From contig NZ_FPJG01000006.1 in NCBI RefSeq assembly GCF_900119165.1, positions 4,650,001 through 4,714,000 on the forward strand: a DNA stretch of 64,000 bases, read 5' to 3'. This document shows positions 1-64,000 of the stretch, piece by piece. The notes below the pieces were generated by a model. It did not search any database and had not been told where the DNA came from. It saw only the letters and a program-made list of their open reading frames with translations. The DNA is from Amycolatopsis australiensis. Its GTDB lineage: Bacteria > Actinomycetota > Actinomycetes > Mycobacteriales > Pseudonocardiaceae. Positions within the stretch are counted from its first letter, which is position 1. Every line of letters starts with the position of its first letter. The translations under genes were made by a program, and so were the position numbers.

Positions 1-317
1 GTGCCGACTACGACCAGGGCCTGACGCTGCTCGGCGCCGACACGTCCGTCAAGCAGACCGAAGGCACGATCCTGCAGCAGGTCGGCGGCCGGTGGTACCT
101 GTTCGCCAGCGACGGCGACGCCCGCGAGTATCCGGTGTACGACCTGCGGCTGCGCAAGCTGGGCACGCTCAACGCGCCGTACGGCACCAACATCCCGCAC
201 CCGATGCTCGTCCGCGTCGGCGGCCGCTGGTGGCTGCCGACGTTCAACGGCACCCAGTACGCCGAAGACGTCCTGGGCTACGGCGGGCACGGCGACTTCA
301 TCCTCATGCAGGCCTGA
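1..317 (+). CDS. C-terminal part of a beta-propeller-like protein (partial)
   Basis: The reading frame is open from the window edge (frame beginning at base 3) and stops with TGA at 315-317, so only about 104 C-terminal residues are visible. The sequence has repeated blade-like motifs, GGRWYLFASD and later GGRWWLPTFNG, followed by NIPHPMLV and an end at FILMQA. Such GG-R-W-Y/W-L repeats are typical of five-bladed propeller glycoside hydrolases (GH43/GH117-like), but no catalytic residues lie in the visible part. The function beyond 'propeller-like' is inference; the start is outside the window. Confidence 0.55.
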   Translation, partial: ADYDQGLTLLGADTSVKQTEGTILQQVGGRWYLFASDGDAREYPVYDLRLRKLGTLNAPYGTNIPHPMLVRVGGRWWLPTFNGTQYAEDVLGYGGHGDFILMQA

Positions 318-389
318 ACCCCCGCGCGCGCCCGGCCGTCGCCGGGCGCGCGCGGACGGCGGGCCGGGAAGCGCTCGGCTGGGCCGCCG

Positions 390-608
390 TCCGCGCCGCC
401 CGTGACCGCACGCCCAGCGCGCCCGGGCACGAGCGGTCCGGCGTGGTCGCCGGACTCGGCCACGGCACCACCGGCCAGACCGTGCTGATCCACGGCGCGG
501 CCGGCGGACCTCGCCCACCGGGGGCGGTTGAAGCCCCTCGCCGAGGCCGCCGACGCCTTCGCCCGCCGCCGGGAAGGCCGGGGAAACACGATCATCCGGG
601 TCGGCTGA
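390..608 (+). pseudogene. Decayed MDR-type quinone oxidoreductase remnant
   Basis: Three short stretches match consecutive parts of the zinc-independent quinone oxidoreductase (MDR) family but lack the sequence between them. PGHERSGVVAGLGHGTTG resembles the N-terminal GHE-SGVV segment. It runs straight into GQTVLIHGAAGG, the nucleotide-binding loop that normally lies about 60 residues later. In a different frame, GRLKPLAEAADAF and an ending NTIIRVG before TGA (606-608) match the family's C-terminus. Two internal deletions and a frame change make a working enzyme very unlikely. The ends of the pseudogene are approximate. The rest of the 318-618 gap shows no gene. Confidence 0.6.
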
Positions 609-618
609 GGAGACCTGG

Positions 619-1398
619 TCAGGCCGTCCGGTAGCGCGAGGCGAGTTCGGGGCTCTGCCCGCCGAACGCGGCCAGCTCCGCCTCGAAGACGGTCTCGAGG
701 AGGCTCGCGTCCTCCACGCCCGGCGCGCAGACGACCTCGCCCAGCTCCAGCCCGCGCAGCGACGCGGTGACGACGTCGGCCGCGCTCATGCGCGGGACCG
801 AGCTCAGGTCCATTCCCTGGCGCTCGTGGAACTCGGTGGCGACCACGCCCGGGCACACGACCTGCACTCCGACGCCGGTGCCTTCGAGTTCCGCGCTGAG
901 CGTCTGGGACAGCGTGACCAGGTGGGCGAGGGTGCCGGCGTACACCGCGCGGCGGGGCATCTGGCTGTGCGGTGCCGGCCCGCTGAAGGCGATCATGCCG
1001 GCGACGTTGACGATGGCGCCCCGCCCACGCTCCCGCATGCCGCCCACGGCGGCGCGGGCGAGCAGCGTGGGCGCGAGCACCTTCACCTTGACCAGTTCCC
1101 GGGCCTTGTCGGCGGGCAAGTCGGCCAACGGCATGTAGTGCGCCACGCCGGCGTTGTTGACCAGCAGGTCGAGAGGTTCGCTTGCCGCGATCTCCGCGAC
1201 CGCGTCGATGCCTTCGTCGCGGGAAAGGTCGGCCGCCACGGTGCGGACCGCGACGCCGGGGTGGGCGGCGGCGAACTCGTCCAGCCGCTCCTGCCGCCGT
1301 CCGACGAGCACGAGGTCGTGGCCGTCGGCGGCCAGGCGTTCAGCGAACGCGCGGCCGATGCCGGAGGTCGCGCCGGTGACGAGGGCGAGCTTGCTCAT
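619..1398 (-). CDS. SDR family protein with altered catalytic site
   Basis: A 259-residue short-chain dehydrogenase/reductase. The ATG at 1398 gives MSKLALVTG and puts the cofactor loop TGATSGIG at about residues 8-15; the NNAG motif is at about 87-90. The usual YxxxK active site reads YAGTL, so the catalytic lysine is replaced by leucine, and the usual Ser-Ser segment reads NVAG. Either the protein uses a changed mechanism or it has lost catalysis. It overlaps the XRE regulator upstream by 4 bp (ATGA), so the two are probably co-transcribed and translationally coupled. The substrate is unknown. The family assignment is firm; activity is uncertain. Confidence 0.85.
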   Translation of the reverse strand: MSKLALVTGATSGIGRAFAERLAADGHDLVLVGRRQERLDEFAAAHPGVAVRTVAADLSRDEGIDAVAEIAASEPLDLLVNNAGVAHYMPLADLPADKARELVKVKVLAPTLLARAAVGGMRERGRGAIVNVAGMIAFSGPAPHSQMPRRAVYAGTLAHLVTLSQTLSAELEGTGVGVQVVCPGVVATEFHERQGMDLSSVPRMSAADVVTASLRGLELGEVVCAPGVEDASLLETVFEAELAAFGGQSPELASRYRTA

Positions 1399-2252
1399 AC
1401 GTGGTGTTCCTTCGGTGCGGGGGCCGGAGCCGGGGCCAGCGCGGCGGACCCGAGGAGGGCCAGCTTGTCCGCGGCGTCCGTGCCGGGGTCGGGGTGGTAG
1501 ACGGCGAGCACGAGGCCCGGTGCCTCGCTGACGAGCAGCTTTTCCCGGTTCAGGACCAGTTCGCCGACCACCGGGTGGGCGAACCGGACCGTCGCGCCGC
1601 GCCGGTTCTCGACGTCGTGGCGCGCCCACAGCTCGCGGAAACGGGGACTGGCCAGCGAAAGCTCGCCGACGAGCTCGATGAACCGGGGATCGTCGATCTC
1701 GGTGCCCACGGACTGGCGGAAGCCGGCGACCAAGGCCCGTGTCGCGCTTTCCCAGTCCGGGAAGAGCGCTTTCTCGGCCGGGTCGAGGAAGACGTCCCGC
1801 AGCCGGTTGGCGCCCACGACCAGGCGCGGGGAAAGCGCCGCGGCGAGCGGGTTGGCCGCGAGGACGTCGAGGTAGCGGTCCTCGACGAAGGCGGGCAGCG
1901 TGAGCGCCGCGACGAACTTGACGATGTTCGGCGGGACGGTTTCCTTGCGGCTCCGCCGCCGTCGGCGGCGCGGCGGGGGATCGGTGAGGCTGATCAGGTA
2001 CGCCGTGGCGTCCTCGTCCAGCTGCAGCACGCGGGCGAGTGCCTCGATGACCTGGCGGGACGGGTTGCGGTCACGGCCCTGCTCCAGGCGCAGGTAGTAG
2101 TCGGCGCTGATGCCGGCCAGCATCGCGACCTCTTCCCGGCGCAGGCCCGGCACCCGCCGCACCCCGTCCGCCGGGATGCCCGCCCGTTCGGGGGTGAGCA
2201 GCTCCCGGCGGGCGCGGAGGAGATCGCCCAGGAGGTTCGGTTCGTCGGTCAC
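1395..2252 (-). CDS. XRE/MmyB-type transcriptional regulator
   Basis: A 285-residue protein starting at GTG 2252. The N-terminal helix-turn-helix spans about residues 8-75, with the typical VPGLRREEVAMLAGIS and YYLRLEQGRD segments. The C-terminal two thirds matches the MmyB-like ligand-binding domain, with its LVGELSLASPRFRELWA and HPVVGEL motifs. Proteins of this family usually repress a neighbouring oxidoreductase and respond to a small, possibly lipid-like, ligand. Here the SDR follows with a 4-bp overlap, so it is the obvious co-regulated gene. The ligand cannot be read from the sequence. Confidence 0.9.
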   Translation of the reverse strand: MTDEPNLLGDLLRARRELLTPERAGIPADGVRRVPGLRREEVAMLAGISADYYLRLEQGRDRNPSRQVIEALARVLQLDEDATAYLISLTDPPPRRRRRRSRKETVPPNIVKFVAALTLPAFVEDRYLDVLAANPLAAALSPRLVVGANRLRDVFLDPAEKALFPDWESATRALVAGFRQSVGTEIDDPRFIELVGELSLASPRFRELWARHDVENRRGATVRFAHPVVGELVLNREKLLVSEAPGLVLAVYHPDPGTDAADKLALLGSAALAPAPAPAPKEHHV

Positions 2253-2349
2253 GTTTTCACGGTAGCCCGCGGTTCCCGCCCGTGCCTGGCCCTGTCACTC
2301 CCAGGGACGCGGTGTCCGAAGTGGACTCCGCGGTGGCTGCTGTGGACGG

Positions 2350-3258
2350 TCAGCCGACGGGGAACTTGACCCCGGTCAGCTCCTCCGAGACCGTCCACAG
2401 GCGTCGCTGGACCGCCAGGTCGTAGGACCGCGGGCTGGACGCGACCACCTGCGGGCGCCCGCGGTAGCCGCCCGGGCCGTCCGGGCCGTAGTACTGGCCG
2501 CCGAGGGCGGCCGGGTCGGTCGCGGCACGCAGGATCGGCAGCGCGCCCCGCTCCGAGCTCTGGGTGAACAGCGGCGCGACCGCCGGGAACAGCGCGCGGG
2601 CGATCGCGGGGGAGTTGCGCATCAGCTCCGTGCGGGCCACCCCGGGATGAGCGGCGAGCGACGCCGTCGTGCCGTGCGAGGCGAGGCGGCGCTGCAGCTC
2701 GTAGTGGAACATCAGGTTGGCCAGCTTGGCCTGCCCGTACGCGGCGACGCGGTCGTAGGAGTTCTCCCACTGCAGGTCGTCGAAGTGGATCGCGGCGCGG
2801 ATGCGGTGGGCGATGCTGGCGACCGTCACCACGCGGGAGCCCGCGACCGGCAGCAGCAGGTCCAGCAGGAGCCCGGTGAGGGCGAAGTGCCCGAGGTGGT
2901 TCGTGCCGAACTGCAGCTCGAACCCGTCCCGGGTGGTCTGCCGCGGCGGGTACATCACGCCGGCGTTGTTGATCAGCAGGTCGATCTTCGGCAGCGTGGC
3001 GTGCAGGTCGGCCGCGGCGGCGCGGACGGACTCGAGCGAGGCCAGGTCCAGCTCCTGCACGGTGACGTCGGCACCCGCGCCGAACCGGGCGGCCGCCTGC
3101 TTGCCCTTCTCGACGTCGCGGACGGCGAGCACGACCTTCGCCCCGCGCTGGGTCAGCACTTTCGCCGTGTCGAAGCCGAGGCCGGTGTTGGCGCCGGTGA
3201 TGACGGCGACGCGGCCCTGCTGGCTGGGGACGTCGCGTTCGGTCCAGTTCCTGCTCAT
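2350..3258 (-). CDS. SDR oxidoreductase (protochlorophyllide reductase/retinol DH-like)
   Basis: A 302-residue classical SDR. The ATG at 3258 is preceded by a strong GGAGGGATCACC ribosome site; longer in-frame extensions lack one. It has TGANTGLG (about residues 23-30), NNAGVMYPP and a complete active site AYGQAKLAN (YxxxK). The C-terminal YYGPDGPGGYRG block is typical of the light-dependent-reductase-like/retinol dehydrogenase-like SDR group common in actinomycetes. It is divergent from the TetR gene at 3387, with shared operator-like repeats between them, so that regulator probably controls it. The substrate is unknown. Confidence 0.88.
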   Translation of the reverse strand: MSRNWTERDVPSQQGRVAVITGANTGLGFDTAKVLTQRGAKVVLAVRDVEKGKQAAARFGAGADVTVQELDLASLESVRAAAADLHATLPKIDLLINNAGVMYPPRQTTRDGFELQFGTNHLGHFALTGLLLDLLLPVAGSRVVTVASIAHRIRAAIHFDDLQWENSYDRVAAYGQAKLANLMFHYELQRRLASHGTTASLAAHPGVARTELMRNSPAIARALFPAVAPLFTQSSERGALPILRAATDPAALGGQYYGPDGPGGYRGRPQVVASSPRSYDLAVQRRLWTVSEELTGVKFPVG

Positions 3259-3286
3259 GGTGATCCCTCCGTGCCGGCTCGTTGCG

Positions 3287-3353
3287 GACCGGCGGTCTGT
3301 TACGTCTCCGACGCTAAGGAACCGTCGGTCTGTTGTCAAGAGACCGCCGGTCT
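3287..3353. promoter_or_regulatory. Three copies of a TetR operator-like element
   Basis: The half-site ACCGnCGGTCT occurs at 3288-3298 (ACCGGCGGTCT) and 3321-3331 (ACCGTCGGTCT), and inverted at 3341-3351 (AGACCGCCGGT). The last two form an inverted repeat with a 9-bp spacer. AGACCGCCGGTCT at 3341-3353 is itself nearly palindromic. The elements lie between the divergent SDR and TetR genes and are the likely TetR binding sites. A -10-like TACGCT at 3374-3379 would start the tetR transcript close to its ATG (3387), so that gene may be leaderless. Confidence 0.6.
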
Positions 3354-3386
3354 TCAAGGTGCCGGAAAGGCGATACGCTGGGTGGC

Positions 3387-4058
3387 ATGACGTTCCAGCG
3401 GGCGCGCAGCGCGGAGCAGCGGGAGGAGCGGCGCCGGACGATCCTCGACACGGCGCTGGCCATGCTCGCCGAAATGCCGGTGGCCGAGGTGAGCCTCAAC
3501 GAGCTCAGCAGGCGGGTCGGGCTGGCCAAGTCGAACGTGCTGCGCTATTTCGAATCCCGCGAAGCGGTCCTGCTCGAACTGCTCGACCGGGCACTGCGGG
3601 ACTGGCTGACCGAGCTGGCGGGCGAGCTGGCCGCGGGCGTCGACCCGGGCCTGCCGCCGGCGGAGCGCGGCGAGGTGTTCGCGGCGGTGGTCGCCCGCTC
3701 GCTGGCCCGCCGCACGGTGCTGTGCGACCTGATCGGCGCGCAGGCCGGCGTGCTGGAGCACAACGTGTCCGTGGACGTGGTCGTGCGCTTCAAGCGCTCG
3801 GCTCTGGCCGGGCTCGACACGATGGCCGAGCTGATGCGCCGTTACCTGCCGGAGGTCGGGGACGAAGCGAAGCCGGTGTGCCTGCTGGCGATGATCCTGA
3901 CGGGCGGGCTGTGGACGCACTGCCGTCCGTCGGCGAGCGCGCTGGCCGCCTACGAGGCGGACCCGGCGCTGACGGCGCTCCGCCTGGACCTGGCACCCGC
4001 GCTGGAGCACGGCCTGGCGGTGCTCATCGCGGGCGCGATGGCGCGGACCGCCGGCTGA
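3387..4058 (+). CDS. TetR family regulator
   Basis: A 223-residue TetR repressor. The N-terminal DNA-binding domain covers about residues 12-60, with VSLNELSRRVGLAKSNVLRY and FESREAVLLEL typical of helix 2-4 and the start of the ligand domain. The C-terminal domain has the TetR_C fold pattern but no recognisable ligand signature. The gene is divergent from the SDR at 2350-3258 with clear inverted repeats between them, so it most likely represses the SDR and itself. The ATG at 3387 was chosen because it lies just after a -10-like box and begins the normal domain. Confidence 0.9.
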   Translation: MTFQRARSAEQREERRRTILDTALAMLAEMPVAEVSLNELSRRVGLAKSNVLRYFESREAVLLELLDRALRDWLTELAGELAAGVDPGLPPAERGEVFAAVVARSLARRTVLCDLIGAQAGVLEHNVSVDVVVRFKRSALAGLDTMAELMRRYLPEVGDEAKPVCLLAMILTGGLWTHCRPSASALAAYEADPALTALRLDLAPALEHGLAVLIAGAMARTAG

Positions 4059-4079
4059 TCCGTTGTGGACGCCCGCGCG

Positions 4080-4664
4080 TCACGGGCCGTCGAGGAGGAT
4101 GAGCACGCCGATGCCGATCAGGACGAGCGGCAACAGGAAGTGTCCCCGCCGCGACAGCGCCTTCGCGATCGCCGGGCGGGTGGCGAAGAACCGGCCCGCG
4201 GCGAGCCACCCGGCGACCAGGACCAGGAACACGGCCAGGTAGCCGGTCATGCCGCCGACGCCGGCGGTGGCGAAGACCGGTACGTAGACGCCGATGTTGT
4301 CCCCGCCGTCGGCCAAGGTGACGGCGGCGACTTCGAGGACGCCGGGACCACCGCCGCGGCCGGCCTTGCCGTCGCCGGGATCGTGCCGGTGCCGCCAGGC
4401 CCGCACGGCGGCCCGGACGCCCAGCGCCACCGGCAGCAGCCCGAGGTACGGGAGGACGCGCGCGGGCAGGAGAGCGGCACCGGACGCGGCGGCGGCCGCC
4501 ACCGCCAGGATCGCCGTGAAGCCGGCGTACTGGCCGATCGCGACCCTGCGGGCGGACCCGGGGTGGCCGGCTCCTTGCGCGAAGAACAGCGCCAGGACCA
4601 CGAGGTCGTCGACGTTGGTGACGGCGAACAGCCCGGCCGCCCGGCCGATGACGCCGAAGTCCAT
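4080..4664 (-). CDS. CadD-like cadmium/cation resistance transporter
   Basis: A 194-residue integral membrane protein with about five hydrophobic segments. The N-terminal NVDDLVVLALFF and the internal DGGDNIGVYVPVF match the two conserved acidic motifs (N-D-DL and N/D-G-DNIGVY) of the CadD family, small LysE-superfamily proteins linked to cadmium or quaternary amine export. It is about the usual size (around 200 residues) and starts at ATG 4664. It stands alone on the minus strand, convergent with the TetR gene (22 bp gap). The transported ion is inferred from the family only. The gap 4665-4884 upstream shows no gene I can support. Confidence 0.75.
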   Translation of the reverse strand: MDFGVIGRAAGLFAVTNVDDLVVLALFFAQGAGHPGSARRVAIGQYAGFTAILAVAAAAASGAALLPARVLPYLGLLPVALGVRAAVRAWRHRHDPGDGKAGRGGGPGVLEVAAVTLADGGDNIGVYVPVFATAGVGGMTGYLAVFLVLVAGWLAAGRFFATRPAIAKALSRRGHFLLPLVLIGIGVLILLDGP

Positions 4665-4884
4665 GCCCGGCACGGTACCCGGAGCGGGCGGGCCGCTCGG
4701 TCCCGTCCGGCCGCGCCTCGGCGAACCGGGGACGCGTCGGCGTGCGGGGCGTAAGGCGGTCCACGCGGTCGATGTCCCAGCCGGCCAGGTACCAGCGCCG
4801 TCCCGTGTGGCCACTTCGCCGCGATCGAGGCGCCGGACCGCGCGTCGGCGACGTCCGGGCGTCTTCGGGAAGCCGCGGTGGCGG

Positions 4885-4906
4885 GCATGCTCATTTGCTA
4901 GCATGC
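4885..4906 (+). promoter_or_regulatory. RHH operator overlapping a leaderless -10 box
   Basis: A perfect inverted repeat, GCATGCT (4885-4891) and AGCATGC (4900-4906) with an 8-bp spacer, lies directly before the ribbon-helix-helix gene. The right arm overlaps TAGCAT (4899-4904), a good actinobacterial -10 box. A transcript starting 7 bp downstream would begin exactly at the ATG (4911), so the gene looks leaderless and self-repressed. No strong -35 is visible. Confidence 0.55.
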
Positions 4907-4910
4907 GGGC

Positions 4911-5066
4911 ATGCCTTCGACCGCGAAGCGGCAGTTCAGCGTCTACCTGCCTGCCGACCTCATCAGGCGGGTGAAGCACGCGTCGGTCGACGCCGATGAG
5001 TCGCTGTCGGCGTTCGTGGAGCGCGTGCTCGAGGACTACCTGCGACGAAGCGAGGAACGCCCGTGA
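4911..5066 (+). CDS. Small ribbon-helix-helix DNA-binding protein
   Basis: A 51-residue protein whose first half, [20 protein letters not shown], has the pattern of a ribbon-helix-helix (CopG/Arc-type) domain: a short beta strand followed by an amphipathic helix. [16 protein letters not shown] is the second helix. Such proteins bind palindromic DNA as dimers and are common as antitoxins or small repressors. The palindrome just upstream suggests self-regulation. Its stop codon overlaps the GTG of the VOC gene (GTGA), so the three genes to 6651 look like one operon. No toxin is apparent, so a repressor role is more likely than antitoxin. Confidence 0.75.
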
Positions 5067-5413
5067 TGCGTGTGATGCCGATCCGCTACACCGCCGACGT
5101 CGAAGCCTTGACGCGGTTCTACCGGGTGCTCGGCCTCGAGGCAGGCCCGGTGTCACGCCCCGGCGGGTGGGCCGAGCTGCCCGCCGCGGGCGGGATGCTC
5201 GCCGTCCACCGGTCCGGCGGAGCCGACGTGGGCCGGTGCGAGCTGGCCTTCGAAACCGGGGAACCGCTCGACGCCGTCGCCGCGCGGCTGCGGGCGGCCG
5301 GGTTCGAACCGGGGCCGGTGATCGACGAGGGGTACGGCAGCTCGCTGCGGGTCCAGGACCCCGACGGCGTCTGGGTGCAGGTCAACGTGTACGAGCGAGA
5401 GCTGTACACGTGA
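5063..5413 (+). CDS. VOC (glyoxalase/bleomycin-resistance-like) protein
   Basis: A 116-residue vicinal-oxygen-chelate fold protein. It begins with the usual first beta strand [22 protein letters not shown] and ends with [17 protein letters not shown], the common D-P-D-G-x-W/N strand of the family. The GTG at 5063 overlaps the upstream stop; an ATG one codon later (5066) is equally possible. VOC proteins act as glyoxalases, isomerases, dioxygenases or drug-binding resistance proteins. Next to an MFS pump and a small repressor, a detoxification or drug-binding role is plausible but unproven. Confidence 0.8.
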
Positions 5414-6651
5414 GCGCGCCGGCGCGGCGGCCGGGCTCGCTGCTGCTGGCGGCCGGCGTCGTCGCGGTGGAGTTCGCGGCGGCCGTGACCAGCTTCGTCG
5501 CGTCCACGCTGCTGCCGGTGATCGCCGGCGACCTCGGCGCCCGGGACCGGCTGGGGCTGCTGATCGCCGGTTCGACGCTGGGGCTGTTCGTCGCGCTGCC
5601 GCTGGCGAGCCGGGTGCTCGCCGGGCTGGGCACGCGCGGCACGCTGGCCGCCGGGACGCTCGCCTACGCCGGCGGGCTCGCCGTGGCGGCCACCGCGCGG
5701 ACGGCGTGGGTGTTCGCGCTGGGCCAGCTGTCCACCGGGCTCGCGAGCGGGCTGCTGGCGGTGTTCGGGATCGGCTCGGCGATCCGGCACCTCGACGAGC
5801 GGCTGCGCCGCCGGGTGGTCGCGGCGTCGTCGGCGATGTGGATCCTGCCCGCACTGGCCGGTCCCGCGGCGACGCTCGGCCTGGCCCACCTCGCCGGGTG
5901 GCGCTGGACGCTGCTCGCGCCGGTACCGTTCGTCCTCTTCGGACGGTTGCTCGTCGTGCGCGCCGCCGGCGACGAGCCGGAGGCGCCGCCGCGGCCGCTG
6001 GGCCGGACGCTGCTGGTGCCGCTCGGCGCGGCGGGGGTGGTCCTCAGCGAGGGATGGTGGCCGCTCGCGGTCCTCGGCGCGGTCGTCGCCGGTGCCGGGA
6101 CGATGGCGATCCTGCCCGCGGGCACCGCGTGCCTGCGCCGGGGCACGCCGGCGGCACTCGCGGCCATGGTGTTGTTCGCCGTCGGCTACTTCGGCGCGGA
6201 CAGCCTCGTGACCGTGCTGCTGACCGCCGGGTACGGCGTGAGCCTCGGCCAGGCCGCGATCGTCCTGAGCGCCGCGCCGCTGGGCTGGGCGCTCACGAGC
6301 CTGGCGGTCGCCCGGTCCCCGCGCCGCTTTTCGGCGGCCGGGCTCGCCTTGACCGCGGCGGGGACGGCGGTCCTGGCCTTCGGCGGCTCGTTCGGCGTGG
6401 CGCTGGCCGCGTGGGCGGTGGCCGGGATCGGCGTCGGTCTCGCCTATCCCGGCCTGTACGTCCGCGCGACGACCACGGGCCCGGCCTACAGCGCCACCGA
6501 GCTGGCCACCGCGGTCATCACGGCCGAGTGCGTCGGGCAGCTGCTGGGCCGCGCGCTCGGTGGCGCGCTGAGCTCGGCCGGCGGCCTGTTCGCCGCCTAC
6601 GGCGTGTTCGCGGTCGCGCTGGCCGCCGCCGCGCTGGTCAGCCGAAGGTGA
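5410..6651 (+). CDS. MFS transporter
   Basis: A 413-residue membrane protein with about 12 hydrophobic segments. The GTG at 5410 overlaps the VOC stop (GTGA), giving [18 protein letters not shown]. The pattern of the first helices and the loop after helix 2 ([18 protein letters not shown]) fits the major facilitator superfamily. As the last gene of the RHH-VOC-MFS operon it probably exports the compound sensed or bound by the other two. It ends 14 bp inside the convergent YeiH-like gene, so the two 3' ends overlap. The substrate is unknown. Confidence 0.85.
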
Positions 6652-7735
6652 ACCACCGCGACGTCAGCAGCACCAGGCCGAGGGAGCACGCCGCCACCAC
6701 GACCAGGCCCAGCGCCGCGACGACGAGGGGCCGGAACCCGCTGCGCGCCATCTGCCGCAGGTCGAAGTTCAGGCCGACGCCGGCGAAGCACAGCAGGAAC
6801 GCCCACTTGGACAGGTTGCCGAGGCCGGTGACCTCGGCCTTCGTGAACACGTGCGCGGTGGCCAGCGCGGACACGGCGATGAAGCCGAGCACGAACTTCG
6901 GGAACGTGCGCCAGACGAAGACGGCCCGCTCTTTCGGTCCATTCGCGACCGACTTGCCGCCGCGGGTCGACCAGTAGGCCGCGTAACCGAGGACGACCAG
7001 GCCGATCAGGGCGTTGCGGGTGCTCTTCACCGCGACGGCGACGTCCTGGGCGTGCGGGGAGTAGGCCGCGCCGGTCGCCGTCGTCTCCGCGGTGTTGTCG
7101 ACGGCCAGGCCCGCCCACAGCCCGAACTGCGTGTCGGACAGGTGCAGGGCGTGCCCGATCAGCGGGAAGGTGAACAGGGCGACCGCGCCGAGCGCGAGGA
7201 TCGCGGCGATGGCGTAGCCGGAGTCCTCGTCGTCGGCGTCGATCGAGCCGCGGCCGGCGATGATCGCCGAGACGCCGCAGACGGACGTGCCGATCGCCAG
7301 CAGCGAGGACAGCTTCCCGCCGAGCCCGGAAAGCTTGCCCACCAAGAGGATCGCCGTGGTCGCGACGGCCATGTCGACGAGGATCAGGCCGAGGCTCAGT
7401 CCGCCGAGCTTGGCCAGGTCGCCCAGCACGAACCGGGCGCCGAGCAGCACGATGCCGATCTTCAGCCAGAACTCGTAGGTGGCCACGCCCGGCCGGAACA
7501 CCGCCGCGACGCCGAGCGTGTTGCGGATGAGCAACCCGAGGATGATCGCCCACAGCACGTACTCGACGTCGGGCAGCGCGGTGCCGGCCGCCTTGCCGAT
7601 GGCGCGGATCCCGTTCTGCGCCAGCGTGCCCGCCACGCCGACCGCGGCGAGCAGCAGCAGGCCGGGAACGTGCCGCAGGACCGGGATCGCGGTGAGCCCG
7701 CCGCCACGGGCGGTCGTGCCGGCCGGCGCGGTCAT
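6638..7735 (-). CDS. YeiH/UPF0324 family putative sulfate exporter
   Basis: A 365-residue protein with about 10 membrane segments. Conserved YeiH-family segments include [22 protein letters not shown], the [11 protein letters not shown] motif around the middle, a [20 protein letters not shown] segment, and a GLNFDLRQM motif near the C-terminus. Family members are annotated as sulfate or anion exporters, mostly by association with sulfur metabolism and oxidative stress. The ATG at 7735 overlaps the stop of the 36-residue ORF upstream (ATGA), showing tight coupling. It is divergent from a GNAT/amino-acid ABC importer operon, which also fits sulfur-compound handling (inference). Confidence 0.85.
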
Positions 7736-7842
7736 TTGACGAGGAAGGGGATCGTCGGCAGCACACCGAAGGCGGCCAGCAGCACCACTGCGGCCGCGAC
7801 GGCCACCGCGGCCCAGTCGGCGGTCAACCAGGGCTTGCTCAT
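7732..7842 (-). CDS. 36-residue single-span membrane peptide coupled to the YeiH-like exporter
   Basis: This ORF encodes [10 protein letters not shown], then a hydrophobic stretch of about 22 residues, and ends TIPFLVK. The ATG at 7842 follows a good ribosome site (AAGGAA), and its stop codon overlaps the exporter's ATG (ATGA). The design resembles small accessory subunits such as KdpF: one membrane helix, translationally coupled to a large transporter. I do not know a named family for it. Its coding status rests on the ribosome site, overlap and amphipathic/hydrophobic pattern. Confidence 0.6.
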
Positions 7843-7964
7843 GCGGGTTCCTTCCGGCGCGGGAACGGGTGCGCAGAGTGGACCGCTGTCCGGGCCGTGG
7901 GCGCAACGGTTTCCAGGAACTGGGACGTGCCGCCGTCCAGGATCTGGAACCCGGCGGCCGCTCG

Positions 7965-8025
7965 TTGACCGGGCTCGGCCGGGCTTCCTAGAGTCGGCGG
8001 TGTCAGCGGAAAGCGCACGCGCTTT
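7965..8025 (+). promoter_or_regulatory. Promoter and leader hairpin of the GNAT-ABC operon
   Basis: TTGACC (7965-7970) and TAGAGT (7989-7994), 18 bp apart, form a good housekeeping-type promoter pointing at the GNAT gene. The roughly 58-nt leader contains a perfect stem AAAGCGC (8010-8016)/GCGCTTT (8019-8025) followed by T/C-rich sequence, which could act as a weak attenuator. No known riboswitch core was recognised. Confidence 0.55.
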
Positions 8026-8059
8026 TCTTCCCCTGCTGTTTCGCAGAACAGGGACATCC

Positions 8060-8545
8060 ATGCCCGAATCCGTCTGGGTCGCCCAGTCTGATCCGCGGGT
8101 CCGGCCATTGCTCGCCGACCTGGCCCGCGAATATTCGACGCGGTACCACCGTGTGCTCAACGACGTCCATTTCGAGCTGCGCGAATATCCCGCGGAGCGG
8201 TTCGCGCCGCCGGCGGGCGGCCTGCTGCTGCTCGTGCGGGACGGGCACGCCGTCGCCGGCGGGGCCTTCCAGCGCTACGACCCGGAAACCGCCGAACTCA
8301 AGCGGATCTGGACGCACCGCGCGCACCGCGGCCGCGGGCTCGCCCGGCGCGTGGTGGCCGAACTGGAGGCCGAAGCCGCCTCGCGCGGGTACACCCGTGT
8401 CTTCCTCACCACCGGCCCGAACCAGCCCGAGGCCCGCGGTCTCTACCTGGCCACCGGCTACACCCCGCACTTCGACGTCGCCGCCGTGCCGGCCACGCGG
8501 CTCGCGTTCTCGAAGGCGCTGCCCGCGGTGGTGGGCACGAGATGA
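8060..8545 (+). CDS. GNAT N-acetyltransferase
   Basis: A 161-residue GNAT acetyltransferase. The acetyl-CoA binding motif A is visible as RAHRGRGLARRVVAELE (R-G-x-G-L-A), followed by the GYTRVFLTTG beta strand and a NQPEARGLYLATGY segment typical of motif B. It is the first gene of an operon with an amino-acid ABC importer and overlaps the permease start by 4 bp (ATGA). GNAT genes inside cystine/sulfur-compound importer operons are known from Bacillus (the ytmI type), where they acetylate S-alkyl cysteines. A similar job here is an inference. Confidence 0.85.
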   Translation: MPESVWVAQSDPRVRPLLADLAREYSTRYHRVLNDVHFELREYPAERFAPPAGGLLLLVRDGHAVAGGAFQRYDPETAELKRIWTHRAHRGRGLARRVVAELEAEAASRGYTRVFLTTGPNQPEARGLYLATGYTPHFDVAAVPATRLAFSKALPAVVGTR

Positions 8546-9465
8546 CCAGTGACCTCGGGACCCGGCCCGCGCCCGCGGCGGCACCGGAGGAGACGCTGAA
8601 GATCGTGCCCGCGCGGCACCCGCTGACCTGGGTGGCGGCGGCCGTCGTCGCCGTCCTCGTCGCGATGGCGGGCCACGCGCTGGTGACGAACAAGGCGTTC
8701 GACTGGCCGACGTTCGCGAAGTTCGTCTTCCAGAAATCGATCTTGGAAGCCATCGCGCTGACACTGGAACTGACGTTGTTCGGCGTCGTCGCCGGATTCC
8801 TGCTGGGCACCGTGCTGGCGTTGATGCGCATTTCCCGAAATCCGCTCCTGCGCGCGGTCAGCTGGACCTACACGTGGATCTTCCGGTCGGTGCCGCTCAT
8901 TCTCCAGCTGCTTTTCTGGTACAACCTCGCGATCCTGTACAACGAGATTTCCTTCGGCGTCCCGTTCGGGCCGTCGTTCGTCTCGGTGGGGACGATGAGC
9001 CTGATCCCGCCGTTTCTCGCGGCCGGCCTCGGGCTGGCCCTGCACCAGGGCGCCTACGCCGCGGAGATCGTGCGCGCCGGGTTCCTCTCGGTGGACGCCG
9101 GGCAGCGCGAAGCCGCCGCGGCTCTGGGCATCCCGGCCGGGCGGCAGTTCCGCCGGATCGTGCTGCCGCAGGCGATGCGCACGATCGTGCCGACCGCCGC
9201 GAACGAGATCGTCGGGCTGCTGAAGGCGACGTCGCAGGTGTACGTGATGGCCCTGCCGGAGCTGTTCTACCAGGTCCAGGTGATCTACACGCGCAGCGGC
9301 CGGGTGATCCCGCTGCTGCTGGTGGCCACCGCCTGGTACCTGGCGCTGACCACCGTCCTGTCGGTCGCGCAGTACTACGTCGAGCGCCACTTCGGCCGCG
9401 GCACGCAGCGCACGCTGCCGCCGACGCCGCTGCAGCGCCTGCGCGCGGCCTGGAGGCGGGCATGA
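8542..9465 (+). CDS. Amino-acid ABC transporter permease
   Basis: A 307-residue permease of the HisMQ/GlnP family, longer than usual at the N-terminus (about 70 residues including a first membrane helix). The core has the LELTLFGVVAGFLLG start, the FRSVPLILQLLFWYN segment and the EAA loop, visible as QREAAAALGIPAGRQFRRIV with LPQAMRTIVPTAANE. It works with the ATPase and binding protein that follow. Overlaps of 4 bp on both sides (ATGA) show a tightly coupled operon. Confidence 0.9.
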   Translation: MTSDLGTRPAPAAAPEETLKIVPARHPLTWVAAAVVAVLVAMAGHALVTNKAFDWPTFAKFVFQKSILEAIALTLELTLFGVVAGFLLGTVLALMRISRNPLLRAVSWTYTWIFRSVPLILQLLFWYNLAILYNEISFGVPFGPSFVSVGTMSLIPPFLAAGLGLALHQGAYAAEIVRAGFLSVDAGQREAAAALGIPAGRQFRRIVLPQAMRTIVPTAANEIVGLLKATSQVYVMALPELFYQVQVIYTRSGRVIPLLLVATAWYLALTTVLSVAQYYVERHFGRGTQRTLPPTPLQRLRAAWRRA

Positions 9466-10226
9466 CGGACTTCATGGTGGACGTCCGCGGCGTCCACAAG
9501 AGCTTCGGGGCGCTGACCGTCCTCGACGGCGTCGACCTGCGGGTGCGCCCGGGTGAAGTGACTGTCCTGCTGGGACCGTCCGGGTCCGGGAAGTCGACGC
9601 TGCTGCGGCTGATCAACCACCTCGAGCGCGCCGACCGCGGCTTCATCAGCGTCGGCGGCGAGCTGATGGGCTACCGCCGTGCCGGGGACCGCCTGTACGA
9701 GCTGAAGGAACGCGAGATCCTCAAGCAGCGCACGAAGATCGGGTTCGTGTTCCAGAACTTCAACCTGTTCGGTCACCTGACCGTGCTGGAGAACGTCGTC
9801 GAGGCGCCGGTGTCCGCGCAACGCCGTCCGCGGGCCGAAGCCGAGGCCAAGGCCCGCGAGCTGCTGGCCCGCGTCGGCCTCGAAGACAAGGCGGCCGAGT
9901 ACCCGCGGCGGCTGTCCGGCGGCCAGCAGCAGCGGGTCGCGATCGCCCGGGCCCTGGCGCTCGAACCCGGGGTCCTGCTGTTCGACGAGCCGACGTCCGC
10001 CCTCGACCCCGAACTGGTCGGCGAAGTCCTGGAAGTGATCCGCGGCCTGGCGAAGGCGGGCACGACCATGGTCGTCGTAACCCACGAGCTGGGCTTCGCC
10101 CGCGAAGTCGCCGACACCGTCGTCTTCCTCGACGAAGGCCGCGTGGTCGAGCAGGGTCCGCCGGCCGAAGTGCTGGACCACCCCCGTCACGCCCGCACGC
10201 GTGCCTTCGTCGAGAAAGTCCTTTGA
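9462..10226 (+). CDS. Amino-acid ABC transporter ATP-binding protein
   Basis: A 254-residue ABC ATPase with all motifs intact: Walker A GPSGSGKS near residue 36, Q-loop VFQNFNLFGHLTVLEN, signature LSGGQQQRVAIARAL, Walker B VLLFDEPTSALD and H-loop VVVTHELGFA. The sequence is of the GlnQ/HisP polar amino acid type. A short insertion around YRRAGDRLYELKEREI is seen in cystine and ectoine importer ATPases. The ATG at 9462 overlaps the permease stop. Confidence 0.95.
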   Translation: MTDFMVDVRGVHKSFGALTVLDGVDLRVRPGEVTVLLGPSGSGKSTLLRLINHLERADRGFISVGGELMGYRRAGDRLYELKEREILKQRTKIGFVFQNFNLFGHLTVLENVVEAPVSAQRRPRAEAEAKARELLARVGLEDKAAEYPRRLSGGQQQRVAIARALALEPGVLLFDEPTSALDPELVGEVLEVIRGLAKAGTTMVVVTHELGFAREVADTVVFLDEGRVVEQGPPAEVLDHPRHARTRAFVEKVL

Positions 10227-10234
10227 GGAGAATG

Positions 10235-11173
10235 ATGAGACTGCGTACTTTGCTGCTCGCTTCGGTGTTCGCGCTCGCCGCGTGCGGCAGCCCCGAAGCG
10301 GCGACCACGGCCCCGGCGGACAAGCCGGGCGGCGTCAACATCACCGCGAACCAGAACCGCGTCCGGGCGCAGAAGGTGGACGCGGTCGCGGCGCTCGTCC
10401 CGGCCGGGATCCGGGCCCGCGGCACGCTGGTGGTCGGGACGACCGGCAACGGCACCCCGCCGCTGTCGTTCCGCGCGGACGACGACAAGACGGTGATCGG
10501 CGTCGAGCCCGACCTCGCGCAGCTGGTCGCGGACGTGCTGGGGCTGAAGCTGGACCTGCAGGCGTCGTCGTGGGAGAACCTGTTCCTGTCGGTGGAGAAC
10601 CGGCAGTTCGACGCCGGGTTCTCGAACATCACGGTGACGGAGGAGCGCAAGGACAAGTACGACTTCGCGACCTACCGCAAGGACACGATCGCGTTCGAGG
10701 TGCGGAACGAGAAGAACATCACGGTGAAGGAGCCGAAGGACATCGCGGGGCTGACGATCGGCGTCGGCGCGGGCACCAACCAGGAGCAGATCCTGCTGCG
10801 CTGGGACCAGCAGAACAAGGCGGCGGGTCTGGCCCCGGTGAAGTTCCAGTACTACCAGGCGACTTCGGACTACTACCTGGCGCTGCAGTCGGGCCGCATC
10901 GACGCGTACGTGGGCCCGAACCCGACATCGGCGTACCACGTGGCGGTGGACGGCCGGACGAAGATCGTCGGAACGGTCTCGGGCGGCGGCACGATCCCGG
11001 CGGACATCGCGGCGATGACGAAGAAGGACGACGGCCTGGTGAAGGCCCTGCAGCAGGCCCTGGACACGGTGATCAAGAACGGCCAGTACGCCGAGGTGCT
11101 CAAGCGCTGGAACCTGGCGTCGGAGGCGCTGCCCGCCTCGGAGATCAACCCACAGGGCCTGCCGCGCAAGTGA
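10235..11173 (+). CDS. Amino-acid ABC transporter substrate-binding lipoprotein
   Basis: About 312 residues, with a lipoprotein signal peptide MRLRTLLLASVFALAACGS; the lipobox LAAC puts the lipidated Cys at residue 17. Two ATGs occur at 10232 and 10235; I favour the second because GAGGAG at 10225-10230 is better spaced from it. The mature protein is a type 3 polar amino-acid binding protein (GTLVVGTTGNGTPPLSF, then VGVEPDLAQLVADVLG-like and SSWENLFLSVENRQFDAGFS segments). The specificity is unknown; operon context with a GNAT and the YeiH-like gene makes sulfur amino acids a reasonable guess. Confidence 0.9.
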   Translation: MRLRTLLLASVFALAACGSPEAATTAPADKPGGVNITANQNRVRAQKVDAVAALVPAGIRARGTLVVGTTGNGTPPLSFRADDDKTVIGVEPDLAQLVADVLGLKLDLQASSWENLFLSVENRQFDAGFSNITVTEERKDKYDFATYRKDTIAFEVRNEKNITVKEPKDIAGLTIGVGAGTNQEQILLRWDQQNKAAGLAPVKFQYYQATSDYYLALQSGRIDAYVGPNPTSAYHVAVDGRTKIVGTVSGGGTIPADIAAMTKKDDGLVKALQQALDTVIKNGQYAEVLKRWNLASEALPASEINPQGLPRK

Positions 11174-11281
11174 AGTACAGGTGGCCTCGGCCCAGCGCGC
11201 TTCGCAGGTGGGGCCGATGCTGACTTCGCCGAGCCGGAGAACGGCCTGAGGTGCTCGTCGCGCAAGGGCACCGCAGGCCCG

Positions 11282-12217
11282 CTACCGAACCCGGAACGCG
11301 CGCCGGTAAGCGCCCGGCGTGGTACCGACCTGGGCGTGGAACCGGCGGCGCAGGTTGACCGCCGAAGCCAGGCCGACCCGGGTGGCGATCGCCTCCACCG
11401 GGAGGTCCGTGTCCTCCAGCAGGGTGCGGGCCTCCGCCACCCGGCGGGCCAGCAGCCACGCGCCCGGGCTCGTGCCCAGCTGCTCGGCGAACCGGCGGGC
11501 CAGCGTGCGCGGGGACACCCCTGCCCGCGCGGCCAGGTCGGCCACCGACAACGGTGTCCCGAGCCGGGCCGCGGCCCAGTCCAGGAGCCCGTCCAGTGCG
11601 TCCGGTGGCGGGGGCGGCGGGGCGAACTGCACCTGGCCGCCCTCCCGGTGGGGCGGCATCACCATGTGCCGCGCGACCAGCGCGGCGTGCGCGGCCCCGT
11701 GGTCCTTGCGCACCAGGTGCAGGCACAGGTCGATCCCCGCGCCCGCCCCGGCGCTCGTCGCGACGTCGCCGTGGTCCACATACAGCACGTCCGGCTCCAC
11801 GCGCACCTTCGGGAACTCGCGCTGCAGCTGCTCCGCGCGTTGCCAGTGTGTCGTCGCCGAGCGGCCGTCGAGCAGTCCCGTGCGGGCCAGCGCGAACACC
11901 CCCGAACAGATGGTGACCAGCCGCGCGCCCCGGGCATGGGCCCGCAGCAGCGCGCGGCGGACGCGCGGGGGCAGCGGCGCCTCCACCGGCGCCCAGCCCG
12001 GGATGATCACGGTGTCCGCGGTGGCGAGCGCCGACAGCCCGCGGGAGACGGACATCGCGTACCCGGCCGTCGTCGGGACCGGGCCGGGCTGCTCCGCGCA
12101 CACCTCGAACTCGTAGTACCGCGGCACGCCCGCTCGCGGCGTGCCGAACACCTCGGCCGCGCAGCCCAGCTCGAACGTCGACTGCACCGGCCGCACCAGC
12201 GCCACCACACGATGCAT
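11282..12217 (-). CDS. GlxA-type AraC regulator with DJ-1/PfpI domain
   Basis: A 311-residue regulator. The N-terminal DJ-1/PfpI-like domain (about residues 1-190) has the TICSGVFALARTGLLDGR nucleophile-elbow segment with its cysteine, and TTHWQRAEQLQREFP. The C-terminal AraC helix-turn-helix pair (about 210-310) has LSVADLAARAGVSPRTLARR and FAEQLGTSPGAWLLARR. The ATG at 12217 (MHRVVALVRP) is the family-typical start; a TTG six codons earlier is possible. It is divergent from a cupin gene with an inverted repeat between them, so it likely controls that gene. Confidence 0.9.
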   Translation of the reverse strand: MHRVVALVRPVQSTFELGCAAEVFGTPRAGVPRYYEFEVCAEQPGPVPTTAGYAMSVSRGLSALATADTVIIPGWAPVEAPLPPRVRRALLRAHARGARLVTICSGVFALARTGLLDGRSATTHWQRAEQLQREFPKVRVEPDVLYVDHGDVATSAGAGAGIDLCLHLVRKDHGAAHAALVARHMVMPPHREGGQVQFAPPPPPPDALDGLLDWAAARLGTPLSVADLAARAGVSPRTLARRFAEQLGTSPGAWLLARRVAEARTLLEDTDLPVEAIATRVGLASAVNLRRRFHAQVGTTPGAYRRAFRVR

Positions 12218-12236
12218 GGCAAGAAAGTACCCCAAG

Positions 12237-12252
12237 GTGTCGGATCGGACAC
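12237..12252. promoter_or_regulatory. Inverted repeat between AraC and cupin genes
   Basis: GTGTC (12237-12241) and GACAC (12248-12252) are separated by GGATCG. The repeat lies in the 71-bp gap between the two divergent start codons and is a plausible binding site for the GlxA-type regulator. The short arms make chance a real alternative. Confidence 0.35.
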
Positions 12253-12288
12253 TGGTCCACCCCGCCCCGGCCCGGCACCGTGGTGATC

Positions 12289-12624
12289 ATGCATCCCGAA
12301 ATCCTCGAACAGGAGGGCTACACCTCCGCCACCGTCCAGGAAGCGCCCGTCCGCGAGCTGTTCCCCGGCATCCGGCTGCGTCCACTGTGGACAGACAAGA
12401 CCGGCGCGCACGCCAACGTCCTCGAGATGGACCCGGGCACGTCGTGGCCGCACCGGGACGTCCACGAACCGGGGCCGGAAGAGGTCTACGTCGTCGCGGG
12501 CACGTTCAACGACGGCGCGCGCGACTACCCGGCAGGCACGTTCCTGCACGCCCCGGCCGGGACGTGGCACGTGCCGTCCAGCGCCCCCGGGTGCACGCTG
12601 TTCCTCTTCTACCCGGAGGGCTGA
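12289..12624 (+). CDS. Cupin-domain protein (ChrR-like)
   Basis: A 111-residue single cupin. Motif 1 is visible as SWPHRDVHEPGPEEVYVVAG (H-x-D/H ... E) and motif 2 as YPAGTFLHAPAGTWHVPSS (P-G ... H). The histidines and glutamate needed for a metal site are present. The order resembles the ChrR-type anti-sigma cupin, but no zinc-binding N-terminal domain or sigma factor is nearby, so it is probably an enzyme or a sensor. ATG 12289 was preferred over the GTG three codons before it because the product starts at the domain. The divergent GlxA-type regulator probably controls it. Confidence 0.75.
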   Translation: MHPEILEQEGYTSATVQEAPVRELFPGIRLRPLWTDKTGAHANVLEMDPGTSWPHRDVHEPGPEEVYVVAGTFNDGARDYPAGTFLHAPAGTWHVPSSAPGCTLFLFYPEG

Positions 12625-12665
12625 GCGGGCTGGTGCGGGGCCGCCGGCTGCGGTACAACCGGAAC

Positions 12666-13490
12666 GTGTCCGAGCGCGGCCGGCGCCCCGGCCAGCACGC
12701 GATCGTCGAGCGTGACGTGCTGGTGCGGTACCTCGACGCGTGGACGGCGAAGGCGGTCCGCTCCCACCGCGGCGGCACGTACGTCGAGTGCGGCGGCTTC
12801 GCGGCCGACGCGCTCCGGGTCTTCGGGGAGTTCGCCGACCGCCTCGACGGGCACCACCTCGAGCTGGTGATCGCCGGCTCGGCCGCGCCGGAAGGGGCGC
12901 CGGAGGGGCTGTCCGTGCGGGTGGTCGCCGAGCCTCGCGCGGCCGAGACCACCGGCCCGACGCTGGCGCACCTGGACGGCCCGGAAGCGTGGCCGCTGCT
13001 GGGGTTCTTCGCGTGCGGCGAGGGACACGAGGTGGTGGTCACCGCGCCCATGCCGGACGCGGACTACCGCGACGCGCTGGGCGCGGCGGCCTGTTCGACG
13101 GCGGTCGAGCTGGTCGGCGACGACGGAAAGGCGCGCCTGCTGGCCTTCGCCACGGCGGACAGCAGGCACCTCGCGATGTTCAAGAGCGAGCTGTGGGCGG
13201 TGGACGAGTTCGCGGGAATCCGCTACCGCGACCCACGCGACCCGGAGGGCGCACTGGTCGACATCTCGCTGACCCCGCAGCTGCTGCCGCTGCGCCGGGC
13301 CCTGCTGGGCGAACTGCGCCGGTCGGGCCCGCGGACGGTCGCGGAGCTGCAGCGGTTCACGCTGCTGGAGACGATCTACCGCCCGGAGGACGCGATCGGC
13401 GCGGTGACGTCGGCGGTCGCGGCCGGCGACGTCACGCGCGAGCCGGAGAAAGGCCGGCTGGCTTCGCGGACCGTGGTCGGGCTTGCGTAG
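12666..13490 (+). CDS. TcmP-like (three-Cys-motif partner) protein, possibly degenerate
   Basis: A 274-residue protein with no firm family match. The segment RDVLVRYLDAW near the N-terminus, the middle FATADSRHLAMFKSELWAVD and the C-terminal winged-helix-like part (LRRSGPRTVAELQRFTLLET) follow the order seen in TcmP proteins, the partners of three-Cys-motif phage-related proteins. The usual N-terminal DGFAGPG methyltransferase-like motif is not intact (VECGGFAADAL). No three-Cys partner gene is near. GTG 12666 was chosen; a GTG at 12633 behind GGAGGG is an alternative. Confidence 0.45.
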   Translation: MSERGRRPGQHAIVERDVLVRYLDAWTAKAVRSHRGGTYVECGGFAADALRVFGEFADRLDGHHLELVIAGSAAPEGAPEGLSVRVVAEPRAAETTGPTLAHLDGPEAWPLLGFFACGEGHEVVVTAPMPDADYRDALGAAACSTAVELVGDDGKARLLAFATADSRHLAMFKSELWAVDEFAGIRYRDPRDPEGALVDISLTPQLLPLRRALLGELRRSGPRTVAELQRFTLLETIYRPEDAIGAVTSAVAAGDVTREPEKGRLASRTVVGLA

Positions 13491-13520
13491 CGGGCCGGTG
13501 CTCCGCCGTTGCGTCCGGTG

Positions 13521-13596
13521 GGGTCGCGGGAGCCGGGATGGCCTGGCCGCGCGGACCGTGGGGTCGCGGGAGCCGGGATGGCCTGGCCGCGCGAAC
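13521..13596. repeat. Two-copy 40-bp tandem repeat
   Basis: The unit beginning GGGTCGCGGGAGCCGGGATG occurs at 13521 and again exactly 40 bp later at 13561, identical over 33 bp and then diverging. It lies between the TcmP-like stop and the LysR stop, outside genes. It looks like a recent short tandem duplication. Confidence 0.8.
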
Positions 13597-13614
13597 CCTC
13601 GCGGGCCGCCGCCT

Positions 13615-14529
13615 TCAACCTTCCTCCGTCTCCACCGCAGCGGCGCGCAGTGCGGCGGCGACCCGCTCGGCGGCCTCGGACAACGGCCGCGGGAGGTGGG
13701 CCAGCAACACGCGGCGCCGCTCGCCGGGCCCGCCCCGCACCTGCAGCACCCGCACCCCCGGCGGCGCCACCGCGCCCAGCGATCCGGGCACCGTCGTGAT
13801 GCCGCAGCCGGCGGCGACCAGGTGCAGCTTGGCCAGCCAGTCACGCGCCGTGTGGGCGATCTCGGGCCGCTCGTCCAGGCCCGGCCACACGCCCATCACC
13901 CGGTCGTCGCCCGAACCGGCGATCCAGCGCTGCCCGCGCAGGTCCACCACGTCGACGTACTCCCGGCGCGCCAGCGGGTGCGTCGCCGGCACGGCCACCC
14001 GCAGGCTGCGCTCGGTGAGCACCCGCACGGCCAGCGCCGGCGTCTCGGTGTCCGGCGGGCGGAACGGCGGCGCCGAGGCCAGCAGCGCCAGATCCACCGT
14101 GCCCGCCCGCACGGCCCGCACCAGCGCCGGAGTCCCGCCTTCGCGGCTGACCACGGTGATCGCCGGATCCGTCCGCCGCAGGGCGGTCAGGGCGCGGGGG
14201 AGCAGCTCCGCCCCCGCGGTCGGGAACCAGCCCAGCCGGACCGTGCCCTGTTCGCCCGGCAGCCCGGCCAGCTCGCGCGCGGTCGCGTCGAGCTGGCCGA
14301 CGACGGCCGCCGCCCGGCGGACCACGATCTGCCCCGCCGGGGTGAGCCGCACGCCGTCGTGGCGCCGCTCCAGCAACGACGTGCCCGCCGCGCGCTCCAG
14401 CGCTGCGATCTGGCGCGAGACGGCGGACTGCGTGTAGCCCAGTGCGCTGGCCGCGGCCGTGAGCGTGCCCCGCTCGGCGACTTCGCGGAACACCCGCAGC
14501 GCGGTCAGGGACGCGTCGGAGATGGCCAT
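13615..14529 (-). CDS. LysR family regulator
   Basis: A 304-residue LysR regulator with the N-terminal winged helix (LTALRVFREVAERGTLTAAA, then LGYTQSAVSRQIAALERAAG, about residues 6-60) and a periplasmic-binding-like effector domain. The start ATG 14529 (MAISDASL) follows family practice; an in-frame codon nine residues earlier is less likely. It is divergent from the SDR-like gene at 14600 with 70 bp between them, so it probably regulates that gene. The effector is unknown. Confidence 0.92.
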   Translation of the reverse strand: MAISDASLTALRVFREVAERGTLTAAASALGYTQSAVSRQIAALERAAGTSLLERRHDGVRLTPAGQIVVRRAAAVVGQLDATARELAGLPGEQGTVRLGWFPTAGAELLPRALTALRRTDPAITVVSREGGTPALVRAVRAGTVDLALLASAPPFRPPDTETPALAVRVLTERSLRVAVPATHPLARREYVDVVDLRGQRWIAGSGDDRVMGVWPGLDERPEIAHTARDWLAKLHLVAAGCGITTVPGSLGAVAPPGVRVLQVRGGPGERRRVLLAHLPRPLSEAAERVAAALRAAAVETEEG

Positions 14530-14599
14530 GACGTCTACGCATACCAGGGTTGCCATTCTTTCGCTTTCCGCATGGGCCGGACGCTCCTAGCGTTGAGGC

Positions 14600-15451
14600 A
14601 TGACCTCGAAGATCGCCCTCGTCACCGGCGCCACCCAAGGACTCGGCCTCGCCCTCGTCGAAGGGCTCGCCGCCCGGCTGTCCACCACCGACACCGTCTA
14701 CCTCACCAGCCGCGACGCCGGGCGCGTCGCCCAGGCCGTCGAAGCCATGCCGGCCGGCGGTGCCGAAATCCGCGGCGAAGTCCTCGACGTCGCCGGCCCC
14801 GGTGCGGCCGGACGGCTCGCCGAGCGGCTGGCGGAGCGGCACGGCGGCGTCGACATCGTGTTCGGCAACGCCGTCATGCGCGTCGGCCCGGACGACGACC
14901 CGCGCGAGATCGTCGACGCCTACGCCGAGGTCAACAACTTCGGCACCACCCGGCTGCTGCGCGCGTTCGCGCCGCTGCTGCGGGACGGCGGCCGGTTCCT
15001 CGTCGTCGCCAGCTCGTTCGGGACGCTCAACCACCTGGCACCGGCGCTGCACGACCGGTTCGACGGACTGTCCTCCCTGGACGAAGTGGACAAGCAGGTC
15101 GCGGCCTGGCGGGACGCGGTCAAGGACGGCAGCGCCCGCGCGGGGGACTGGCCGGGCTTCGTCAACATCCCGTCCAAGATCGGCCAGGTCGCGGCCGTGC
15201 GCGCGCTCGCCGCCCAGCGGCGGGAGGACGACCTGGCCCGTGACATCCTGCTCGCCGCCGTCTGCCCGGGCATGATGAACACGCCCACGTCCGCCCTGTG
15301 GTGGGACGTGCGGGACGCGCCCAGTCCCGCCCAGGCCGCGGCCGACCTCCTGGAGCTCGTGTTCCGGCCGGCCGATCCCGCCCAGTACGGCGAGCTGGTC
15401 CGCCACGGTGCCGTGCTGCCCTGGGCCCCCGTCCCGCCGAAGATCGATTAG
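14600..15451 (+). CDS. SDR-fold protein lacking the catalytic tyrosine
   Basis: A 283-residue protein with a normal N-terminal Rossmann motif TGATQGLG (about residues 9-16) and the carbonyl-reductase-like overall length. The NNAG motif reads FGNAVM, and the usual YxxxK site reads NIPSK, so the tyrosine is replaced by asparagine while lysine stays; the preceding VVASSFG serine is kept. Reduction by the usual mechanism would not be expected. A -10-like TAGCGT at 14588-14593 puts the transcript start near the ATG, so it is possibly leaderless. Divergent LysR is the likely regulator. Confidence 0.8.
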   Translation: MTSKIALVTGATQGLGLALVEGLAARLSTTDTVYLTSRDAGRVAQAVEAMPAGGAEIRGEVLDVAGPGAAGRLAERLAERHGGVDIVFGNAVMRVGPDDDPREIVDAYAEVNNFGTTRLLRAFAPLLRDGGRFLVVASSFGTLNHLAPALHDRFDGLSSLDEVDKQVAAWRDAVKDGSARAGDWPGFVNIPSKIGQVAAVRALAAQRREDDLARDILLAAVCPGMMNTPTSALWWDVRDAPSPAQAAADLLELVFRPADPAQYGELVRHGAVLPWAPVPPKID

Positions 15452-15488
15452 GGTGGGTGGCGACCGGGCACCGTGGGAGGAGCGAGCC

Positions 15489-15857
15489 GTGCCGACGCTG
15501 ACCGAACTGCCCCACTGGACGATCCGCACGTCCGGCGACGAGGTGACGTTCGTCCCCGTCACGGCGCGGGTGCGGACCGGTGGCGGGCTCGCCCTGCACG
15601 AAGACGACGTCCCCGGGTTCGCCAAGGCGCTCGGCGAGGTGATGAAGCTGCCCGCGTACTGGCACGCGCGGGCCCGGTCCACGAGCCGCGAGCCCGTGTG
15701 GTCGGCGCCGCGCCACGACGAGGGCTTCGTCCGCGTCGCCGGGCCGTGCCGCCCGGAGGCGGACCGGCCCGGCAGGTCGTTCACCTTCGCCCTGGCCGAC
15801 GTCCGTGAGCTTCGGGTGCGGATCGCCGCCTACCTCGAGGGCCTGCCGGCCCGCTGA
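15489..15857 (+). CDS. Hypothetical protein
   Basis: A 122-residue soluble protein from GTG 15489, preceded by a strong GGGAGGAG ribosome site. It is basic in the middle (YWHARARSTSREPVW) and ends in RELRVRIAAYLEGLPAR. I recognise no family. It follows the SDR-like gene by 37 bp on the same strand, so it may share its transcript, and it ends 3 bp from the convergent aldo/keto reductase. Confidence 0.6.
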   Translation: MPTLTELPHWTIRTSGDEVTFVPVTARVRTGGGLALHEDDVPGFAKALGEVMKLPAYWHARARSTSREPVWSAPRHDEGFVRVAGPCRPEADRPGRSFTFALADVRELRVRIAAYLEGLPAR

Positions 15858-15860
15858 GGC

Positions 15861-16760
15861 TCAGCGCAGCGAGACGTCCGACGAGCGGCTCGGGACGGCG
15901 TCGAGCGTGGCCAGCGTCCCGGCGTCGAATTCGACGTCGAGGGCGGCGATGTTCTCCTCGAGGTGCCGCACGCTCGCGGTGCCCGCGATCAGGTGGACGT
16001 TCGGGGCGTGGTGCAGCAGCCACGCCAGGCCGACCTGGGCCGTCGTGCGGCCGATGGCCTGCGCGACGGCCGCCACCGCCGGCTCGTCAGCCACCTTCGG
16101 CAGGCTGTCGAATGCGCTGCCGAGCGGGCAGAACGGCACCCAGGCGATGTCTTCGGCCAGGCACAGCGCGAGCATGTCCTCGTCCTCGCGGCTGACGAGG
16201 CTGTAGGCGTTCTGGACGCAGGCGATGCCCGCCGGCAGGGCCCGGCGCAGGACGTCGAGGGTCACGCTGCTCAGCCCGATCGCGCCGATCTTGCCCTCGT
16301 CGCGCAGCTCGGTCAGCACGGCGAGCTGGTCGTCGACGTCGACCACCTGGTCGCCCTCGGCCAGCAGGCCGGGCCGTGTGTCGAGGCGGCGCAGGTTCAT
16401 GAGCGGGATCCGGTCGATGCCGAGGCTGCGCAGGTTGTCCTCGACGCTCGCGCGCAGCTGCTCGGGCCGCTGGGCGGGCCGCAGCGGGATCGGGCCGCCG
16501 GGGTTCGGGTCGGCGCCGACCTTGCTGGCCACCAGGACCTCGTCGCCGGGCCGGATCGCGTCGCGCAGGAGCCCGTTGACGAAGCCGTTGCCGTAGAAGT
16601 GGGCGGTATCGACGTGGTCGACGCCGAGGTCGAACGCGCGCCGCAGCAGCGCGATGGCCGCCGGGCGGTCGTCGTGGAGCCGCTCGAGCTGCATCGCCCC
16701 GTAGCCGGCGCGGGAGACGGTGCGGCCGGCGAGGGTGCCGGTTCGTTCGATGGAAGGCAT
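15861..16760 (-). CDS. Aldo/keto reductase family oxidoreductase
   Basis: A 299-residue (beta/alpha)8 aldo/keto reductase. Catalytic Asp and Tyr lie in DHVDTAHFYGNG, and the catalytic Lys in VLVASKVG. The position of the usual catalytic His (H-R-x-D) reads NLRRLD, so His is replaced by Arg; this variant occurs in a subgroup of actinobacterial AKRs. IGLSSVTLDVL and the C-terminal IAGTASVRHLEENI form the NADPH site. Start ATG 16760. It is divergent from a TetR gene with two strong palindromes in between, so it is probably repressed by that TetR. Confidence 0.9.
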   Translation of the reverse strand: MPSIERTGTLAGRTVSRAGYGAMQLERLHDDRPAAIALLRRAFDLGVDHVDTAHFYGNGFVNGLLRDAIRPGDEVLVASKVGADPNPGGPIPLRPAQRPEQLRASVEDNLRSLGIDRIPLMNLRRLDTRPGLLAEGDQVVDVDDQLAVLTELRDEGKIGAIGLSSVTLDVLRRALPAGIACVQNAYSLVSREDEDMLALCLAEDIAWVPFCPLGSAFDSLPKVADEPAVAAVAQAIGRTTAQVGLAWLLHHAPNVHLIAGTASVRHLEENIAALDVEFDAGTLATLDAVPSRSSDVSLR

Positions 16761-16790
16761 GTGGTCCCGTCCTCGTGCGATGATGGTGAA

Positions 16791-16840
16791 GCGGAGGAAC
16801 CTCCGCTCTGCCGACCGTAGCACAACCGGAGGTGCCTCCG
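16791..16840. promoter_or_regulatory. Twin palindromic operators between AKR and TetR genes
   Basis: Two near-identical palindromes: GCGGAGG-AA-CCTCCGC (16791-16806) and CGGAGG-TG-CCTCCG (16827-16840). Their centres are 35 bp apart. Both lie in the gap between the divergent AKR and TetR genes; the second ends 3 bp before the presumed TTG start of tetR. They are very probably the binding sites of this TetR, controlling both directions. Confidence 0.75.
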
Positions 16841-16842
16841 CT

Positions 16843-17412
16843 TTGCCTTCGCCCGAACCTGAGCGTCCGGTGCGTTCCGACGCGCGCCGCAACCGCGAGA
16901 AACTCCTGGCCGTGGCGCGAGCCGCCTTCGCCGGCGCCGAGGGCCCGGTGGCGCTCGAAGCCGTCGCCCGCGAGGCCGGTGTCGGGATCGGCACCCTCTA
17001 CCGCCACTTCCCGACTCGCGAAGCGCTCGTCGAAGCCGTCTACGCCGCGGAGCTCGACGACGTCACCGCCAGTGCCCCGGCGCTGCTCGAAGAGCTCCCG
17101 CCGGAGGTGGCCCTGCGCGCCTGGATGGACCGCTACGCCGCGTTCGTGGCCACCAAGCGCGGGATGGCCGACGTCCTGCGCGCGAGCCTGGCGTCGGGAC
17201 GCATCACGACACCGGTGACGCGCAAGCGGATCACCGCGGCGATCGGCGCGATCCTCGAGGCGGGTGCGCGCGCGGGCACGCTGCGGGCCGGGATCGACCC
17301 CGAAGACGTCACCCTCATGCTGCTGGGCGTGTTCCTCTCGACGGTGGCCGTCGAGGACCCGGCGCGGATCGGCCGGATGCTCGACCTCCTCGCCGCCGCC
17401 CTGCGCCCGTGA
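16843..17412 (+). CDS. TetR family regulator
   Basis: A TetR regulator of about 189 residues. The DNA-binding domain (RNREKLLAVARAAFA ... AVAREAGVGIGTLYRHFPTR) is typical. Two starts are possible: TTG 16843 (LPSPEPERP) or GTG 16870 (VRSDARRN); the first has GGAGG upstream within the palindrome. The C-terminal domain resembles the SbtR-like TetR_C group. The next gene, an MFS transporter, overlaps its stop by 4 bp (GTGA). It probably represses itself, the MFS gene and the divergent AKR. Confidence 0.9.
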   Translation: MPSPEPERPVRSDARRNREKLLAVARAAFAGAEGPVALEAVAREAGVGIGTLYRHFPTREALVEAVYAAELDDVTASAPALLEELPPEVALRAWMDRYAAFVATKRGMADVLRASLASGRITTPVTRKRITAAIGAILEAGARAGTLRAGIDPEDVTLMLLGVFLSTVAVEDPARIGRMLDLLAAALRP

Positions 17413-18545
17413 AGGCGCGGCTCGCGCCCGTCTACGCGGCGGGGTTCGTCACGGCGTTCGGCGCCCACAGCATCGCCGCCGGGCTCGGTGGCTACGCCGA
17501 ATCCGAACACGCGTCCCTGCTCACGCTGGGGCTGTTGCTGGCGGTCTACGACGGCGCCGAAGTCGTGCTGAAACCGGTCTTCGGCGCGCTGGCCGACCGC
17601 GTCGGACCGCGCCCGGTGCTGCTGGGCGGGTTGCTGGCGTTCGCCGTCGCGTCGGCGGCGTTCGTCCTCGCCGGCAATCCCGCGCTGGTCGGCGTGGCCC
17701 GCCTCGGCCAGGGTGCCGCCGCGGCCGCGTTCTCCCCGGCCGCGGGCGCGCTGGTGGCCCGGCTGACGCCGGAAACCGGCCGCGGCCGCGCGTTCGGCGG
17801 CTACGGCGCGTGGAAAGGCCTCGGCTACACCCTCGGCCCGGTGCTCGGCGGCGTGCTGATCACGCTGGGCGGCTATCCGCTGCTGTTCGGCACGCTCGGC
17901 CTGCTCGCGCTGGCGGTCGCGGGGTGGTCCCTGGCCGCCGTCCCCGTCGTGGCACCGCTGCCGCGAACCCGGCAGACCGTGCTCGATCTCGCCCGCCGGC
18001 TGGCCACCCGCGGCTTCCTCCGTCCGACCGCGACACTCGCGGGCGCGACGGCCGCCGTCGCCGTCGGGGTGGGATTCCTGCCCGTGGCCGGCGCGCGCTT
18101 CGGCCCCTTGGCCACCGGAGCGGTCGTCTCGCTGCTGGCGGCCGTGGGCGCGGTGGTCCAGCCGTGGGCGGGCCGGGCCCGCGACGCCGGCCGGATCGGC
18201 GACGGCGTGGGCATGGCGGCCGGGCTCGCGCTGGCCGCGCTGGGCCTGGCGGCCGCCACCGTGGTGCCGGGCATCGCGGGGTTGCTGGTGGCGGCGCTGA
18301 CGATCGGCGCGGGCACCGGCCTGGCCACCCCGATCGGCTTCGCGCACCTCGCCGCGGCCACGCCCCCCGAACGTCTCGGCCAGACGATGGGCGCGGCGGA
18401 AGTCGGCCGCGAACTCGGCGACGCGGGCGGCCCGCTGCTCGTCGGCGCGGTGGCGGCCGCCGGCTCGCTCGGCCTCGGGTTGTCCGGGCTGGCCGGGCTG
18501 CTGGCCCTTTTCGCCGTGGTGGTCGGGATCGGCGCGCGAAAGTAG
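17409..18545 (+). CDS. MFS transporter
   Basis: A 378-residue membrane protein with about 12 hydrophobic segments and the MFS loop 2-3 motif, GALADRVGPRPVLLGG, plus a second-half GFAHLAAATPPERLGQTMGA. GTG 17409 overlaps the TetR stop (GTGA). In a TetR-MFS operon opposite an AKR it likely exports the compound that the TetR senses and the AKR modifies; the compound itself is not evident. Confidence 0.88.
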   Translation: MKARLAPVYAAGFVTAFGAHSIAAGLGGYAESEHASLLTLGLLLAVYDGAEVVLKPVFGALADRVGPRPVLLGGLLAFAVASAAFVLAGNPALVGVARLGQGAAAAAFSPAAGALVARLTPETGRGRAFGGYGAWKGLGYTLGPVLGGVLITLGGYPLLFGTLGLLALAVAGWSLAAVPVVAPLPRTRQTVLDLARRLATRGFLRPTATLAGATAAVAVGVGFLPVAGARFGPLATGAVVSLLAAVGAVVQPWAGRARDAGRIGDGVGMAAGLALAALGLAAATVVPGIAGLLVAALTIGAGTGLATPIGFAHLAAATPPERLGQTMGAAEVGRELGDAGGPLLVGAVAAAGSLGLGLSGLAGLLALFAVVVGIGARK

Positions 18546-18728
18546 CCCGGCATCCGAAAACAAAGTGACGGACGGCGCCCGGACCGGGTGACCGCCGCCG
18601 GTTCCGGAAACGCAGCGTGTCCGGACCGGCGTCCTTGATCCGCCATGCGGACGCTCACAAATGCCGTTTCGTGTTGCATGATGATTACTCCCCCGATTCG
18701 CGGGGCGTGTCGTGAGGGAGGACCTGAC

Positions 18729-18905
18729 ATGGGACAGGCGCGGGGCGAAGTCACCACGAGCATGGTCGATCTGAGTGCGTTTTCCCTGGCCGATCTGCGC
18801 GACAGCGACGACCCGGCGTTGCTGCGCTCGCTGCGGCTGGTCGCCGGGCGCGCCGAATGCAGCCGGACCGGGGTGCTGCAGAACCAGGCGCCGGACGCGC
18901 GCTGA
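18729..18905 (+). CDS. FxsA-like RiPP precursor peptide
   Basis: A 58-residue peptide with a strong GGGAGGA ribosome site before ATG 18729. The segment MVDLSAFSLADLRDSDDPAL followed by LRSLRLVAGRAE follows the conserved leader pattern of FxSxx-COOH (FxsA) precursors, whose leaders read roughly VDL-x-x-x-SL-x-x-L-R-x-x-DD-x-x-L-x-x-ALR. The C-terminus is different: CSRTGVLQNQAPDAR instead of FxSxx, so the core probably lies around VLQNQ. It sits 27 bp upstream of the HExxH protein gene and is its likely substrate. Upstream (18546-18728) no gene is seen. Confidence 0.65.
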   Translation: MGQARGEVTTSMVDLSAFSLADLRDSDDPALLRSLRLVAGRAECSRTGVLQNQAPDAR

Positions 18906-18932
18906 GCCGGGGGTCAGGGAACCCACGACCCG

Positions 18933-20717
18933 ATGCTGGACACCCACCGGGTGTCACTGACGAGCCTCGACGCGATGGCCGCGGGCAGAAGTGACGCGGC
19001 CGTCGTCGAGCAGCTCAGGCAAGCCGACCGCAGCAGGCGGCTGACCCTGCTGCGAGCCGTGCTCGACGCCGCCGCCGAGCGGGATCCCGCGATGTCCCCG
19101 CTGCCGCCGCTCGACGAGGCCTGGACGTTGCTGATCGAGGCGCAGCAACGGGATCCGGCCGCGACCGACCGCGTCCTCGCGCACCCGCACACGGGCCTGT
19201 GGGCGGCGGACGTCCTGCAGCGGCTGGCGAAAGGCGGTACCGGGCCGGACGATCCGCCGTTGTGGGCCGACCTCGGCGGCCTGCACCGGCTGGCCACCGC
19301 CGCGGCGATCCGCGCCGGGCACGACTTCCGGTCGCGGGTCCCGGTGTGGCGCGGCCGGCTCATGCTGCCCACGCTCGGCCTCGCCGAGGTCCGCAGCCAC
19401 CGCGAATGGGATTTCGCGCAGGTGCACGCCGAACGCGGTCACATCCTCGTGCGCGGCCCGTCCGGCAGCGTGCAGCTGCCCGACGACAGCTCGGCCGACG
19501 GTCCGGGCTGGTTCGCCCTGCGCACGCTGCGCGTGGCCGGCGGTGAGCTGTGGCTCGACGACATCGACCCGTACCGCGAATTCGCCGGCCCGCTGCCACC
19601 GCATCGGCTCGACACCGCGGAAGTCGCGCGGTGGGCGGAAAGCCTGGACGAGACCTGGCGATTGCTGACCGCGCACCACCCCGCGATCGCGGCGGAGCTG
19701 GCCGCCGGGCTGACCACGCTGGTGCCGCGGGCGGCGGTCGACCGGTTCACGCCGTACAGCGCGTCGCACAACGACGTCTTCGGTTCCCTGGTGTTGTCCC
19801 CGCCACCGGAACCGGTGACGTTCGCGGCGACGCTGGTGCACGAATTCCAGCACAGCAAGCTGGGGGTGCTGTTGGTTCTCGTGGACCTGCTGGATCCCGC
19901 GGCGGACAACGAATCGCCGCGGCTCTACGCGCCTTGGCGCGACGATCCCCGACCGGCGTCCGGCCTCCTGCACGGCGCGTTTTCCTTTCTGGGCGTGACG
20001 GCGTTCTACCGCGAGCACTATCCGGTGGAAAAAGGACTGGCGGCCCGGGCCGCGCAATTCGAATTCGCGTACCGGCGCGAGCAGACCGCCCGCGCGGTGA
20101 GCACGCTGCTCGCGGACGCGGTTCCGTCGGCGCTGGGCAGGCGGTTCCTGACCGCGGCGGGGGAGCGGCTGCGCGAGTGGGGCACCGAACCGCTGCCGGG
20201 TGAAATCGTGCGCGCGGCCGGGTGGGCGAACCTCGACCACCACCTGTCGTGGCGGCTGCGCCACCTGCGCGTCGCGGACGACGTGGTGGGGGAGCTGGCC
20301 GAAGCGTGGCTGCGGAACCGCCCGTGCCCGCCGGTTTCGCGGGAGCCGCCGAGCCTGCGGCCGGCGGCGCGCCCGGCCGGCGCGGCGAGGCTGGCGCTCA
20401 CCCGGACGTGGCTGACGGACCCGGACCTGTACGACATTTACCGCGCCGAGCCGGAGCTGGCGATGGCGGAGATCAGCGGGGCGTCGGCAGCGGATCTGGC
20501 TTTGGTGGACGGCGACACCCGCACGGCGGCGGAGCTGTACCGGCAACAGCTCGCGACGGCGCCGGACGCACCGGCGGTCTGGGCGGGATTGGCGGTGGCG
20601 ACCGGACATCCGGCGTTGCTGGCTCATCCGGAGCTGGTGCACGCGGTGCACCGCGAGATCCGGCTGCGGCGGGGCGGCGTCCCGAACCCGGATCAGCTGG
20701 CACGCTGGCTGAGCTGA
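18933..20717 (+). CDS. Stand-alone alpha-ketoglutarate HExxH-type peptide beta-hydroxylase
   Basis: A 594-residue protein. The metal motif HEFQH is at residues 303-307 (VHEFQHSKLG), followed by the family-typical YAPWRDDPRP (W335, R336, likely co-substrate binding) and GLLHGAFSF (H347, likely third metal ligand). This matches the 'HEXXH' domain that is usually fused to the FxsB radical SAM protein in FxsA systems; that domain has been shown to hydroxylate peptide beta-carbons using alpha-ketoglutarate. Here no radical SAM domain is present in the protein or nearby, so only hydroxylation is expected. The C-terminal part has TPR-like helices (AAELYRQQLATAPDAPAVWAGL). Likely substrate: the peptide encoded just upstream. 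Confidence 0.75.
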   Translation: MLDTHRVSLTSLDAMAAGRSDAAVVEQLRQADRSRRLTLLRAVLDAAAERDPAMSPLPPLDEAWTLLIEAQQRDPAATDRVLAHPHTGLWAADVLQRLAKGGTGPDDPPLWADLGGLHRLATAAAIRAGHDFRSRVPVWRGRLMLPTLGLAEVRSHREWDFAQVHAERGHILVRGPSGSVQLPDDSSADGPGWFALRTLRVAGGELWLDDIDPYREFAGPLPPHRLDTAEVARWAESLDETWRLLTAHHPAIAAELAAGLTTLVPRAAVDRFTPYSASHNDVFGSLVLSPPPEPVTFAATLVHEFQHSKLGVLLVLVDLLDPAADNESPRLYAPWRDDPRPASGLLHGAFSFLGVTAFYREHYPVEKGLAARAAQFEFAYRREQTARAVSTLLADAVPSALGRRFLTAAGERLREWGTEPLPGEIVRAAGWANLDHHLSWRLRHLRVADDVVGELAEAWLRNRPCPPVSREPPSLRPAARPAGAARLALTRTWLTDPDLYDIYRAEPELAMAEISGASAADLALVDGDTRTAAELYRQQLATAPDAPAVWAGLAVATGHPALLAHPELVHAVHREIRLRRGGVPNPDQLARWLS

Positions 20718-20725
20718 AGCCGCCA

Positions 20726-20748
20726 CCGGCCGGGAACTTCCCGGCCGG
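20726..20748. terminator. Bidirectional hairpin between convergent genes
   Basis: An 11-bp perfect inverted repeat (CCGGCCGGGAA / TTCCCGGCCGG around a central C at 20737) in the 60-bp gap between the convergent HExxH and NB-ARC-TPR genes. There is no T-run, which is common for actinomycete terminators. Confidence 0.6.
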
Positions 20749-20777
20749 CGGCGGGCCGGAGAACCGATCGGCCGCCC

Positions 20778-23700
20778 TCAGATCTGCATCGGGTCGATGT
20801 CGCAGTTCGCCCGGTGGTTGAACTGCGCGTCCGCCGTCGCCGGGTGCTCCGGGCCGAGAACCTGCCGCAGCCGCTGGACCGCGTTCAGCTGGAGGCTGTC
20901 CGCCTCCTCCGTCCGGCCCAGCCGCCGCAGGTCCAGCGCCTGGTTGACCAGCAGCGCCAACGAAGACGGGTGGTCCGGGCCCAGCACGCGCTCGGACCGC
21001 TCCAGCGTCGCCTGGTCGAGCTGGTACGCGCGTTCGTGGTCACCGGATTCGGCCAGGTCGCTCGCGTAGTTCGTCGCGCAGACCAGGGTGAACGGGTGGT
21101 CTTCGCCCAGCGCCTCGGTCATGTCCGCGAGCGCCCGCTCGTCCAGCGCGCGGGCTTGCTCGACCTGCTCGGCCGAACCGAGCAGGCGCAGCGTGACGGC
21201 CAGGTTCGTCGCCGCGGCCACGCTGAACGGGTGCTTTTCGCCCCACGTCGCTTCGTAGAGCCCCTTGACGTGCTCGCCGAGCCGGCGGGCCTCGGCCAGG
21301 TTGCCGTCCTGGCGGTGCTCGATCGACAGGTCCATCGTCGCCGACATCGCGTCGGGGTGGGACTCGCCGTACTTCGCGACCAGCCCGTCCGTCGCCTCCA
21401 TGGCGAGGGTCAGCGCCTTCTTGTCGCGGTGCAGGCCCGCTTTGCGGTAGGCGATCGCGAGGTTCTTGATGGCCGACAGCGTCATCGGGTGCCTGCTGCC
21501 CAGCTGCGCCCGCATCCGGCGGACCGTGTCCTCCTGCTCGGCGCGCGCCCGCAGGTAGTCGCCCGTCTCGCGCAGGTCCACCGACCAGTTGTCCAGCGTC
21601 AGCAGCGTGTGCCGGTGGTCCGGGCCCAGGACGGTCTGCTTGCGTTGCGCCGTCCGCTCGTCCAGGTCCCGTGCCGCGGCGAACTCGCCGACCAGGCGCA
21701 GGCTCAGCGCGTAGTTGTTGGCCGCCGCCAGCGTGTCCGGGTCGTCTTCGCCGAAGCGGTCCAGCGCGCTCAGGTAGGCGAACTCGTTCATCCGGCGCGC
21801 CCGCTCGAAATCGCCCTTCGCGCGCAGGTCCGAGGCGACGCCGTGCATGGTGAGCAACGTTTCTTCGTGCGTCTCGCCGAGCGTTTCCTGCATCAGGGCG
21901 AGGGTCCGCTCCGCGACCGCGCGGCCTTCCTCGAACCGGCCGAGCGCGCGGAGCATGCGTCCCCACCACCGCGAAACGACCAGCGTGTCGGGGTGCTTCT
22001 CGCCGAGCTTCTCGGTCCAGTACTGCGCGTAGTCCTGCGCCATTTCCAGCGCGCCGGCCGGGTCGCCGAAGGCGAAGAGGTAGTTGACCGCGTTGATCGC
22101 CATCCGGCGCACCCAGCGGTCGGTGCAGTTGCGCGCGTCGACGGCGCGGATGTGCGGCAGCAGTTCGGCGTAGCGCGTCCAGTAGTCGACCGAGTCGGGC
22201 TGCTTGGGGTCGCGGTTGGCGAGCAGCAGGTGCGCGGTGTGGCGCACCCGTTCCTGGTCTTCGGGCGTGAGCTTGTTGCGCAGCACCAGCTGTACGAGCC
22301 GGTGCAGCTGAAGCGTGTCGCTGCGGTGGTCGATCTTCGCGAGGCTGTAGCGGGTGATTTCGCGGATGGCCCGCCCCAGCTGGATCGGGTCGCCGAGGGT
22401 CTGCTCGAGCGCTTCCGAGGTCGGGACGTTGCGGACGCCGCTGAACATCGCCCGCGGGATCGGCTCGGGCGAGAAGAAAGCGCACACCTCGAGCAGTTCC
22501 AGCGCGCCGCGGTTCTCGTCGCGAAGGCGGTCCAGCGAAACGTTCCACGCGGCCTCGACCGCGACGTCGTAGTCCGCCGGGGGCCGCGACTGGAGCAGTT
22601 CGGTGCGCTTGTTTTCGAACAGCTGCAGGTATTCGTCGGTCGCCATGCCCGTCTCGGCCCGCCAGGCCGCGGCCTGCTCGACGGCCAGCGGGAGGTCGCC
22701 GAGCACGGTGGCGAGCCGGTCGGCGTCCTCGTCGCCGAGATCGCGGTTGCGCCGCTGCAGCAGCTCCCGGCTTTCCGTGCGGCGGAAGACATCCACCTCG
22801 ACCGCCTGCGCCACCTCCGACCACTGCGGGTTCCGGGAGGTGACGAGGATGTGGCCCTCACCCCGCCGCGGCCAGAACTCGCGCACGTCCTCCGGGCGGT
22901 CGGCGTTGTCGAACACGAGCAGCCAGCGGCGATACGGTTCGCCGCTGCCCAGCGTCTCCAGCACGGCGGGCACCGCGGTGTCCACCGACTGCTCCACCGG
23001 AAGGTCGAGCCGTTTGGCCAGTTTGACCAGCGACGCCTGGATTTCCGAAGGGTTTTCCGAGGGAATCCACCAGATCAGGTCGTATTCTTCGGCGTGTCGG
23101 TAGACGTACTCGACCGCGATCTGGGATTTGCCGATGCCGCCCATCCCGTGCAGTGCCCCCGGCAGCACGGCGGTGCGGGTGGACTTGGAAAGTTCACCGT
23201 GCAGGGCGCGAAGCAGATCTCCGCGGCCGATGAAGTTGACGTTGCGCAGCGGAACGCCGCCCCAGACGGCAGGCTGCTGGCCGGAGCTGCGGATCTCAGT
23301 GCCCGGCTCCGAACTGGTGGTGGTCACTGCGGAAATCCCTCGAGGTGGCTTGATCGGTTCAGGATGCAGATCGGATGCGGCGGACCCTATCTCATCCTCA
23401 ATCGTCCTCGAAGCTGGGTCGTTACGGGACTTCTGAAAGCGTTCCAAGGCATCACCCAATCGGTTGGCGCGTCGGGCGTAAGGCCCCGACAAGGCTCTCA
23501 GAACGTCACGTTGAACAGATAGCAAAGGTTCGGTGCGCGAGGTAACCACCGGTAGAGTGGCTTCGTCGGGAGCCGCCAGCGTGCCGCGCAGGTCGGCCAC
23601 CGCGGGTTCGTGCGGGCCCAGGACGTCTTCGACCACCCGCTGGACGCGCGCGGTGTCGGCGCGGGAAACGGTCGCCAGCAGCCGGCGGCGCAGCCCGGGC

Positions 23701-24980
23701 GCGAAATCGTACTCCACCGGCGGTTTTTCCCCGCCCGCGTTCGCCGGCACCCGGTGCAGCAGCCGTCCCATGTGGATTTCCGCCAGGTGCGCGGGATGCG
23801 CCTGCGGCATCAGGGTGCCGTGCACCGCCTGCATGACTCGCAGCGTCAGCGGGGCCGCCGCGAGGAGCCCGGCCAGGCGGATCGCGGGTGAGGTTCCGGT
23901 GGCGAGGAATCGATCCAGCCTTTCCGTCGGGGAAAGCGCTTCTCCGGCGTCACCCGTGCCGTCGCCGGTGAGTTCGTCCGGCCGCGGCGGGACGAGCACC
24001 GGAAGCCGCACGCCGGTGGTGCCGGAGACGAGGTCCGCCCACCGCCGCAGGTGGCGCGGGGCCAGCTCCAGCACGGGAATCGGGTTCGCCGTCCCGGGCA
24101 GCACGCCGCGCAGGGACCGGGGCGCCACGCGCACGCCCGTCCAGTTCCAGCGTTCACCCGGAAGGAGGTGGAAGAAGGAGACGTGGCAGGTTTTCGCCCA
24201 CAGCGTCAGGATCCGGAACATCGACCCGCTGCGCCACGCGGCGCCGACGCCGTCGCTGAGCACGATGACGAGGCGCCGCCCCGTCGGATCCGCCAGCTGC
24301 GCCGGCTCGCACGCGGTGCCCGGCGTGGTTTCCACGGCCCGCACGACCGGATCGTCGGTGTCCACCGAAACCGTCTTGACGTCGCTGAACGCGCCCTGCC
24401 GTTCCAGCAGGGCGCGGAACGCGCGCGTGGTCCGATCCCAGAGCACCATGGAAGAACCGCGGTCCACGACGAGCACGACCTCGAACGCGTGGCCGCGCGA
24501 GGGCCGGTGCACCGGCAGCCAGACCCGGGTCTCCGCCGCGGCGACCGCGGTTTCCTCCTCGTCCAGCTCGGTCCGGTCCTTGAGCCGGACGAGCCGGTTC
24601 AGCGGGCGCAGCGCCTTCGCCAGACCTCGGGGCAGGCTCGGCGGCACCGCGCGGATCGGCGGCGCCGCCGCGGGTTTGCGCGGCCGCCGCGGCACCGGGA
24701 CCGGTTCGAGCGGCACCGGCGGTGGTTCGGGATGGCCGCCGCCCGGCCGGACCGGCTCGGGGCGCGCGGGCGGCGGGTGCTCGACGCGGGGTTCCGGCGG
24801 CTCGGGTGGTGGCTCCGGTGGCTCCGGTGGCGCTTGGGGCGGGGGCGGCGGCTCGGGCGGCGGGCCCGGTTCCGGGCGCGGCGGCTCGCTCGCCGCGATG
24901 CGGGCGGCGAGCCAGACCGCGTCGGCGATCTCGTCCGCGTTGAGCGCCTCGGTGGGGAGGCGGTCGACCGGGTCGGCCAT
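20778..24980 (-). CDS. vWA/SAV_2336-NB-ARC-TPR protein (FxsT-like)
   Basis: A 1400-residue multidomain protein. After a proline-rich linker (about 33-110) comes a SAV_2336-type domain with vWA features: a MIDAS-like VVDRGSSM (D173, S176, S177) and LVIVLSDG near 240. An NB-ARC NTPase follows, with Walker A GMGGIGKS (residues 612-619) and Walker B LLVFDNAD near 690. The last 450 residues are TPRs of the kinesin-light-chain type, each with a GxxHPxT/S signature (such as LGEKHPDTL, LGPDHRHTL, LGPEHPATA). The layout matches the 'FxSxx-COOH system TPR protein' group and STAND-type signalling NTPases. It lies 4 bp from the MoxR gene in the same operon. Confidence 0.85.
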   Translation of the reverse strand: MADPVDRLPTEALNADEIADAVWLAARIAASEPPRPEPGPPPEPPPPPQAPPEPPEPPPEPPEPRVEHPPPARPEPVRPGGGHPEPPPVPLEPVPVPRRPRKPAAAPPIRAVPPSLPRGLAKALRPLNRLVRLKDRTELDEEETAVAAAETRVWLPVHRPSRGHAFEVVLVVDRGSSMVLWDRTTRAFRALLERQGAFSDVKTVSVDTDDPVVRAVETTPGTACEPAQLADPTGRRLVIVLSDGVGAAWRSGSMFRILTLWAKTCHVSFFHLLPGERWNWTGVRVAPRSLRGVLPGTANPIPVLELAPRHLRRWADLVSGTTGVRLPVLVPPRPDELTGDGTGDAGEALSPTERLDRFLATGTSPAIRLAGLLAAAPLTLRVMQAVHGTLMPQAHPAHLAEIHMGRLLHRVPANAGGEKPPVEYDFAPGLRRRLLATVSRADTARVQRVVEDVLGPHEPAVADLRGTLAAPDEATLPVVTSRTEPLLSVQRDVLRALSGPYARRANRLGDALERFQKSRNDPASRTIEDEIGSAASDLHPEPIKPPRGISAVTTTSSEPGTEIRSSGQQPAVWGGVPLRNVNFIGRGDLLRALHGELSKSTRTAVLPGALHGMGGIGKSQIAVEYVYRHAEEYDLIWWIPSENPSEIQASLVKLAKRLDLPVEQSVDTAVPAVLETLGSGEPYRRWLLVFDNADRPEDVREFWPRRGEGHILVTSRNPQWSEVAQAVEVDVFRRTESRELLQRRNRDLGDEDADRLATVLGDLPLAVEQAAAWRAETGMATDEYLQLFENKRTELLQSRPPADYDVAVEAAWNVSLDRLRDENRGALELLEVCAFFSPEPIPRAMFSGVRNVPTSEALEQTLGDPIQLGRAIREITRYSLAKIDHRSDTLQLHRLVQLVLRNKLTPEDQERVRHTAHLLLANRDPKQPDSVDYWTRYAELLPHIRAVDARNCTDRWVRRMAINAVNYLFAFGDPAGALEMAQDYAQYWTEKLGEKHPDTLVVSRWWGRMLRALGRFEEGRAVAERTLALMQETLGETHEETLLTMHGVASDLRAKGDFERARRMNEFAYLSALDRFGEDDPDTLAAANNYALSLRLVGEFAAARDLDERTAQRKQTVLGPDHRHTLLTLDNWSVDLRETGDYLRARAEQEDTVRRMRAQLGSRHPMTLSAIKNLAIAYRKAGLHRDKKALTLAMEATDGLVAKYGESHPDAMSATMDLSIEHRQDGNLAEARRLGEHVKGLYEATWGEKHPFSVAAATNLAVTLRLLGSAEQVEQARALDERALADMTEALGEDHPFTLVCATNYASDLAESGDHERAYQLDQATLERSERVLGPDHPSSLALLVNQALDLRRLGRTEEADSLQLNAVQRLRQVLGPEHPATADAQFNHRANCDIDPMQI

Positions 24981-24983
24981 CGT

Positions 24984-26000
24984 TCAGTCGGCTCCCCGGA
25001 CGTTGAGCCGGCGCCACAGCGTGTCGCGGAGCACCTCCCAGTTCGCGTCGTGCTGGTGCGCGCCGGACGTGGTCAGGTGCAGCGCGTTGAGCAGCTGGTC
25101 GTTGGCGAGGCCGCCCTCCTGCCCGCTGCTGGCGAGGAATTCGTGGATCAAGTCGTCGCTGCGGGCCGGCACGTCGCGGAAGTGCGCCGCCACCATGCCG
25201 ACGAGCTGCTCGAACCCGGGCTGCGGCAGGTCGAGGCGGAGGCAGCGGCGCAGGAACGCGGGCGGGAAGTCGCGTTCGCCGTTGCTCGTCACCACCACGA
25301 CCGGGAACGCGCGGCACCGCACGTGCCCGTCCCGCACCGTCGCGCGGCCGCCGCGGTCGTGCGTGAAGACGGTGACTTCCGGCTGGGTGGCGGCGATCCG
25401 GGCGAGCGGCTGGATCTCGAAGTCGCCGTCTTCGAACACCGCGAGCAGGTCGTTGGGCAGGTCGATGTCCGACTTGTCCAGCTCGTCGACGAGCAGGACG
25501 CGTGGCCGGTCGTGGGGCAGCAGCGCGGTGCCGAGCGGGCCGAGCCGGACGAACCCGCCGATGTCCCCGCCTTCCTCGGTCGCCGCGGCCTGGACGCGGC
25601 CGATGGCGTCGTAGGTGTAGAGCCCGTCCCGCGAGACCGTGCGGCTGCTGATCGGCCAGCGCAGCACCGGGCCCAGCCCGAGCTCACGCGCGATCTTGTA
25701 GGCCAGGCTGGACTTCCCGGTGCCGGGATTGCCGGTGACCAGCAGCGGACGCCGCAGGTAGAGCGCCGCGTTGACGGTCAGGACCTCTTTGGGCGTCGCC
25801 TCCCGCGCCGAGGCGACGGACGGTTCCCCGAGCCGTCGCACGAATTCGGCGTCCGACGACGGCGGGACCGGCAGGGCCGGGCCGCCGTCGAAGGTGCGCC
25901 AGCTGGGCGGTGCGGGCAGCTCGGGGGCGTCCTCGCCGTCGGGCGGCGGCAGCCCGTGACCGCGGTAGACGCACCATGGCGGGATCTCGGCACCGCTCAT
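24984..26000 (-). CDS. MoxR-type AAA+ ATPase
   Basis: A 338-residue AAA+ ATPase of the MoxR/dynein-related group. Walker A is GNPGTGKSS (K96), Walker B RVLLVDELDKSD near residue 170, sensor 1 region VVVVTSNGERDFP, arginine finger region FLRRCLRLDLP. ATG 26000 overlaps the stop of the VMAP gene (ATGA). In VMAP three-part conflict systems a MoxR ATPase works with a vWA protein and VMAP to process or switch an effector complex; here the vWA part is in the next gene downstream. Confidence 0.88.
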   Translation of the reverse strand: MSGAEIPPWCVYRGHGLPPPDGEDAPELPAPPSWRTFDGGPALPVPPSSDAEFVRRLGEPSVASAREATPKEVLTVNAALYLRRPLLVTGNPGTGKSSLAYKIARELGLGPVLRWPISSRTVSRDGLYTYDAIGRVQAAATEEGGDIGGFVRLGPLGTALLPHDRPRVLLVDELDKSDIDLPNDLLAVFEDGDFEIQPLARIAATQPEVTVFTHDRGGRATVRDGHVRCRAFPVVVVTSNGERDFPPAFLRRCLRLDLPQPGFEQLVGMVAAHFRDVPARSDDLIHEFLASSGQEGGLANDQLLNALHLTTSGAHQHDANWEVLRDTLWRRLNVRGAD

Positions 26001-27478
26001 CGGGCGGGCACCTCCTCGATCGGGGCCGCGGGCGGATCCTGCGGCTCGACGGGCCGTTCCGGGTCGTCCCACAGCAGCGAAACCCGGCTGCCCACATGGG
26101 AGTCGGGCCGCGCCGCCTGCCGGGCGCGGGTCCGCAGGAGGCGCAGGTGCTCGACGAGTTCGGGCAGGACGTCACGCAGGGACTTGATCTCCGCCTCGAA
26201 CGCCGAGCGGGCGGATTCGGTGCGGTGCCAGATCATCACCGGGATCCCGGTCCGGACCCCGACGAGCACCTCGCCCGGGTCCGGGCCTTCCGGCACCGAA
26301 CGCAGCACGAGCGACACGACTTTCTTCTGCTCGGCCAGCTTGGCGTCGAGCGCGGTCAGGTGCCGCCGCTTCGCGCCGTCGCTCCACAGCCAGTGCTCTT
26401 CGGGGGTGGTCAGGCCGGCGGGCACCTTCTTCAGCAGATCCCAGCGGCGCCGCCATTCCCGGTGCCAGCGCGGCGAACGCGCGCGGTCGAGGCTGCGGAC
26501 GACGACCTGGTAGTGCAGGCCGAGCGGGCGGGGCAGCGGGCTGTCCGCCTCGAGGTCCCACTGGTCGACGGGCAGGTTCAGCAGCGCGTACGGCAGGAGG
26601 AACTCGATCCGGATGGCCGAGGCGTCCCGCGCCCAGCCGGTCTCGGCCTTCGCGACCAGTTCGGCGACGTGCGCGCGGACGGCGTCGAGGTCACCGGTGA
26701 ACGGCTCGCCGCGCCGCGGCCGCCAGCCGGCGGGATCGTTGTGCCGCCAGTGCACGACGACGAGCAGGCCGGGATCGAGCAGGTCCGGTTCGATGCGGAC
26801 GACGAGGTAGGCGACGACCGCCGCCGGCGTCGCGGGTTCGGTGGCCTGCGCCAGCCGGACGGCGCTGATCTGCTCGGTCAGGCCGAGCCGCGCGGCCTGC
26901 CGGTCGTTCCAGTCGCGCAGCGCTTCGGCGCGCTGCTCGTCCGCGGCGGCGGCGAGGTATTCGACGAACAGCAGCAACGGCGGAACGCCGTCGGGCTGCG
27001 CGTTCATCCGTTCGAGGGTGGCGAGCGCGTCAGCCGGCCGGTGGTCGGCGGAAGTGAGCTCGGCGGCGGGCCCGGCGGCGGCCCGCACGAGCTCGGCGAG
27101 CCTGCTGCTGGGATTTTCGCCCAGGAGGGTGAGCAGTTCCTGCCGATCGTATTCGGTGACGAGATCGAGAGCGGCCATGTCGTCGACGGCGGCGCGGGCG
27201 CGTCGCACGGGAATGGACCCGGGCTCCATTTGCTCGACGGCGTCGACGAAGGCACTGAGCGCGCGCGGGTGCTGCCGCCGGCAGGCCTGCACGATGCCGA
27301 TCAGGCTGGCCCGCGTGGTGGGCAGTTCTTCGACGACGAGGGGAACCCCGAGGTGGTCGGCGAGCAGGTCGAGACAGAGCCGCCGGCTGCCGGGATCGCG
27401 CAGGGACGGGATCTGCTCCAGGCAGTCGATGAGAAAGCCCAGGGAGCTGGGGAAGTCACCCCCGTTCCACGACGTCAC
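25997..27478 (-). CDS. EAD-VMAP protein (vWA-MoxR-associated protein)
   Basis: A 493-residue protein. The N-terminus has two small helical domains of effector-associated type (LGFLIDCLEQIPSLRDPGSR, then ALSAFVDAVEQMEPGS), each about 80 residues. The C-terminal half matches the VMAP-C domain, with FLLPYALLNLPVDQWDLE and the RSPRWHREWRRRWDLLKK region near residues 330-360. In known VMAP systems the EADs recruit effectors that carry the same EAD, while VMAP couples to vWA and MoxR partners. It is the first gene of the operon running to 20778. No catalytic residues of a protease are evident. Confidence 0.75.
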   Translation of the reverse strand: MTSWNGGDFPSSLGFLIDCLEQIPSLRDPGSRRLCLDLLADHLGVPLVVEELPTTRASLIGIVQACRRQHPRALSAFVDAVEQMEPGSIPVRRARAAVDDMAALDLVTEYDRQELLTLLGENPSSRLAELVRAAAGPAAELTSADHRPADALATLERMNAQPDGVPPLLLFVEYLAAAADEQRAEALRDWNDRQAARLGLTEQISAVRLAQATEPATPAAVVAYLVVRIEPDLLDPGLLVVVHWRHNDPAGWRPRRGEPFTGDLDAVRAHVAELVAKAETGWARDASAIRIEFLLPYALLNLPVDQWDLEADSPLPRPLGLHYQVVVRSLDRARSPRWHREWRRRWDLLKKVPAGLTTPEEHWLWSDGAKRRHLTALDAKLAEQKKVVSLVLRSVPEGPDPGEVLVGVRTGIPVMIWHRTESARSAFEAEIKSLRDVLPELVEHLRLLRTRARQAARPDSHVGSRVSLLWDDPERPVEPQDPPAAPIEEVPAR

Positions 27479-27668
27479 CCGGCCCCTCCCTCACCCTCCG
27501 GAAGTAACGGGATATCCCAGCACGACCGCCGGGGACAACCACTGGAGGACGATCTCAACCGGACGGCCTATTGCCAGCGGCCGTACGGGCGCGGGGAAGG
27601 ACGGCGCGTTGGCCGCCGGTGAACCGAGACGGATTCGGCGACGGCGCTGACCGCGACAGTCGCTTCGT

Positions 27669-28442
27669 CTATCGCGACGCGAGGCGACGGACAAGCCAGC
27701 CGCCTGCGGCGCCTACCGCCACGCCTCCCAGCGCCAATCCGAACCCGACGCGTGAAGTGGCTACTGCATCGTCCGGCCCCGCTGGTGGCGGACCGCCGAC
27801 CTCGACCCCCGACCTGTCCCAGGGAGTGGGTGGGCCGCCGGCTTCGGCGCGGCGAAACTGCTGTTCGACGACGTTCAGGAAAGCCCGTCTGCGGCGCCCC
27901 TTGTCTTTGCCGGACATCCAGCTTTCGTGGGAGTGTTTCCAGTATTCGCGGCCGAGTTCACCTTCGAAGAAGTGCGCGATGTTCCGGCGGACTCCGTCGA
28001 GGTCGTACTGGCCGCTGAGGTACATAGAGTAGTAGTTCAGGAAGACGAGATTGCAGAACGCCCGGTAGGACGTGGCCTTGCCGTTGTTCTCGACGGAGTA
28101 ACCACCCCAGCACTGGAGGTACTCCGGGTGTTCGACGGCGAAGAGCAAGATCGCGGAGTGGAGCTGCCGCTCATCCCGGATCCCGGCTCGGCGTGATTCG
28201 CGCACTTGGCCGAGCAGGGACGCGGCGACCCCGAAGACGCCGATGGTCGCGATAAGAGCGGAGACGCCTCCGTAGGCCTGCCCGATGTCGCTCAGGTGGG
28301 CCCAGTCGGCGCCGTCGATCCGGTCCAGCAGGGGAAAAGAGAGCGGTGAGAGGAAGACGAGAAGCACGCATGCCGCTCCCGCGGCGCTGACTGCCGCGAC
28401 GAGGGCCAGACGTCGAGTTCGTATGCGTAGCGAGGTGCGCAC
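27669..28442 (-). CDS. DUF6082-like membrane protein
   Basis: A 257-residue protein. GTG 28442 is preceded by an excellent AAGGAGG ribosome site, so I prefer it to an ATG 16 codons upstream. Two membrane helices lie near the N-terminus (LVAAVSAAGAACVLLVFL; VSALIATIGVFGVAASLL) and one at the C-terminus. The soluble middle has conserved-looking LYLQ/ECWG and NLVFLNYYSMYLSGQYDL segments, as in Streptomyces DUF6082 proteins. Its function is unknown. It lies 190 bp upstream of the EAD-VMAP operon on the same strand and may belong to it. Confidence 0.6.
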   Translation of the reverse strand: MRTSLRIRTRRLALVAAVSAAGAACVLLVFLSPLSFPLLDRIDGADWAHLSDIGQAYGGVSALIATIGVFGVAASLLGQVRESRRAGIRDERQLHSAILLFAVEHPEYLQCWGGYSVENNGKATSYRAFCNLVFLNYYSMYLSGQYDLDGVRRNIAHFFEGELGREYWKHSHESWMSGKDKGRRRRAFLNVVEQQFRRAEAGGPPTPWDRSGVEVGGPPPAGPDDAVATSRVGFGLALGGVAVGAAGGWLVRRLASR

Positions 28443-28535
28443 GGAGCCTCCTTTTGCGGCGATGGGATCACGGGCGACTTCCGGTCTCACCCAGTTGGTG
28501 CGGATTGGCGTTGTTCCACAGCGCTTCGGCTTCGT

Positions 28536-29396
28536 TCACCTATGTCTGACATTCTGGCATGTTTGGTGCTTGGTAGGTGTAGTATTCCGCAAGTCGGCAA
28601 CCAGCCGGATGGCCAGCTCGCCGTTCGTCGTGTTCTTCAGTTCGGCCAGAAGTCTCAGCGTGTGCAGCGCGCGCTCACGTGCGCTGGCGGGTGAGCGTTC
28701 GGCGTAGTACCGGGACGCGGCGGCGTCGATCGCGCTCGAAGCGGGGTCGATGAGGATGAACCTCATACTCGTGCCGGTCTTCAGCAGTGTTTCCAGCAGC
28801 CCGTAGTGGTCGTTGACGAAGGTGTTGCGCGCCATCCCGGTGATGAGCAGGTCGCCGGCGTTCTCGATGGCTTGCTCCAGCTCGGGTCCGAACCGTTCGC
28901 TGAACATCGGCCGACGAGCCCGTGCGATCTGCCGGCTCGGTGTCATCGGCCACGGTGTGCCCGCTTTCCACAGCCGCTCACCGACCGGATGGTATTCGTC
29001 GTGCTGGACGCAGACCATGCCGTGTGGCCCGGAAACGTCGAGGCAATTGAACCCCGCTGACGAGATCCGCGAGGAGACGCGCACTTCCAGCCGGCCGGCG
29101 GTCCTGTCGCGCAAAGTCGACAGGTCGTCGAGCGTGGTGGTGATCCGCTGCCGCAGCCTGCCGTGTCCCAGGCTTTGTGAGCTCCGCCGATCGGCTGTCT
29201 CGATGAGCGCGTCGTCGGTCGGATCCAGGACGAGGACACGGATGCGGCCACCGGCCTCGAGGATCGCCGACATGTCGCTGCGCATGCCGTGGACGGTTCT
29301 GGTCATCGAATGACCGACCAGCAAGAGGTCGAACGCGCCGACCTGGAGCCGTTCGAGGTGAAGGCCGCCGTTGACGAGGTTCCGGGCGTAGTCCAA
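28536..29396 (-). CDS. Duplicated PLD-fold-like protein without HKD motifs
   Basis: A protein of about 286 residues, from a TTG at 29396. It contains two similar halves: AFDLLLVGHSM ... GGRIRVLVLDPTDDALIETA and AGDLLITGMAR ... GTSMRFILIDPASSAIDAAA. Each is followed by a helix rich in R/L (RLRQRITTTLDDL; RERALHTLRLLAEL). The strand-helix pattern resembles phospholipase D-like or DUF5919-type domains, but no HxK motif is present. No ATG/GTG precedes the TTG, although the frame stays protein-like for 27 more codons back to a TAA at 29479. Either the gene is truncated at its 5' end or it starts at the TTG. Confidence 0.55.
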   Translation of the reverse strand: MDYARNLVNGGLHLERLQVGAFDLLLVGHSMTRTVHGMRSDMSAILEAGGRIRVLVLDPTDDALIETADRRSSQSLGHGRLRQRITTTLDDLSTLRDRTAGRLEVRVSSRISSAGFNCLDVSGPHGMVCVQHDEYHPVGERLWKAGTPWPMTPSRQIARARRPMFSERFGPELEQAIENAGDLLITGMARNTFVNDHYGLLETLLKTGTSMRFILIDPASSAIDAAASRYYAERSPASARERALHTLRLLAELKNTTNGELAIRLVADLRNTTPTKHQTCQNVRHR

Positions 29397-29536
29397 TTGC
29401 TCCGGAAACTCGACGAAACCTCCCGTGGCCCAGCCCGGTTCGTCCGCTGTCTCGAAGCATCCACCGTCAGTGCATTATGACCGGACGCTTTTCGTAGTGA
29501 GACGCCGCCGTCCCGGCGCGCGGAAGCCGAAACGAA

Positions 29537-29570
29537 CGGGCCCGGCCGATCCGAAGACCGGCCGGGCCCG
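29537..29570 (-). terminator. katG terminator hairpin
   Basis: A perfect 12-bp stem (CGGGCCCGGCCG at 29537-29548 and its complement at 29559-29570) with a 10-nt loop, 15 bp after the katG stop. Read on the minus strand it is followed by TTCGTTTC, so it resembles an intrinsic terminator. Confidence 0.75.
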
Positions 29571-29585
29571 CTCACCGGAAATCGA

Positions 29586-31865
<2,280 letters not shown>

Positions 31866-31887
31866 CTACTTCCTTCCGAGCCGGCGA

Positions 31888-32313
31888 TCATGAAGAGGTT
31901 CGGGCGGCCGAGCAGTCGGGGCAGGTGCCCCAATAGACGACCTCCGCCTGGTCGATCACGAAACCGTGGTCGTCCGAGGCGGTCAGGCACGGTGTGTGGC
32001 CGACGGCGCAGTCGACGTCCGCGATCGCACCGCACGTCCGGCACACGACGTGGTGGTGGTTGTCCCCGACCCGGGACTCGTACCGGGCGGTGGCGCCGGC
32101 GGGCTGGATGCGCCGCACCAGGCCGGTGTCGGTGAGCGCCCGCAGCACGTCGTAGATCGTCTGGTGCGACACCGTCGGGTGCTCGGCCCGCACCAGCGCG
32201 ATCACCGTCTCGGTGTCGACGTGCGGGTGGTCGCGCAGCGCGGCGAGCACGGCCAGCCGGGGCCGCGTCACCCGCAACGAGGCCGCCCGCAGCTGCGCCT
32301 CGAAGTCGGTCAT
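31888..32313 (-). CDS. furA: Fur family regulator FurA
   Basis: A 141-residue Fur-family repressor. The winged helix is at residues about 10-80 (LRVTRPRLAVLAALRDHPHV, TVSHQTIYDVLRALTDTGLV). Metal sites are visible in HHHVVCRTCG and the C-terminal CPDC pair. FurA proteins repress their own furA-katG operon and release it under peroxide stress. I chose ATG 32313 because the upstream GTG (32325) overlaps the -10 box and would precede the transcript start; the mRNA is probably leaderless. Confidence 0.95.
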   Translation of the reverse strand: MTDFEAQLRAASLRVTRPRLAVLAALRDHPHVDTETVIALVRAEHPTVSHQTIYDVLRALTDTGLVRRIQPAGATARYESRVGDNHHHVVCRTCGAIADVDCAVGHTPCLTASDDHGFVIDQAEVVYWGTCPDCSAARTSS

Positions 32314-32323
32314 CACGTCCAGC

Positions 32324-32353
32324 ACCCTAGAGCGCTTCTCTGGAATGAGTCAA
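32324..32353 (-). promoter_or_regulatory. furA-katG promoter
   Basis: On the minus strand, TTGACT (32353-32348) and TAGGGT (32329-32324) are 18 bp apart. The transcript would start about 7 bp on, at or next to the furA ATG (32313). The stretch from the -35 box, TTGACTCATTCCAGAGAAG, resembles the A/T-rich FurA-binding element found at mycobacterial and Streptomyces furA promoters as I recall them. Confidence 0.7.
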
Positions 32354-32557
32354 GTTATGGTCGGGTGAACTGCCAAGATCATGTCACAGCGGGTCACCGG
32401 CCGCCGCGTGGGTGGTGACCGCCGTGGCGCGCGACGAGCCGGGCCGTTTCGTCGACGAACTCCACCACGGCGGACCCGGCTGCCGCTCGTCGGTGAGCCT
32501 CGTCGCGCCATCCTCACGCCGGGGAATCATTCGTGCCCGCCGGACGCTGAGCAGGGC

Positions 32558-33580
32558 GTGAAGAAGATCGGTTTCCTGTCGTTCGGCCACTGGTCGCCGG
32601 GCCCGCACTCCGAGACGCGCTCCGCCGCCGACTTCCTGCGCCAGTCGATCGACCTGGCGGTCGCGGCCGAGGAGCTGGGGGTGGACGGCGCGTACTTCCG
32701 GGTGCACCACTTCGCGCGGCAGGCGGCCAGCCCGTTCCCGCTGCTCGCGGCGATCGGCGCGCGGACGTCGAAGATCGAGATCGGCACCGGCGTGATCGAC
32801 ATGCGCTACGAGAACCCGCTGTACATGGTCGAGGACTCCGGCGCCGCCGACCTGATCTCCGGCGGCCGGCTGCAGCTCGGCATCAGCCGGGGGTCCCCCG
32901 AGCAGGTGATCGACGGCTGGCGGTACTTCGGCTACTCACCCGCCGAAGGCGAGACGGACGCCGACATGGCCCGGCGGCACACCGAGGTCTACCTCAAGCT
33001 GCTCGAGGGCGAGGGCTTCGCGCAGCCGAACCCGCGGCCGATGTTCGCCAACCCGCCGGGCCTGCTGCGGCTGGAGCCGCACTCGCCGGGCCTGCGCGAG
33101 CGCATCTGGTGGGGATCCGGCTCGAACGCGACGAGCGTCTGGGCCGCCAAGCTCGGCATGAACCTGCAGAGCTCCACGCTCAAGGACGACGAGACGGGCG
33201 AGCCGCTGCACGTCCAGCAGCGCAAGCAGATCGAGGCCTACCGCGAGGCGTGGAAGGAGGCCGGCCACACCCGCGAGCCGCGTGTGTCGGTCAGCCGCAG
33301 CATCTTCGCGCTGACCACCGACCTGGACCGCGCCTACTTCGGCCGTGACCGCCATTCGCGCGACCAGGTGGGCATGATCGACGAGAACACCCGCGCCATC
33401 TTCGGGCGGTCCTATGCCGCCGAGCCGGACGAGCTGGTGCGGGAGCTGCGGGAGGACGAGGCCGTCGAGGCCGCGGACACCCTCCTGCTGACCATCCCGA
33501 ACCAGCTCGGCGTCGACTACAACGCCCACGTGCTGGAGAACATCCTGAAGCACGTGGCCCCGGAGCTCGGCTGGCGCTGA
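32558..33580 (+). CDS. LLM class flavin-dependent oxidoreductase
   Basis: A 340-residue luciferase-like monooxygenase. It starts at GTG 32558 (VKKIGFLSFGHW). The (beta/alpha)8 features include EELGVDGAYFRVHHFARQ, the phosphate/flavin-binding IGTGVIDMRYENPLYMVED and LQLGISRGSPEQVI, and the C-terminal ADTLLLTIPNQLGVDYN. It belongs to the bacterial-luciferase-like superfamily using FMN or F420; the exact cofactor is not decidable here. It is alone on the plus strand and ends 8 bp from the convergent alginate lyase. The upstream gap to furA (about 245 bp) holds no other gene. Confidence 0.88.
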   Translation: MKKIGFLSFGHWSPGPHSETRSAADFLRQSIDLAVAAEELGVDGAYFRVHHFARQAASPFPLLAAIGARTSKIEIGTGVIDMRYENPLYMVEDSGAADLISGGRLQLGISRGSPEQVIDGWRYFGYSPAEGETDADMARRHTEVYLKLLEGEGFAQPNPRPMFANPPGLLRLEPHSPGLRERIWWGSGSNATSVWAAKLGMNLQSSTLKDDETGEPLHVQQRKQIEAYREAWKEAGHTREPRVSVSRSIFALTTDLDRAYFGRDRHSRDQVGMIDENTRAIFGRSYAAEPDELVRELREDEAVEAADTLLLTIPNQLGVDYNAHVLENILKHVAPELGWR

Positions 33581-33588
33581 CGCGCCGG

Positions 33589-34380
33589 TCAGCCGTGGGA
33601 GACGGTCAGGCCGTAGAAGGCGACCCGCGCGCCCCTGGTGGTGCTGTCCGACGACGACTGGTTGTACGAACCCGCCTTGAAGTACTGCCGGTACGGCTTG
33701 AAGGACGACGGGATGCCGTAGTGGGTGGTGCTGCCGTTGACCGTCAGGTCGATGGTGTTGCCGCCCGAGATGCCGATCGTGTACGTCCACGTCTTGCCGA
33801 TCGACACGTGCCCGACGGTGTGCAGGGTCTGCCCGCCGTCGGGCGAGTTCTCCGTGCCGAGCACGATGTCGCCGCTCGAGCGGTAGTACAGCTCCAGCAA
33901 CGGTTTCGTCGACGTCCCGCCGGTGCCGAGGTGGACCTGGCCGACGCACACGTTGGATGTCACCGACACCACCCGCAGCGTCGCCTTCAGCTTGTGCGAC
34001 CCGCTGAGCGGCCAGTCCGCGGCCGACCCGTCGCGGTTCATCTCGCGCAGCTCCGAGCGCGCGTACTTCGAATTCGGCGTGGTGACGCCCTTTTCGGGCG
34101 CCCAGAAGGTCATCGCGCCGTCGCGCGTGTCGGTGTAGAAGTAGCTGTCCTGGAAGCCGTTCGGGCCCTGCAGCCGCGACGACGGGATGGTGGTGGGCGA
34201 GCCGGGGGAGCCGACCGGCTCCTGCAGCTGCCACACCGAGAGGTCGAAATTGCCGCCCGGCGCGACGGACGGGTCGGCCAGGACGCTCTGTCCGGTCACC
34301 GGGGCCGCTTCCGCGGCCGGCGCGGCTCCGGCGGCCAGCGCCGGGACCGCCAGCAGGACGAGCAGGGCTCGCACGCGCAT
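33589..34380 (-). CDS. Secreted alginate lyase, polysaccharide lyase family 7
   Basis: A 263-residue secreted enzyme. Signal peptide MRVRALLVLLAVPALAAGA with cleavage near the following AEA-AP; ATG 34380 has AAGGAC upstream. The three PL7 signature motifs are present: RSELREM (residues about 120), VGQVHLG (Q-V-H variant of QIH) and YFKAGSYNQ near the C-terminus; Q/H/Y and R are the catalytic residues of the family. It cleaves alginate (or related uronates) by beta-elimination outside the cell. It has its own promoter and no linked carbohydrate transport genes. Confidence 0.92.
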   Translation of the reverse strand: MRVRALLVLLAVPALAAGAAPAAEAAPVTGQSVLADPSVAPGGNFDLSVWQLQEPVGSPGSPTTIPSSRLQGPNGFQDSYFYTDTRDGAMTFWAPEKGVTTPNSKYARSELREMNRDGSAADWPLSGSHKLKATLRVVSVTSNVCVGQVHLGTGGTSTKPLLELYYRSSGDIVLGTENSPDGGQTLHTVGHVSIGKTWTYTIGISGGNTIDLTVNGSTTHYGIPSSFKPYRQYFKAGSYNQSSSDSTTRGARVAFYGLTVSHG

Positions 34381-34465
34381 CGGATGTCCTTTCACCATGG
34401 GAACGCTGCACCATTCGTTCATGGCAGTGAATAAATGGTCTGGACAACTCGGCGGCGTGGGGAAA

Positions 34466-34494
34466 ACGGTAGGGCGACGCGGTCGCGCTGTCAA
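34466..34494 (-). promoter_or_regulatory. Promoter of the alginate lyase gene
   Basis: On the minus strand, TTGACA (34494-34489) and TACCGT (34471-34466) with 17 bp between them form a near-consensus promoter. The transcript would carry a leader of about 80 nt containing an ACCATT/AATGGT inverted pair, a possible operator. Confidence 0.6.
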
Positions 34495-34564
34495 GGATTG
34501 ACGAATCCGGCCGCGGGTCCGTGACCGTGCCGGCTGGCCTCGTCCGCCCGCTCGTCCGCCACCC

Positions 34565-35530
34565 TCACCTGACCGCCGCGCCGGCCCGCTTCACCGTCTC
34601 CGTGATCGGCGCGGTCTCGACGGCGGTGACGCCGGGCAGCGCCGCGACCGGACCGGTCAGGTAGCGGTGCAGGGCGAGATTGCCGGTGCTGTTCACGGCG
34701 GCGTAGAGGTTGGTCGGGCCGGTGGTCGACGCCGCGAACGAGACCTCGGGGTGGGCGGCCAGCGCCCGGCCGGCGTCGTCCTGCGCGGCCGGGCCGACGG
34801 TGAGCCACAGCATGGCGAGCTTGGTGCGGCCGAGGACGCGCGGGTCGTGGTCGAGGTCGAAGTAGACCACGCCGTGGCGGCGCAGCTCGATCAGCCGCCG
34901 CTGCGCGGTCGAGACCGAGCAGCCGGCCGCCCGGGCCAGCTCGGGGTAGCCGGTGCGGCCGTCCCGGGCCAGCAGGGCCGTCAGCGCGCGGTCGGTCGCG
35001 GTGAGGTCCGCGCCGCCGGTGCCGTCCCGGGGACCGAACCGCAGGGCGGCGACCTGCCCGGCGTCCAGCGGGCCGGTCTTGTTCACGATGCTGAGCTCCC
35101 CGCCGTAGTAGGTGTGGAGCAGGCAGTGCGCGCTGATCTCCCGCACCCGCGGCGTGTTCGGCAGGGCCCGCAGCAGCGTCGGCCCGGTCTCGGCGGGGGC
35201 GCGGGCGACGCCCATGATCTCCGTGCCGCCGGACGCGATGTGCACCCACGAGGTCTCGTCGTGCCGGGCGAGCGCCCGCGCGAGCGAGCCGGTGCGATCC
35301 GGCGCGCACCGGATCCGCAGCAGCCACTCCTCCTCGCCAACGGCTTCGGGCCGGATCTGACCCGTGACGCGTAACCCGGCCTCGGCGCGCAACCTGCCGT
35401 AGCGACGCTGGACCGTCTGCGGGGAGACGCCCACTACCTCGGCGATGCGCTGGAACGGCGCCCGGCCGTCGATCTGCAGCGCGTGGAGGATCTTCCGATC
35501 CAGTTCATCGATGTGGTGCGTTCCGAGCAT
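34565..35530 (-). CDS. Lrp/AsnC family regulator with two HTH domains
   Basis: A 321-residue protein made of two Lrp-like halves. The first helix-turn-helix is IDELDRKILHALQIDGRAPF with VSPQTVQRRYGRL; the second is LTATDRALTALLARDGRTGY with CSVSTAQRRLIEL. Each is followed by an AsnC-type ligand (RAM) domain. The start ATG 35530 follows a GGAGGGG ribosome site. Double-length Lrp proteins are common in actinomycetes. It is divergent from the amidohydrolase (80 bp apart) and probably controls it. Confidence 0.9.
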   Translation of the reverse strand: MLGTHHIDELDRKILHALQIDGRAPFQRIAEVVGVSPQTVQRRYGRLRAEAGLRVTGQIRPEAVGEEEWLLRIRCAPDRTGSLARALARHDETSWVHIASGGTEIMGVARAPAETGPTLLRALPNTPRVREISAHCLLHTYYGGELSIVNKTGPLDAGQVAALRFGPRDGTGGADLTATDRALTALLARDGRTGYPELARAAGCSVSTAQRRLIELRRHGVVYFDLDHDPRVLGRTKLAMLWLTVGPAAQDDAGRALAAHPEVSFAASTTGPTNLYAAVNSTGNLALHRYLTGPVAALPGVTAVETAPITETVKRAGAAVR

Positions 35531-35610
35531 GAAGCCCCCCTCCGAGGAGGATGTTCCCATCTCTGCGCCGTGGCTCGCTGCCGGGCCAGGGCGGCCCCGA
35601 GAGTGGGGGC

Positions 35611-36864
35611 ATGACACTGATCATCCGCGGCGCCCGGGTCCTGACCATGGACCCCGGCGCCGGTGACCTGACCCGGGCGGACATCGCGGTCGAGGCGGGC
35701 CGGATCACCGCGATCGGCCCGGACCTGCCCGGTGCCGCGGCGGAAATCGACGCCGCGGGGTGCCTCGCGATCCCGGGTTTCGTGGACACGCACCGGCACA
35801 TGTGGCAGGCGTCCCTGCGCGGCAGCGCACCGCACCACACGCTGGCGGAGTACTTCGGCACCGTGCTGGAGCGCATCGGACCCGCCTTGACGCCCGAGGA
35901 CCTCTACCTCGGAAACCTGCTCTCCGCCTACGCGGCGCTGGACGCGGGCATCACGACGGTGCAGGACATCTCCAACATCCAGGACACGCCGGCCGCGTCC
36001 GACGCGCTGGTCCAGGCACTGAAGGACAGCGGGATCCGCGCGACCTTCGCCTACGGCAACAGCTTTCCGCGCGCGAAGAGCCACGGCGCCGCCCTCGGCC
36101 AGGACGTGCGCCGCGTCCGTGCCGGGCTGCTGCCGGACGACGACGCGCTGGTCACGCTCGCCCTCGTCACCGAGCCCGGCGACGAGGACGCCGAACGCCA
36201 CAACGCCCGGCTCGCCGACGAACTCGCCGTGCGCACGGCGCGTCACGTGGTGCACCGCCACCACGGCGAAGGCCCGGTTTCCCGGCTCCACGCGCTCGGT
36301 GTCCTCCGGCCCGGCACGACGTTCATCCACGGCACCGGCCTCGGCGCGGACGAGCTGGGCCTGATCGCCGCCGGTGGCGGGTCGCTGTCGATCGCGCCGG
36401 CGGTCGAGCTGGTGATGGGGCACGGGCGTCCGCCGCTCACCGCCGCCGCCCGGGCCGGGGTGCCGGTGAGCCTCAGCACCGACGTCGAGGTCACCGTGGC
36501 CGCCGACATGTTCACCCAGATGCGTGCCGCCTACCAGGTGGCCCGGTACGACGAGCTGTCCGCGGCCGAGCCGGTGACGAGCGTGCGGGACGTGCTGCGC
36601 CAGGCCACGAACGGTGCCGCGCTGGCGCCGGGCCGCGCGGCGGACATCGTGCTGCTGCGCGCGGACCGCGCCGGCGTCGCCCCGGTGTACGACCCGTACA
36701 GCACGGTGACGCAGCAGATGGACCGCGCCCACGTCGACACGGTGCTGGTGGCGGGCGAGGTGGTGAAGCGCCACGGAAGCCTGCGGGCCGACGTCGGCCC
36801 GCACCTCGAGGCCGCCGAGCGCCTCCGTCACCGGCTGTCCGCGGCCGGCGTGCTGCCAGAATGA
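35611..36864 (+). CDS. Amidohydrolase family protein (TRZ/ATZ-like)
   Basis: A 417-residue metal-dependent hydrolase. The first two metal ligands lie in DTHRHMWQ (H61, H63); further ligands are in VVHRHHGEGP, FIHGTGLG and the aspartate of SLSTDVEV. The N-terminal strand MTLIIRGARVLTMDPGAGDL and the C-terminal APGRAADIVLL form the usual small beta-sandwich. The family includes deaminases and triazine hydrolases acting on ring C-N bonds. Divergent Lrp-type regulator suggests an amino-acid-like or nitrogenous substrate (inference). Confidence 0.9.
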   Translation: MTLIIRGARVLTMDPGAGDLTRADIAVEAGRITAIGPDLPGAAAEIDAAGCLAIPGFVDTHRHMWQASLRGSAPHHTLAEYFGTVLERIGPALTPEDLYLGNLLSAYAALDAGITTVQDISNIQDTPAASDALVQALKDSGIRATFAYGNSFPRAKSHGAALGQDVRRVRAGLLPDDDALVTLALVTEPGDEDAERHNARLADELAVRTARHVVHRHHGEGPVSRLHALGVLRPGTTFIHGTGLGADELGLIAAGGGSLSIAPAVELVMGHGRPPLTAAARAGVPVSLSTDVEVTVAADMFTQMRAAYQVARYDELSAAEPVTSVRDVLRQATNGAALAPGRAADIVLLRADRAGVAPVYDPYSTVTQQMDRAHVDTVLVAGEVVKRHGSLRADVGPHLEAAERLRHRLSAAGVLPE

Positions 36865-36868
36865 CGGC

Positions 36869-37396
36869 ATGACCGAACCCGGCGCCGATCCCGGCCGGCG
36901 ACACCGCCTGGACGCCCTCGTCCTCGTCGTCCAGTCCGAGCTGGCCGCGGCCGGGCTTCCCGTGGCGCCCGCCGAGCGTCCGATCGGCACGGCGGGCGCC
37001 ATCGTGTCGGTCGACCTGCCGGACCTGAACGGCGTGCTGGTCCACTGGCGGCGGCACGAGGTCTGCCGAGACGCCGCGCAGGCCGCCTGGGCCGAGGATC
37101 CGCACGGCGAGGGGGACGAGTACGCCGCCTTTTCGCGGCTGTCGTCCGCGGTCGGCGAGGCGATGGGAGAGGCGATGCGGAAGATTCTCACCGCCGCCGG
37201 GCTGGAGGTCACCCCGACGCTCAACGACTACGAGCCGCACGAGCTGCTGGTGACCCGCTCCCTGGCGCCGTCTCCGTGGCGTGCCCGGCACGACGCCCGC
37301 TTCCGGGAACGGTACGAGTCGATGCGGCGGGCCTGGAACAGCCGGCTCGCCGCGGAGCGCCCGGACGACGATGGCGACGTCCGCGGCGAGCAGTGA
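36869..37396 (+). CDS. Hypothetical protein
   Basis: A 175-residue soluble protein from ATG 36869, 4 bp after the amidohydrolase stop, so it is almost certainly co-transcribed with it. It contains VSVDLPDLNGVLVHWRRHEV in the first half and an acidic/alanine helix (SRLSSAVGEAMGEAMRKIL). I recognise no family. It ends at the very base before mftD's stop on the other strand. Confidence 0.7.
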   Translation: MTEPGADPGRRHRLDALVLVVQSELAAAGLPVAPAERPIGTAGAIVSVDLPDLNGVLVHWRRHEVCRDAAQAAWAEDPHGEGDEYAAFSRLSSAVGEAMGEAMRKILTAAGLEVTPTLNDYEPHELLVTRSLAPSPWRARHDARFRERYESMRRAWNSRLAAERPDDDGDVRGEQ

Positions 37397-38590
37397 TCAG
37401 CTGACGCTTCGGCTCGGCTCGCCGCCCAGCGTGCGGGCGAACGTGTCCGGGATCCGGACGTCCGCCCGGCCGAGGTCGTGCACGCTGCGGCGGCCGAGGG
37501 CGAGCAGCGTCGAGTCGATTCCGTTGCGCAGCACGTCCAGGACGTTCTCCACGCCGGCCTGCCCGTTCGCCGCCAGGCCCCAGAGGTACGCGCGGCCGAT
37601 GAGCACCGCGCGGGCCCCGAGCACGAGGGCCTTGACGACGTCGCTGCCGCGCCGGATGCCGCCGTCCAGCAGGACCTCCACCTGATCGCCGACCGCGTCG
37701 GCGATCGCGGGCAGCGCGCGGATCGTGGCGGGCGTGCCGTCGAGGTTGTTGCCGCCGTGGTTGGACACCGAGATCGCGCTGACCCCGGCGTCGGCCGCGC
37801 GGCGGGCCTCGTCGACCCGGATGACGCCCTTGAGCAGGAACGGCCCGTCCCACTGCGCGCGCAGCCACCGCACGTCCTCCCACGACGGCGGCGGGGTCTG
37901 CAGCCACTGGCCGTACGCGCCGAAGAACGTGGGGACCGGACTGCCGGGTTCCGCCATGTTCGGGACGCCGAGATCGGGCAGGCGGCGGGTGCGCGCGTAG
38001 CCGAGCAGCCAGCGCGGGCGCGTCAGGCCTTCGGGCGCGAAGCGCAGCAGCTCGCGGAAGGTGAGTTTTTCGGGGATGTGCGGGCTGCCCCAGTCGCGGC
38101 TGTGGGAGAACGACCAGTCGAGCGTGAGGATGAGCCCGGCGGCCCCCGCCCGGCGGGCGCGCTCCAGCCGGGCGAGGATGTCGTCGCGGCCGCCGGTCCA
38201 GTAGACCTGGAAGAACGTGGCCGGGTTGGCGGCGACGACTTCTTCGATCGGCTTGCTCGCGAAGGAGGACAGGCCGATCGCCGTGCCGCGGGCGGCCGCC
38301 GCGCGGGCGACGGCGACTTCGCCGTCCGGGTGCACGGCCTGCACGCCGGTGGGGGAGAGCAGCACCGGCAGCGCGATGTCCCGGCCGAGCACGGTGGTCG
38401 CCAGCTCGCGTTCCCCGGGCAGCCCGGCCGTGCGCGGGGCGAAGGTCAGCTCGTCGAAGGCGGCGAGGTTGTCCTTGAGCGTCAACCCCTTCTCCGAACC
38501 GGCGATCAGGGCCGAGTAGACGGACGTGGGCAGGCGCTTCTTCGCGCGCCGCTGTGCTTCGGCGACGGACTCGAACCAGGCGTTGCTCAT
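37397..38590 (-). CDS. mftD: Mycofactocin dehydrogenase MftD
   Basis: A 397-residue FMN-dependent alpha-hydroxy-acid dehydrogenase fold protein. Typical motifs: LPVLLSPTGVQAV, FFQVYWTGGRDD, the FMN/catalytic AISVSNHGGNNLDGT (His) and VEVLLDGGIRRGSDVVKAL. In mycofactocin biosynthesis MftD oxidatively deaminates the MftC/MftE product AHDP to premycofactocin (PMFT), forming the redox-active alpha-keto amide. ATG 38590 overlaps the mftF stop by 4 bp. Here it is the last gene of the operon, unlike the common A-B-C-D-E-F order. Confidence 0.92.
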   Translation of the reverse strand: MSNAWFESVAEAQRRAKKRLPTSVYSALIAGSEKGLTLKDNLAAFDELTFAPRTAGLPGERELATTVLGRDIALPVLLSPTGVQAVHPDGEVAVARAAAARGTAIGLSSFASKPIEEVVAANPATFFQVYWTGGRDDILARLERARRAGAAGLILTLDWSFSHSRDWGSPHIPEKLTFRELLRFAPEGLTRPRWLLGYARTRRLPDLGVPNMAEPGSPVPTFFGAYGQWLQTPPPSWEDVRWLRAQWDGPFLLKGVIRVDEARRAADAGVSAISVSNHGGNNLDGTPATIRALPAIADAVGDQVEVLLDGGIRRGSDVVKALVLGARAVLIGRAYLWGLAANGQAGVENVLDVLRNGIDSTLLALGRRSVHDLGRADVRIPDTFARTLGGEPSRSVS

Positions 38591-39999
38591 CGGTTTCCCT
38601 TCAGGTCGACGCGCAGCGGGCGCCAGGCGATCCTGGGCCGCAGCGGCACGGTGGTCCGGTGGGCCAGGCAGCCGGCCCAGACGCCGGCGCCGTAGGCGAG
38701 GTCGTCGGCGAGGGCGCCGGCGGTGTAGCGAACCGGGTCCAGCTCGCGTCCGCTCTTCCACCAGGCGGTCAGCGGCGGTCCGAGCAGCAGCGACGCGAGC
38801 GCGGCACGCCGTCCCCGGCTGGCCCGGGTCAGGAAGGCGAGGAGGACGGGAGCGGCGAGTTGGGTGGTGTAGCGGCCGGCACCGAGCCAGGTCTGCCGCA
38901 CGGCCGTGCCCGTCGCCCGGACCACGCCGCCGGCCGGGATGTGGTTGGCGCGCAATGTCTTCAGCATGGTCAGTACGGCCGTGCCGAACGCTCCGGCCGC
39001 GAGCGCCGGCCGCCGGGCGAGCAGCGCCGCGACGGTCAGCGCCGGCCAGGGGTGCAGGACGAGCGGCGCGAGAGCGTCGGGATGGCGCTGCGCGAGCGGC
39101 GCGGCCGACGTGCCGTATCGGAAGCGGCGCGCGAGAAGCCCGCGCCAGGTCGCGGGTTCGTGGTGGCCGACGTGGACGTCCGGCGCGTAGCGGACCCGCC
39201 GGCCTGCGGCGTGCAGCCGCCACACGAGGTCGACGTCCTCGCCGACCCGTAGCCGGGGGTCGAACGCCCCGGCCGCCGTCACGGCGGAGCGGCGCACGAC
39301 CAGCGCGGCGGTGGGGACGTACGACGTCCGGGTGCCCGGGGCGACGCGGGCGGGCCGGTCCCCGAGGTCGAGGCTGCTCGCCGCCCGCGTGTACTTCCCG
39401 GCCGCGGTGTCCGGCGCCAGGGCACGGACGCGCGGGGCGACCGCGGCGAGCAGCGGATCGGCGAAGTGGGCCGCGAGCCGCTGCGCCCACGGTCCCGGCG
39501 CGACGCAGTCACTGTCCACAAAGGCCACAAGATCGGTGGAGACGTGCGCCAGGGCGGTGTTCCGGGCGGCACCGGGCCCGCCGTTGACGTCCCGGCGCAC
39601 GAGTTCCGCGCCGTGCGCGGCGGCGACGGCGGCGAGCGCGGCGGGGCCGGCGGAGCCGTCGTCGACGACGAGCACGGGGTGGCGGCCGTCGAGTGAGGCC
39701 AGGCACCGGGCGAGTTCGGCGGGCCGGTCGAGGACGGGGACCACGACGGTGAGGTCGGCGGCCCGGGTGGGTGCGGGCGGCACGGGATGGGCGAGGCCGG
39801 CGTCGGTGAGCCGCCGGGCGAGCGCGCCACCGGCGGCGGAGGTGACCGGCCCGTCGGCGAGTTCCCGCCAGGCTGCGCGCCCGGCGGCGGTGAGGCGCAG
39901 GACTCGGGCGGGCGAGCCGCCGAACCAGAGGCCGGGGGTGAGCCGCTTCGTGCCGGGATCGAGCACGACGCGGAAGCCGCGAGGCAGGGGAGTGGTCAC
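38587..39999 (-). CDS. mftF: Mycofactocin glycosyltransferase MftF
   Basis: A 470-residue protein from GTG 39999 (VTTPLPRGFRVVLDPG). An N-terminal domain of about 70 residues is followed by a GT2 glycosyltransferase domain: LTVVVPVLDRP, VLVVDDGSA, the NGGPGAARN segment and the DxD motif LVAFVDSDCVAPG; then RVGEDVDLVWRLHAAG. The C-terminal 150 residues have hydrophobic segments. MftF adds beta-1,4-glucose chains to premycofactocinol. Its 5' end is flanked by tandem copies of the SDR/mftF junction, so the start could be affected by that duplication. Confidence 0.9.
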   Translation of the reverse strand: MTTPLPRGFRVVLDPGTKRLTPGLWFGGSPARVLRLTAAGRAAWRELADGPVTSAAGGALARRLTDAGLAHPVPPAPTRAADLTVVVPVLDRPAELARCLASLDGRHPVLVVDDGSAGPAALAAVAAAHGAELVRRDVNGGPGAARNTALAHVSTDLVAFVDSDCVAPGPWAQRLAAHFADPLLAAVAPRVRALAPDTAAGKYTRAASSLDLGDRPARVAPGTRTSYVPTAALVVRRSAVTAAGAFDPRLRVGEDVDLVWRLHAAGRRVRYAPDVHVGHHEPATWRGLLARRFRYGTSAAPLAQRHPDALAPLVLHPWPALTVAALLARRPALAAGAFGTAVLTMLKTLRANHIPAGGVVRATGTAVRQTWLGAGRYTTQLAAPVLLAFLTRASRGRRAALASLLLGPPLTAWWKSGRELDPVRYTAGALADDLAYGAGVWAGCLAHRTTVPLRPRIAWRPLRVDLKGNR

Positions 40000-40205
40000 G
40001 GCGCGGGCCTTCCGTGGGCGGGGGTCGAGGCGGCGCGGGCGGCTTGGGTGTGCGGGGGAGTGGTCACAGCGCGGGCCCTCGGTGAGCGGGGGCCGAGGCG
40101 GCTTGGGTGTGCACGGTCTGGCCTCAGCGCGGGCCCTCGGTGAGCGGGGGCCGAGGCGGCTCGGGTGTGCACGGGCCTGGTCACAGCGCGAGCCCTCCGT
40201 CGACC
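39991..40205. repeat. Tandem duplications of the SDR/mftF junction
   Basis: Four related units begin with (C)AGCGCGGGCC at 40184, 40125, 40067 and, degenerate, 39999 (spacings 59, 58 and 68 bp). Each carries the 3' codons of the upstream SDR, a stop or near-stop, and a sequence like the start of mftF (GTGACCACTCCCC on the minus strand). The block lies between the SDR stop (40183) and the mftF start. It looks like local repeat expansion that stretched the intergenic space. Confidence 0.85.
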
Positions 40206-40960
40206 GGGATGACCGCACCCGTCGTCGCGCCGGCGGCCGGGTCCGCCAGGAACGCCAGCACCTGCGCGATCTCCGCCGGGTCCAGCAGCCTTCCGACCGG
40301 CTGCTGCGCCGCGAAGTCCCGCGCGCCCGCCAGGCCGTACAGCCGCGCGCTCTCCGTCAGGATCGGCGTGTCGGTCGATCCCGGGCTGACCGCGTTCGCC
40401 GTCACGCCGGAGTCGCCCAGTTCGCTGCCCAGCGCCCGCACCAGCCCCGCCACGCCGGCTTTCGCCGCGCAGTACGCGGCCAGCATCGGCAGCCCGCGCG
40501 TCGCCGCGGCCGAGGCGACCGCGAGGAACCGGCCCGATCTCGGGACCGGCCGCCGCAGCATCGCCGGGATCGCCGCCCGCGCCAGGTTGAGCACTCCGCG
40601 CAGGTCCACGTCGAGGACGGCGTCCTCCTGCCCGGGCGGCACCTCCCACAGCGGCACGCCCCCGGCGATGACCCCGGCGGCCGCGACCGCGACGTCGAGC
40701 CCGCCCCAGCGGCGTTCGGCTTCCGCGACCGCCGCGGTCAGGGCCGCGCGGTCGCGGACGTCGGCGACGAACGCCTCGACCCCCGCCTGCCCGGCGACGG
40801 CCGCCAGCTCGGCCGCGCTGCCCATCGGGTACGGCAGCGCGGGATCGTCGGCGGCGACGTCGACCGCCAGCACCGCGTACCCCTGACCGGCCAGGCGCCG
40901 GACGGTCGCGGCGCCGATCCCGCGGGCCGCGCCGGTCACCAGCGCGACGCGCGGCGTCAT
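40181..40960 (-). CDS. Mycofactocin-coupled SDR family oxidoreductase
   Basis: A 259-residue SDR with TGAARGIG near residue 9, the AAAGVIAGG segment and a full active site AAYCAAKAG (YxxxK). The GGVPLWEVPPGQEDAV stretch is typical of SDRs tied to mycofactocin clusters, which keep a non-exchangeable NAD(P) that is re-oxidised by mycofactocin. ATG 40960 overlaps the mftE stop (ATGA), so it is translated with the biosynthetic genes. It is a candidate client dehydrogenase; the alcohol substrate is unknown. Confidence 0.88.
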   Translation of the reverse strand: MTPRVALVTGAARGIGAATVRRLAGQGYAVLAVDVAADDPALPYPMGSAAELAAVAGQAGVEAFVADVRDRAALTAAVAEAERRWGGLDVAVAAAGVIAGGVPLWEVPPGQEDAVLDVDLRGVLNLARAAIPAMLRRPVPRSGRFLAVASAAATRGLPMLAAYCAAKAGVAGLVRALGSELGDSGVTANAVSPGSTDTPILTESARLYGLAGARDFAAQQPVGRLLDPAEIAQVLAFLADPAAGATTGAVIPVDGGLAL

Positions 40961-41631
40961 GCCCAACCGTCCACATGGGACACCAGCTGCGCGGTCAGCT
41001 CGTCGAGCAACGCCTGCCCTTCCCGCGCGGTCGCCGTCGTCGGATCGCCGAGCACGCCCGTCCGGGTCACCGCGCGCACGCCGCCGTCACGCAGCAACGG
41101 CAGCACTTCACGCAGCGGACGCCGGTCCCCCGGCGCCGCCCGGTCCATCCGCACGCCGCCGGGCCGCAACGCCAGCTGCAGCGCGGTTTCCGGCCGCCCG
41201 GCGTGCGGATCGCCGTGCCAGCGCGGGTGGAAGACCTCGACGTCGCGCGATTCCGCCCGCAGCCGCGCGACGGCCCGGGTGACCGGTGCCGCGTTGCCGC
41301 CGTGCGCGGAGACGAACAGCAGCCGCGGGAACGTCTCCGCCGCGGACCGGCCCAGCTCCACCAGCAGCAGCTCGGTCGCTTCTTGCCCGATCGACAGCGT
41401 CCCGGCGAATCCCGCGTGCTCGCCGCTGGAGCCGTACACCACCGGCGGTGCCACCAGCACGCCGGGACGCTTGCCCGCCAGCCGGTCGCACAACGCGAGG
41501 GCGATGTCGGTGTCGGTCGAGAGCGGCAGGTGCGGGCCGTGCTGCTCGGTCGCCCCGACCGGCACGGCCAGTATCGCGCCGGCCGCAGCACGCTCGGCGA
41601 CGTCCGGCCAGGTCAGGTCGGCCAGCCGCAT
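40957..41631 (-). CDS. mftE: Mycofactocin peptidase MftE (creatininase family)
   Basis: A 224-residue creatininase-fold metallopeptidase. Metal ligands are visible in GATEQHGPHLPLSTDTD (E, H, D) and VSAHGGNAAP (H). MftE cleaves the MftC-modified precursor to release the C-terminal Val-Tyr-derived AHDP. Start ATG 41631 is 1 bp after the mftC stop; the 3' end overlaps the SDR start. Confidence 0.93.
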   Translation of the reverse strand: MRLADLTWPDVAERAAAGAILAVPVGATEQHGPHLPLSTDTDIALALCDRLAGKRPGVLVAPPVVYGSSGEHAGFAGTLSIGQEATELLLVELGRSAAETFPRLLFVSAHGGNAAPVTRAVARLRAESRDVEVFHPRWHGDPHAGRPETALQLALRPGGVRMDRAAPGDRRPLREVLPLLRDGGVRAVTRTGVLGDPTTATAREGQALLDELTAQLVSHVDGWA

Positions 41632-41632
41632 G

Positions 41633-42796
41633 TCAGGGCCGGAACCCGGCGAGGGGGTTCTCGTCGCAGGCGCGCTCCGGCGGACGGCGCATCCCGATGG
41701 TCACCGGGACCGGACGGCGGTGGCTGTGGTCGAGCGACGGCTTCGGGACGGCGGTGACACCGGCCAGCGCGCGTTCGCCGTGGCCGCGGACGCATTCCGG
41801 ATCGGGGCCGTCGAGCGGGAGGCCGGTGAAGAACTTCGCGGCCATGCAGCCGCCGCGGCAGGCGTCGAACGCCGAACACGACGTGCACGCCCCGCCGCTC
41901 TGCGGGCCGCGCAGCTCGGTGAACAGCGCGGATTCGCGCCACACCCGGGTGAATCCGCCGCCGTCGCGGACGTTGCCGGCGAGGAAGGTGTCGTGGATGG
42001 CGAACGGGCAGGCGTAGACGTCGCCGACCGGGTCGACCAGGCACACGACGCGTCCGGCGCCGCACAGGTTGAGCCCGGGCAGGCCGCCGTCGCCGTAGCC
42101 GGCGAGGTGGAAGAACGAGTCGCCGGTCAGGACGTTTTCGCCGTGCGCGACCAGCCAGTCGTACAGCTCCCGCTGCTGGGTGGCGGTCGGGTGCAGCTCG
42201 TCCCAGGTGTCGGCGCCGCGGCCCGACGGGCGCAACCGGGTGATCCGCAGCTGGGCGCCGTACCGGTCGGCGATCGCCTGGAACGCGTCGAGCTGGCCGA
42301 CGTTGTGCCGGGTCAGCACCACGGAGATCTTGAAGTTCCCGAAGCCCGCGTCGGAAAGGTGGGTCATGGCGCGGATCGCGGTGGCGTACGAGCCGGGACC
42401 GCGGACGTGGTCGTTGACCTCCGCGGTGGCGCCGTCGAGGGAGATCTGCACGTCGACGTAGTCGCTCGCGGCCAGCCGTTTCGCGGCATCCTCGGTGATC
42501 TTGACACCGTTGGTGGAGAACTTGACCCCGACGTGGTGCTCGGTGGCGTAGCCCACGAGTTCCCAGAAGTCCGGGCGGACGGTCGGTTCGCCGCCGCCGA
42601 TGTTGACGTAGAAGACCTGCATGCGCTCGAACTCGTCGATCAGCGCCCGGCATTCCGCAGTGGACAGTTCGCGCGGGTCGCGGCGGCCGGAGGAGGAAAG
42701 GCAGTGCACGCAGGAGAGATTGCAGGCGTAGGTCAGTTCCCAGGTGAGGCAGATGGGGGCGTCGAGCCCGTACTGGAATTCGTCCACAAGGGACAT
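41633..42796 (-). CDS. mftC: Mycofactocin radical SAM maturase MftC
   Basis: A 387-residue radical SAM/SPASM enzyme. The [4Fe-4S]-SAM motif is CNLSCVHC (C25, C29, C32); FYVNIGGGEPTVRPDF follows. The SPASM cysteines include LCGAGRVVCLVDPVGDVYAC and CTSCSAFDACRGGC near residues 310-323. MftC oxidatively decarboxylates the C-terminal Tyr of MftA and crosslinks it to the preceding Val. Its ATG overlaps the mftB stop by one base (TGATG). Confidence 0.96.
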   Translation of the reverse strand: MSLVDEFQYGLDAPICLTWELTYACNLSCVHCLSSSGRRDPRELSTAECRALIDEFERMQVFYVNIGGGEPTVRPDFWELVGYATEHHVGVKFSTNGVKITEDAAKRLAASDYVDVQISLDGATAEVNDHVRGPGSYATAIRAMTHLSDAGFGNFKISVVLTRHNVGQLDAFQAIADRYGAQLRITRLRPSGRGADTWDELHPTATQQRELYDWLVAHGENVLTGDSFFHLAGYGDGGLPGLNLCGAGRVVCLVDPVGDVYACPFAIHDTFLAGNVRDGGGFTRVWRESALFTELRGPQSGGACTSCSAFDACRGGCMAAKFFTGLPLDGPDPECVRGHGERALAGVTAVPKPSLDHSHRRPVPVTIGMRRPPERACDENPLAGFRP

Positions 42797-43089
42797 CAGC
42801 GGCTCCTCGGGCGGATCGTCCGCGACGCGGCCAGCGCGGCGAGGGCGGTGCGGTAGCGGGGCAGCTCGGCCGGGGTGACCCCGGCGGCGGCGCAGGCCGC
42901 GCGGGCGGTCGGCTGCCCGGTCAGTCCCCGGACCACGGCGAGCATGGTCCGGTTCTTCAGAAACGACAGCCGGCGGGTGCCGAAGTGGTAGAGCAGGGCG
43001 CCGAACCGCTCCGGCCGGATGGACACCCGGTCGTCCAGTTCCCAGGCGCCGTCGAGGTCGAACTCCGCCGGGGTGTCCTCAGTAGACAC
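42796..43089 (-). CDS. mftB: Mycofactocin chaperone MftB
   Basis: A 97-residue peptide-recognition (RRE/PqqD-like) protein. It has FDLDGAWELDDRVSIRPERF and the FGALLYHFGTRRLSFLK segment conserved in MftB. It binds the MftA leader and presents it to MftC. GTG 43089 lies inside the 3' end of mftA (11-bp overlap), so the two are translationally linked. Confidence 0.92.
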   Translation of the reverse strand: MSTEDTPAEFDLDGAWELDDRVSIRPERFGALLYHFGTRRLSFLKNRTMLAVVRGLTGQPTARAACAAAGVTPAELPRYRTALAALAASRTIRPRSR

Positions 43090-43177
43090 CGCACATGCCG
43101 TCGATCGACACTTCTTCGACCAGGAGCTCCTCGGCCAGGGCTTCGTCCGGTTCGGTGGTCTGCGGGTTCTCGCTCAT
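43079..43177 (-). CDS. mftA: Mycofactocin precursor peptide MftA
   Basis: A 32-residue peptide, too short for routine gene calls. ATG 43177 follows an AAAGGAG ribosome site. The leader is acidic (EPDEALAEELLVEEVS) and the C-terminus is IDGMCGVY, the invariant end of MftA; the terminal Val-Tyr becomes the redox core of mycofactocin. It is the first gene of the operon and divergent from mftR. Confidence 0.96.
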   Translation of the reverse strand: MSENPQTTEPDEALAEELLVEEVSIDGMCGVY

Positions 43178-43202
43178 CCTGGCTCCTTTGGCAGAGATGA
43201 TT

Positions 43203-43220
43203 TTGACACCGAGTGTCGAA
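43203..43220. promoter_or_regulatory. MftR operator candidate
   Basis: TTGACACCGAGTGTCGAA contains the inverted repeat GACAC-CGA-GTGTC (43205-43217) in the 57-bp gap between the divergent mftA and mftR start codons. MftR is known to repress mft promoters and to release DNA on binding long-chain acyl-CoA. This palindrome is the only clear one in the gap. TTGACA within it could double as a -35 box for mftR. Confidence 0.65.
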
Positions 43221-43234
43221 TACCGGGGAGAGTA

Positions 43235-43924
43235 ATGTCACCGCGTGTCGGCAAGCAAGGTCCGCGACGAAAAGGCACCCGGATGACCGATGGCACGCTC
43301 GCCCGGCCCGCGAACCGCCGCGGCCGCCCGCCGGGCACGAGCGCACGGGAACTGGAGGTCGCGGCGCTGCGGCTGTTCACCGAACAGGGGTTCCACGAGA
43401 CGACGGTCGACCAGATCGCCGCCGCGGCCGGGGTCAGCAGGCGCACGTTCTTCCGGTACTACGACGCGAAGGCGGACGTCCTCTGGAACGAGTTCGACAC
43501 CGAGGTCGCGACGATCCGCACGCTGCTCGCCGGGATGCCGCCGGACCTGCCGGTGCTGGAGGCGGTGCGCCGGGCGGTGCTGGCGGCCAACCACTACCGC
43601 GCCGAAGACGTGCCGGAGCTGCGGACCCGGATGACGCTGCTGAGCTCGGTGCCGGAGCTGGCCGCGAGCGCGGCGGTCCACTACGACGCGTGGGAACGGG
43701 CGGTCAGCGCGTATGTCGCCCGCCGGTCCGGCCAGCCGGAGGACTCGCTGTACCCGCTGGTGGTGGGCCGCGCGGTACTGGCGGCCTGCCGGGCGGCGTA
43801 CGACCGGTGGTCCGCGCGGGCGGACGCCGACCTGGTGGTGTACCTGGACGCGGCGTTGCGCGCGCTGGCGGCGGGGCTGGCCGACGACGTGCTCGGCCCG
43901 GAGCCGGACCCGGTGCGGACCTGA
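43235..43924 (+). CDS. mftR: Mycofactocin locus TetR regulator MftR
   Basis: A TetR regulator of about 229 residues. The helix-turn-helix is in ALRLFTEQGFHETTVDQIAA with VSRRTFFRYYDAKADVLWNE. ATG 43235 has GGGGAGA upstream; ATG 43283 (MTDGTLARP) is a second choice that would give 213 residues. It is divergent from mftA with a palindrome between them, matching the usual mftR position. It probably represses mftA-D and itself. Confidence 0.88.
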   Translation: MSPRVGKQGPRRKGTRMTDGTLARPANRRGRPPGTSARELEVAALRLFTEQGFHETTVDQIAAAAGVSRRTFFRYYDAKADVLWNEFDTEVATIRTLLAGMPPDLPVLEAVRRAVLAANHYRAEDVPELRTRMTLLSSVPELAASAAVHYDAWERAVSAYVARRSGQPEDSLYPLVVGRAVLAACRAAYDRWSARADADLVVYLDAALRALAAGLADDVLGPEPDPVRT

Positions 43925-44149
43925 CGGTTCCCGCCTGACCGGTGGTGTCCTCGGGGAACGCCGGGCGGTTGTGCGGGGAGGTCGGGGCTTGGGCGGCCGG
44001 ACGGGACGCGCGCTGATCGTCCGGGAGTGCCGGGCGGGCCATGTTCGGCTGGGGCCGGGCTCGGGCTGCCTCGTCCTCGGCGAGCGCCGGAGCGAGGCGC
44101 GGCCCGCTCGCCATCCTCGCCACCAGCCCGTGTTGCCGTGCGCGCCGAC
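43925..44149. other. Gap with no gene recognised
   Basis: Between mftR and the GntR operator both strands are open in some frames, but the translations are low-complexity Pro/Ala/Arg strings with no ribosome site and no homology I can see. I see no hairpin of note. Confidence 0.5.
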
Positions 44150-44172
44150 TTGTTCTAGTATTTCTAGAACAA
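44150..44172 (+). promoter_or_regulatory. GntR operator overlapping the start codon
   Basis: A perfect inverted repeat, TTGTTCTAG (44150-44158) and CTAGAACAA (44164-44172) around TATTT. The last base is the A of the GntR ATG, so the gene is probably leaderless and self-repressed. The pattern fits YtrA-type GntR operators, which have long spaced palindromes. Confidence 0.75.
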
Positions 44173-44519
44173 TGTTGCTACGACTGGATGACCGGGATCC
44201 CGCACCGCTGCACGAAAAGATCGCGTCGGCCCTGCGGCGCGCCCTCGCGACCGGGGAAGTCGCGGTGGGCGAACGGCTGCCCGCCGCGCGGGAGCTGGCC
44301 GCCTCGCTCGGGGTCAACATGCACACCGTGCTGCGCGCCTACGCCCAGCTCGCCGACGAGGGGCTCGTCGCCATGCGGCGGGGGCGCGGTGTGACCGTGC
44401 TGGCCGCCGGGCCCGACCGGGCCGAGCTGCACCACCGGATCCGGGCGCTGCTCGACGAGGCGCGGCGGCTGGGGATCGGGCGCGAGGAGCTGGTCGCCAT
44501 GATCGGGGAGGTTCGATGA
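44172..44519 (+). CDS. GntR family regulator, YtrA type
   Basis: A 115-residue short GntR regulator: a winged helix (HEKIASALRRALATGEVAVGERLP, ELAASLGVNMHTVLRAYAQL, MRRGRGVTVL) and only a small C-terminal helix, as in the YtrA subfamily. It overlaps the membrane protein downstream by 4 bp (ATGA). YtrA-type regulators usually control the transporter or membrane protein in their own operon. The palindrome covering its start indicates autoregulation. Confidence 0.9.
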   Translation: MLLRLDDRDPAPLHEKIASALRRALATGEVAVGERLPAARELAASLGVNMHTVLRAYAQLADEGLVAMRRGRGVTVLAAGPDRAELHHRIRALLDEARRLGIGREELVAMIGEVR

Positions 44520-45415
44520 AGCCCGCTGTCCTGCGCTACGGCGTTCCGGCGGTGATCATGCTCGGCGTGGTCGTGCCGGCGCTCGTCCTGGCGCCCCGGC
44601 TGCCCGACCCGATCGCCGTGCACTGGGGGTGGGGCGGCGTGCCCAATGCTCACGCGCCGTGGTGGCTGGTCACCGGCGGCGCGGCCGTGTTCTGGGGCGC
44701 CGCGTGGATCGCCGTGGCCCGGAGCGTCTCGGCGGCTTCGGGCGTCTACGCCCTCGGCGGCATCCTGCTGGCCGCGCATTCGGTGGGGCTGTGGGCCAAC
44801 GTCGACGTCACGTCGTGGGACCACGCGCGTCCCGTCGGCTGGCTGCTCGCGCTGGGCATCCTCGCCGTGGGGCTGGTGGCCGGCGCCGCCGGATGGGTGC
44901 TGGCGCCACCGAGGCCGGCCGACGCCGAGCGTGGTGCGGCGCCGTCCTTCGGGCTCGGCGCGGACGAGCAAGCGGTCTGGTCCGGGACCGCGCACAACCT
45001 CGCCATGGTCGTCGCCGCGCCGGTCGCCGCCGCCGCGGCCGCGGTGCTGGGCAGCGCGGACGTGTGGCGGATCGGGTTGCTGGTTTCCGTGGTGGCCCTG
45101 GTGTTTTCGACCGTGCGGGTGCTCGTCGGGCCGTCCGGTGTGCGGGTGCGGGTCGGGCTGCTCGGCTGGCCGCGCCGGACCCTCGCCTACGACGAGATCG
45201 CCGAGGCGCGCGCCGATCGGATCGTGCCGCTGGCCTACGGCGGCTGGGGCTGGCGGCGCCGTCCCGGCCGCAGCGCGATCGTGGTCCGGGCCGGCGAGGG
45301 CCTGGTGCTGCACCTGCGTTCCGGCGGCCGCTTCGTGGTCACCGTCGACGCGGCGGAGACGGCGGCGGGCCTGGTCAACGACTACGTGTCCCGGCACCGG
45401 TCACCGGCGTCGTAG
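44516..45415 (+). CDS. DUF1648-like membrane protein
   Basis: A 299-residue membrane protein. The N-terminus has a helix followed by RLPDPIAVHWGWGGVPNAHA, the hallmark of DUF1648 (SdpI-like) proteins. Further helices follow, then a C-terminal cytosolic part (VRVRVGLLGWPRRTLAYDEI) with a PH-like look. Paired with YtrA-type GntR in many actinomycetes. It may be an immunity-like or envelope protein; its function is unknown. Confidence 0.75.
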   Translation: MKPAVLRYGVPAVIMLGVVVPALVLAPRLPDPIAVHWGWGGVPNAHAPWWLVTGGAAVFWGAAWIAVARSVSAASGVYALGGILLAAHSVGLWANVDVTSWDHARPVGWLLALGILAVGLVAGAAGWVLAPPRPADAERGAAPSFGLGADEQAVWSGTAHNLAMVVAAPVAAAAAAVLGSADVWRIGLLVSVVALVFSTVRVLVGPSGVRVRVGLLGWPRRTLAYDEIAEARADRIVPLAYGGWGWRRRPGRSAIVVRAGEGLVLHLRSGGRFVVTVDAAETAAGLVNDYVSRHRSPAS

Positions 45416-45418
45416 CGG

Positions 45419-45856
45419 CTACCAGTCGCCCGCGGCGAGGACCGAGGGGAAGCCCTCGGCCAGCATCCGGCGACGGACGCGGTGCAGCAGCCGGGCCATG
45501 AAGAAGCCGCCGACACCGCGGAAGCCCGTGTGCCGGTAGGTGAGGCGGGTCCCGCCGGCGGACTCGTCGAGGCGGCACGTCACCGTGCTCGGCGCGTCGG
45601 ACTCGTGGTTGCGCCAGCTGAAACTCAGCAGCTCCGGGGCGTCGGCGGCGAGGATCTCGCACCGGACGACGCCGTCCCAGCCGGGGACCGGCCTGCCGAC
45701 GAACCGGAACCGCGTGCCCACCTCCGGGACGAAGCCTTCGGGCCGGCCGCCGCGGCCGGTCGACGTCCACCGCGGGACCAGCGCCGGGTCGGTGAGGGCC
45801 CGCCAGACGCGGGGCCGGGGCTGCGGGTACTCGCGGACGATCTCGAACTCGCTCAT
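45419..45856 (-). CDS. SRPBCC family protein
   Basis: A 145-residue START/SRPBCC fold protein. It begins FEIVREYPQPRPRVWRALTD, followed by the PEVGTRFRFVGRPVPGWDG loop and ends with a long amphipathic helix (MARLLHRVRRRMLAEGF). These proteins bind hydrophobic ligands or act as AHSA1-like factors. Start ATG 45856. It is divergent from a TetR gene with a perfect palindrome between, so it is probably its target. Confidence 0.8.
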   Translation of the reverse strand: MSEFEIVREYPQPRPRVWRALTDPALVPRWTSTGRGGRPEGFVPEVGTRFRFVGRPVPGWDGVVRCEILAADAPELLSFSWRNHESDAPSTVTCRLDESAGGTRLTYRHTGFRGVGGFFMARLLHRVRRRMLAEGFPSVLAAGDW

Positions 45857-45864
45857 ACTGCTCC

Positions 45865-45879
45865 TTACAGTCACTGTAA
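45865..45879. promoter_or_regulatory. TetR operator palindrome
   Basis: TTACAGTCACTGTAA, a perfect 7+1+7 palindrome, lies between the SRPBCC ATG (45856) and the TetR GTG (45907). Its size and place suit a TetR repressor acting on both genes. Confidence 0.75.
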
Positions 45880-45906
45880 AGAGTACTCCTGCTGTACGAT
45901 GGTGCG

Positions 45907-46521
45907 GTGCTGAACACCGAGTCGTTGCGCGAGCGCCGGAAGCGGGAGTTGCGGGCGCAGCTGTCGGCCACCGCGACGCGGATGTTCCTGGAGCACGGCT
46001 TCGAAGCGGTGCGCGTCGCCGACGTCGCGCGGGCCTGCGGTGTCGCGGAGAAGACGGTCTTCAACCACTTCGGCAGCAAGGAAGCACTGGTCGCGGACCG
46101 CTGGGACGTCCAGGTCGGCGCGCTGGTCGCCCGGCTGGCGGACCCGTCGGTGGCCCCGCTCGACGCGGCGCTGGAGGTGCTCGAGGCGGAGCTGGGCTAC
46201 CTGGTCGCGTCGGCGCGCGAGCGGAGCTGGGCGGAAATCCGCCGGTTCGGCGAGCTGGTCCGCTCGACGCCGGCCCTGGTGGCCCACTACCGCGAAGCCC
46301 GCGACCGGCTGACGGAGGCGGCGGCAGCGGCATTGTCGAGCCGGACCGGCGCCGAGCGGGGCGATCCGGAAGTTTGCGTCACGGCGGCGGCGATCGCGGG
46401 GTTGTGGAACGTCTACGCGCTCAGCCTGCAGAAGCACATGACGAAGAGCGGGCCGCACGTGGCGCGAGCGGTGCGCGCAGACCTCGCCGCGGCGGCCGAC
46501 GCGCTACGCCGGGGTCTGTGA
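45907..46521 (+). CDS. TetR family regulator
   Basis: A 204-residue TetR protein from GTG 45907. DNA-binding domain: ATRMFLEHGFEAVRVADVAR, then GVAEKTVFNHFGSKEALVAD. The C-terminal ligand domain is of a common AefR-like group. It probably represses the divergent SRPBCC gene through the palindrome at 45865-45879. Confidence 0.9.
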   Translation: MLNTESLRERRKRELRAQLSATATRMFLEHGFEAVRVADVARACGVAEKTVFNHFGSKEALVADRWDVQVGALVARLADPSVAPLDAALEVLEAELGYLVASARERSWAEIRRFGELVRSTPALVAHYREARDRLTEAAAAALSSRTGAERGDPEVCVTAAAIAGLWNVYALSLQKHMTKSGPHVARAVRADLAAAADALRRGL

Positions 46522-46540
46522 GTCTCGCGGTCCCTGGCGC

Positions 46541-47215
46541 TCAGTGGCGCAGCGGGCCCGTGAACTGCTTGTCCGAAGTCACCTGGAACGTGCACACCGC
46601 CGCGGACTTCCCGGCCAGCCACGCCTTGCTGTCCGGATAGAACACCCCGACCGACGCCTCGACCGGCGGGGTGTACCCCGGGCCGAACACCGTCGCCCGC
46701 TGGGCTTCGCAGCCCGCCTTCGCCTGGGCTTCCAACGTCTCCTCGCCCGGGTATTCGCCCGCGACGTACCCCTTCAGCGGGACCGTCGCGAACGCCTCGC
46801 CGTCGTGCGGCTCCGCGCAGGACACCTTCGTCGCGTCCAGGCCGTAGGCCGCCGGGGTGTTGTAGCACTCGCCCGGCTGCAACGCGACGATCGTCGGCGT
46901 CGTCGCCAGCAGTTCCGTCTTCTTCACCAGCACGATCACGCCCACCGTCAGCGCGCCCACCCACAACACGCTCAGCACGATCCCCGCGATCGCCATCCCG
47001 CGGCCCGCCTGGCCGGACTTGCCGATCTGCACCAGCGCGACGATGCCGAAGATCAGGCCCAGCACCAGCGAGAACCCGCAGATGCCGAGGATGCCCAGGA
47101 TCAGCGACGCGACCGCGAACCCGTTGCGTCCCCGCGGGCCGGGCGGGGCCGGGGCCATCGCCATCCACTGCGGTGGGCTGGGCGGCATTCCGCCTGGCGG
47201 GTGCTGCTCGGACAT
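46541..47215 (-). CDS. DUF4190/septum-formation-like membrane protein
   Basis: A 224-residue protein. A proline-rich cytosolic head (MSEQHPPGGMPPSPPQ) precedes two membrane helices with the DUF4190 pattern (NGFAVASLILGILGICG ... AIAGIVLSVLWVGALTVGV). The extracellular part has four cysteines (GECYNTPAA, VSCAEPHDGEAF, AGCEAQ, AVCTFQ) like the 'septum formation' domain of actinomycetes. ATG 47215; it has no clear partner nearby. Function unknown. Confidence 0.78.
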   Translation of the reverse strand: MSEQHPPGGMPPSPPQWMAMAPAPPGPRGRNGFAVASLILGILGICGFSLVLGLIFGIVALVQIGKSGQAGRGMAIAGIVLSVLWVGALTVGVIVLVKKTELLATTPTIVALQPGECYNTPAAYGLDATKVSCAEPHDGEAFATVPLKGYVAGEYPGEETLEAQAKAGCEAQRATVFGPGYTPPVEASVGVFYPDSKAWLAGKSAAVCTFQVTSDKQFTGPLRH

Positions 47216-47362
47216 GGGCCCCCTCTGCCGGTCACCGTCCGCTGGCCGGCGGACGCCTGCGCAGATCATAGTGGCGGATCGGGTCACGGTGTCACATCGA
47301 CGCTTGTCGCCCGATGCGGTGGCTGCCTGCAGTCGTCCTCCGGTTCCCGCGGGGGAGGAAGC

Positions 47363-47700
47363 ATGCACGCCAGGCGGCGCTCGATCCGGTTCGCCGGCAC
47401 CCACGGCACCATCAGCGCGGCGGTCATGGACGGCTGGTTCGGCGGGGACCGCAAGCACACCTTCAGCGTCCCGCGGATCAAGCGCATCACCAACACCGAG
47501 CCGGGATTCGCCCGCCCCGGGCGGCTGACCTTCACGGTCGAGGGCGCCGCCACGGAGGTCCTGCCCAACCCGGCGGGCGGCGGCGACCGGGTCGACATGA
47601 ACACGTTCTGTTACAACGGCTGGGACACCAAGCTGGTCGCGGCGATCGAAAAGCCATGGCCGCGATGCAGGAGCACCCGTTGCGCTCGGCGGCGGCGACG
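47363..47700 (+). pseudogene. Frameshifted DUF4429-like small protein
   Basis: From ATG 47363 (strong GGAGGA ribosome site) the frame encodes a DUF4429-like domain: RFAGTHGTISAAVMDGWFGG, FSVPRIKRITNTEPG, RLTFTVEGAATEV and FCYNGWDTKLVAAIEK. At the AAAA run 47649-47652 the expected continuation (AMAAMQEHPLRSA) is found in the +1-shifted frame, so one base appears to be missing. Neither frame meets a stop before the next gene. Either this is a pseudogene or a sequencing indel at the homopolymer. The 3' end is approximate. Confidence 0.6.
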
Positions 47701-47712
47701 CTATACCGTGAG

Positions 47713-47736
47713 CAAACTAGAACAGGTTATAGTTTG
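47713..47736 (+). promoter_or_regulatory. KstR-like motif and -10 box before the GMC gene
   Basis: TAGAACAGGTTATA (47718-47731) fits the KstR consensus TnnAACnnGTTnnA exactly. It is framed by a perfect inverted pair CAAACTA (47713-47719)/TAGTTTG (47730-47736). TATAGT (47729-47734) is a good -10 box, so a bound repressor would block the promoter. KstR controls sterol and related lipid catabolism in actinobacteria; the link here is inferred from the motif only. Confidence 0.5.
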
Positions 47737-47761
47737 TGGTGGGCCGGACCGAGGAGCGGAC

Positions 47762-49387
47762 ATGGCGAACAGGGCGCCGCGCGGCGACGAGGCCGACTAC
47801 GTCGTCGTCGGGTCGGGGAGCTCGGGGGCGGCGATCGCGGGCCGGCTGGCGCAGTCCGGGGCCAGCGTGATCGTGCTCGAAGCGGGCAAGAGCGACGAGC
47901 GGCTGCTCATCAGGAAGCCCGGGCTGGTCGGGCCCATGCACGCGGTGCCGCAGCTGAAGAAGCCGTTCGACTGGGGCTTCTACGGCGTCGAGCAGAAACA
48001 CGTTCTCGATCGGCGGATGCCGGTGCCGCGCGGCAAGGTGGTCGGCGGGTCCAGCTCCATCAACGGCATGGTCTACGTCCGCGGCAACCGCGCCAACTTC
48101 GACTCGTGGGCCGCCGAAGGCAACACCGGCTGGGACGCCGACAGCGTCAACGCGGCGTACAAGCGGATGGAGGACTTCGAGGACGGCGAGAACGCCTTCC
48201 GCGGCGCGGGCGGCCCGATCCGCGTCACGCGCGCCAAGAACCCGCAGGAGGGGTCACTGCAGTTCGTCGAAGCCACTTCCGAGGCGCTCGGCTGCAAGAT
48301 CCTCGACGACTACAACGCCGAGTCGCAGGAGGGCGTCAGCCGGATGCAGCAGAACGCGGCCGACGGCCTGCGCTACAGCGCTTCCCGCGGCTACCTCCAC
48401 CACCTTGCCCCGCCGACGCTGGAACTGCAGTCCGGGGCGCTGGTCAGGAAGGTGCTCTTCGACGGCGGGCGCGCGGTCGGCGTCGAGGTGGCCGACGGCC
48501 GGGGGACCCGCGTCGTGCGCGCCGGCAAGGAGGTCATCCTTTCGGCCGGGTTCGTCGGCTCCGCGCAGCTGCTCATGCTGTCCGGCATCGGGCACGCCGA
48601 GCACCTGCGCGAGCACGGCATCGCGGTGCGCGCCGACCTGCCGGTCGGGGACAACCTGCACGACCACATGTTCCACGCCCTGACGTTCCACGTGTCCTCC
48701 AGCAAGAACAAGGGCACGGCACCGTACTTCGCCCGCGGCCTGGCGCGGGAGCTGCTGCGGCCGGGCAGCACGTTCCTGGCGAACTCGGTGTTCGAGGCGG
48801 TCGCGTTCCTGCGGACCTCGCAGGCCGGCGCGGTGCCCGACCTGCAGCTGCACCTGCTGCCGTGGGCCTACGTCTCGCCCAACCAGGACGCGCCGATCCG
48901 GCACGACGTCGACAAGCGCCCCGCGCTCACCGTGCTGACGACGCTGATCTACCCGAAGAGCCGCGGCACGCTGCGGCTCGCCTCCGCCGACCCCGCCGCG
49001 GCGCCGCGCATCGACTTCCGGTACCTGTCCGACCCGGCCGACCTGGAACTGCTCGGCGAGGGCTCGGAAATGGTGCGCGAGATCTTCGCGTCGAAGGCGT
49101 TCAAAGGCGCGGTCAAGGAGGAGATCCACCCGGGCACGCACCTGCGCGGCCAGGAGCTGCGCGACGCGATCCTCAACCGTGCGACGTCGGTCTACCACGG
49201 CGTCGGCACCTGCCGGATGGGCGTCGACGAACTCGCCGTCGTCGGGCCCGACCTGAAAGTGCGCGGGGTCGACGGGCTGCGGGTCTGCGACGCCTCGATC
49301 ATGCCGTCGATCACCGGCGGCAACACCAACGCGCCCGCCATCATGATCGGCGAAATGGGCGCGCGGCTCGTCCTCTCGGGAAAGTGA
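47762..49387 (+). CDS. GMC family oxidoreductase
   Basis: A 541-residue FAD-dependent GMC oxidoreductase. FAD-binding VGSGSSGAAIAG (residues 16-27), GKVVGGSSSINGMVYVRGN signature and a C-terminal YHGVGTCRMG with the likely catalytic His. GAGGAG precedes ATG 47762. It is of the choline/alcohol dehydrogenase type. An ALDH follows 7 bp later, so the pair probably turns an alcohol into an acid through an aldehyde. Mycofactocin-linked GMC enzymes (MftG) exist, but this gene is 4 kb from the mft operon and I cannot claim that identity. Confidence 0.9.
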   Translation: MANRAPRGDEADYVVVGSGSSGAAIAGRLAQSGASVIVLEAGKSDERLLIRKPGLVGPMHAVPQLKKPFDWGFYGVEQKHVLDRRMPVPRGKVVGGSSSINGMVYVRGNRANFDSWAAEGNTGWDADSVNAAYKRMEDFEDGENAFRGAGGPIRVTRAKNPQEGSLQFVEATSEALGCKILDDYNAESQEGVSRMQQNAADGLRYSASRGYLHHLAPPTLELQSGALVRKVLFDGGRAVGVEVADGRGTRVVRAGKEVILSAGFVGSAQLLMLSGIGHAEHLREHGIAVRADLPVGDNLHDHMFHALTFHVSSSKNKGTAPYFARGLARELLRPGSTFLANSVFEAVAFLRTSQAGAVPDLQLHLLPWAYVSPNQDAPIRHDVDKRPALTVLTTLIYPKSRGTLRLASADPAAAPRIDFRYLSDPADLELLGEGSEMVREIFASKAFKGAVKEEIHPGTHLRGQELRDAILNRATSVYHGVGTCRMGVDELAVVGPDLKVRGVDGLRVCDASIMPSITGGNTNAPAIMIGEMGARLVLSGK

Positions 49388-49394
49388 GCGGACC

Positions 49395-50969
49395 ATGACC
49401 CTGACCCCGCTCGGCCTCTCGCGTCCGGCCGGCGTCACCGACGAGTTCCTGCGGCAGCTCGTCGCCCGGGTGCCCGGATCGTCCGGCGAGACCTGGCCGC
49501 TCACCGAGGTCTACACCGGCGAGGTGCTCGTCGGCCTGCCGCAGTCGACGCCGGCGGACATCGAGCGGGCGTTCGCCGCCGCGCGCGAGGCGCAGCGGAA
49601 ATGGGCAGCCACGCCGCTCAAGCAGCGGCTCGCGGTGTTCAAGCGGGCGCACGCGCTCTTCGTCGGCAACGCGCGGACCGTCGCCGACCTCATCCAGGTC
49701 GAGAGCGGCAAGAACCGCCGGATGGCGATCGAGGAGACGTGCGACCCGGCGATGGTGATGAGCCACTACCTCAAGCGGGCCGCCAAGCTCCTCGCGCCGG
49801 TGCGCCGCGGCGGGCCGGTGCCGTTCCTGACGTCCTCGACCGAGATCCGGCTGCCGAAGGGCGTCGTCGGCGTGATCGCGCCGTGGAACTTCCCGTTCGC
49901 CACCGGCATTTCCGACGCCGTGCCCGCCCTGATGGCCGGCAACGCGGTGGTGCTCAAGCCGGACAACAAGACGGCCCTCTCGCCGCTCTACGGCGTCCGC
50001 ATGCTGGAAGAGGCCGGCCTGCCGGAGGGGCTGTTCCAGGTCGTCTGCGGGGAGGGCCCGGACGTCGGCCCGGCGCTCATCGACCAGGCCGACTACGTCA
50101 TGTTCACCGGCTCCACCGCCACCGGCAAGGTGATCGGGGAGCGGGCGGGCCGCAACCTCATCGGCTGCTGCCTCGAGCTGGGCGGCAAGAACCCGATGAT
50201 CGTGCTGCCGGACGCCGACTTCGGGGAAGCCGTCCCGGGCGCGATCTTCGGCGCGTTCGGCAACACCGGCCAGATCTGCATGCACATCGAGCGGATCTAC
50301 CTGCCCGACTGCCGCTACGACGAGTTCACGGCCGCGTTCGTGGCGAAGGCGTCCGCGCTCGACGTCCGCGCGGCCTACGACTTCGGCCCGGACATGGGGT
50401 CGCTCGTGTCGCCGGACCACCTGCGCCGCGTCAAGGCGCACGTCGACGACGCGGTCGCCAAGGGGGCCACCGTGCTCTGCGGCGGCAAGCCGCGGCCCGA
50501 CCTCGGCCCGGCGTTCTTCGAGCCGACGATCCTCGAGGGCGTCACGAAGGACATGCTCTGCGGTGTCACGGAAACGTTCGGGCCCGTGGTCGCGCTGCAC
50601 CGGTACCGGACGGTCGACGAAGCGATCGCGCTCGCCAACGACACCGACTACGGCCTCAACGCCTCGGTGTGGAGCCGCGACGTCGGCGCCGCCCGCGCGG
50701 TCGCCGCGCGGCTGGAGTCCGGCAACGTGAACGTCAACGACATCCTCGCGACCGCGTTCGCCGCCAAGGGGACGCCCTCCGGCGGGGTGAAGAGCTCCGG
50801 AGTCGGCGCCCGCCACGGCGACCAGGGGCTGCTCAAGTACACCGACGTGCAGCACCTGGCCGTGCTGAAGAAGCAGGTCATGGGCCCGCGGCCCGGACAG
50901 CGCTACGACCGGTACGTCGAAAGCATGCTGTCCGGGCTCAAGCTCATGCGGAAGCTGCGCATCCGGTAG
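49395..50969 (+). CDS. Aldehyde dehydrogenase (succinate-semialdehyde dehydrogenase-like)
   Basis: A 524-residue NAD(P)-dependent aldehyde dehydrogenase. VIAPWNFPFATG, the catalytic Glu in CCLELGGKNP and the catalytic Cys at residue 295 (NTGQICMH) are present. Closest in style to succinate-semialdehyde and related medium-chain ALDHs. It begins 7 bp after the GMC gene, so both are one operon. The substrate is likely the aldehyde made by the GMC enzyme. A C-terminal extension with a hydrophobic/basic end (GLKLMRKLRIR) is unusual. Confidence 0.93.
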   Translation: MTLTPLGLSRPAGVTDEFLRQLVARVPGSSGETWPLTEVYTGEVLVGLPQSTPADIERAFAAAREAQRKWAATPLKQRLAVFKRAHALFVGNARTVADLIQVESGKNRRMAIEETCDPAMVMSHYLKRAAKLLAPVRRGGPVPFLTSSTEIRLPKGVVGVIAPWNFPFATGISDAVPALMAGNAVVLKPDNKTALSPLYGVRMLEEAGLPEGLFQVVCGEGPDVGPALIDQADYVMFTGSTATGKVIGERAGRNLIGCCLELGGKNPMIVLPDADFGEAVPGAIFGAFGNTGQICMHIERIYLPDCRYDEFTAAFVAKASALDVRAAYDFGPDMGSLVSPDHLRRVKAHVDDAVAKGATVLCGGKPRPDLGPAFFEPTILEGVTKDMLCGVTETFGPVVALHRYRTVDEAIALANDTDYGLNASVWSRDVGAARAVAARLESGNVNVNDILATAFAAKGTPSGGVKSSGVGARHGDQGLLKYTDVQHLAVLKKQVMGPRPGQRYDRYVESMLSGLKLMRKLRIR

Positions 50970-50972
50970 CGG

Positions 50973-51743
50973 TCAGTTGAGCCTGCGGGTGCCCGCGGGC
51001 AGGCCGCCGCCGGCGTAGACGTTCTCGGCGAGCTCGGCCAGCGCGGTCAGGGCGACGTTCTGGGCCCACGGGCCGTAGGACACGCGGGAGACGCCCAGCT
51101 CCTGCGCGCGCGCCAGCGGGATCGACCCGGGGACGCCGATCAGGTTGACCTTGCGCTCGCCCAGCTCGTCGACCAGCCGCGCGACCTGGGCCTCGTCGAG
51201 CTTGCCGGGAACGAAGAAGTTGGCCGCGCCGGCCTCCAGGTAGGCGCGGCCGCGGGTGATGGCCTCGGTCAGCGCGGTCTCCGGATCGGTCTTGAGGAAG
51301 GCGTCGGTACGCGCGTTGAGCACGAAGTCGACGCCGGCCTTTTCCGCCGCCGCGACGGCCGCTTCGACCGCCTTCACGGCTTCGCCCAGCGGCTTCATCC
51401 GGTCTTCGAGGTTGGCGCCGACGGCCCCGGCGTCGATCGCCCGCGCGACGGTGCCGCCGGGGTCGCCGTAGCCGGCTTCGAGGTCGGCCGTCACCGGCAG
51501 GTCGCCCGCCACCCGCACGATCAGCGCGACCTCGGCGATCATCTCGTCACGCGGGATCTTCTCGCCGTCCGGGTAGCCGCGCGAAGCGGCGATGCCGTGG
51601 CTGGGCGTCGCGAGCGCCTTCGTGCCGGGCGTCTCGGCGACGACCTTGGCGGTGATGGCGTCCCAGACGTTGACGAGCAGCAGCAGCTCGGGGGCGGCGT
51701 GCAGCTCCTGCAGCCGGGTGGCCTTCTCGGCGGTGGAAGTCAT
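50973..51743 (-). CDS. Isocitrate lyase/PEP mutase family protein
   Basis: A 256-residue member of the ICL/PEP mutase superfamily: TPSHGIAASRGYPDG, the metal-binding VTADLEAGYGDP, GANLEDRMKP and FVLNARTDAFLK. No cysteine of the isocitrate lyase K-K-C-G-H site is seen, so it is more like phosphonomutase/oxaloacetate-decarboxylase-type members. Start ATG 51743. It is convergent with ALDH (3 bp apart). Confidence 0.85.
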   Translation of the reverse strand: MTSTAEKATRLQELHAAPELLLLVNVWDAITAKVVAETPGTKALATPSHGIAASRGYPDGEKIPRDEMIAEVALIVRVAGDLPVTADLEAGYGDPGGTVARAIDAGAVGANLEDRMKPLGEAVKAVEAAVAAAEKAGVDFVLNARTDAFLKTDPETALTEAITRGRAYLEAGAANFFVPGKLDEAQVARLVDELGERKVNLIGVPGSIPLARAQELGVSRVSYGPWAQNVALTALAELAENVYAGGGLPAGTRRLN

Positions 51744-51765
51744 GCCGCCAACCTAGTCCCGATCT

Positions 51766-53223
51766 TCAGCCGTCCACCAGAAGTCCCCGCAACGGGCCCT
51801 GCAGCCGCCCGGCGCGGCGCGAGACGCCGGGCAGCAGCACCAGCCGGTGGGTGCGGTGCTCGCCGCGGCGTTCCCGCTCCGCCTGCTCCTCGGCCAGCGG
51901 CCGCCAGAGGTGGTCGACGACGTCCGCCGGGTCGGTGGCGTCCAGCTCCGCGGCCGGGCGGCCCAGGTGCTCGGCCCACAGGCGCAGCCGCGTCGCGCGG
52001 GCCACCGCGGGGTCGTCGGTCGCGATGTTGACCTCGGTGTCGTTGAACAGCGAGTGCTCGTTGAGGTTCGCGGAGCCGACGGTCAGCCACTCGTCGTCGA
52101 CGATGCCGAGCTTCGCGTGCACGTACACCGGCGCCGAGGACTCCCCGTCGTGCGCGCTGATGGTCGTCGCGAGGAGACGGCGGTGGCCGTCGTCCGCGTC
52201 GAGCAGCCGGCCCAGCTGCCCGCGGGTGGTGTCGGAGCCGTTGCTGGGCTTGCGCGGCAGCAGCAGGACGACGCGGAAGCGGTCGTCGGGTGGCTCGCGC
52301 AGCTTGCCGAGGAGCACCTCGGCGATCTCGGGCGACCACAGGAACTGGTTCTCCAGGTAGATCAGCCGGCGCGCCGACCGCAGCGCCCGCAGGTAGCCGT
52401 CGAGGAGCGTGAAGTCGCCTTTCGGGGCGAAGCCGTAGGTGTGGTCCGGCACGGTGCGCAGCAGCTGGACGCGGCTGCCGCCGGCCGGCGCGGGCACCTC
52501 CGGCGCCGGCAGGTCCTCGCCCGCCACTTCGCTCCAGCGTTGCCGGAAGTGGCCGGCGACGTCGGCGACGATCGGGCCTTCGAGCCGGGAGGCCAGGTCG
52601 TGCCACCCGATCGGCCGCGGCGGGTGTTCCGGGCTGTCGTGCCGGTCGCCCTCCAGCGCCGTGAAGTCCACCCCGCCGACGAACGCGACGGCGTCGTCCA
52701 CCACGACCACCTTCTCGTGGTGGCAGTGCAGGGTCCGCTCGCGGGAGTCCAGCACGCAGCGCACGCTCGTGCCGTCGGTGAACTTCCGCCGCTCGCGCCG
52801 CGCGAGCCGCCGCGTCGGCTGGAACGCCGGCACCGGCGGCCCGGCCCACAGCAGCACCCGTACCTCGACGCCGCGCGCGCCCACCTCGGCGAGCAGATCC
52901 CGCAGGGTGGGCGCGCCGGGCTCGCGCGTCAGCCGGAAATCGGCGCTGGCGTGCCAGTTGGCGATGTGCACGTGGGACCGCGCGTGCCGGATGGCGTCGG
53001 CGATCGAGGGCAGCGACTCCTCGCCGTCGATGAGCACCTCGACGCGGTTGCCGTCACGGACGGCGGCCCGTCCGCCGAGCCGGTCGCCGGCGCCACCCGG
53101 TCTCAGCACGTCGCCCCAGCCGAGCCGCCGCAACCGCCGCCGGTGGTGGCCGCAGAGCAGCCGCTCGAGCGCGTCACCCAGCCGTTCGTCCGCCTTGTCC
53201 AGGAATGTCGTCACCCGTCCCAT
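51766..53223 (-). CDS. Phospholipase D-like protein
   Basis: A 485-residue protein with both PLD (HKD) motifs intact: HHEKVVVVDDAVAFVGG near residue 168 and VHAKLGIVDDEWLTVGSANL near 370. Two HxKxxxxD sites form one active centre that hydrolyses or transfers phosphodiesters (cardiolipin-synthase-like). No signal peptide or membrane helix is evident. It is a single gene with no obvious partners. Confidence 0.92.
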   Translation of the reverse strand: MGRVTTFLDKADERLGDALERLLCGHHRRRLRRLGWGDVLRPGGAGDRLGGRAAVRDGNRVEVLIDGEESLPSIADAIRHARSHVHIANWHASADFRLTREPGAPTLRDLLAEVGARGVEVRVLLWAGPPVPAFQPTRRLARRERRKFTDGTSVRCVLDSRERTLHCHHEKVVVVDDAVAFVGGVDFTALEGDRHDSPEHPPRPIGWHDLASRLEGPIVADVAGHFRQRWSEVAGEDLPAPEVPAPAGGSRVQLLRTVPDHTYGFAPKGDFTLLDGYLRALRSARRLIYLENQFLWSPEIAEVLLGKLREPPDDRFRVVLLLPRKPSNGSDTTRGQLGRLLDADDGHRRLLATTISAHDGESSAPVYVHAKLGIVDDEWLTVGSANLNEHSLFNDTEVNIATDDPAVARATRLRLWAEHLGRPAAELDATDPADVVDHLWRPLAEEQAERERRGEHRTHRLVLLPGVSRRAGRLQGPLRGLLVDG

Positions 53224-53295
53224 GTCACTACAGATCGGTGCGGTTCGCCGAGCAGTGACGCTGCGTCGAGGACTCGGTTGCCCAGCGCCTCCGGT

Positions 53296-54813
53296 TCAGC
53301 GATGGCCTCGAACCGCACGGTCCTCGCGCCGCGGCCGGGCGCCGGCCCCGCGCACGAGGAGGAGGACCAGCACGGCGGCCAGCACGCCGGTCCCGGCCCA
53401 CATCGACTGCCGCCAGCCGTCCACAAAGGACTGCTGTGCCGCGTGGAACACCGGCGGCGGCGCCGTGACGGCGTTCGCCACGCCCCGCCGGGCGGCGTCG
53501 GCGACCTCCGCCGGAACGCCGTCGAGGCGCGCGTCGATGGCGCCGCGGTAGCCGGCCGTCAGGACCGTGCCGAGGAGCGCGACGCCGAGCGCGGTGCCGA
53601 GCTCCCGGGTGACGTCGTTCAGCGCGGACGCGACGCCCTGGCGTTCCCGCGGCAGCGCGCTCGTGATCGCTTCGGTCGACGGGGTCATCGTCAGGCCCAT
53701 GCCCAGTCCCATGGCGAGCATGCCGGGCAGCACCGAAAGGTAGCCGCCGTCGACGGAGACGAAGAGAGCCATCATGGCCAGCCCGGCGGCCCCGAGTGTG
53801 ATTCCTGCAGCCGTCGTCGCGCGGCCGCCGGCGCGCTCGGCGACCCGCGGCGCGAGCCCGGACGCGGCCATCATCAGCAGCGCCGTCGGCATCAGCGCGC
53901 ACGTGGCGCGGAAGCCGGACCAGCCGAGCACCGCCTGGAAGTACGGGAAGAGCACCACGAAGATCCCCGCCTGCACCCCGAAGACCGCCAGCAGGGCCAC
54001 GGAACCGCCCGCCAGGCCGCGCTCGCGGAAGAGGCGGACGTCGAGCAGCGGTGCCCGGTGACGCAGTTCCCACCTGACGAACCCGAGGACGCCGACGACC
54101 CCGGCGGCCAGGCTCAGCAGCGTCGCCGGGGCGCCCCAGCCGCGGTCCGGTCCTTCGTGGAGCGCCAGGACGATCCCGGTCACGGCGGCCGCCGACGCCA
54201 GCGAGCCGCCGACGTCGAACCCGTGCCGGGTCTCTTCGCGGGAGTCGGGCACCGACTGCCACGTCACCGCGACGGCCGCCACGACGAGCGCGATCGGCAG
54301 GACGAACAGCCACCGCCAGCTCGTCAGGTCGACCAGGACCGCCGAGAGGAACATCCCGAGGATCCCGCCCCCGCCGGCGACGCCGGTCCACACGCCGATC
54401 GCGCGGGAGCGGTGCTCCTCGGGGAAGGTCGACGTGATGACCGCGAGCGTCACCGGCATGATCATCGCCGCGCCGGCACCGGCCAGGAGCCGGGCGGCCA
54501 GCAGGATCACGGCGGACGGCGCCAGGCCCGCCGCGAGGTTCGCCACCCCGAACAGCGCCAGCCCGGTGAGCAGCACGGGCTTGCGGCCCCGCCGGTCGCC
54601 GACCGCGCCGAGCGGCAGCAGCAGCGCCGCGAGGGTGAGGGTGTAGCCGTTGATGATCCACAGGACGGTGGCCTGTCCCGCGCCGAACTCGACCGCGATC
54701 TCGGGCTGGGCGACGTTCAGCCCGGAGACGGACGCGATCACCGCCGTCAGGGCGAGGCAGACGCCGAGCAGGACCGCGCGGCGCCGGCGCGGGTCGTCGA
54801 TGATCGTGCTCAC
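53296..54813 (-). CDS. DHA2 family MFS drug exporter
   Basis: A 505-residue MFS protein with about 14 membrane segments, as in the EmrB/QacA (DHA2) group. GTG 54813 overlaps the methyltransferase stop (GTGA). Motif A is LPLGAVGDRRGRKPVLLTG; the motif C-like stretch VWTGVAGGGGILGMFLSAVL follows. The cytoplasmic C-terminus is short and basic. Likely proton-driven export of a drug-like compound; co-transcribed with the methyltransferase and probably controlled by the divergent XRE-cupin regulator. Confidence 0.9.
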   Translation of the reverse strand: MSTIIDDPRRRRAVLLGVCLALTAVIASVSGLNVAQPEIAVEFGAGQATVLWIINGYTLTLAALLLPLGAVGDRRGRKPVLLTGLALFGVANLAAGLAPSAVILLAARLLAGAGAAMIMPVTLAVITSTFPEEHRSRAIGVWTGVAGGGGILGMFLSAVLVDLTSWRWLFVLPIALVVAAVAVTWQSVPDSREETRHGFDVGGSLASAAAVTGIVLALHEGPDRGWGAPATLLSLAAGVVGVLGFVRWELRHRAPLLDVRLFRERGLAGGSVALLAVFGVQAGIFVVLFPYFQAVLGWSGFRATCALMPTALLMMAASGLAPRVAERAGGRATTAAGITLGAAGLAMMALFVSVDGGYLSVLPGMLAMGLGMGLTMTPSTEAITSALPRERQGVASALNDVTRELGTALGVALLGTVLTAGYRGAIDARLDGVPAEVADAARRGVANAVTAPPPVFHAAQQSFVDGWRQSMWAGTGVLAAVLVLLLVRGAGARPRREDRAVRGHR

Positions 54814-55355
54814 GGCTTCCTCCTCGCCCGCACGACGACGTCGTGCAGCGGATGCTTCGCCGTCCGGACGCGCTCTTCGGCGGTGACGATCTCCCAGTCG
54901 TCCAGCAGTTCCGTGATGCCGGGGACGGTGGCCGACGCCTCGGCAACGTGGTGGTGCCCGCCGGCGTGCCCGACGACGAGCAGCGTGCCGCCGGGTGCCA
55001 CCCACTCCGCGATGCGCCGGTAGAACGCGAGCTGCGGCATCGCCGGGTGGGCGTAGTGCGTCACGACCAGGTCGAACGGCGTGGCGGGCGTCCAGGTGGT
55101 CAGGTCGGCCCGGACCCACTCGACACCCGGCGAGCCCGCGTGCCGGAGAGCTTCCGAAGAGATGTCCACCGCCGTGACGGCCCAGCCGCGGGAGGCCAGC
55201 CAGATCGCTTCGGCGCCTTGCCCGCAGCCGGCGTCCAGCGCGGTGCCCGGCGTCAGTTCGCCGGTTTCCCGGACCAGGTGGGGGTTGGGGTCGCCGGCGC
55301 CGTGGCGGGCCTGCCGCCAGTGGTGTTCCCAGTAGGGCATGTCGAAATCGGTCAC
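54810..55355 (-). CDS. Class I SAM-dependent methyltransferase
   Basis: A methyltransferase of about 181 residues. SAM motif I is ALDAGCGQGAEAIWLASRG, motif II VTAVDISSEAL; motif IV FDLVVTHYAHP. It resembles the tellurite/thiopurine-resistance-like group. GTG 55355 (VTDFDMPYWEHHW) was preferred; ATG 55340 is another option. First gene of a two-gene operon with the DHA2 exporter. Confidence 0.88.
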   Translation of the reverse strand: MTDFDMPYWEHHWRQARHGAGDPNPHLVRETGELTPGTALDAGCGQGAEAIWLASRGWAVTAVDISSEALRHAGSPGVEWVRADLTTWTPATPFDLVVTHYAHPAMPQLAFYRRIAEWVAPGGTLLVVGHAGGHHHVAEASATVPGITELLDDWEIVTAEERVRTAKHPLHDVVVRARRKP

Positions 55356-55384
55356 GCCGGCCACCGTGCCGGAGCGGCTGGCGA

Positions 55385-55413
55385 ATTGGCAAAGCTTCTT
55401 GCCGATTGGCAAA
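55385..55413. promoter_or_regulatory. Operator candidate between methyltransferase and XRE-cupin genes
   Basis: ATTGGCAAA is repeated directly at 55385-55393 and 55405-55413, and GGCAA (55388-55392)/TTGCC (55399-55403) forms an inverted pair. The elements lie in the short divergent gap and are plausible XRE-cupin binding sites. Confidence 0.5.
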
Positions 55414-55421
55414 ATGGGGGC

Positions 55422-56009
55422 ATGGACGAGATCGACCGGGCGCTCGACGCCGTCGGCCCCCGGCTGAAGCGGCTCCGTCAGCAGCGGGACACCACGCTCA
55501 CCGCGCTGGCCGAGCAGACCGGCATTTCCGCGAGCACGCTGTCACGCCTGGAGGCGGGCCTGCGCCGCCCCACGCTGGAGCAGCTCCTCCCGCTGGCGCG
55601 GGCCCACGGCGTGACCCTCGACGAGCTCGTCGACGCGCCGCCGACCGGCGACCCGCGCGTGAACCTGCGTCCCATCGCCTGCCGGGACGGCGCGACGATC
55701 ATCCCGCTGACCCGCCGGCCGGGCGGCATCCAGGCGTACAAGTTCGTCCTGCCCGCCGGGGACGCGGAGCCCGACCCGCGGACGCACGAGGGCCACGACT
55801 GGGTGTACGTGCTCAACGGAACGCTCCGCCTGGTCCTCGGCGAGCACGACCTCGTCCTCGGGCCGGGCGAGGCGGCGGAGTTCGACACCCGGACGCCGCA
55901 CTGGTTCGGCGCCACGGGCGCGGAGCCGGTCGAGTTCCTCAGCCTCGTCGGCCGGCAGGGCGAACGCGCCCACGTCCGGGTGGCGTCCCGGCCGGTCGCC
56001 GCCGGGTGA
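55422..56009 (+). CDS. XRE family regulator with cupin domain
   Basis: A 195-residue protein. N-terminal HTH (LKRLRQQRDTTLTALAEQTG, ISASTLSRLEAGLRRPT) about residues 13-70; C-terminal cupin 95-185 with THEGHDWVYVLNGTLRLVLG and PGEAAEFDTRTPHWFG. Such regulators sense small ligands and usually control a linked efflux or catabolic gene. It is divergent from the methyltransferase-MFS operon. Confidence 0.92.
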   Translation: MDEIDRALDAVGPRLKRLRQQRDTTLTALAEQTGISASTLSRLEAGLRRPTLEQLLPLARAHGVTLDELVDAPPTGDPRVNLRPIACRDGATIIPLTRRPGGIQAYKFVLPAGDAEPDPRTHEGHDWVYVLNGTLRLVLGEHDLVLGPGEAAEFDTRTPHWFGATGAEPVEFLSLVGRQGERAHVRVASRPVAAG

Positions 56010-56014
56010 GGCGG

Positions 56015-57583
56015 TCAGGAACCGATCGTCGGGAGGAACGCCGGGGCCCGGCGCGCCGGGGCGGCGCGCTCGAACGCCGCAGCGAGCGCGAGGACCCGGG
56101 CGTCGGCCCAGCGGCCCGCGAAGAACGAGACGCCGATCGGGAGCGGGCCCGCGAACCCGGCCGGGACCGACACGTTCGGGTAGCCCGCGACCGCCGCCGG
56201 GGTCGACGAGCCCAGCACGAACGCGTCGCCGGTCGCGTAGTCCGTCTTCCACGCCGGGCTGTTGGTCGGCGCCATGATCGCGTCCAGGTGCAGCCGCGAC
56301 AGCGTCTCGTCGATCGACCGCCGGGCCAGCGAAGTCGCCGTCTCGCGCTGCTGCCGGTAACCCGGGTCGCTCGGCGGTGGCGCGGCCGCGGCCTGCTCGA
56401 ACAGCTCCTGGCCGAACTTCGACAGCTCGACCGGGTCGCTCCGGTCGAACGCGATCAGCTCCTCGAGCGTGGCCGGGTGGCCGGGCCGGTGGGCGAGGTA
56501 GGCGTCGAGGTCGTGCTTGAACTCGGTGAGCAGCGCCGGCGTCTCGGCGGCCCCGATCCGGTCCTGGTTGGGCAGGTCCACGTCGACGACCGTGGCGCCG
56601 CGGGCGGTCAGCGTCCGCACGGCGTCCCCGACGACCCGGTCGACGTCGGCGTCCAGCCCGGCCAGCCGCCAGACCCCGATCCGGGCGCCGCGCAGGGCGC
56701 CCGGGCGCAGCAGGGCCGCGTAGTCCCGCGGCTGCCCGGCCGGGATCGCCGCCGTCGCGGGGTCGGCCGGGTCGCGGCCCTGCAGCACGGACAGCGTGAT
56801 GGCGGCGTCGACGACGTGGCGCGCCATCGGCCCGGCGGTGTCCTGCTCGGCGGAGATCGGCACCACGCCGGTCCGGCTGACCAGCCCGAGCGTCGGCTTC
56901 GCGCCGACGACGTCGTTGGCGCCGGCCGGGCAGACGATCGAGCCGTCGGTCTCGGTGCCGATCGCGACCTGGGCCAGGGTGGCCGCCACGGCGGCGCCGG
57001 AACCGGAGGACGAGCCGCACGGGTTGCGGTCGAGGACGTACGGGTTGTTCGTCTGGCCGCCGACCGCGGACCAGCCGGACGTCGAGTGGGTGGAGCGGAA
57101 GTTCGCCCACTCGGACAGGTTCGTCTTGCCGAGGATCACCGCGCCGCCGCGCTGCAGCCGGTCCACCAGCGCCGCGTCGGCCGCCGGGCGGCTGCGCGGC
57201 AGCGCCCGTGACCCCGCGGTCGCCGGCTGCGTGCGCGTGTCGATGTTGTCCTTGAGCAGCACCGGGATCCCGTCCAGCCGGCTGAGCGGCCGGCCGGTCC
57301 GGCGGCGGGCGTCGCTCGCGGCGGCGGCGCGCAGCGCACCGGGGTCGACGGCGACCACGGAGTGGACCTTGCCGTCGAGGTCTTCGATCCGGTGCAGGTA
57401 GGCCGCGGTCAGCCGCACCGAGGTGAGGCTGCCGCCCGCCATCCGCTGCTGCAGGTCCGGGATGGTGGCCGCGTCCAGGTCGAAGCCGAGGCCCGTGGCG
57501 GCGACGGCGGGGACCGGGGCCAGCAGGGAACCGGCGAGAGCGACGAGCACGGCGGCCGAGCGCAGACGATTCACGGCATCCAT
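56015..57583 (-). CDS. Secreted amidase (amidase signature family)
   Basis: A 522-residue protein with a signal peptide (MDAVNRLRSAAVLVALAGS... up to AVAA). The Ser-Ser-Lys triad of the amidase family is visible: Lys in VLLKDNID (K111), the Gly/Ser block CGSSSGSGAAVAA, and the nucleophile Ser in GTETDGSIVCPAG. It hydrolyses amide bonds outside the cell or at the wall; the substrate is unknown. ATG 57583 has GGGGAG upstream. No partner is evident. Confidence 0.93.
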   Translation of the reverse strand: MDAVNRLRSAAVLVALAGSLLAPVPAVAATGLGFDLDAATIPDLQQRMAGGSLTSVRLTAAYLHRIEDLDGKVHSVVAVDPGALRAAAASDARRRTGRPLSRLDGIPVLLKDNIDTRTQPATAGSRALPRSRPAADAALVDRLQRGGAVILGKTNLSEWANFRSTHSTSGWSAVGGQTNNPYVLDRNPCGSSSGSGAAVAATLAQVAIGTETDGSIVCPAGANDVVGAKPTLGLVSRTGVVPISAEQDTAGPMARHVVDAAITLSVLQGRDPADPATAAIPAGQPRDYAALLRPGALRGARIGVWRLAGLDADVDRVVGDAVRTLTARGATVVDVDLPNQDRIGAAETPALLTEFKHDLDAYLAHRPGHPATLEELIAFDRSDPVELSKFGQELFEQAAAAPPPSDPGYRQQRETATSLARRSIDETLSRLHLDAIMAPTNSPAWKTDYATGDAFVLGSSTPAAVAGYPNVSVPAGFAGPLPIGVSFFAGRWADARVLALAAAFERAAPARRAPAFLPTIGS

Positions 57584-57606
57584 GGCACTCCCCGGCCACG
57601 CCGGAG

Positions 57607-58542
57607 TCAACCCCCCGTTCGTCGGGCCCGTCCGTCCACAAGGGACTCGATGCCCGGCGGCAGGCGGGTCCGGTCGGCCACGAACCCCACGATCGCCGTC
57701 CGCAGCGCGCGCACCGCCCGGGTCGGTTCGACCTGCTTGCGGTAGGCCAGCTGCACGACGCGGGTCATGCCCGCCTCCGGCACGAACCGTGTCATCCGGA
57801 ACCGGTCGCCGGCCACCGTGCTCGGCACCACCGCGGACCCCACGCCGGCCCGCACCAGCTCCAGGACGGCGTCCATCTCGCCGCCCTCGATCGCGAACGC
57901 CGGTTCGAACCCGGCCGCGCGGCAGGCGTTGACCGTCGCCTCCCGGACGTCGTAGCCGCGGCGGAACATCACCAGCGGGACGTCGGCCAGCTCCCGGACC
58001 TCGAGCCGGGTGCGCCGGGCCGGGGCGTCCGCCGGCGAGACGAGGACCAGCTCTTCCAGCAGCAACGGGGTCGCGGCCAGGTGCGGGTCGGCCGGGGCGG
58101 CGGCCAGCAGCGCCAGGTCCAGCGCGCCTTCGGCCAGCCGCTGGCGCAGGTCGCGCGAGCCGCTTTCCTGCAGTTCCAGCTGGATGCCCGGATAACGGCG
58201 GCGGAACGCCCCGAGCATCGCCGGGAGCAGGCCCGTGCACAGGCTCGGCGGGGCGCCCAGCCGGACGCGGCCGCGGTCGAGCTCGTCCAGCTCCCGGATG
58301 GCCCGCCGGGCGGTCTCGGTCTCGGCGAGGATCCGCCGCGCGATCGGCAGCAGGACTTCGCCCGCCTCGGTGAGGGTCACATTGCCGCGGATCCGGTGGA
58401 ACAGCGGCGCGCCGAGATCGTGCTCCAGCGCCCGGATCTGCTGGGACAGCGACGGCTGGGCGACGCGCACCCGCTCGGCTGCGCGGGTGAAGTGGCGGTC
58501 TTCGGCGACGGCGACGAAGTAGGCGAGCTGCTGGAACTGCAC
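57607..58542 (-). CDS. LysR family regulator divergent from sdhCAB
   Basis: A 311-residue LysR protein. GTG 58542 gives VQFQQLAYFVAVAEDRHFTR, with VRVAQPSLSQQIRALEHDLG as the recognition helix. Effector domain complete (SPADAPARRTRLEVRELADV). It is divergent from sdhC, separated by 40 bp that hold a large inverted repeat. It probably regulates the succinate dehydrogenase operon and itself. Confidence 0.92.
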   Translation of the reverse strand: MQFQQLAYFVAVAEDRHFTRAAERVRVAQPSLSQQIRALEHDLGAPLFHRIRGNVTLTEAGEVLLPIARRILAETETARRAIRELDELDRGRVRLGAPPSLCTGLLPAMLGAFRRRYPGIQLELQESGSRDLRQRLAEGALDLALLAAAPADPHLAATPLLLEELVLVSPADAPARRTRLEVRELADVPLVMFRRGYDVREATVNACRAAGFEPAFAIEGGEMDAVLELVRAGVGSAVVPSTVAGDRFRMTRFVPEAGMTRVVQLAYRKQVEPTRAVRALRTAIVGFVADRTRLPPGIESLVDGRARRTGG

Positions 58543-58548
58543 TCGCTC

Positions 58549-58584
58549 ATGATAGCTGGCGCCTATCAACTGCAGAGCTATCAT
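58549..58584. promoter_or_regulatory. LysR box overlapping the sdhC start
   Basis: ATGATAGCT (58549-58557) and AGCTATCAT (58576-58584) are perfect inverted arms, 18 bp apart, with an extra CTATCA half-site in between. The right arm covers the first two bases of sdhC's ATG (58583). Strong candidate for LysR binding to both promoters. Confidence 0.75.
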
Positions 58585-59322
58585 GTCTTTGACCTCTGAT
58601 CAGGGCCCGCTTACCGTCGGCCGGGTGGTGAACGACCTCGCGACCCGGCGTCCCGTCCGGCGGTTCTGGGCCTCGACGATCGGCAAGAAGATCGTCATGG
58701 CGGTGAGCGGCGGCCTGCTGCTCGCGTTCGTGTTCGCGCACATGCTGGGCAACCTCAAGACGTTCCTCGGCGGCGCCGACCTCAACGGCTACGCGCACTG
58801 GCTGCGCACCCTCGGCGAACCGGTGCTGCACCACGGCTGGTTCCTCTGGATCCAGCGCGTGGTCCTGCTCGCCGCGCTCGTCCTGCACGTCACCGCCGCG
58901 GTGCAGCTGGCCGGGCGCGCCCGCCGCGCCCGGCCGGTGCCCTACGTCCACCGGCGGCCGGTGCGCGCCACCTTCGCGGTGCGCACGATGCGTTGGGGCG
59001 GCGCGACGCTGGCGGTGTTCGTCGTCTGGCACATCCTCGACTTCACCGTCGGCGCGGTGAACCGGGACTACGTGCCGGGCGACCCGTACCACAACCTCCT
59101 GGCGGACTTCCGGGTCTGGTGGGTGAACCTGATCTACCTGGTCGCCCTCGCCATGCTGGGCCTGCACATCCACCACGGCTTCGCCAGTGCCGCGCGCACT
59201 CTCGGCGTGACCGGCGCGAAGCGGGAGCGGGCCGTCAAGATCCTCGGCCGCACGACGGCGGTCGTGATCGCGGGCGGCTACGCGCTCGTCCCGATCGCGA
59301 TCATGACAGGACTGGTGCACTG

Positions 59323-59323
<1 letters not shown>
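58583..59323 (+). CDS. sdhC: Succinate dehydrogenase cytochrome b subunit
   Basis: A 246-residue membrane anchor of the five-helix, cytochrome-b558 type. Histidines that may bind heme lie in [26 protein letters not shown] and LGLHIHHGF. It anchors SdhAB and passes electrons to the quinone. ATG 58583 overlaps the LysR operator arm; its stop overlaps the sdhA ATG (TGATG). Confidence 0.93.
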
Positions 59324-61250
<1,927 letters not shown>

Positions 61251-61254
<4 letters not shown>

Positions 61255-61988
61255 ACCTCACCGTCCGCGTCTGGCGGCAGGCCGGTCCGGCCGCCGAAGG
61301 CCGGCTCGTCTCCTACCCGGTCGAGGGCGCCAGCCCCGACATGTCGTTACTCGAACTGCTGGACGTGCTCAACGAGGAGCTGATCGGCCGCGGCGAGGAG
61401 CCGGTCGCCTTCGACCACGACTGCCGGGAAGGGATCTGCGGGTCGTGCGGTGTCGTGATCAACGGGCAGGCGCACGGACCGGAGCGCACGACGTCGTGCC
61501 AGCTGCACCTGCGGTCCTTCCGCGACGGCGACGTCGTCGACGTGGAACCGTGGCGCGCCGAGGGGTTCCCGGTGATCAAGGACCTGGTGGTCGACCGCTC
61601 GGCGCTGGACCGGATCGTCCAGGCCGGCGGCTACGTCAGCGCGCCGACCGGCAGTGCCCCGGACGCCCACGCGACCCCGGTCCCGAAGCCGGACGCGGAC
61701 CTGGCGTTCGACAACGCGACCTGCATCGGCTGCGGCGCCTGCGTGGCGGCGTGCCCGAACGGCTCGGCGACGCTGTTCACGGCGGCGAAGGTCACGCACC
61801 TGAGCCTGCTGCCGCAGGGGCAGCCGGAACGCGCGCGGCGGGTGCTCGCCATGGTGGAGACGATGGACGCCGAAGGCTTCGGCGGCTGCACCAACACCGG
61901 GGAGTGCGTCGCGGCGTGCCCGAAGGGGATTCCGTTCGCGAGCATCGCCACGTTGAACCGCGAGTTCCGGAAGGCGAGCCGCGGCTGA
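61251..61988 (+). CDS. sdhB: Succinate dehydrogenase iron-sulfur subunit
   Basis: A 245-residue protein with three clusters: [10 protein letters not shown] plus TTSCQLH for [2Fe-2S], [14 protein letters not shown] for [4Fe-4S] and [14 protein letters not shown] for the [3Fe-4S] site. ATG 61251 overlaps the sdhA stop (ATGA). It links SdhA to the membrane anchor. Confidence 0.96.
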
Positions 61989-62129
61989 CGGCTCAGCCCG
62001 CTCTCAAGGCGAACTCGTCGGCCGCGCCCGGCAGCACGGTCCGCTCGAGGCCGGCCGCCGTCGTGTCGAGCCGGGGGATCACCTCTTCGACCAGCTCCGC
62101 GTGCCCGGGCCGTCGAACCGTTCCCGGTC

Positions 62130-62693
62130 TCACTTCTCGAGCGTGGCGTACACGATGACGTTGTCGAGGTAGTTGCGGTTCTTCGCGTCGTACGGGCCGC
62201 CGCAGGTGATCAGCCGCAGCTCGGGGCGCGTTGTGTTGCCGTACACGGCTTCCGTGGGGAACTCGCGTTTCGCGACCTGGTCGACCTTCGTCACCTTGAA
62301 GGTCAGCCGGCCGCCGTCGGCGCGGTCGACGTGCACCGCGTCGCCGGGCTTCAGCTCGTGCAGCCGCCAGAAGATGCCCTTGCGGTGGTCGCCGTCGATG
62401 TGGCCGAGGAGCACCGCCGGCCCGGCTTCGCCGGGTGTCGGGCCGTATTCGTACCAGCCGGCCTGCAGCGGCTGGTCGACCGGCGGCACCTCGACCGTGC
62501 GGTCCGGATTGAGGCCCAGCGGCACCAGTGTCGACTTGGCACCGATGGCGGGCACGTCGAGCGCGGTCGGCAGGGACCGCGTCAGGCCGGCGGCCGCGGG
62601 GGCGGGCGGCGGCGGTGCGGCGGGAGTGGCCGTCGCTCCGCAGCCGGCGAGCAGCAGCGCGGAAACGGCGGCGAGAAGCGCGCGGCGCAGCAT
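62130..62693 (-). CDS. Class F sortase
   Basis: A 187-residue secreted/lipoprotein-like enzyme (MLRRALLAAVSALLLAGCGA, with a possible lipobox LAGC). The sortase triad is visible: His98 in LLGHID, Cys164 in LRLITCGG and Arg173 in KNRNYLDN. Class F sortases are single, actinobacterial, and act on LPxTG-like signals. It starts 4 bp after the stop of the secreted protein gene upstream, so the two form an operon. Confidence 0.9.
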   Translation of the reverse strand: MLRRALLAAVSALLLAGCGATATPAAPPPPAPAAAGLTRSLPTALDVPAIGAKSTLVPLGLNPDRTVEVPPVDQPLQAGWYEYGPTPGEAGPAVLLGHIDGDHRKGIFWRLHELKPGDAVHVDRADGGRLTFKVTKVDQVAKREFPTEAVYGNTTRPELRLITCGGPYDAKNRNYLDNVIVYATLEK

Positions 62694-62697
62694 CGGC

Positions 62698-63465
62698 TCA
62701 GTTCCCGGCGAGGCTGCCGTCGCCGGTCTGCGGCGCGCCGGCGGGGACGACGACGACCTGGCCGGGCCCGCCCGGCCGCGGCGGCGCCTCGGGCGCGGGT
62801 TCCTTCGACGGGCCGCAGGCGACCGAGGCGAGCTTGACGTCGCCGGTGCCGAGCGCGCCGGTGGCCGTGCCGCCCAGCAGCTTGATGTGCAGGGCAGTCA
62901 CCTCGAGCGTGCCGTCGTAGCGCTGGAGCTGCTCGTTGACCGTCACTTCGGCGACGCCGGGGATCCCGAGCTTCTGGTTGGGTGACGTCGCGGCGGGCAG
63001 CGTGCCGAGCCGGCCGAGGTTCACCCCGGCGAGGTCGCTGCTGCCCGTGACGTCGCCGCCTGCCGACGCGCAGCGGGCACTGACCAGCCGGATCGACGGC
63101 ACGCGGCCGGCGGCCGGGGCGAGCAGCGGAAGCGTCGCCTCCACGACACTCGCCTTGGCGGCCACGGATCCGGGGCCGCCGACGACCGAGCTGCCGATCG
63201 CCTTGGCGGTCACGACACCCCGGAGCGGGACGTCGGCGACGCTCGCCGACGACGGGCCGCCACTGCCGGACTCGGCGAGCCTGCCGGTGCCGACGGTGAT
63301 CCCGCGGCCGCCGGTCAGGACGCCCGGCAGCAGCGAGACGTCGGCGGACGCGCCGTAGGCGGACCCGGTGACGGCGTCGTCCGCGGCCGCGACACCGGCC
63401 GTTCCGGCCAGCACGGCGACGGTCACCCCGGCCAGGCTCCCGGCTCGGAGCAGGGTCGTGCGCAT
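62698..63465 (-). CDS. Secreted protein with PQTGD-like tail (choice-of-anchor-like)
   Basis: A 255-residue secreted protein: signal peptide MRTTLLRAGSLAGVTVAVLA ending near GVAAA-DD; Gly/Ser/Val-rich beta repeats follow, with two Cys (SARCASAGG, ASVACGPS). The end is proline-rich and finishes PAGAPQTGDGSLAGN: an LPxTG-like PQTGD, but without the usual membrane helix and positive tail. In operon with class F sortase, so it is its likely partner or substrate. RBS GAAAGGAC before ATG 63465. Confidence 0.75.
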   Translation of the reverse strand: MRTTLLRAGSLAGVTVAVLAGTAGVAAADDAVTGSAYGASADVSLLPGVLTGGRGITVGTGRLAESGSGGPSSASVADVPLRGVVTAKAIGSSVVGGPGSVAAKASVVEATLPLLAPAAGRVPSIRLVSARCASAGGDVTGSSDLAGVNLGRLGTLPAATSPNQKLGIPGVAEVTVNEQLQRYDGTLEVTALHIKLLGGTATGALGTGDVKLASVACGPSKEPAPEAPPRPGGPGQVVVVPAGAPQTGDGSLAGN

Positions 63466-63797
63466 GAAGAAGTCCTTTCACCGCGGGGGAAACGGGAGAC
63501 GCCGCGGCGGGACGTGGCCCGGCGGCGGGGAAAGCCCGGCCACGCTATCAAAATCGCCGGTCCGGGCAAGGATTCCCGGCGGCGGCGGCGTTCCCCGCGA
63601 TGCGCGAAACGTGATGCCCGGCCGGCCGGGCACCACGAAGCGGTCACCGGCCGGGGCGGATTTCCGTGCGGCGCCGACGCCCGGTAGCGCGCGTTGCGGC
63701 ATTCGAGGGGCACCGGCCGCCGAGCAGACACGGACGGGTGATTACCTGGACGGGCGGCCTCGACCACGCACCGTCATGTGACGACCACGGCCCCGCC
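63466..63797. other. Intergenic region with a putative promoter
   Basis: About 330 bp without a supported gene. On the minus strand TTGCCC (63569-63564) and TAGCGT (63547-63542), 16 bp apart, may form the promoter of the secreted-protein/sortase operon, leaving a leader of about 70 nt. Nothing else recognisable. Confidence 0.4.
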
Positions 63798-64000
63798 TCA
63801 CGCCCGATAGGGCCCGTGGTTCCCGATGTCCGGGCTCACGCGCGGCGCCGGCCCGCTCTGCCCGGGGACCGGCGTGACGGCCGGTTGCTCGATCCCGGTC
63901 TCGCCGACCGGCTGGACGTACACCTCGGTCGCCGTCCGGTCGGGTTCGCGGTCCTGGAAGTGGGTCTCGACGATGTGGTCCTGACGGCGGCGGCCGAGCA
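63798..64000 (-). CDS. C-terminal fragment of an unknown protein (partial)
   Basis: Open from the right window edge; stop TGA at 63800-63798. About 66 residues are visible, starting LGRRRQDHIVETHFQDREPD, then EVYVQPVGETGIEQPAVTPV and ending PDIGNHGPYRA. It is a hydrophilic, proline-rich tail, perhaps the cytosolic end of a membrane protein. No family recognised. Confidence 0.5.
   Translation of the reverse strand, partial: LGRRRQDHIVETHFQDREPDRTATEVYVQPVGETGIEQPAVTPVPGQSGPAPRVSPDIGNHGPYRA

What the first reader, a model, noticed from the sequence alone, without database searches (positions are those of the whole stretch)
18729..20717. FxsA-like peptide paired with a stand-alone HExxH peptide hydroxylase, no radical SAM
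Seen: a 58-residue peptide with an FxsA-type leader and, 27 bp on, a 594-residue HExxH protein with HEFQH at 303-307, PWR and LLHG motifs. Known: this HExxH domain is usually fused to the FxsB radical SAM enzyme, where the fused proteins form cyclophanes and beta-hydroxylate peptides. Inference: this is a minimal RiPP pathway that only hydroxylates, a simplified branch of the FxsA systems.
Basis: partly seen in the sequence, partly recalled or inferred. Interest (0 to 1): 0.85.

Follow-up and report, generated by a model that had tools for sequence, protein, structure and literature searches.

The report
Peptide-hydroxylase cassette beside conflict-system genes
A soil bacterium carries a tiny peptide gene next to a gene for an iron enzyme that probably adds oxygen to that peptide, and both sit beside genes thought to act in bacterial self-defence; the arrangement is a known but little-studied kind, here with a new sort of peptide ending.

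Summary
In detail: a 58-aa peptide gene (18729-18905) lies 27 bp before a 594-aa aKG-HExxH gene (18933-20717), with HEFQH at 303-307. The enzyme passes TIGR04267 (156 bits, cut-off 40). The peptide matches only the leader part of TIGR04268, below cut-off, and lacks the FxSxx end. The genome has no FxsB over cut-off. A radical-SAM-free zincin plus peptide beside such a system was described in 2020 as the 'RxD' and 'acidic' peptide-processing types, the zincin then taken for a protease. The peptide precedes the enzyme in 97 of 98 radical-SAM-less relatives; the other is cut by its contig end. The window belongs to a 7-member clade (SH-aLRT 98) whose peptides share V[LM]xN plus exactly six residues, not among the four types named in that paper's text. 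Most likely the enzyme beta-hydroxylates this core, probably at Asn52, and the product serves the neighbouring conflict ATPase. Chemistry, site and role are inferred.

The parts
18654..18683 (+). promoter-like element: CTCACA, 17 nt, CATGAT (within TGCATGATG 18675-18683)
   Evidence: read; TGCATGATG occurs once in the window, 0.05 expected; CATGATG is present in 46 of 97 upstream stretches and 0 of 97 control stretches taken inside the HExxH gene; not tested as a promoter
18729..18905 (+). 58-aa precursor-like peptide: FxsA-like leader, core ECSRTGVLQNQAPDAR; Asn52 invariant in the clade
   Evidence: TIGR04268 22.1 bits, below cut-off 28; coding signature; core is V[LM]xN plus six residues in 7 of 7 clade members
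18933..20717 (+). stand-alone aKG-HExxH-type protein, 594 aa
   Evidence: TIGR04267 156.1 bits, cut-off 40; H303, E304, H307, R336, D338, R340 invariant in 108 of 108 rows; similar to 22nu/22ob and to ChlH 8s5f
20778..24980 (-). 1400-aa SAV_2336 N-terminal (vWA-like)/NB-ARC/TPR protein, convergent with the pair
   Evidence: NF040586 908.1 bits (cut-off 300), NF041121 335.1 bits (cut-off 200); Pfam NB-ARC and TPR; the vWA label is read from the sequence and PMC7159879, no Pfam vWA match
24984..26072 (-). MoxR-like AAA ATPase, 362 aa
   Evidence: Pfam AAA and AAA_5 over cut-off; the MoxR label comes from the context and PMC7159879
25997..27478 (-). EAD2 - VMAP-M0 - VMAP-C protein, 493 aa
   Evidence: Pfam EAD2 79.3, VMAP-M0 94.8, VMAP-C 160.9 bits, all over cut-off

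Best explanation
This is the peptide-modification module of a VMAP ternary conflict system. The stand-alone HExxH protein is an Fe(II)/alpha-ketoglutarate-dependent peptide hydroxylase that recognises the FxsA-like leader of the 58-aa peptide and beta-hydroxylates its C-terminal core, most likely at the invariant Asn52 (V-L-Q-N) and perhaps at the neighbouring Gln51 and Gln53. No cyclophane is made first, because the genome has no FxsB. The modified peptide acts as ligand, signal or toxin for the convergently encoded vWA-NB-ARC-TPR/MoxR/VMAP proteins. Shown here: the genes and their families, the intact motifs, the conserved pairing and synteny, the absence of FxsB, the conserved core. Inferred: leader recognition, hydroxylation, its site, and the link between peptide and ATPase.
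For: TIGR04267 156 bits against a cut-off of 40. HExxH plus R336, D338, R340 invariant in 108 of 108 rows. HExxH and the PWRxDxRP and GLLH stretches align with ChlH 8s5f, whose fused relative hydroxylates Asp and His; stand-alone relatives PflC/PosC hydroxylate Gln and Asn, and PesO hydroxylates Pro. Peptide next to the enzyme in 97 of 98 radical-SAM-less rows. V[LM]xN with exactly six following residues in 7 of 7 clade peptides. In all 7 clade loci the pair converges on the NB-ARC-TPR, AAA and VMAP genes. NCBIfam itself calls the neighbour the FxSxx-COOH system TPR protein. FxsB is absent from the own genome and from 48 of 50 homologue-bearing genomes of the genus.
Against: No activity data. 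ChlH is reported to need a preinstalled cyclophane, which cannot form here without FxsB. The active-site geometry and alpha-ketoglutarate binding could not be tested: structure prediction is off. Identity to characterised enzymes is low (ChlH 38.7 bits). Two of the 7 clade genomes, G148 and G382, hold an FxsB elsewhere, so action in trans is not excluded there. G406, 47% identical in the enzyme, has an upstream peptide ending FGGYST rather than V[LM]xN. Asn52 is a guess from conservation in 7 sequences.
Confidence: 0.6

Rival explanations
1. The enzyme hydroxylates the Q-N-Q tract and also cuts the backbone oxidatively at Ala54, leaving a peptide amide and removing the C-terminal residues, as PflC and PosC do at Gln-run/ARMD.
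For: The core reads LQNQ-APDAR: amide side chains followed by Ala and a short tail. Five of 7 clade members have Ala directly after the N-x pair. PflC/PosC hydroxylate a Gln run and cleave at the Ala of ARMD; small residues there favour cleavage.
Against: Two of 7 clade members have Val or Gln at that place, which by the PosC data would favour hydroxylation without cleavage. No close sequence relation to PflC/PosC was tested.
Confidence: 0.15
2. The enzyme is a zinc-type peptidase that cuts the peptide and releases its C-terminal part, as PMC7159879 proposed in 2020 for this class.
For: HExxH is the zincin motif; the 2020 paper calls the class metallopeptidases; PflC without leader interaction can hydrolyse a truncated substrate.
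Against: TIGR04267 is now named an aKG-HExxH-type peptide beta-hydroxylase. Passages on characterised members (ChlH, PflC/PosC, PesO, BipH) report oxidation with the intact substrate.
Confidence: 0.15
3. The enzyme is catalytically inactive and only binds the peptide, like the 'inactivated beta-hydroxylase extension' of some FxsBH proteins (NF040587).
For: It matches NF040587 at 139.5 bits over residues 28-372.
Against: That match is below the family's cut-off of 225, and HExxH, R336, D338 and R340 are invariant in 108 of 108 rows.
Confidence: 0.05

Closest known systems
VMAP ternary conflict systems with radical-SAM-free 'peptide-processing' modules, RxD and acidic types (PMC7159879; passages read)
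   Same: Zincin-like protein plus small peptide gene, no radical SAM gene, next to vWA/MoxR/VMAP genes, with the AP-ATPase (NB-ARC) and TPRs on the vWA protein.
   Different: The peptide ends in V[LM]xN plus six residues, neither RxD nor acidic. The paper treats the zincin as a protease; the family is now a hydroxylase family. Its source data were not seen, so such peptides may be listed there.
FxSxx-COOH (FxsA)/FxsB/HExxH cyclophane systems; ChlB/ChlH (8s5f; Morishita et al. 2024, not held, known here only through papers that cite it)
   Same: aKG-HExxH domain; distantly similar leader; NB-ARC-TPR neighbour (8 of 9 FxsB-type loci).
   Different: No FxsB in the genome, no FxSxx end, so no cyclophane; NB-ARC on one ORF with the vWA-like part here, in only 1 of 9 FxsB-type loci.
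Stand-alone aKG-HExxH enzymes PflC/PosC (PMC12636437: abstract and passages), PesO (PMC13060819: abstract and passages), BipH (PMC12707348: passages) and BpmH (as cited in PMC12636437)
   Same: HExxH hydroxylases of ribosomal peptides without a fused radical SAM domain.
   Different: The described pfl, pes and bip clusters hold MNIO, transporter or other tailoring genes; the passages seen mention no VMAP system. Sequence similarity to them was not tested here.

Membership tests
aKG-HExxH-type peptide beta-hydroxylase (TIGR04267) | profile match over the curated cut-off | tested here: met
   156.1 bits, cut-off 40
aKG-HExxH-type peptide beta-hydroxylase (TIGR04267) | intact HExxH and the PWRxDxR stretch shared with ChlH | tested here: met
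   alignment; H303, E304, H307, R336, D338, R340 in 108 of 108 rows; the roles of the Arg and Asp residues were not verified
aKG-HExxH-type peptide beta-hydroxylase (TIGR04267) | same fold and iron/alpha-ketoglutarate site geometry | not testable with these tools
   structure prediction switched off
aKG-HExxH-type peptide beta-hydroxylase (TIGR04267) | Fe(II)/alpha-ketoglutarate-dependent hydroxylation of a peptide | not testable with these tools
   needs expression and mass spectrometry
FxSxx-COOH (FxsA) RiPP system | FxsA-type leader over the TIGR04268 cut-off | tested here: not met
   22.1 bits, cut-off 28; only profile positions 1-31 of 44 matched
FxSxx-COOH (FxsA) RiPP system | C-terminal FxSxx core | tested here: not met
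   peptide ends VLQNQAPDAR
FxSxx-COOH (FxsA) RiPP system | FxsB radical SAM/SPASM enzyme | tested here: not met
   no match over cut-off in the genome; the radical SAM gene in the window is MftC
VMAP ternary conflict system | VMAP-C protein with an AAA/MoxR ATPase | tested here: met
   VMAP-C 160.9 bits, VMAP-M0, EAD2; AAA_5
VMAP ternary conflict system | vWA domain protein | tested here: inconclusive
   NF041121 335 bits and a vWA-like VVLVVDRGSSM stretch by reading; no Pfam vWA match
radical-SAM-free peptide module, RxD/acidic layout of PMC7159879 | zincin plus small peptide beside AP-ATPase-TPR fused to the vWA protein, no radical SAM gene | tested here: met
   the vWA label carries the caveat above
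[quoted passage not shown]
   core VLQNQAPDAR; V[LM]xN plus six in 7 of 7 clade peptides

The most novel reading that the evidence does not exclude
An oxygen-, iron- and alpha-ketoglutarate-gated peptide signal drives a bacterial NB-ARC (NLR-like) conflict ATPase: the enzyme hydroxylates the Q-N-Q tract, perhaps trimming it to an amide at Ala54, and the NB-ARC/TPR protein reads the modified state as a go or no-go signal. The V[LM]xN clade would then be a fifth type of peptide module, built on Asn chemistry rather than on a cyclophane.
Probability: 0.15. Interest if true: 0.85.

Novelty: new variant of a known kind. Interest (0 to 1): 0.5.

Why it matters
In the 390 family genomes searched, 93 of the 148 with a homologue of the enzyme have no FxsB. 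I found no experimental study of this radical-SAM-free class in the held open-access library (searches). A two-gene substrate-enzyme pair is easy to reconstitute. It would show whether an aKG-HExxH enzyme can act on an FxsA-like-leader peptide without a preinstalled cyclophane, and would give a chemical handle on what VMAP/NB-ARC conflict systems sense.

Tried and rejected
Rejected: that the radical SAM gene at 41633-42796 (-) is part of the pathway; it is the mycofactocin maturase, TIGR03962 653 bits. The other weak own-genome match, L001 (25.5 bits), was not looked at further. Rejected: that the upstream MFS, TetR, AKR and SDR genes belong to the system; of the other six clade loci only G124 (L042, the same place as L123) has matches to them. 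I did not search those flanks for other exporters or proteases. Rejected: that the LLHG His is an obligatory iron ligand; it is Gln in 49 of 108 rows including all 9 FxsB-type ones, and Thr in one. PADLOC gave only weak IetA hits to the AAA protein. Looked for and not found: an EAD2 partner of the VMAP protein among six ORFs scanned between 27672 and 33577.

Limits and dropped rows. The genome-contig scan kept the best 80 of 149 relatives, so FxsB-type loci are under-sampled. The tree is a quick LG+G4 search with long-branch warnings. From the tree I dropped duplicates L012 (= window), L014 (= L042) and L043 (= L040); L065 is cut by its contig and unlabelled. One search found five more homologues at E 1e-100 in 394 genomes of the class; they are not in the tree or the counts. 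Of these L145, L146 and L147 have upstream peptides ending FGGYST, GFSKQGKLS-like and FGGYRESCKA, and L148 and L149 showed none in that scan; radical SAM genes near them were not searched. Homologues in L138-L141 are also outside the tree. Thirteen radical-SAM-less rows (L024, L027-L029, L031-L036, L038, L039, L041) were seen with only 1.5 kb of flank; of their 13 genomes only G045 has FxsB. L046, counted as radical-SAM-less, has an FxsBH-type gene 2.8 kb downstream of its HExxH gene. The radical SAM scan was a motif search; 7 of 9 FxsB-type loci were confirmed by profile, L111 and L114 were not run. L078 has 8 kb flanks and no NB-ARC-TPR match. Ten of 97 peptides fit none of my four C-terminal classes. 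The own-genome TIGR04268 search scored 150 of 737 candidates.

Full report
What is there. The peptide ORF (18729-18905, 58 aa) and the HExxH ORF (18933-20717, 594 aa) are as described, 27 bp apart. The enzyme scores 156.1 bits for TIGR04267 (cut-off 40). The peptide scores 22.1 bits for TIGR04268 (cut-off 28), over profile positions 1-31 of 44 only. The own genome holds one TIGR04267 match and no FxsB over cut-off. The radical SAM gene inside the window is the mycofactocin maturase.

The reading frame is real. Against the three closest relatives the peptide differs mostly at third codon positions: 15 of 21 base changes against G091, 13 of 23 against G124 and 19 of 36 against G148. The start codon is shared and follows a GAGGGAGGA ribosome-binding-like stretch.

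The neighbourhood. Converging on the pair are a 1400-aa protein with an NF041121 (SAV_2336 N-terminal) part, NB-ARC and TPRs, scoring 908 bits for NF040586 'FxSxx-COOH system tetratricopeptide repeat protein', then an AAA ATPase and an EAD2/VMAP-M0/VMAP-C protein. The vWA label of the first is by reading; Pfam gave none. This is the VMAP ternary conflict system of PMC7159879 (passages read). That paper reports that about 20% of actinobacterial VMAP systems carry a small precursor and a zincin-like protein, that a radical SAM gene is added when the peptide is of FxSxx type, and that the AP-ATPase is fused to the vWA protein when the peptide is of RxD or acidic type. The window has that second layout but a different peptide end.

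FxsB across the family. Of 390 family genomes, 148 have a homologue of the enzyme at E 1e-10 and 57 have FxsB over cut-off. Both are present in 55; 93 have the homologue without FxsB; in the genus 2 of 50 homologue-bearing genomes have FxsB. Of the 7 genomes of the window's clade, G148 and G382 have FxsB, on places far from the pair (G148, Mb away on the same contig) or on another contig (G382); the other five have none.

Tree. The 108-row set gives a tree in which 98 radical-SAM-less rows stand apart (SH-aLRT 96) from 9 FxsB-type loci and L065, which is cut by its contig. The label needs one change. Seven of the 9 were checked by profile and all 7 pass TIGR04269. Three of the 9 show FxSxx-like peptide ends on reading (L052, L061, L111); the other six showed no clear candidate in that scan.

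Peptides. A profile built from upstream ORFs found the peptide in 93 of 111 loci and 7 more were recovered in a second look. After removing duplicates this is 97 of 98 radical-SAM-less rows; the last, L097, lies at a contig start. By C-terminus: RxD/E-like 73, V[LM]xN plus six residues 7, SWHH/D 4, GGHxS 3, other 10. The V[LM]xN peptides are exactly the 7-row clade of the window (SH-aLRT 98). From the leader to the C-terminus they align without gaps, with Asn invariant and exactly six residues after it. The text of PMC7159879 names four types, FxSxx, RxD, acidic and FtsH-associated; V[LM]xN is none of these, but its source data were not seen.

Synteny. Of 89 radical-SAM-less loci with extended flanks, 82 have an NB-ARC-TPR match, 76 on the same ORF as a match to residues 131-460 (the vWA-like part) of the window protein, 58 have a MoxR match, 33 a VMAP match, and 32 all three within the stretch held; 17 of 18 of the fetched 12-20 kb regions have all three. 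Of the 7 misses, L075, L077, L091, L097, L101 and L113 have the HExxH ORF within 2.5 kb of the contig's edge; L078 has full flanks. Of 9 FxsB-type loci, 8 have NB-ARC-TPR but only 1 has it on one ORF with the vWA-like part. This agrees with the published split. In the window's clade all 7 loci have the full convergent set, while the window's other flank (MFS, TetR, AKR, SDR) is matched only in G124. So the module runs from the peptide to the VMAP gene.

Enzyme. H303, E304, H307, R336, D338 and R340 are invariant in 108 of 108 rows. Among solved chains the matches are 22nu/22ob (137 bits, titled a radical SAM core domain-containing protein) and ChlH 8s5f (39 bits), both sharing HExxH and the PWRxDxRP stretch. 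Geometry could not be tested, since structure prediction is off.

Mechanism. Characterised relatives hydroxylate Asp and His (ChlH), Gln and Asn (PflC/PosC) and Pro (PesO). The residues conserved in the cores here, Asn in V[LM]xN, Asp or Glu in RxD/E, His in GGHxS and SWHH, are mostly of the same kinds. That they are the targets is inference. So is the last step, that the product acts on the neighbouring conflict ATPase; it rests on the conserved synteny and on the proposal of PMC7159879. A bolder reading is that the Q-N-Q/Ala end is treated as PosC treats its Gln-run/ARMD end.

Verdict. The pair is a member of a described but, as far as my searches show, untested class, with a core type not named in that description, and not a free-standing minimal pathway.

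Noticed in passing
window 18654-18683 (+): A CATGATG element lies upstream of the peptide in 46 of 97 relatives and in 0 of 97 control stretches inside the HExxH gene (a coding control, and the rows are related). In the window a CTCACA lies 17 nt before it, so it may be a promoter or operator shared by these modules.
   Followed up: partly
window 41633-42796 (-): Mycofactocin radical SAM maturase MftC (TIGR03962, 653 bits); a TetR-like ORF lies nearby at 43019-43924 (+) by reading.
   Followed up: partly
window 29586-32325 (-): Peroxidase-domain protein of 759 aa next to a Fur-family regulator, probably a catalase-peroxidase pair.
   Followed up: no
L022, L030, L036, L038, L140 upstream of HExxH: Another core type in radical-SAM-less Amycolatopsis-family loci: peptides ending SWHH or SWHD.
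   Followed up: no
L049, L051, L054 upstream of HExxH: Peptides ending SSxGGHxS in Solihabitans, Lentzea and Kutzneria; L109 of the same tree group ends SSSVAGSQPS.
   Followed up: no
L064 5280-7579 (+): Between the NB-ARC-TPR gene and the peptide this Streptomyces locus has an alpha/beta-hydrolase-like and a caspase-like ORF, by reading; PMC7159879 mentions such a pairing.
   Followed up: no
L046 12553-14754 (-): FxsB (582.8 bits) fused to an extension of the inactivated beta-hydroxylase type (NF040587 303.9 bits), 2.8 kb from a radical-SAM-less HExxH pair.
   Followed up: no
HExxH protein residue 347 (LLHG His): His in 58 of 108 homologues, Gln in 49, Thr in 1; His in all 7 V[LM]xN rows, Gln in all 9 FxsB-type rows. 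It may track substrate type.
   Followed up: partly
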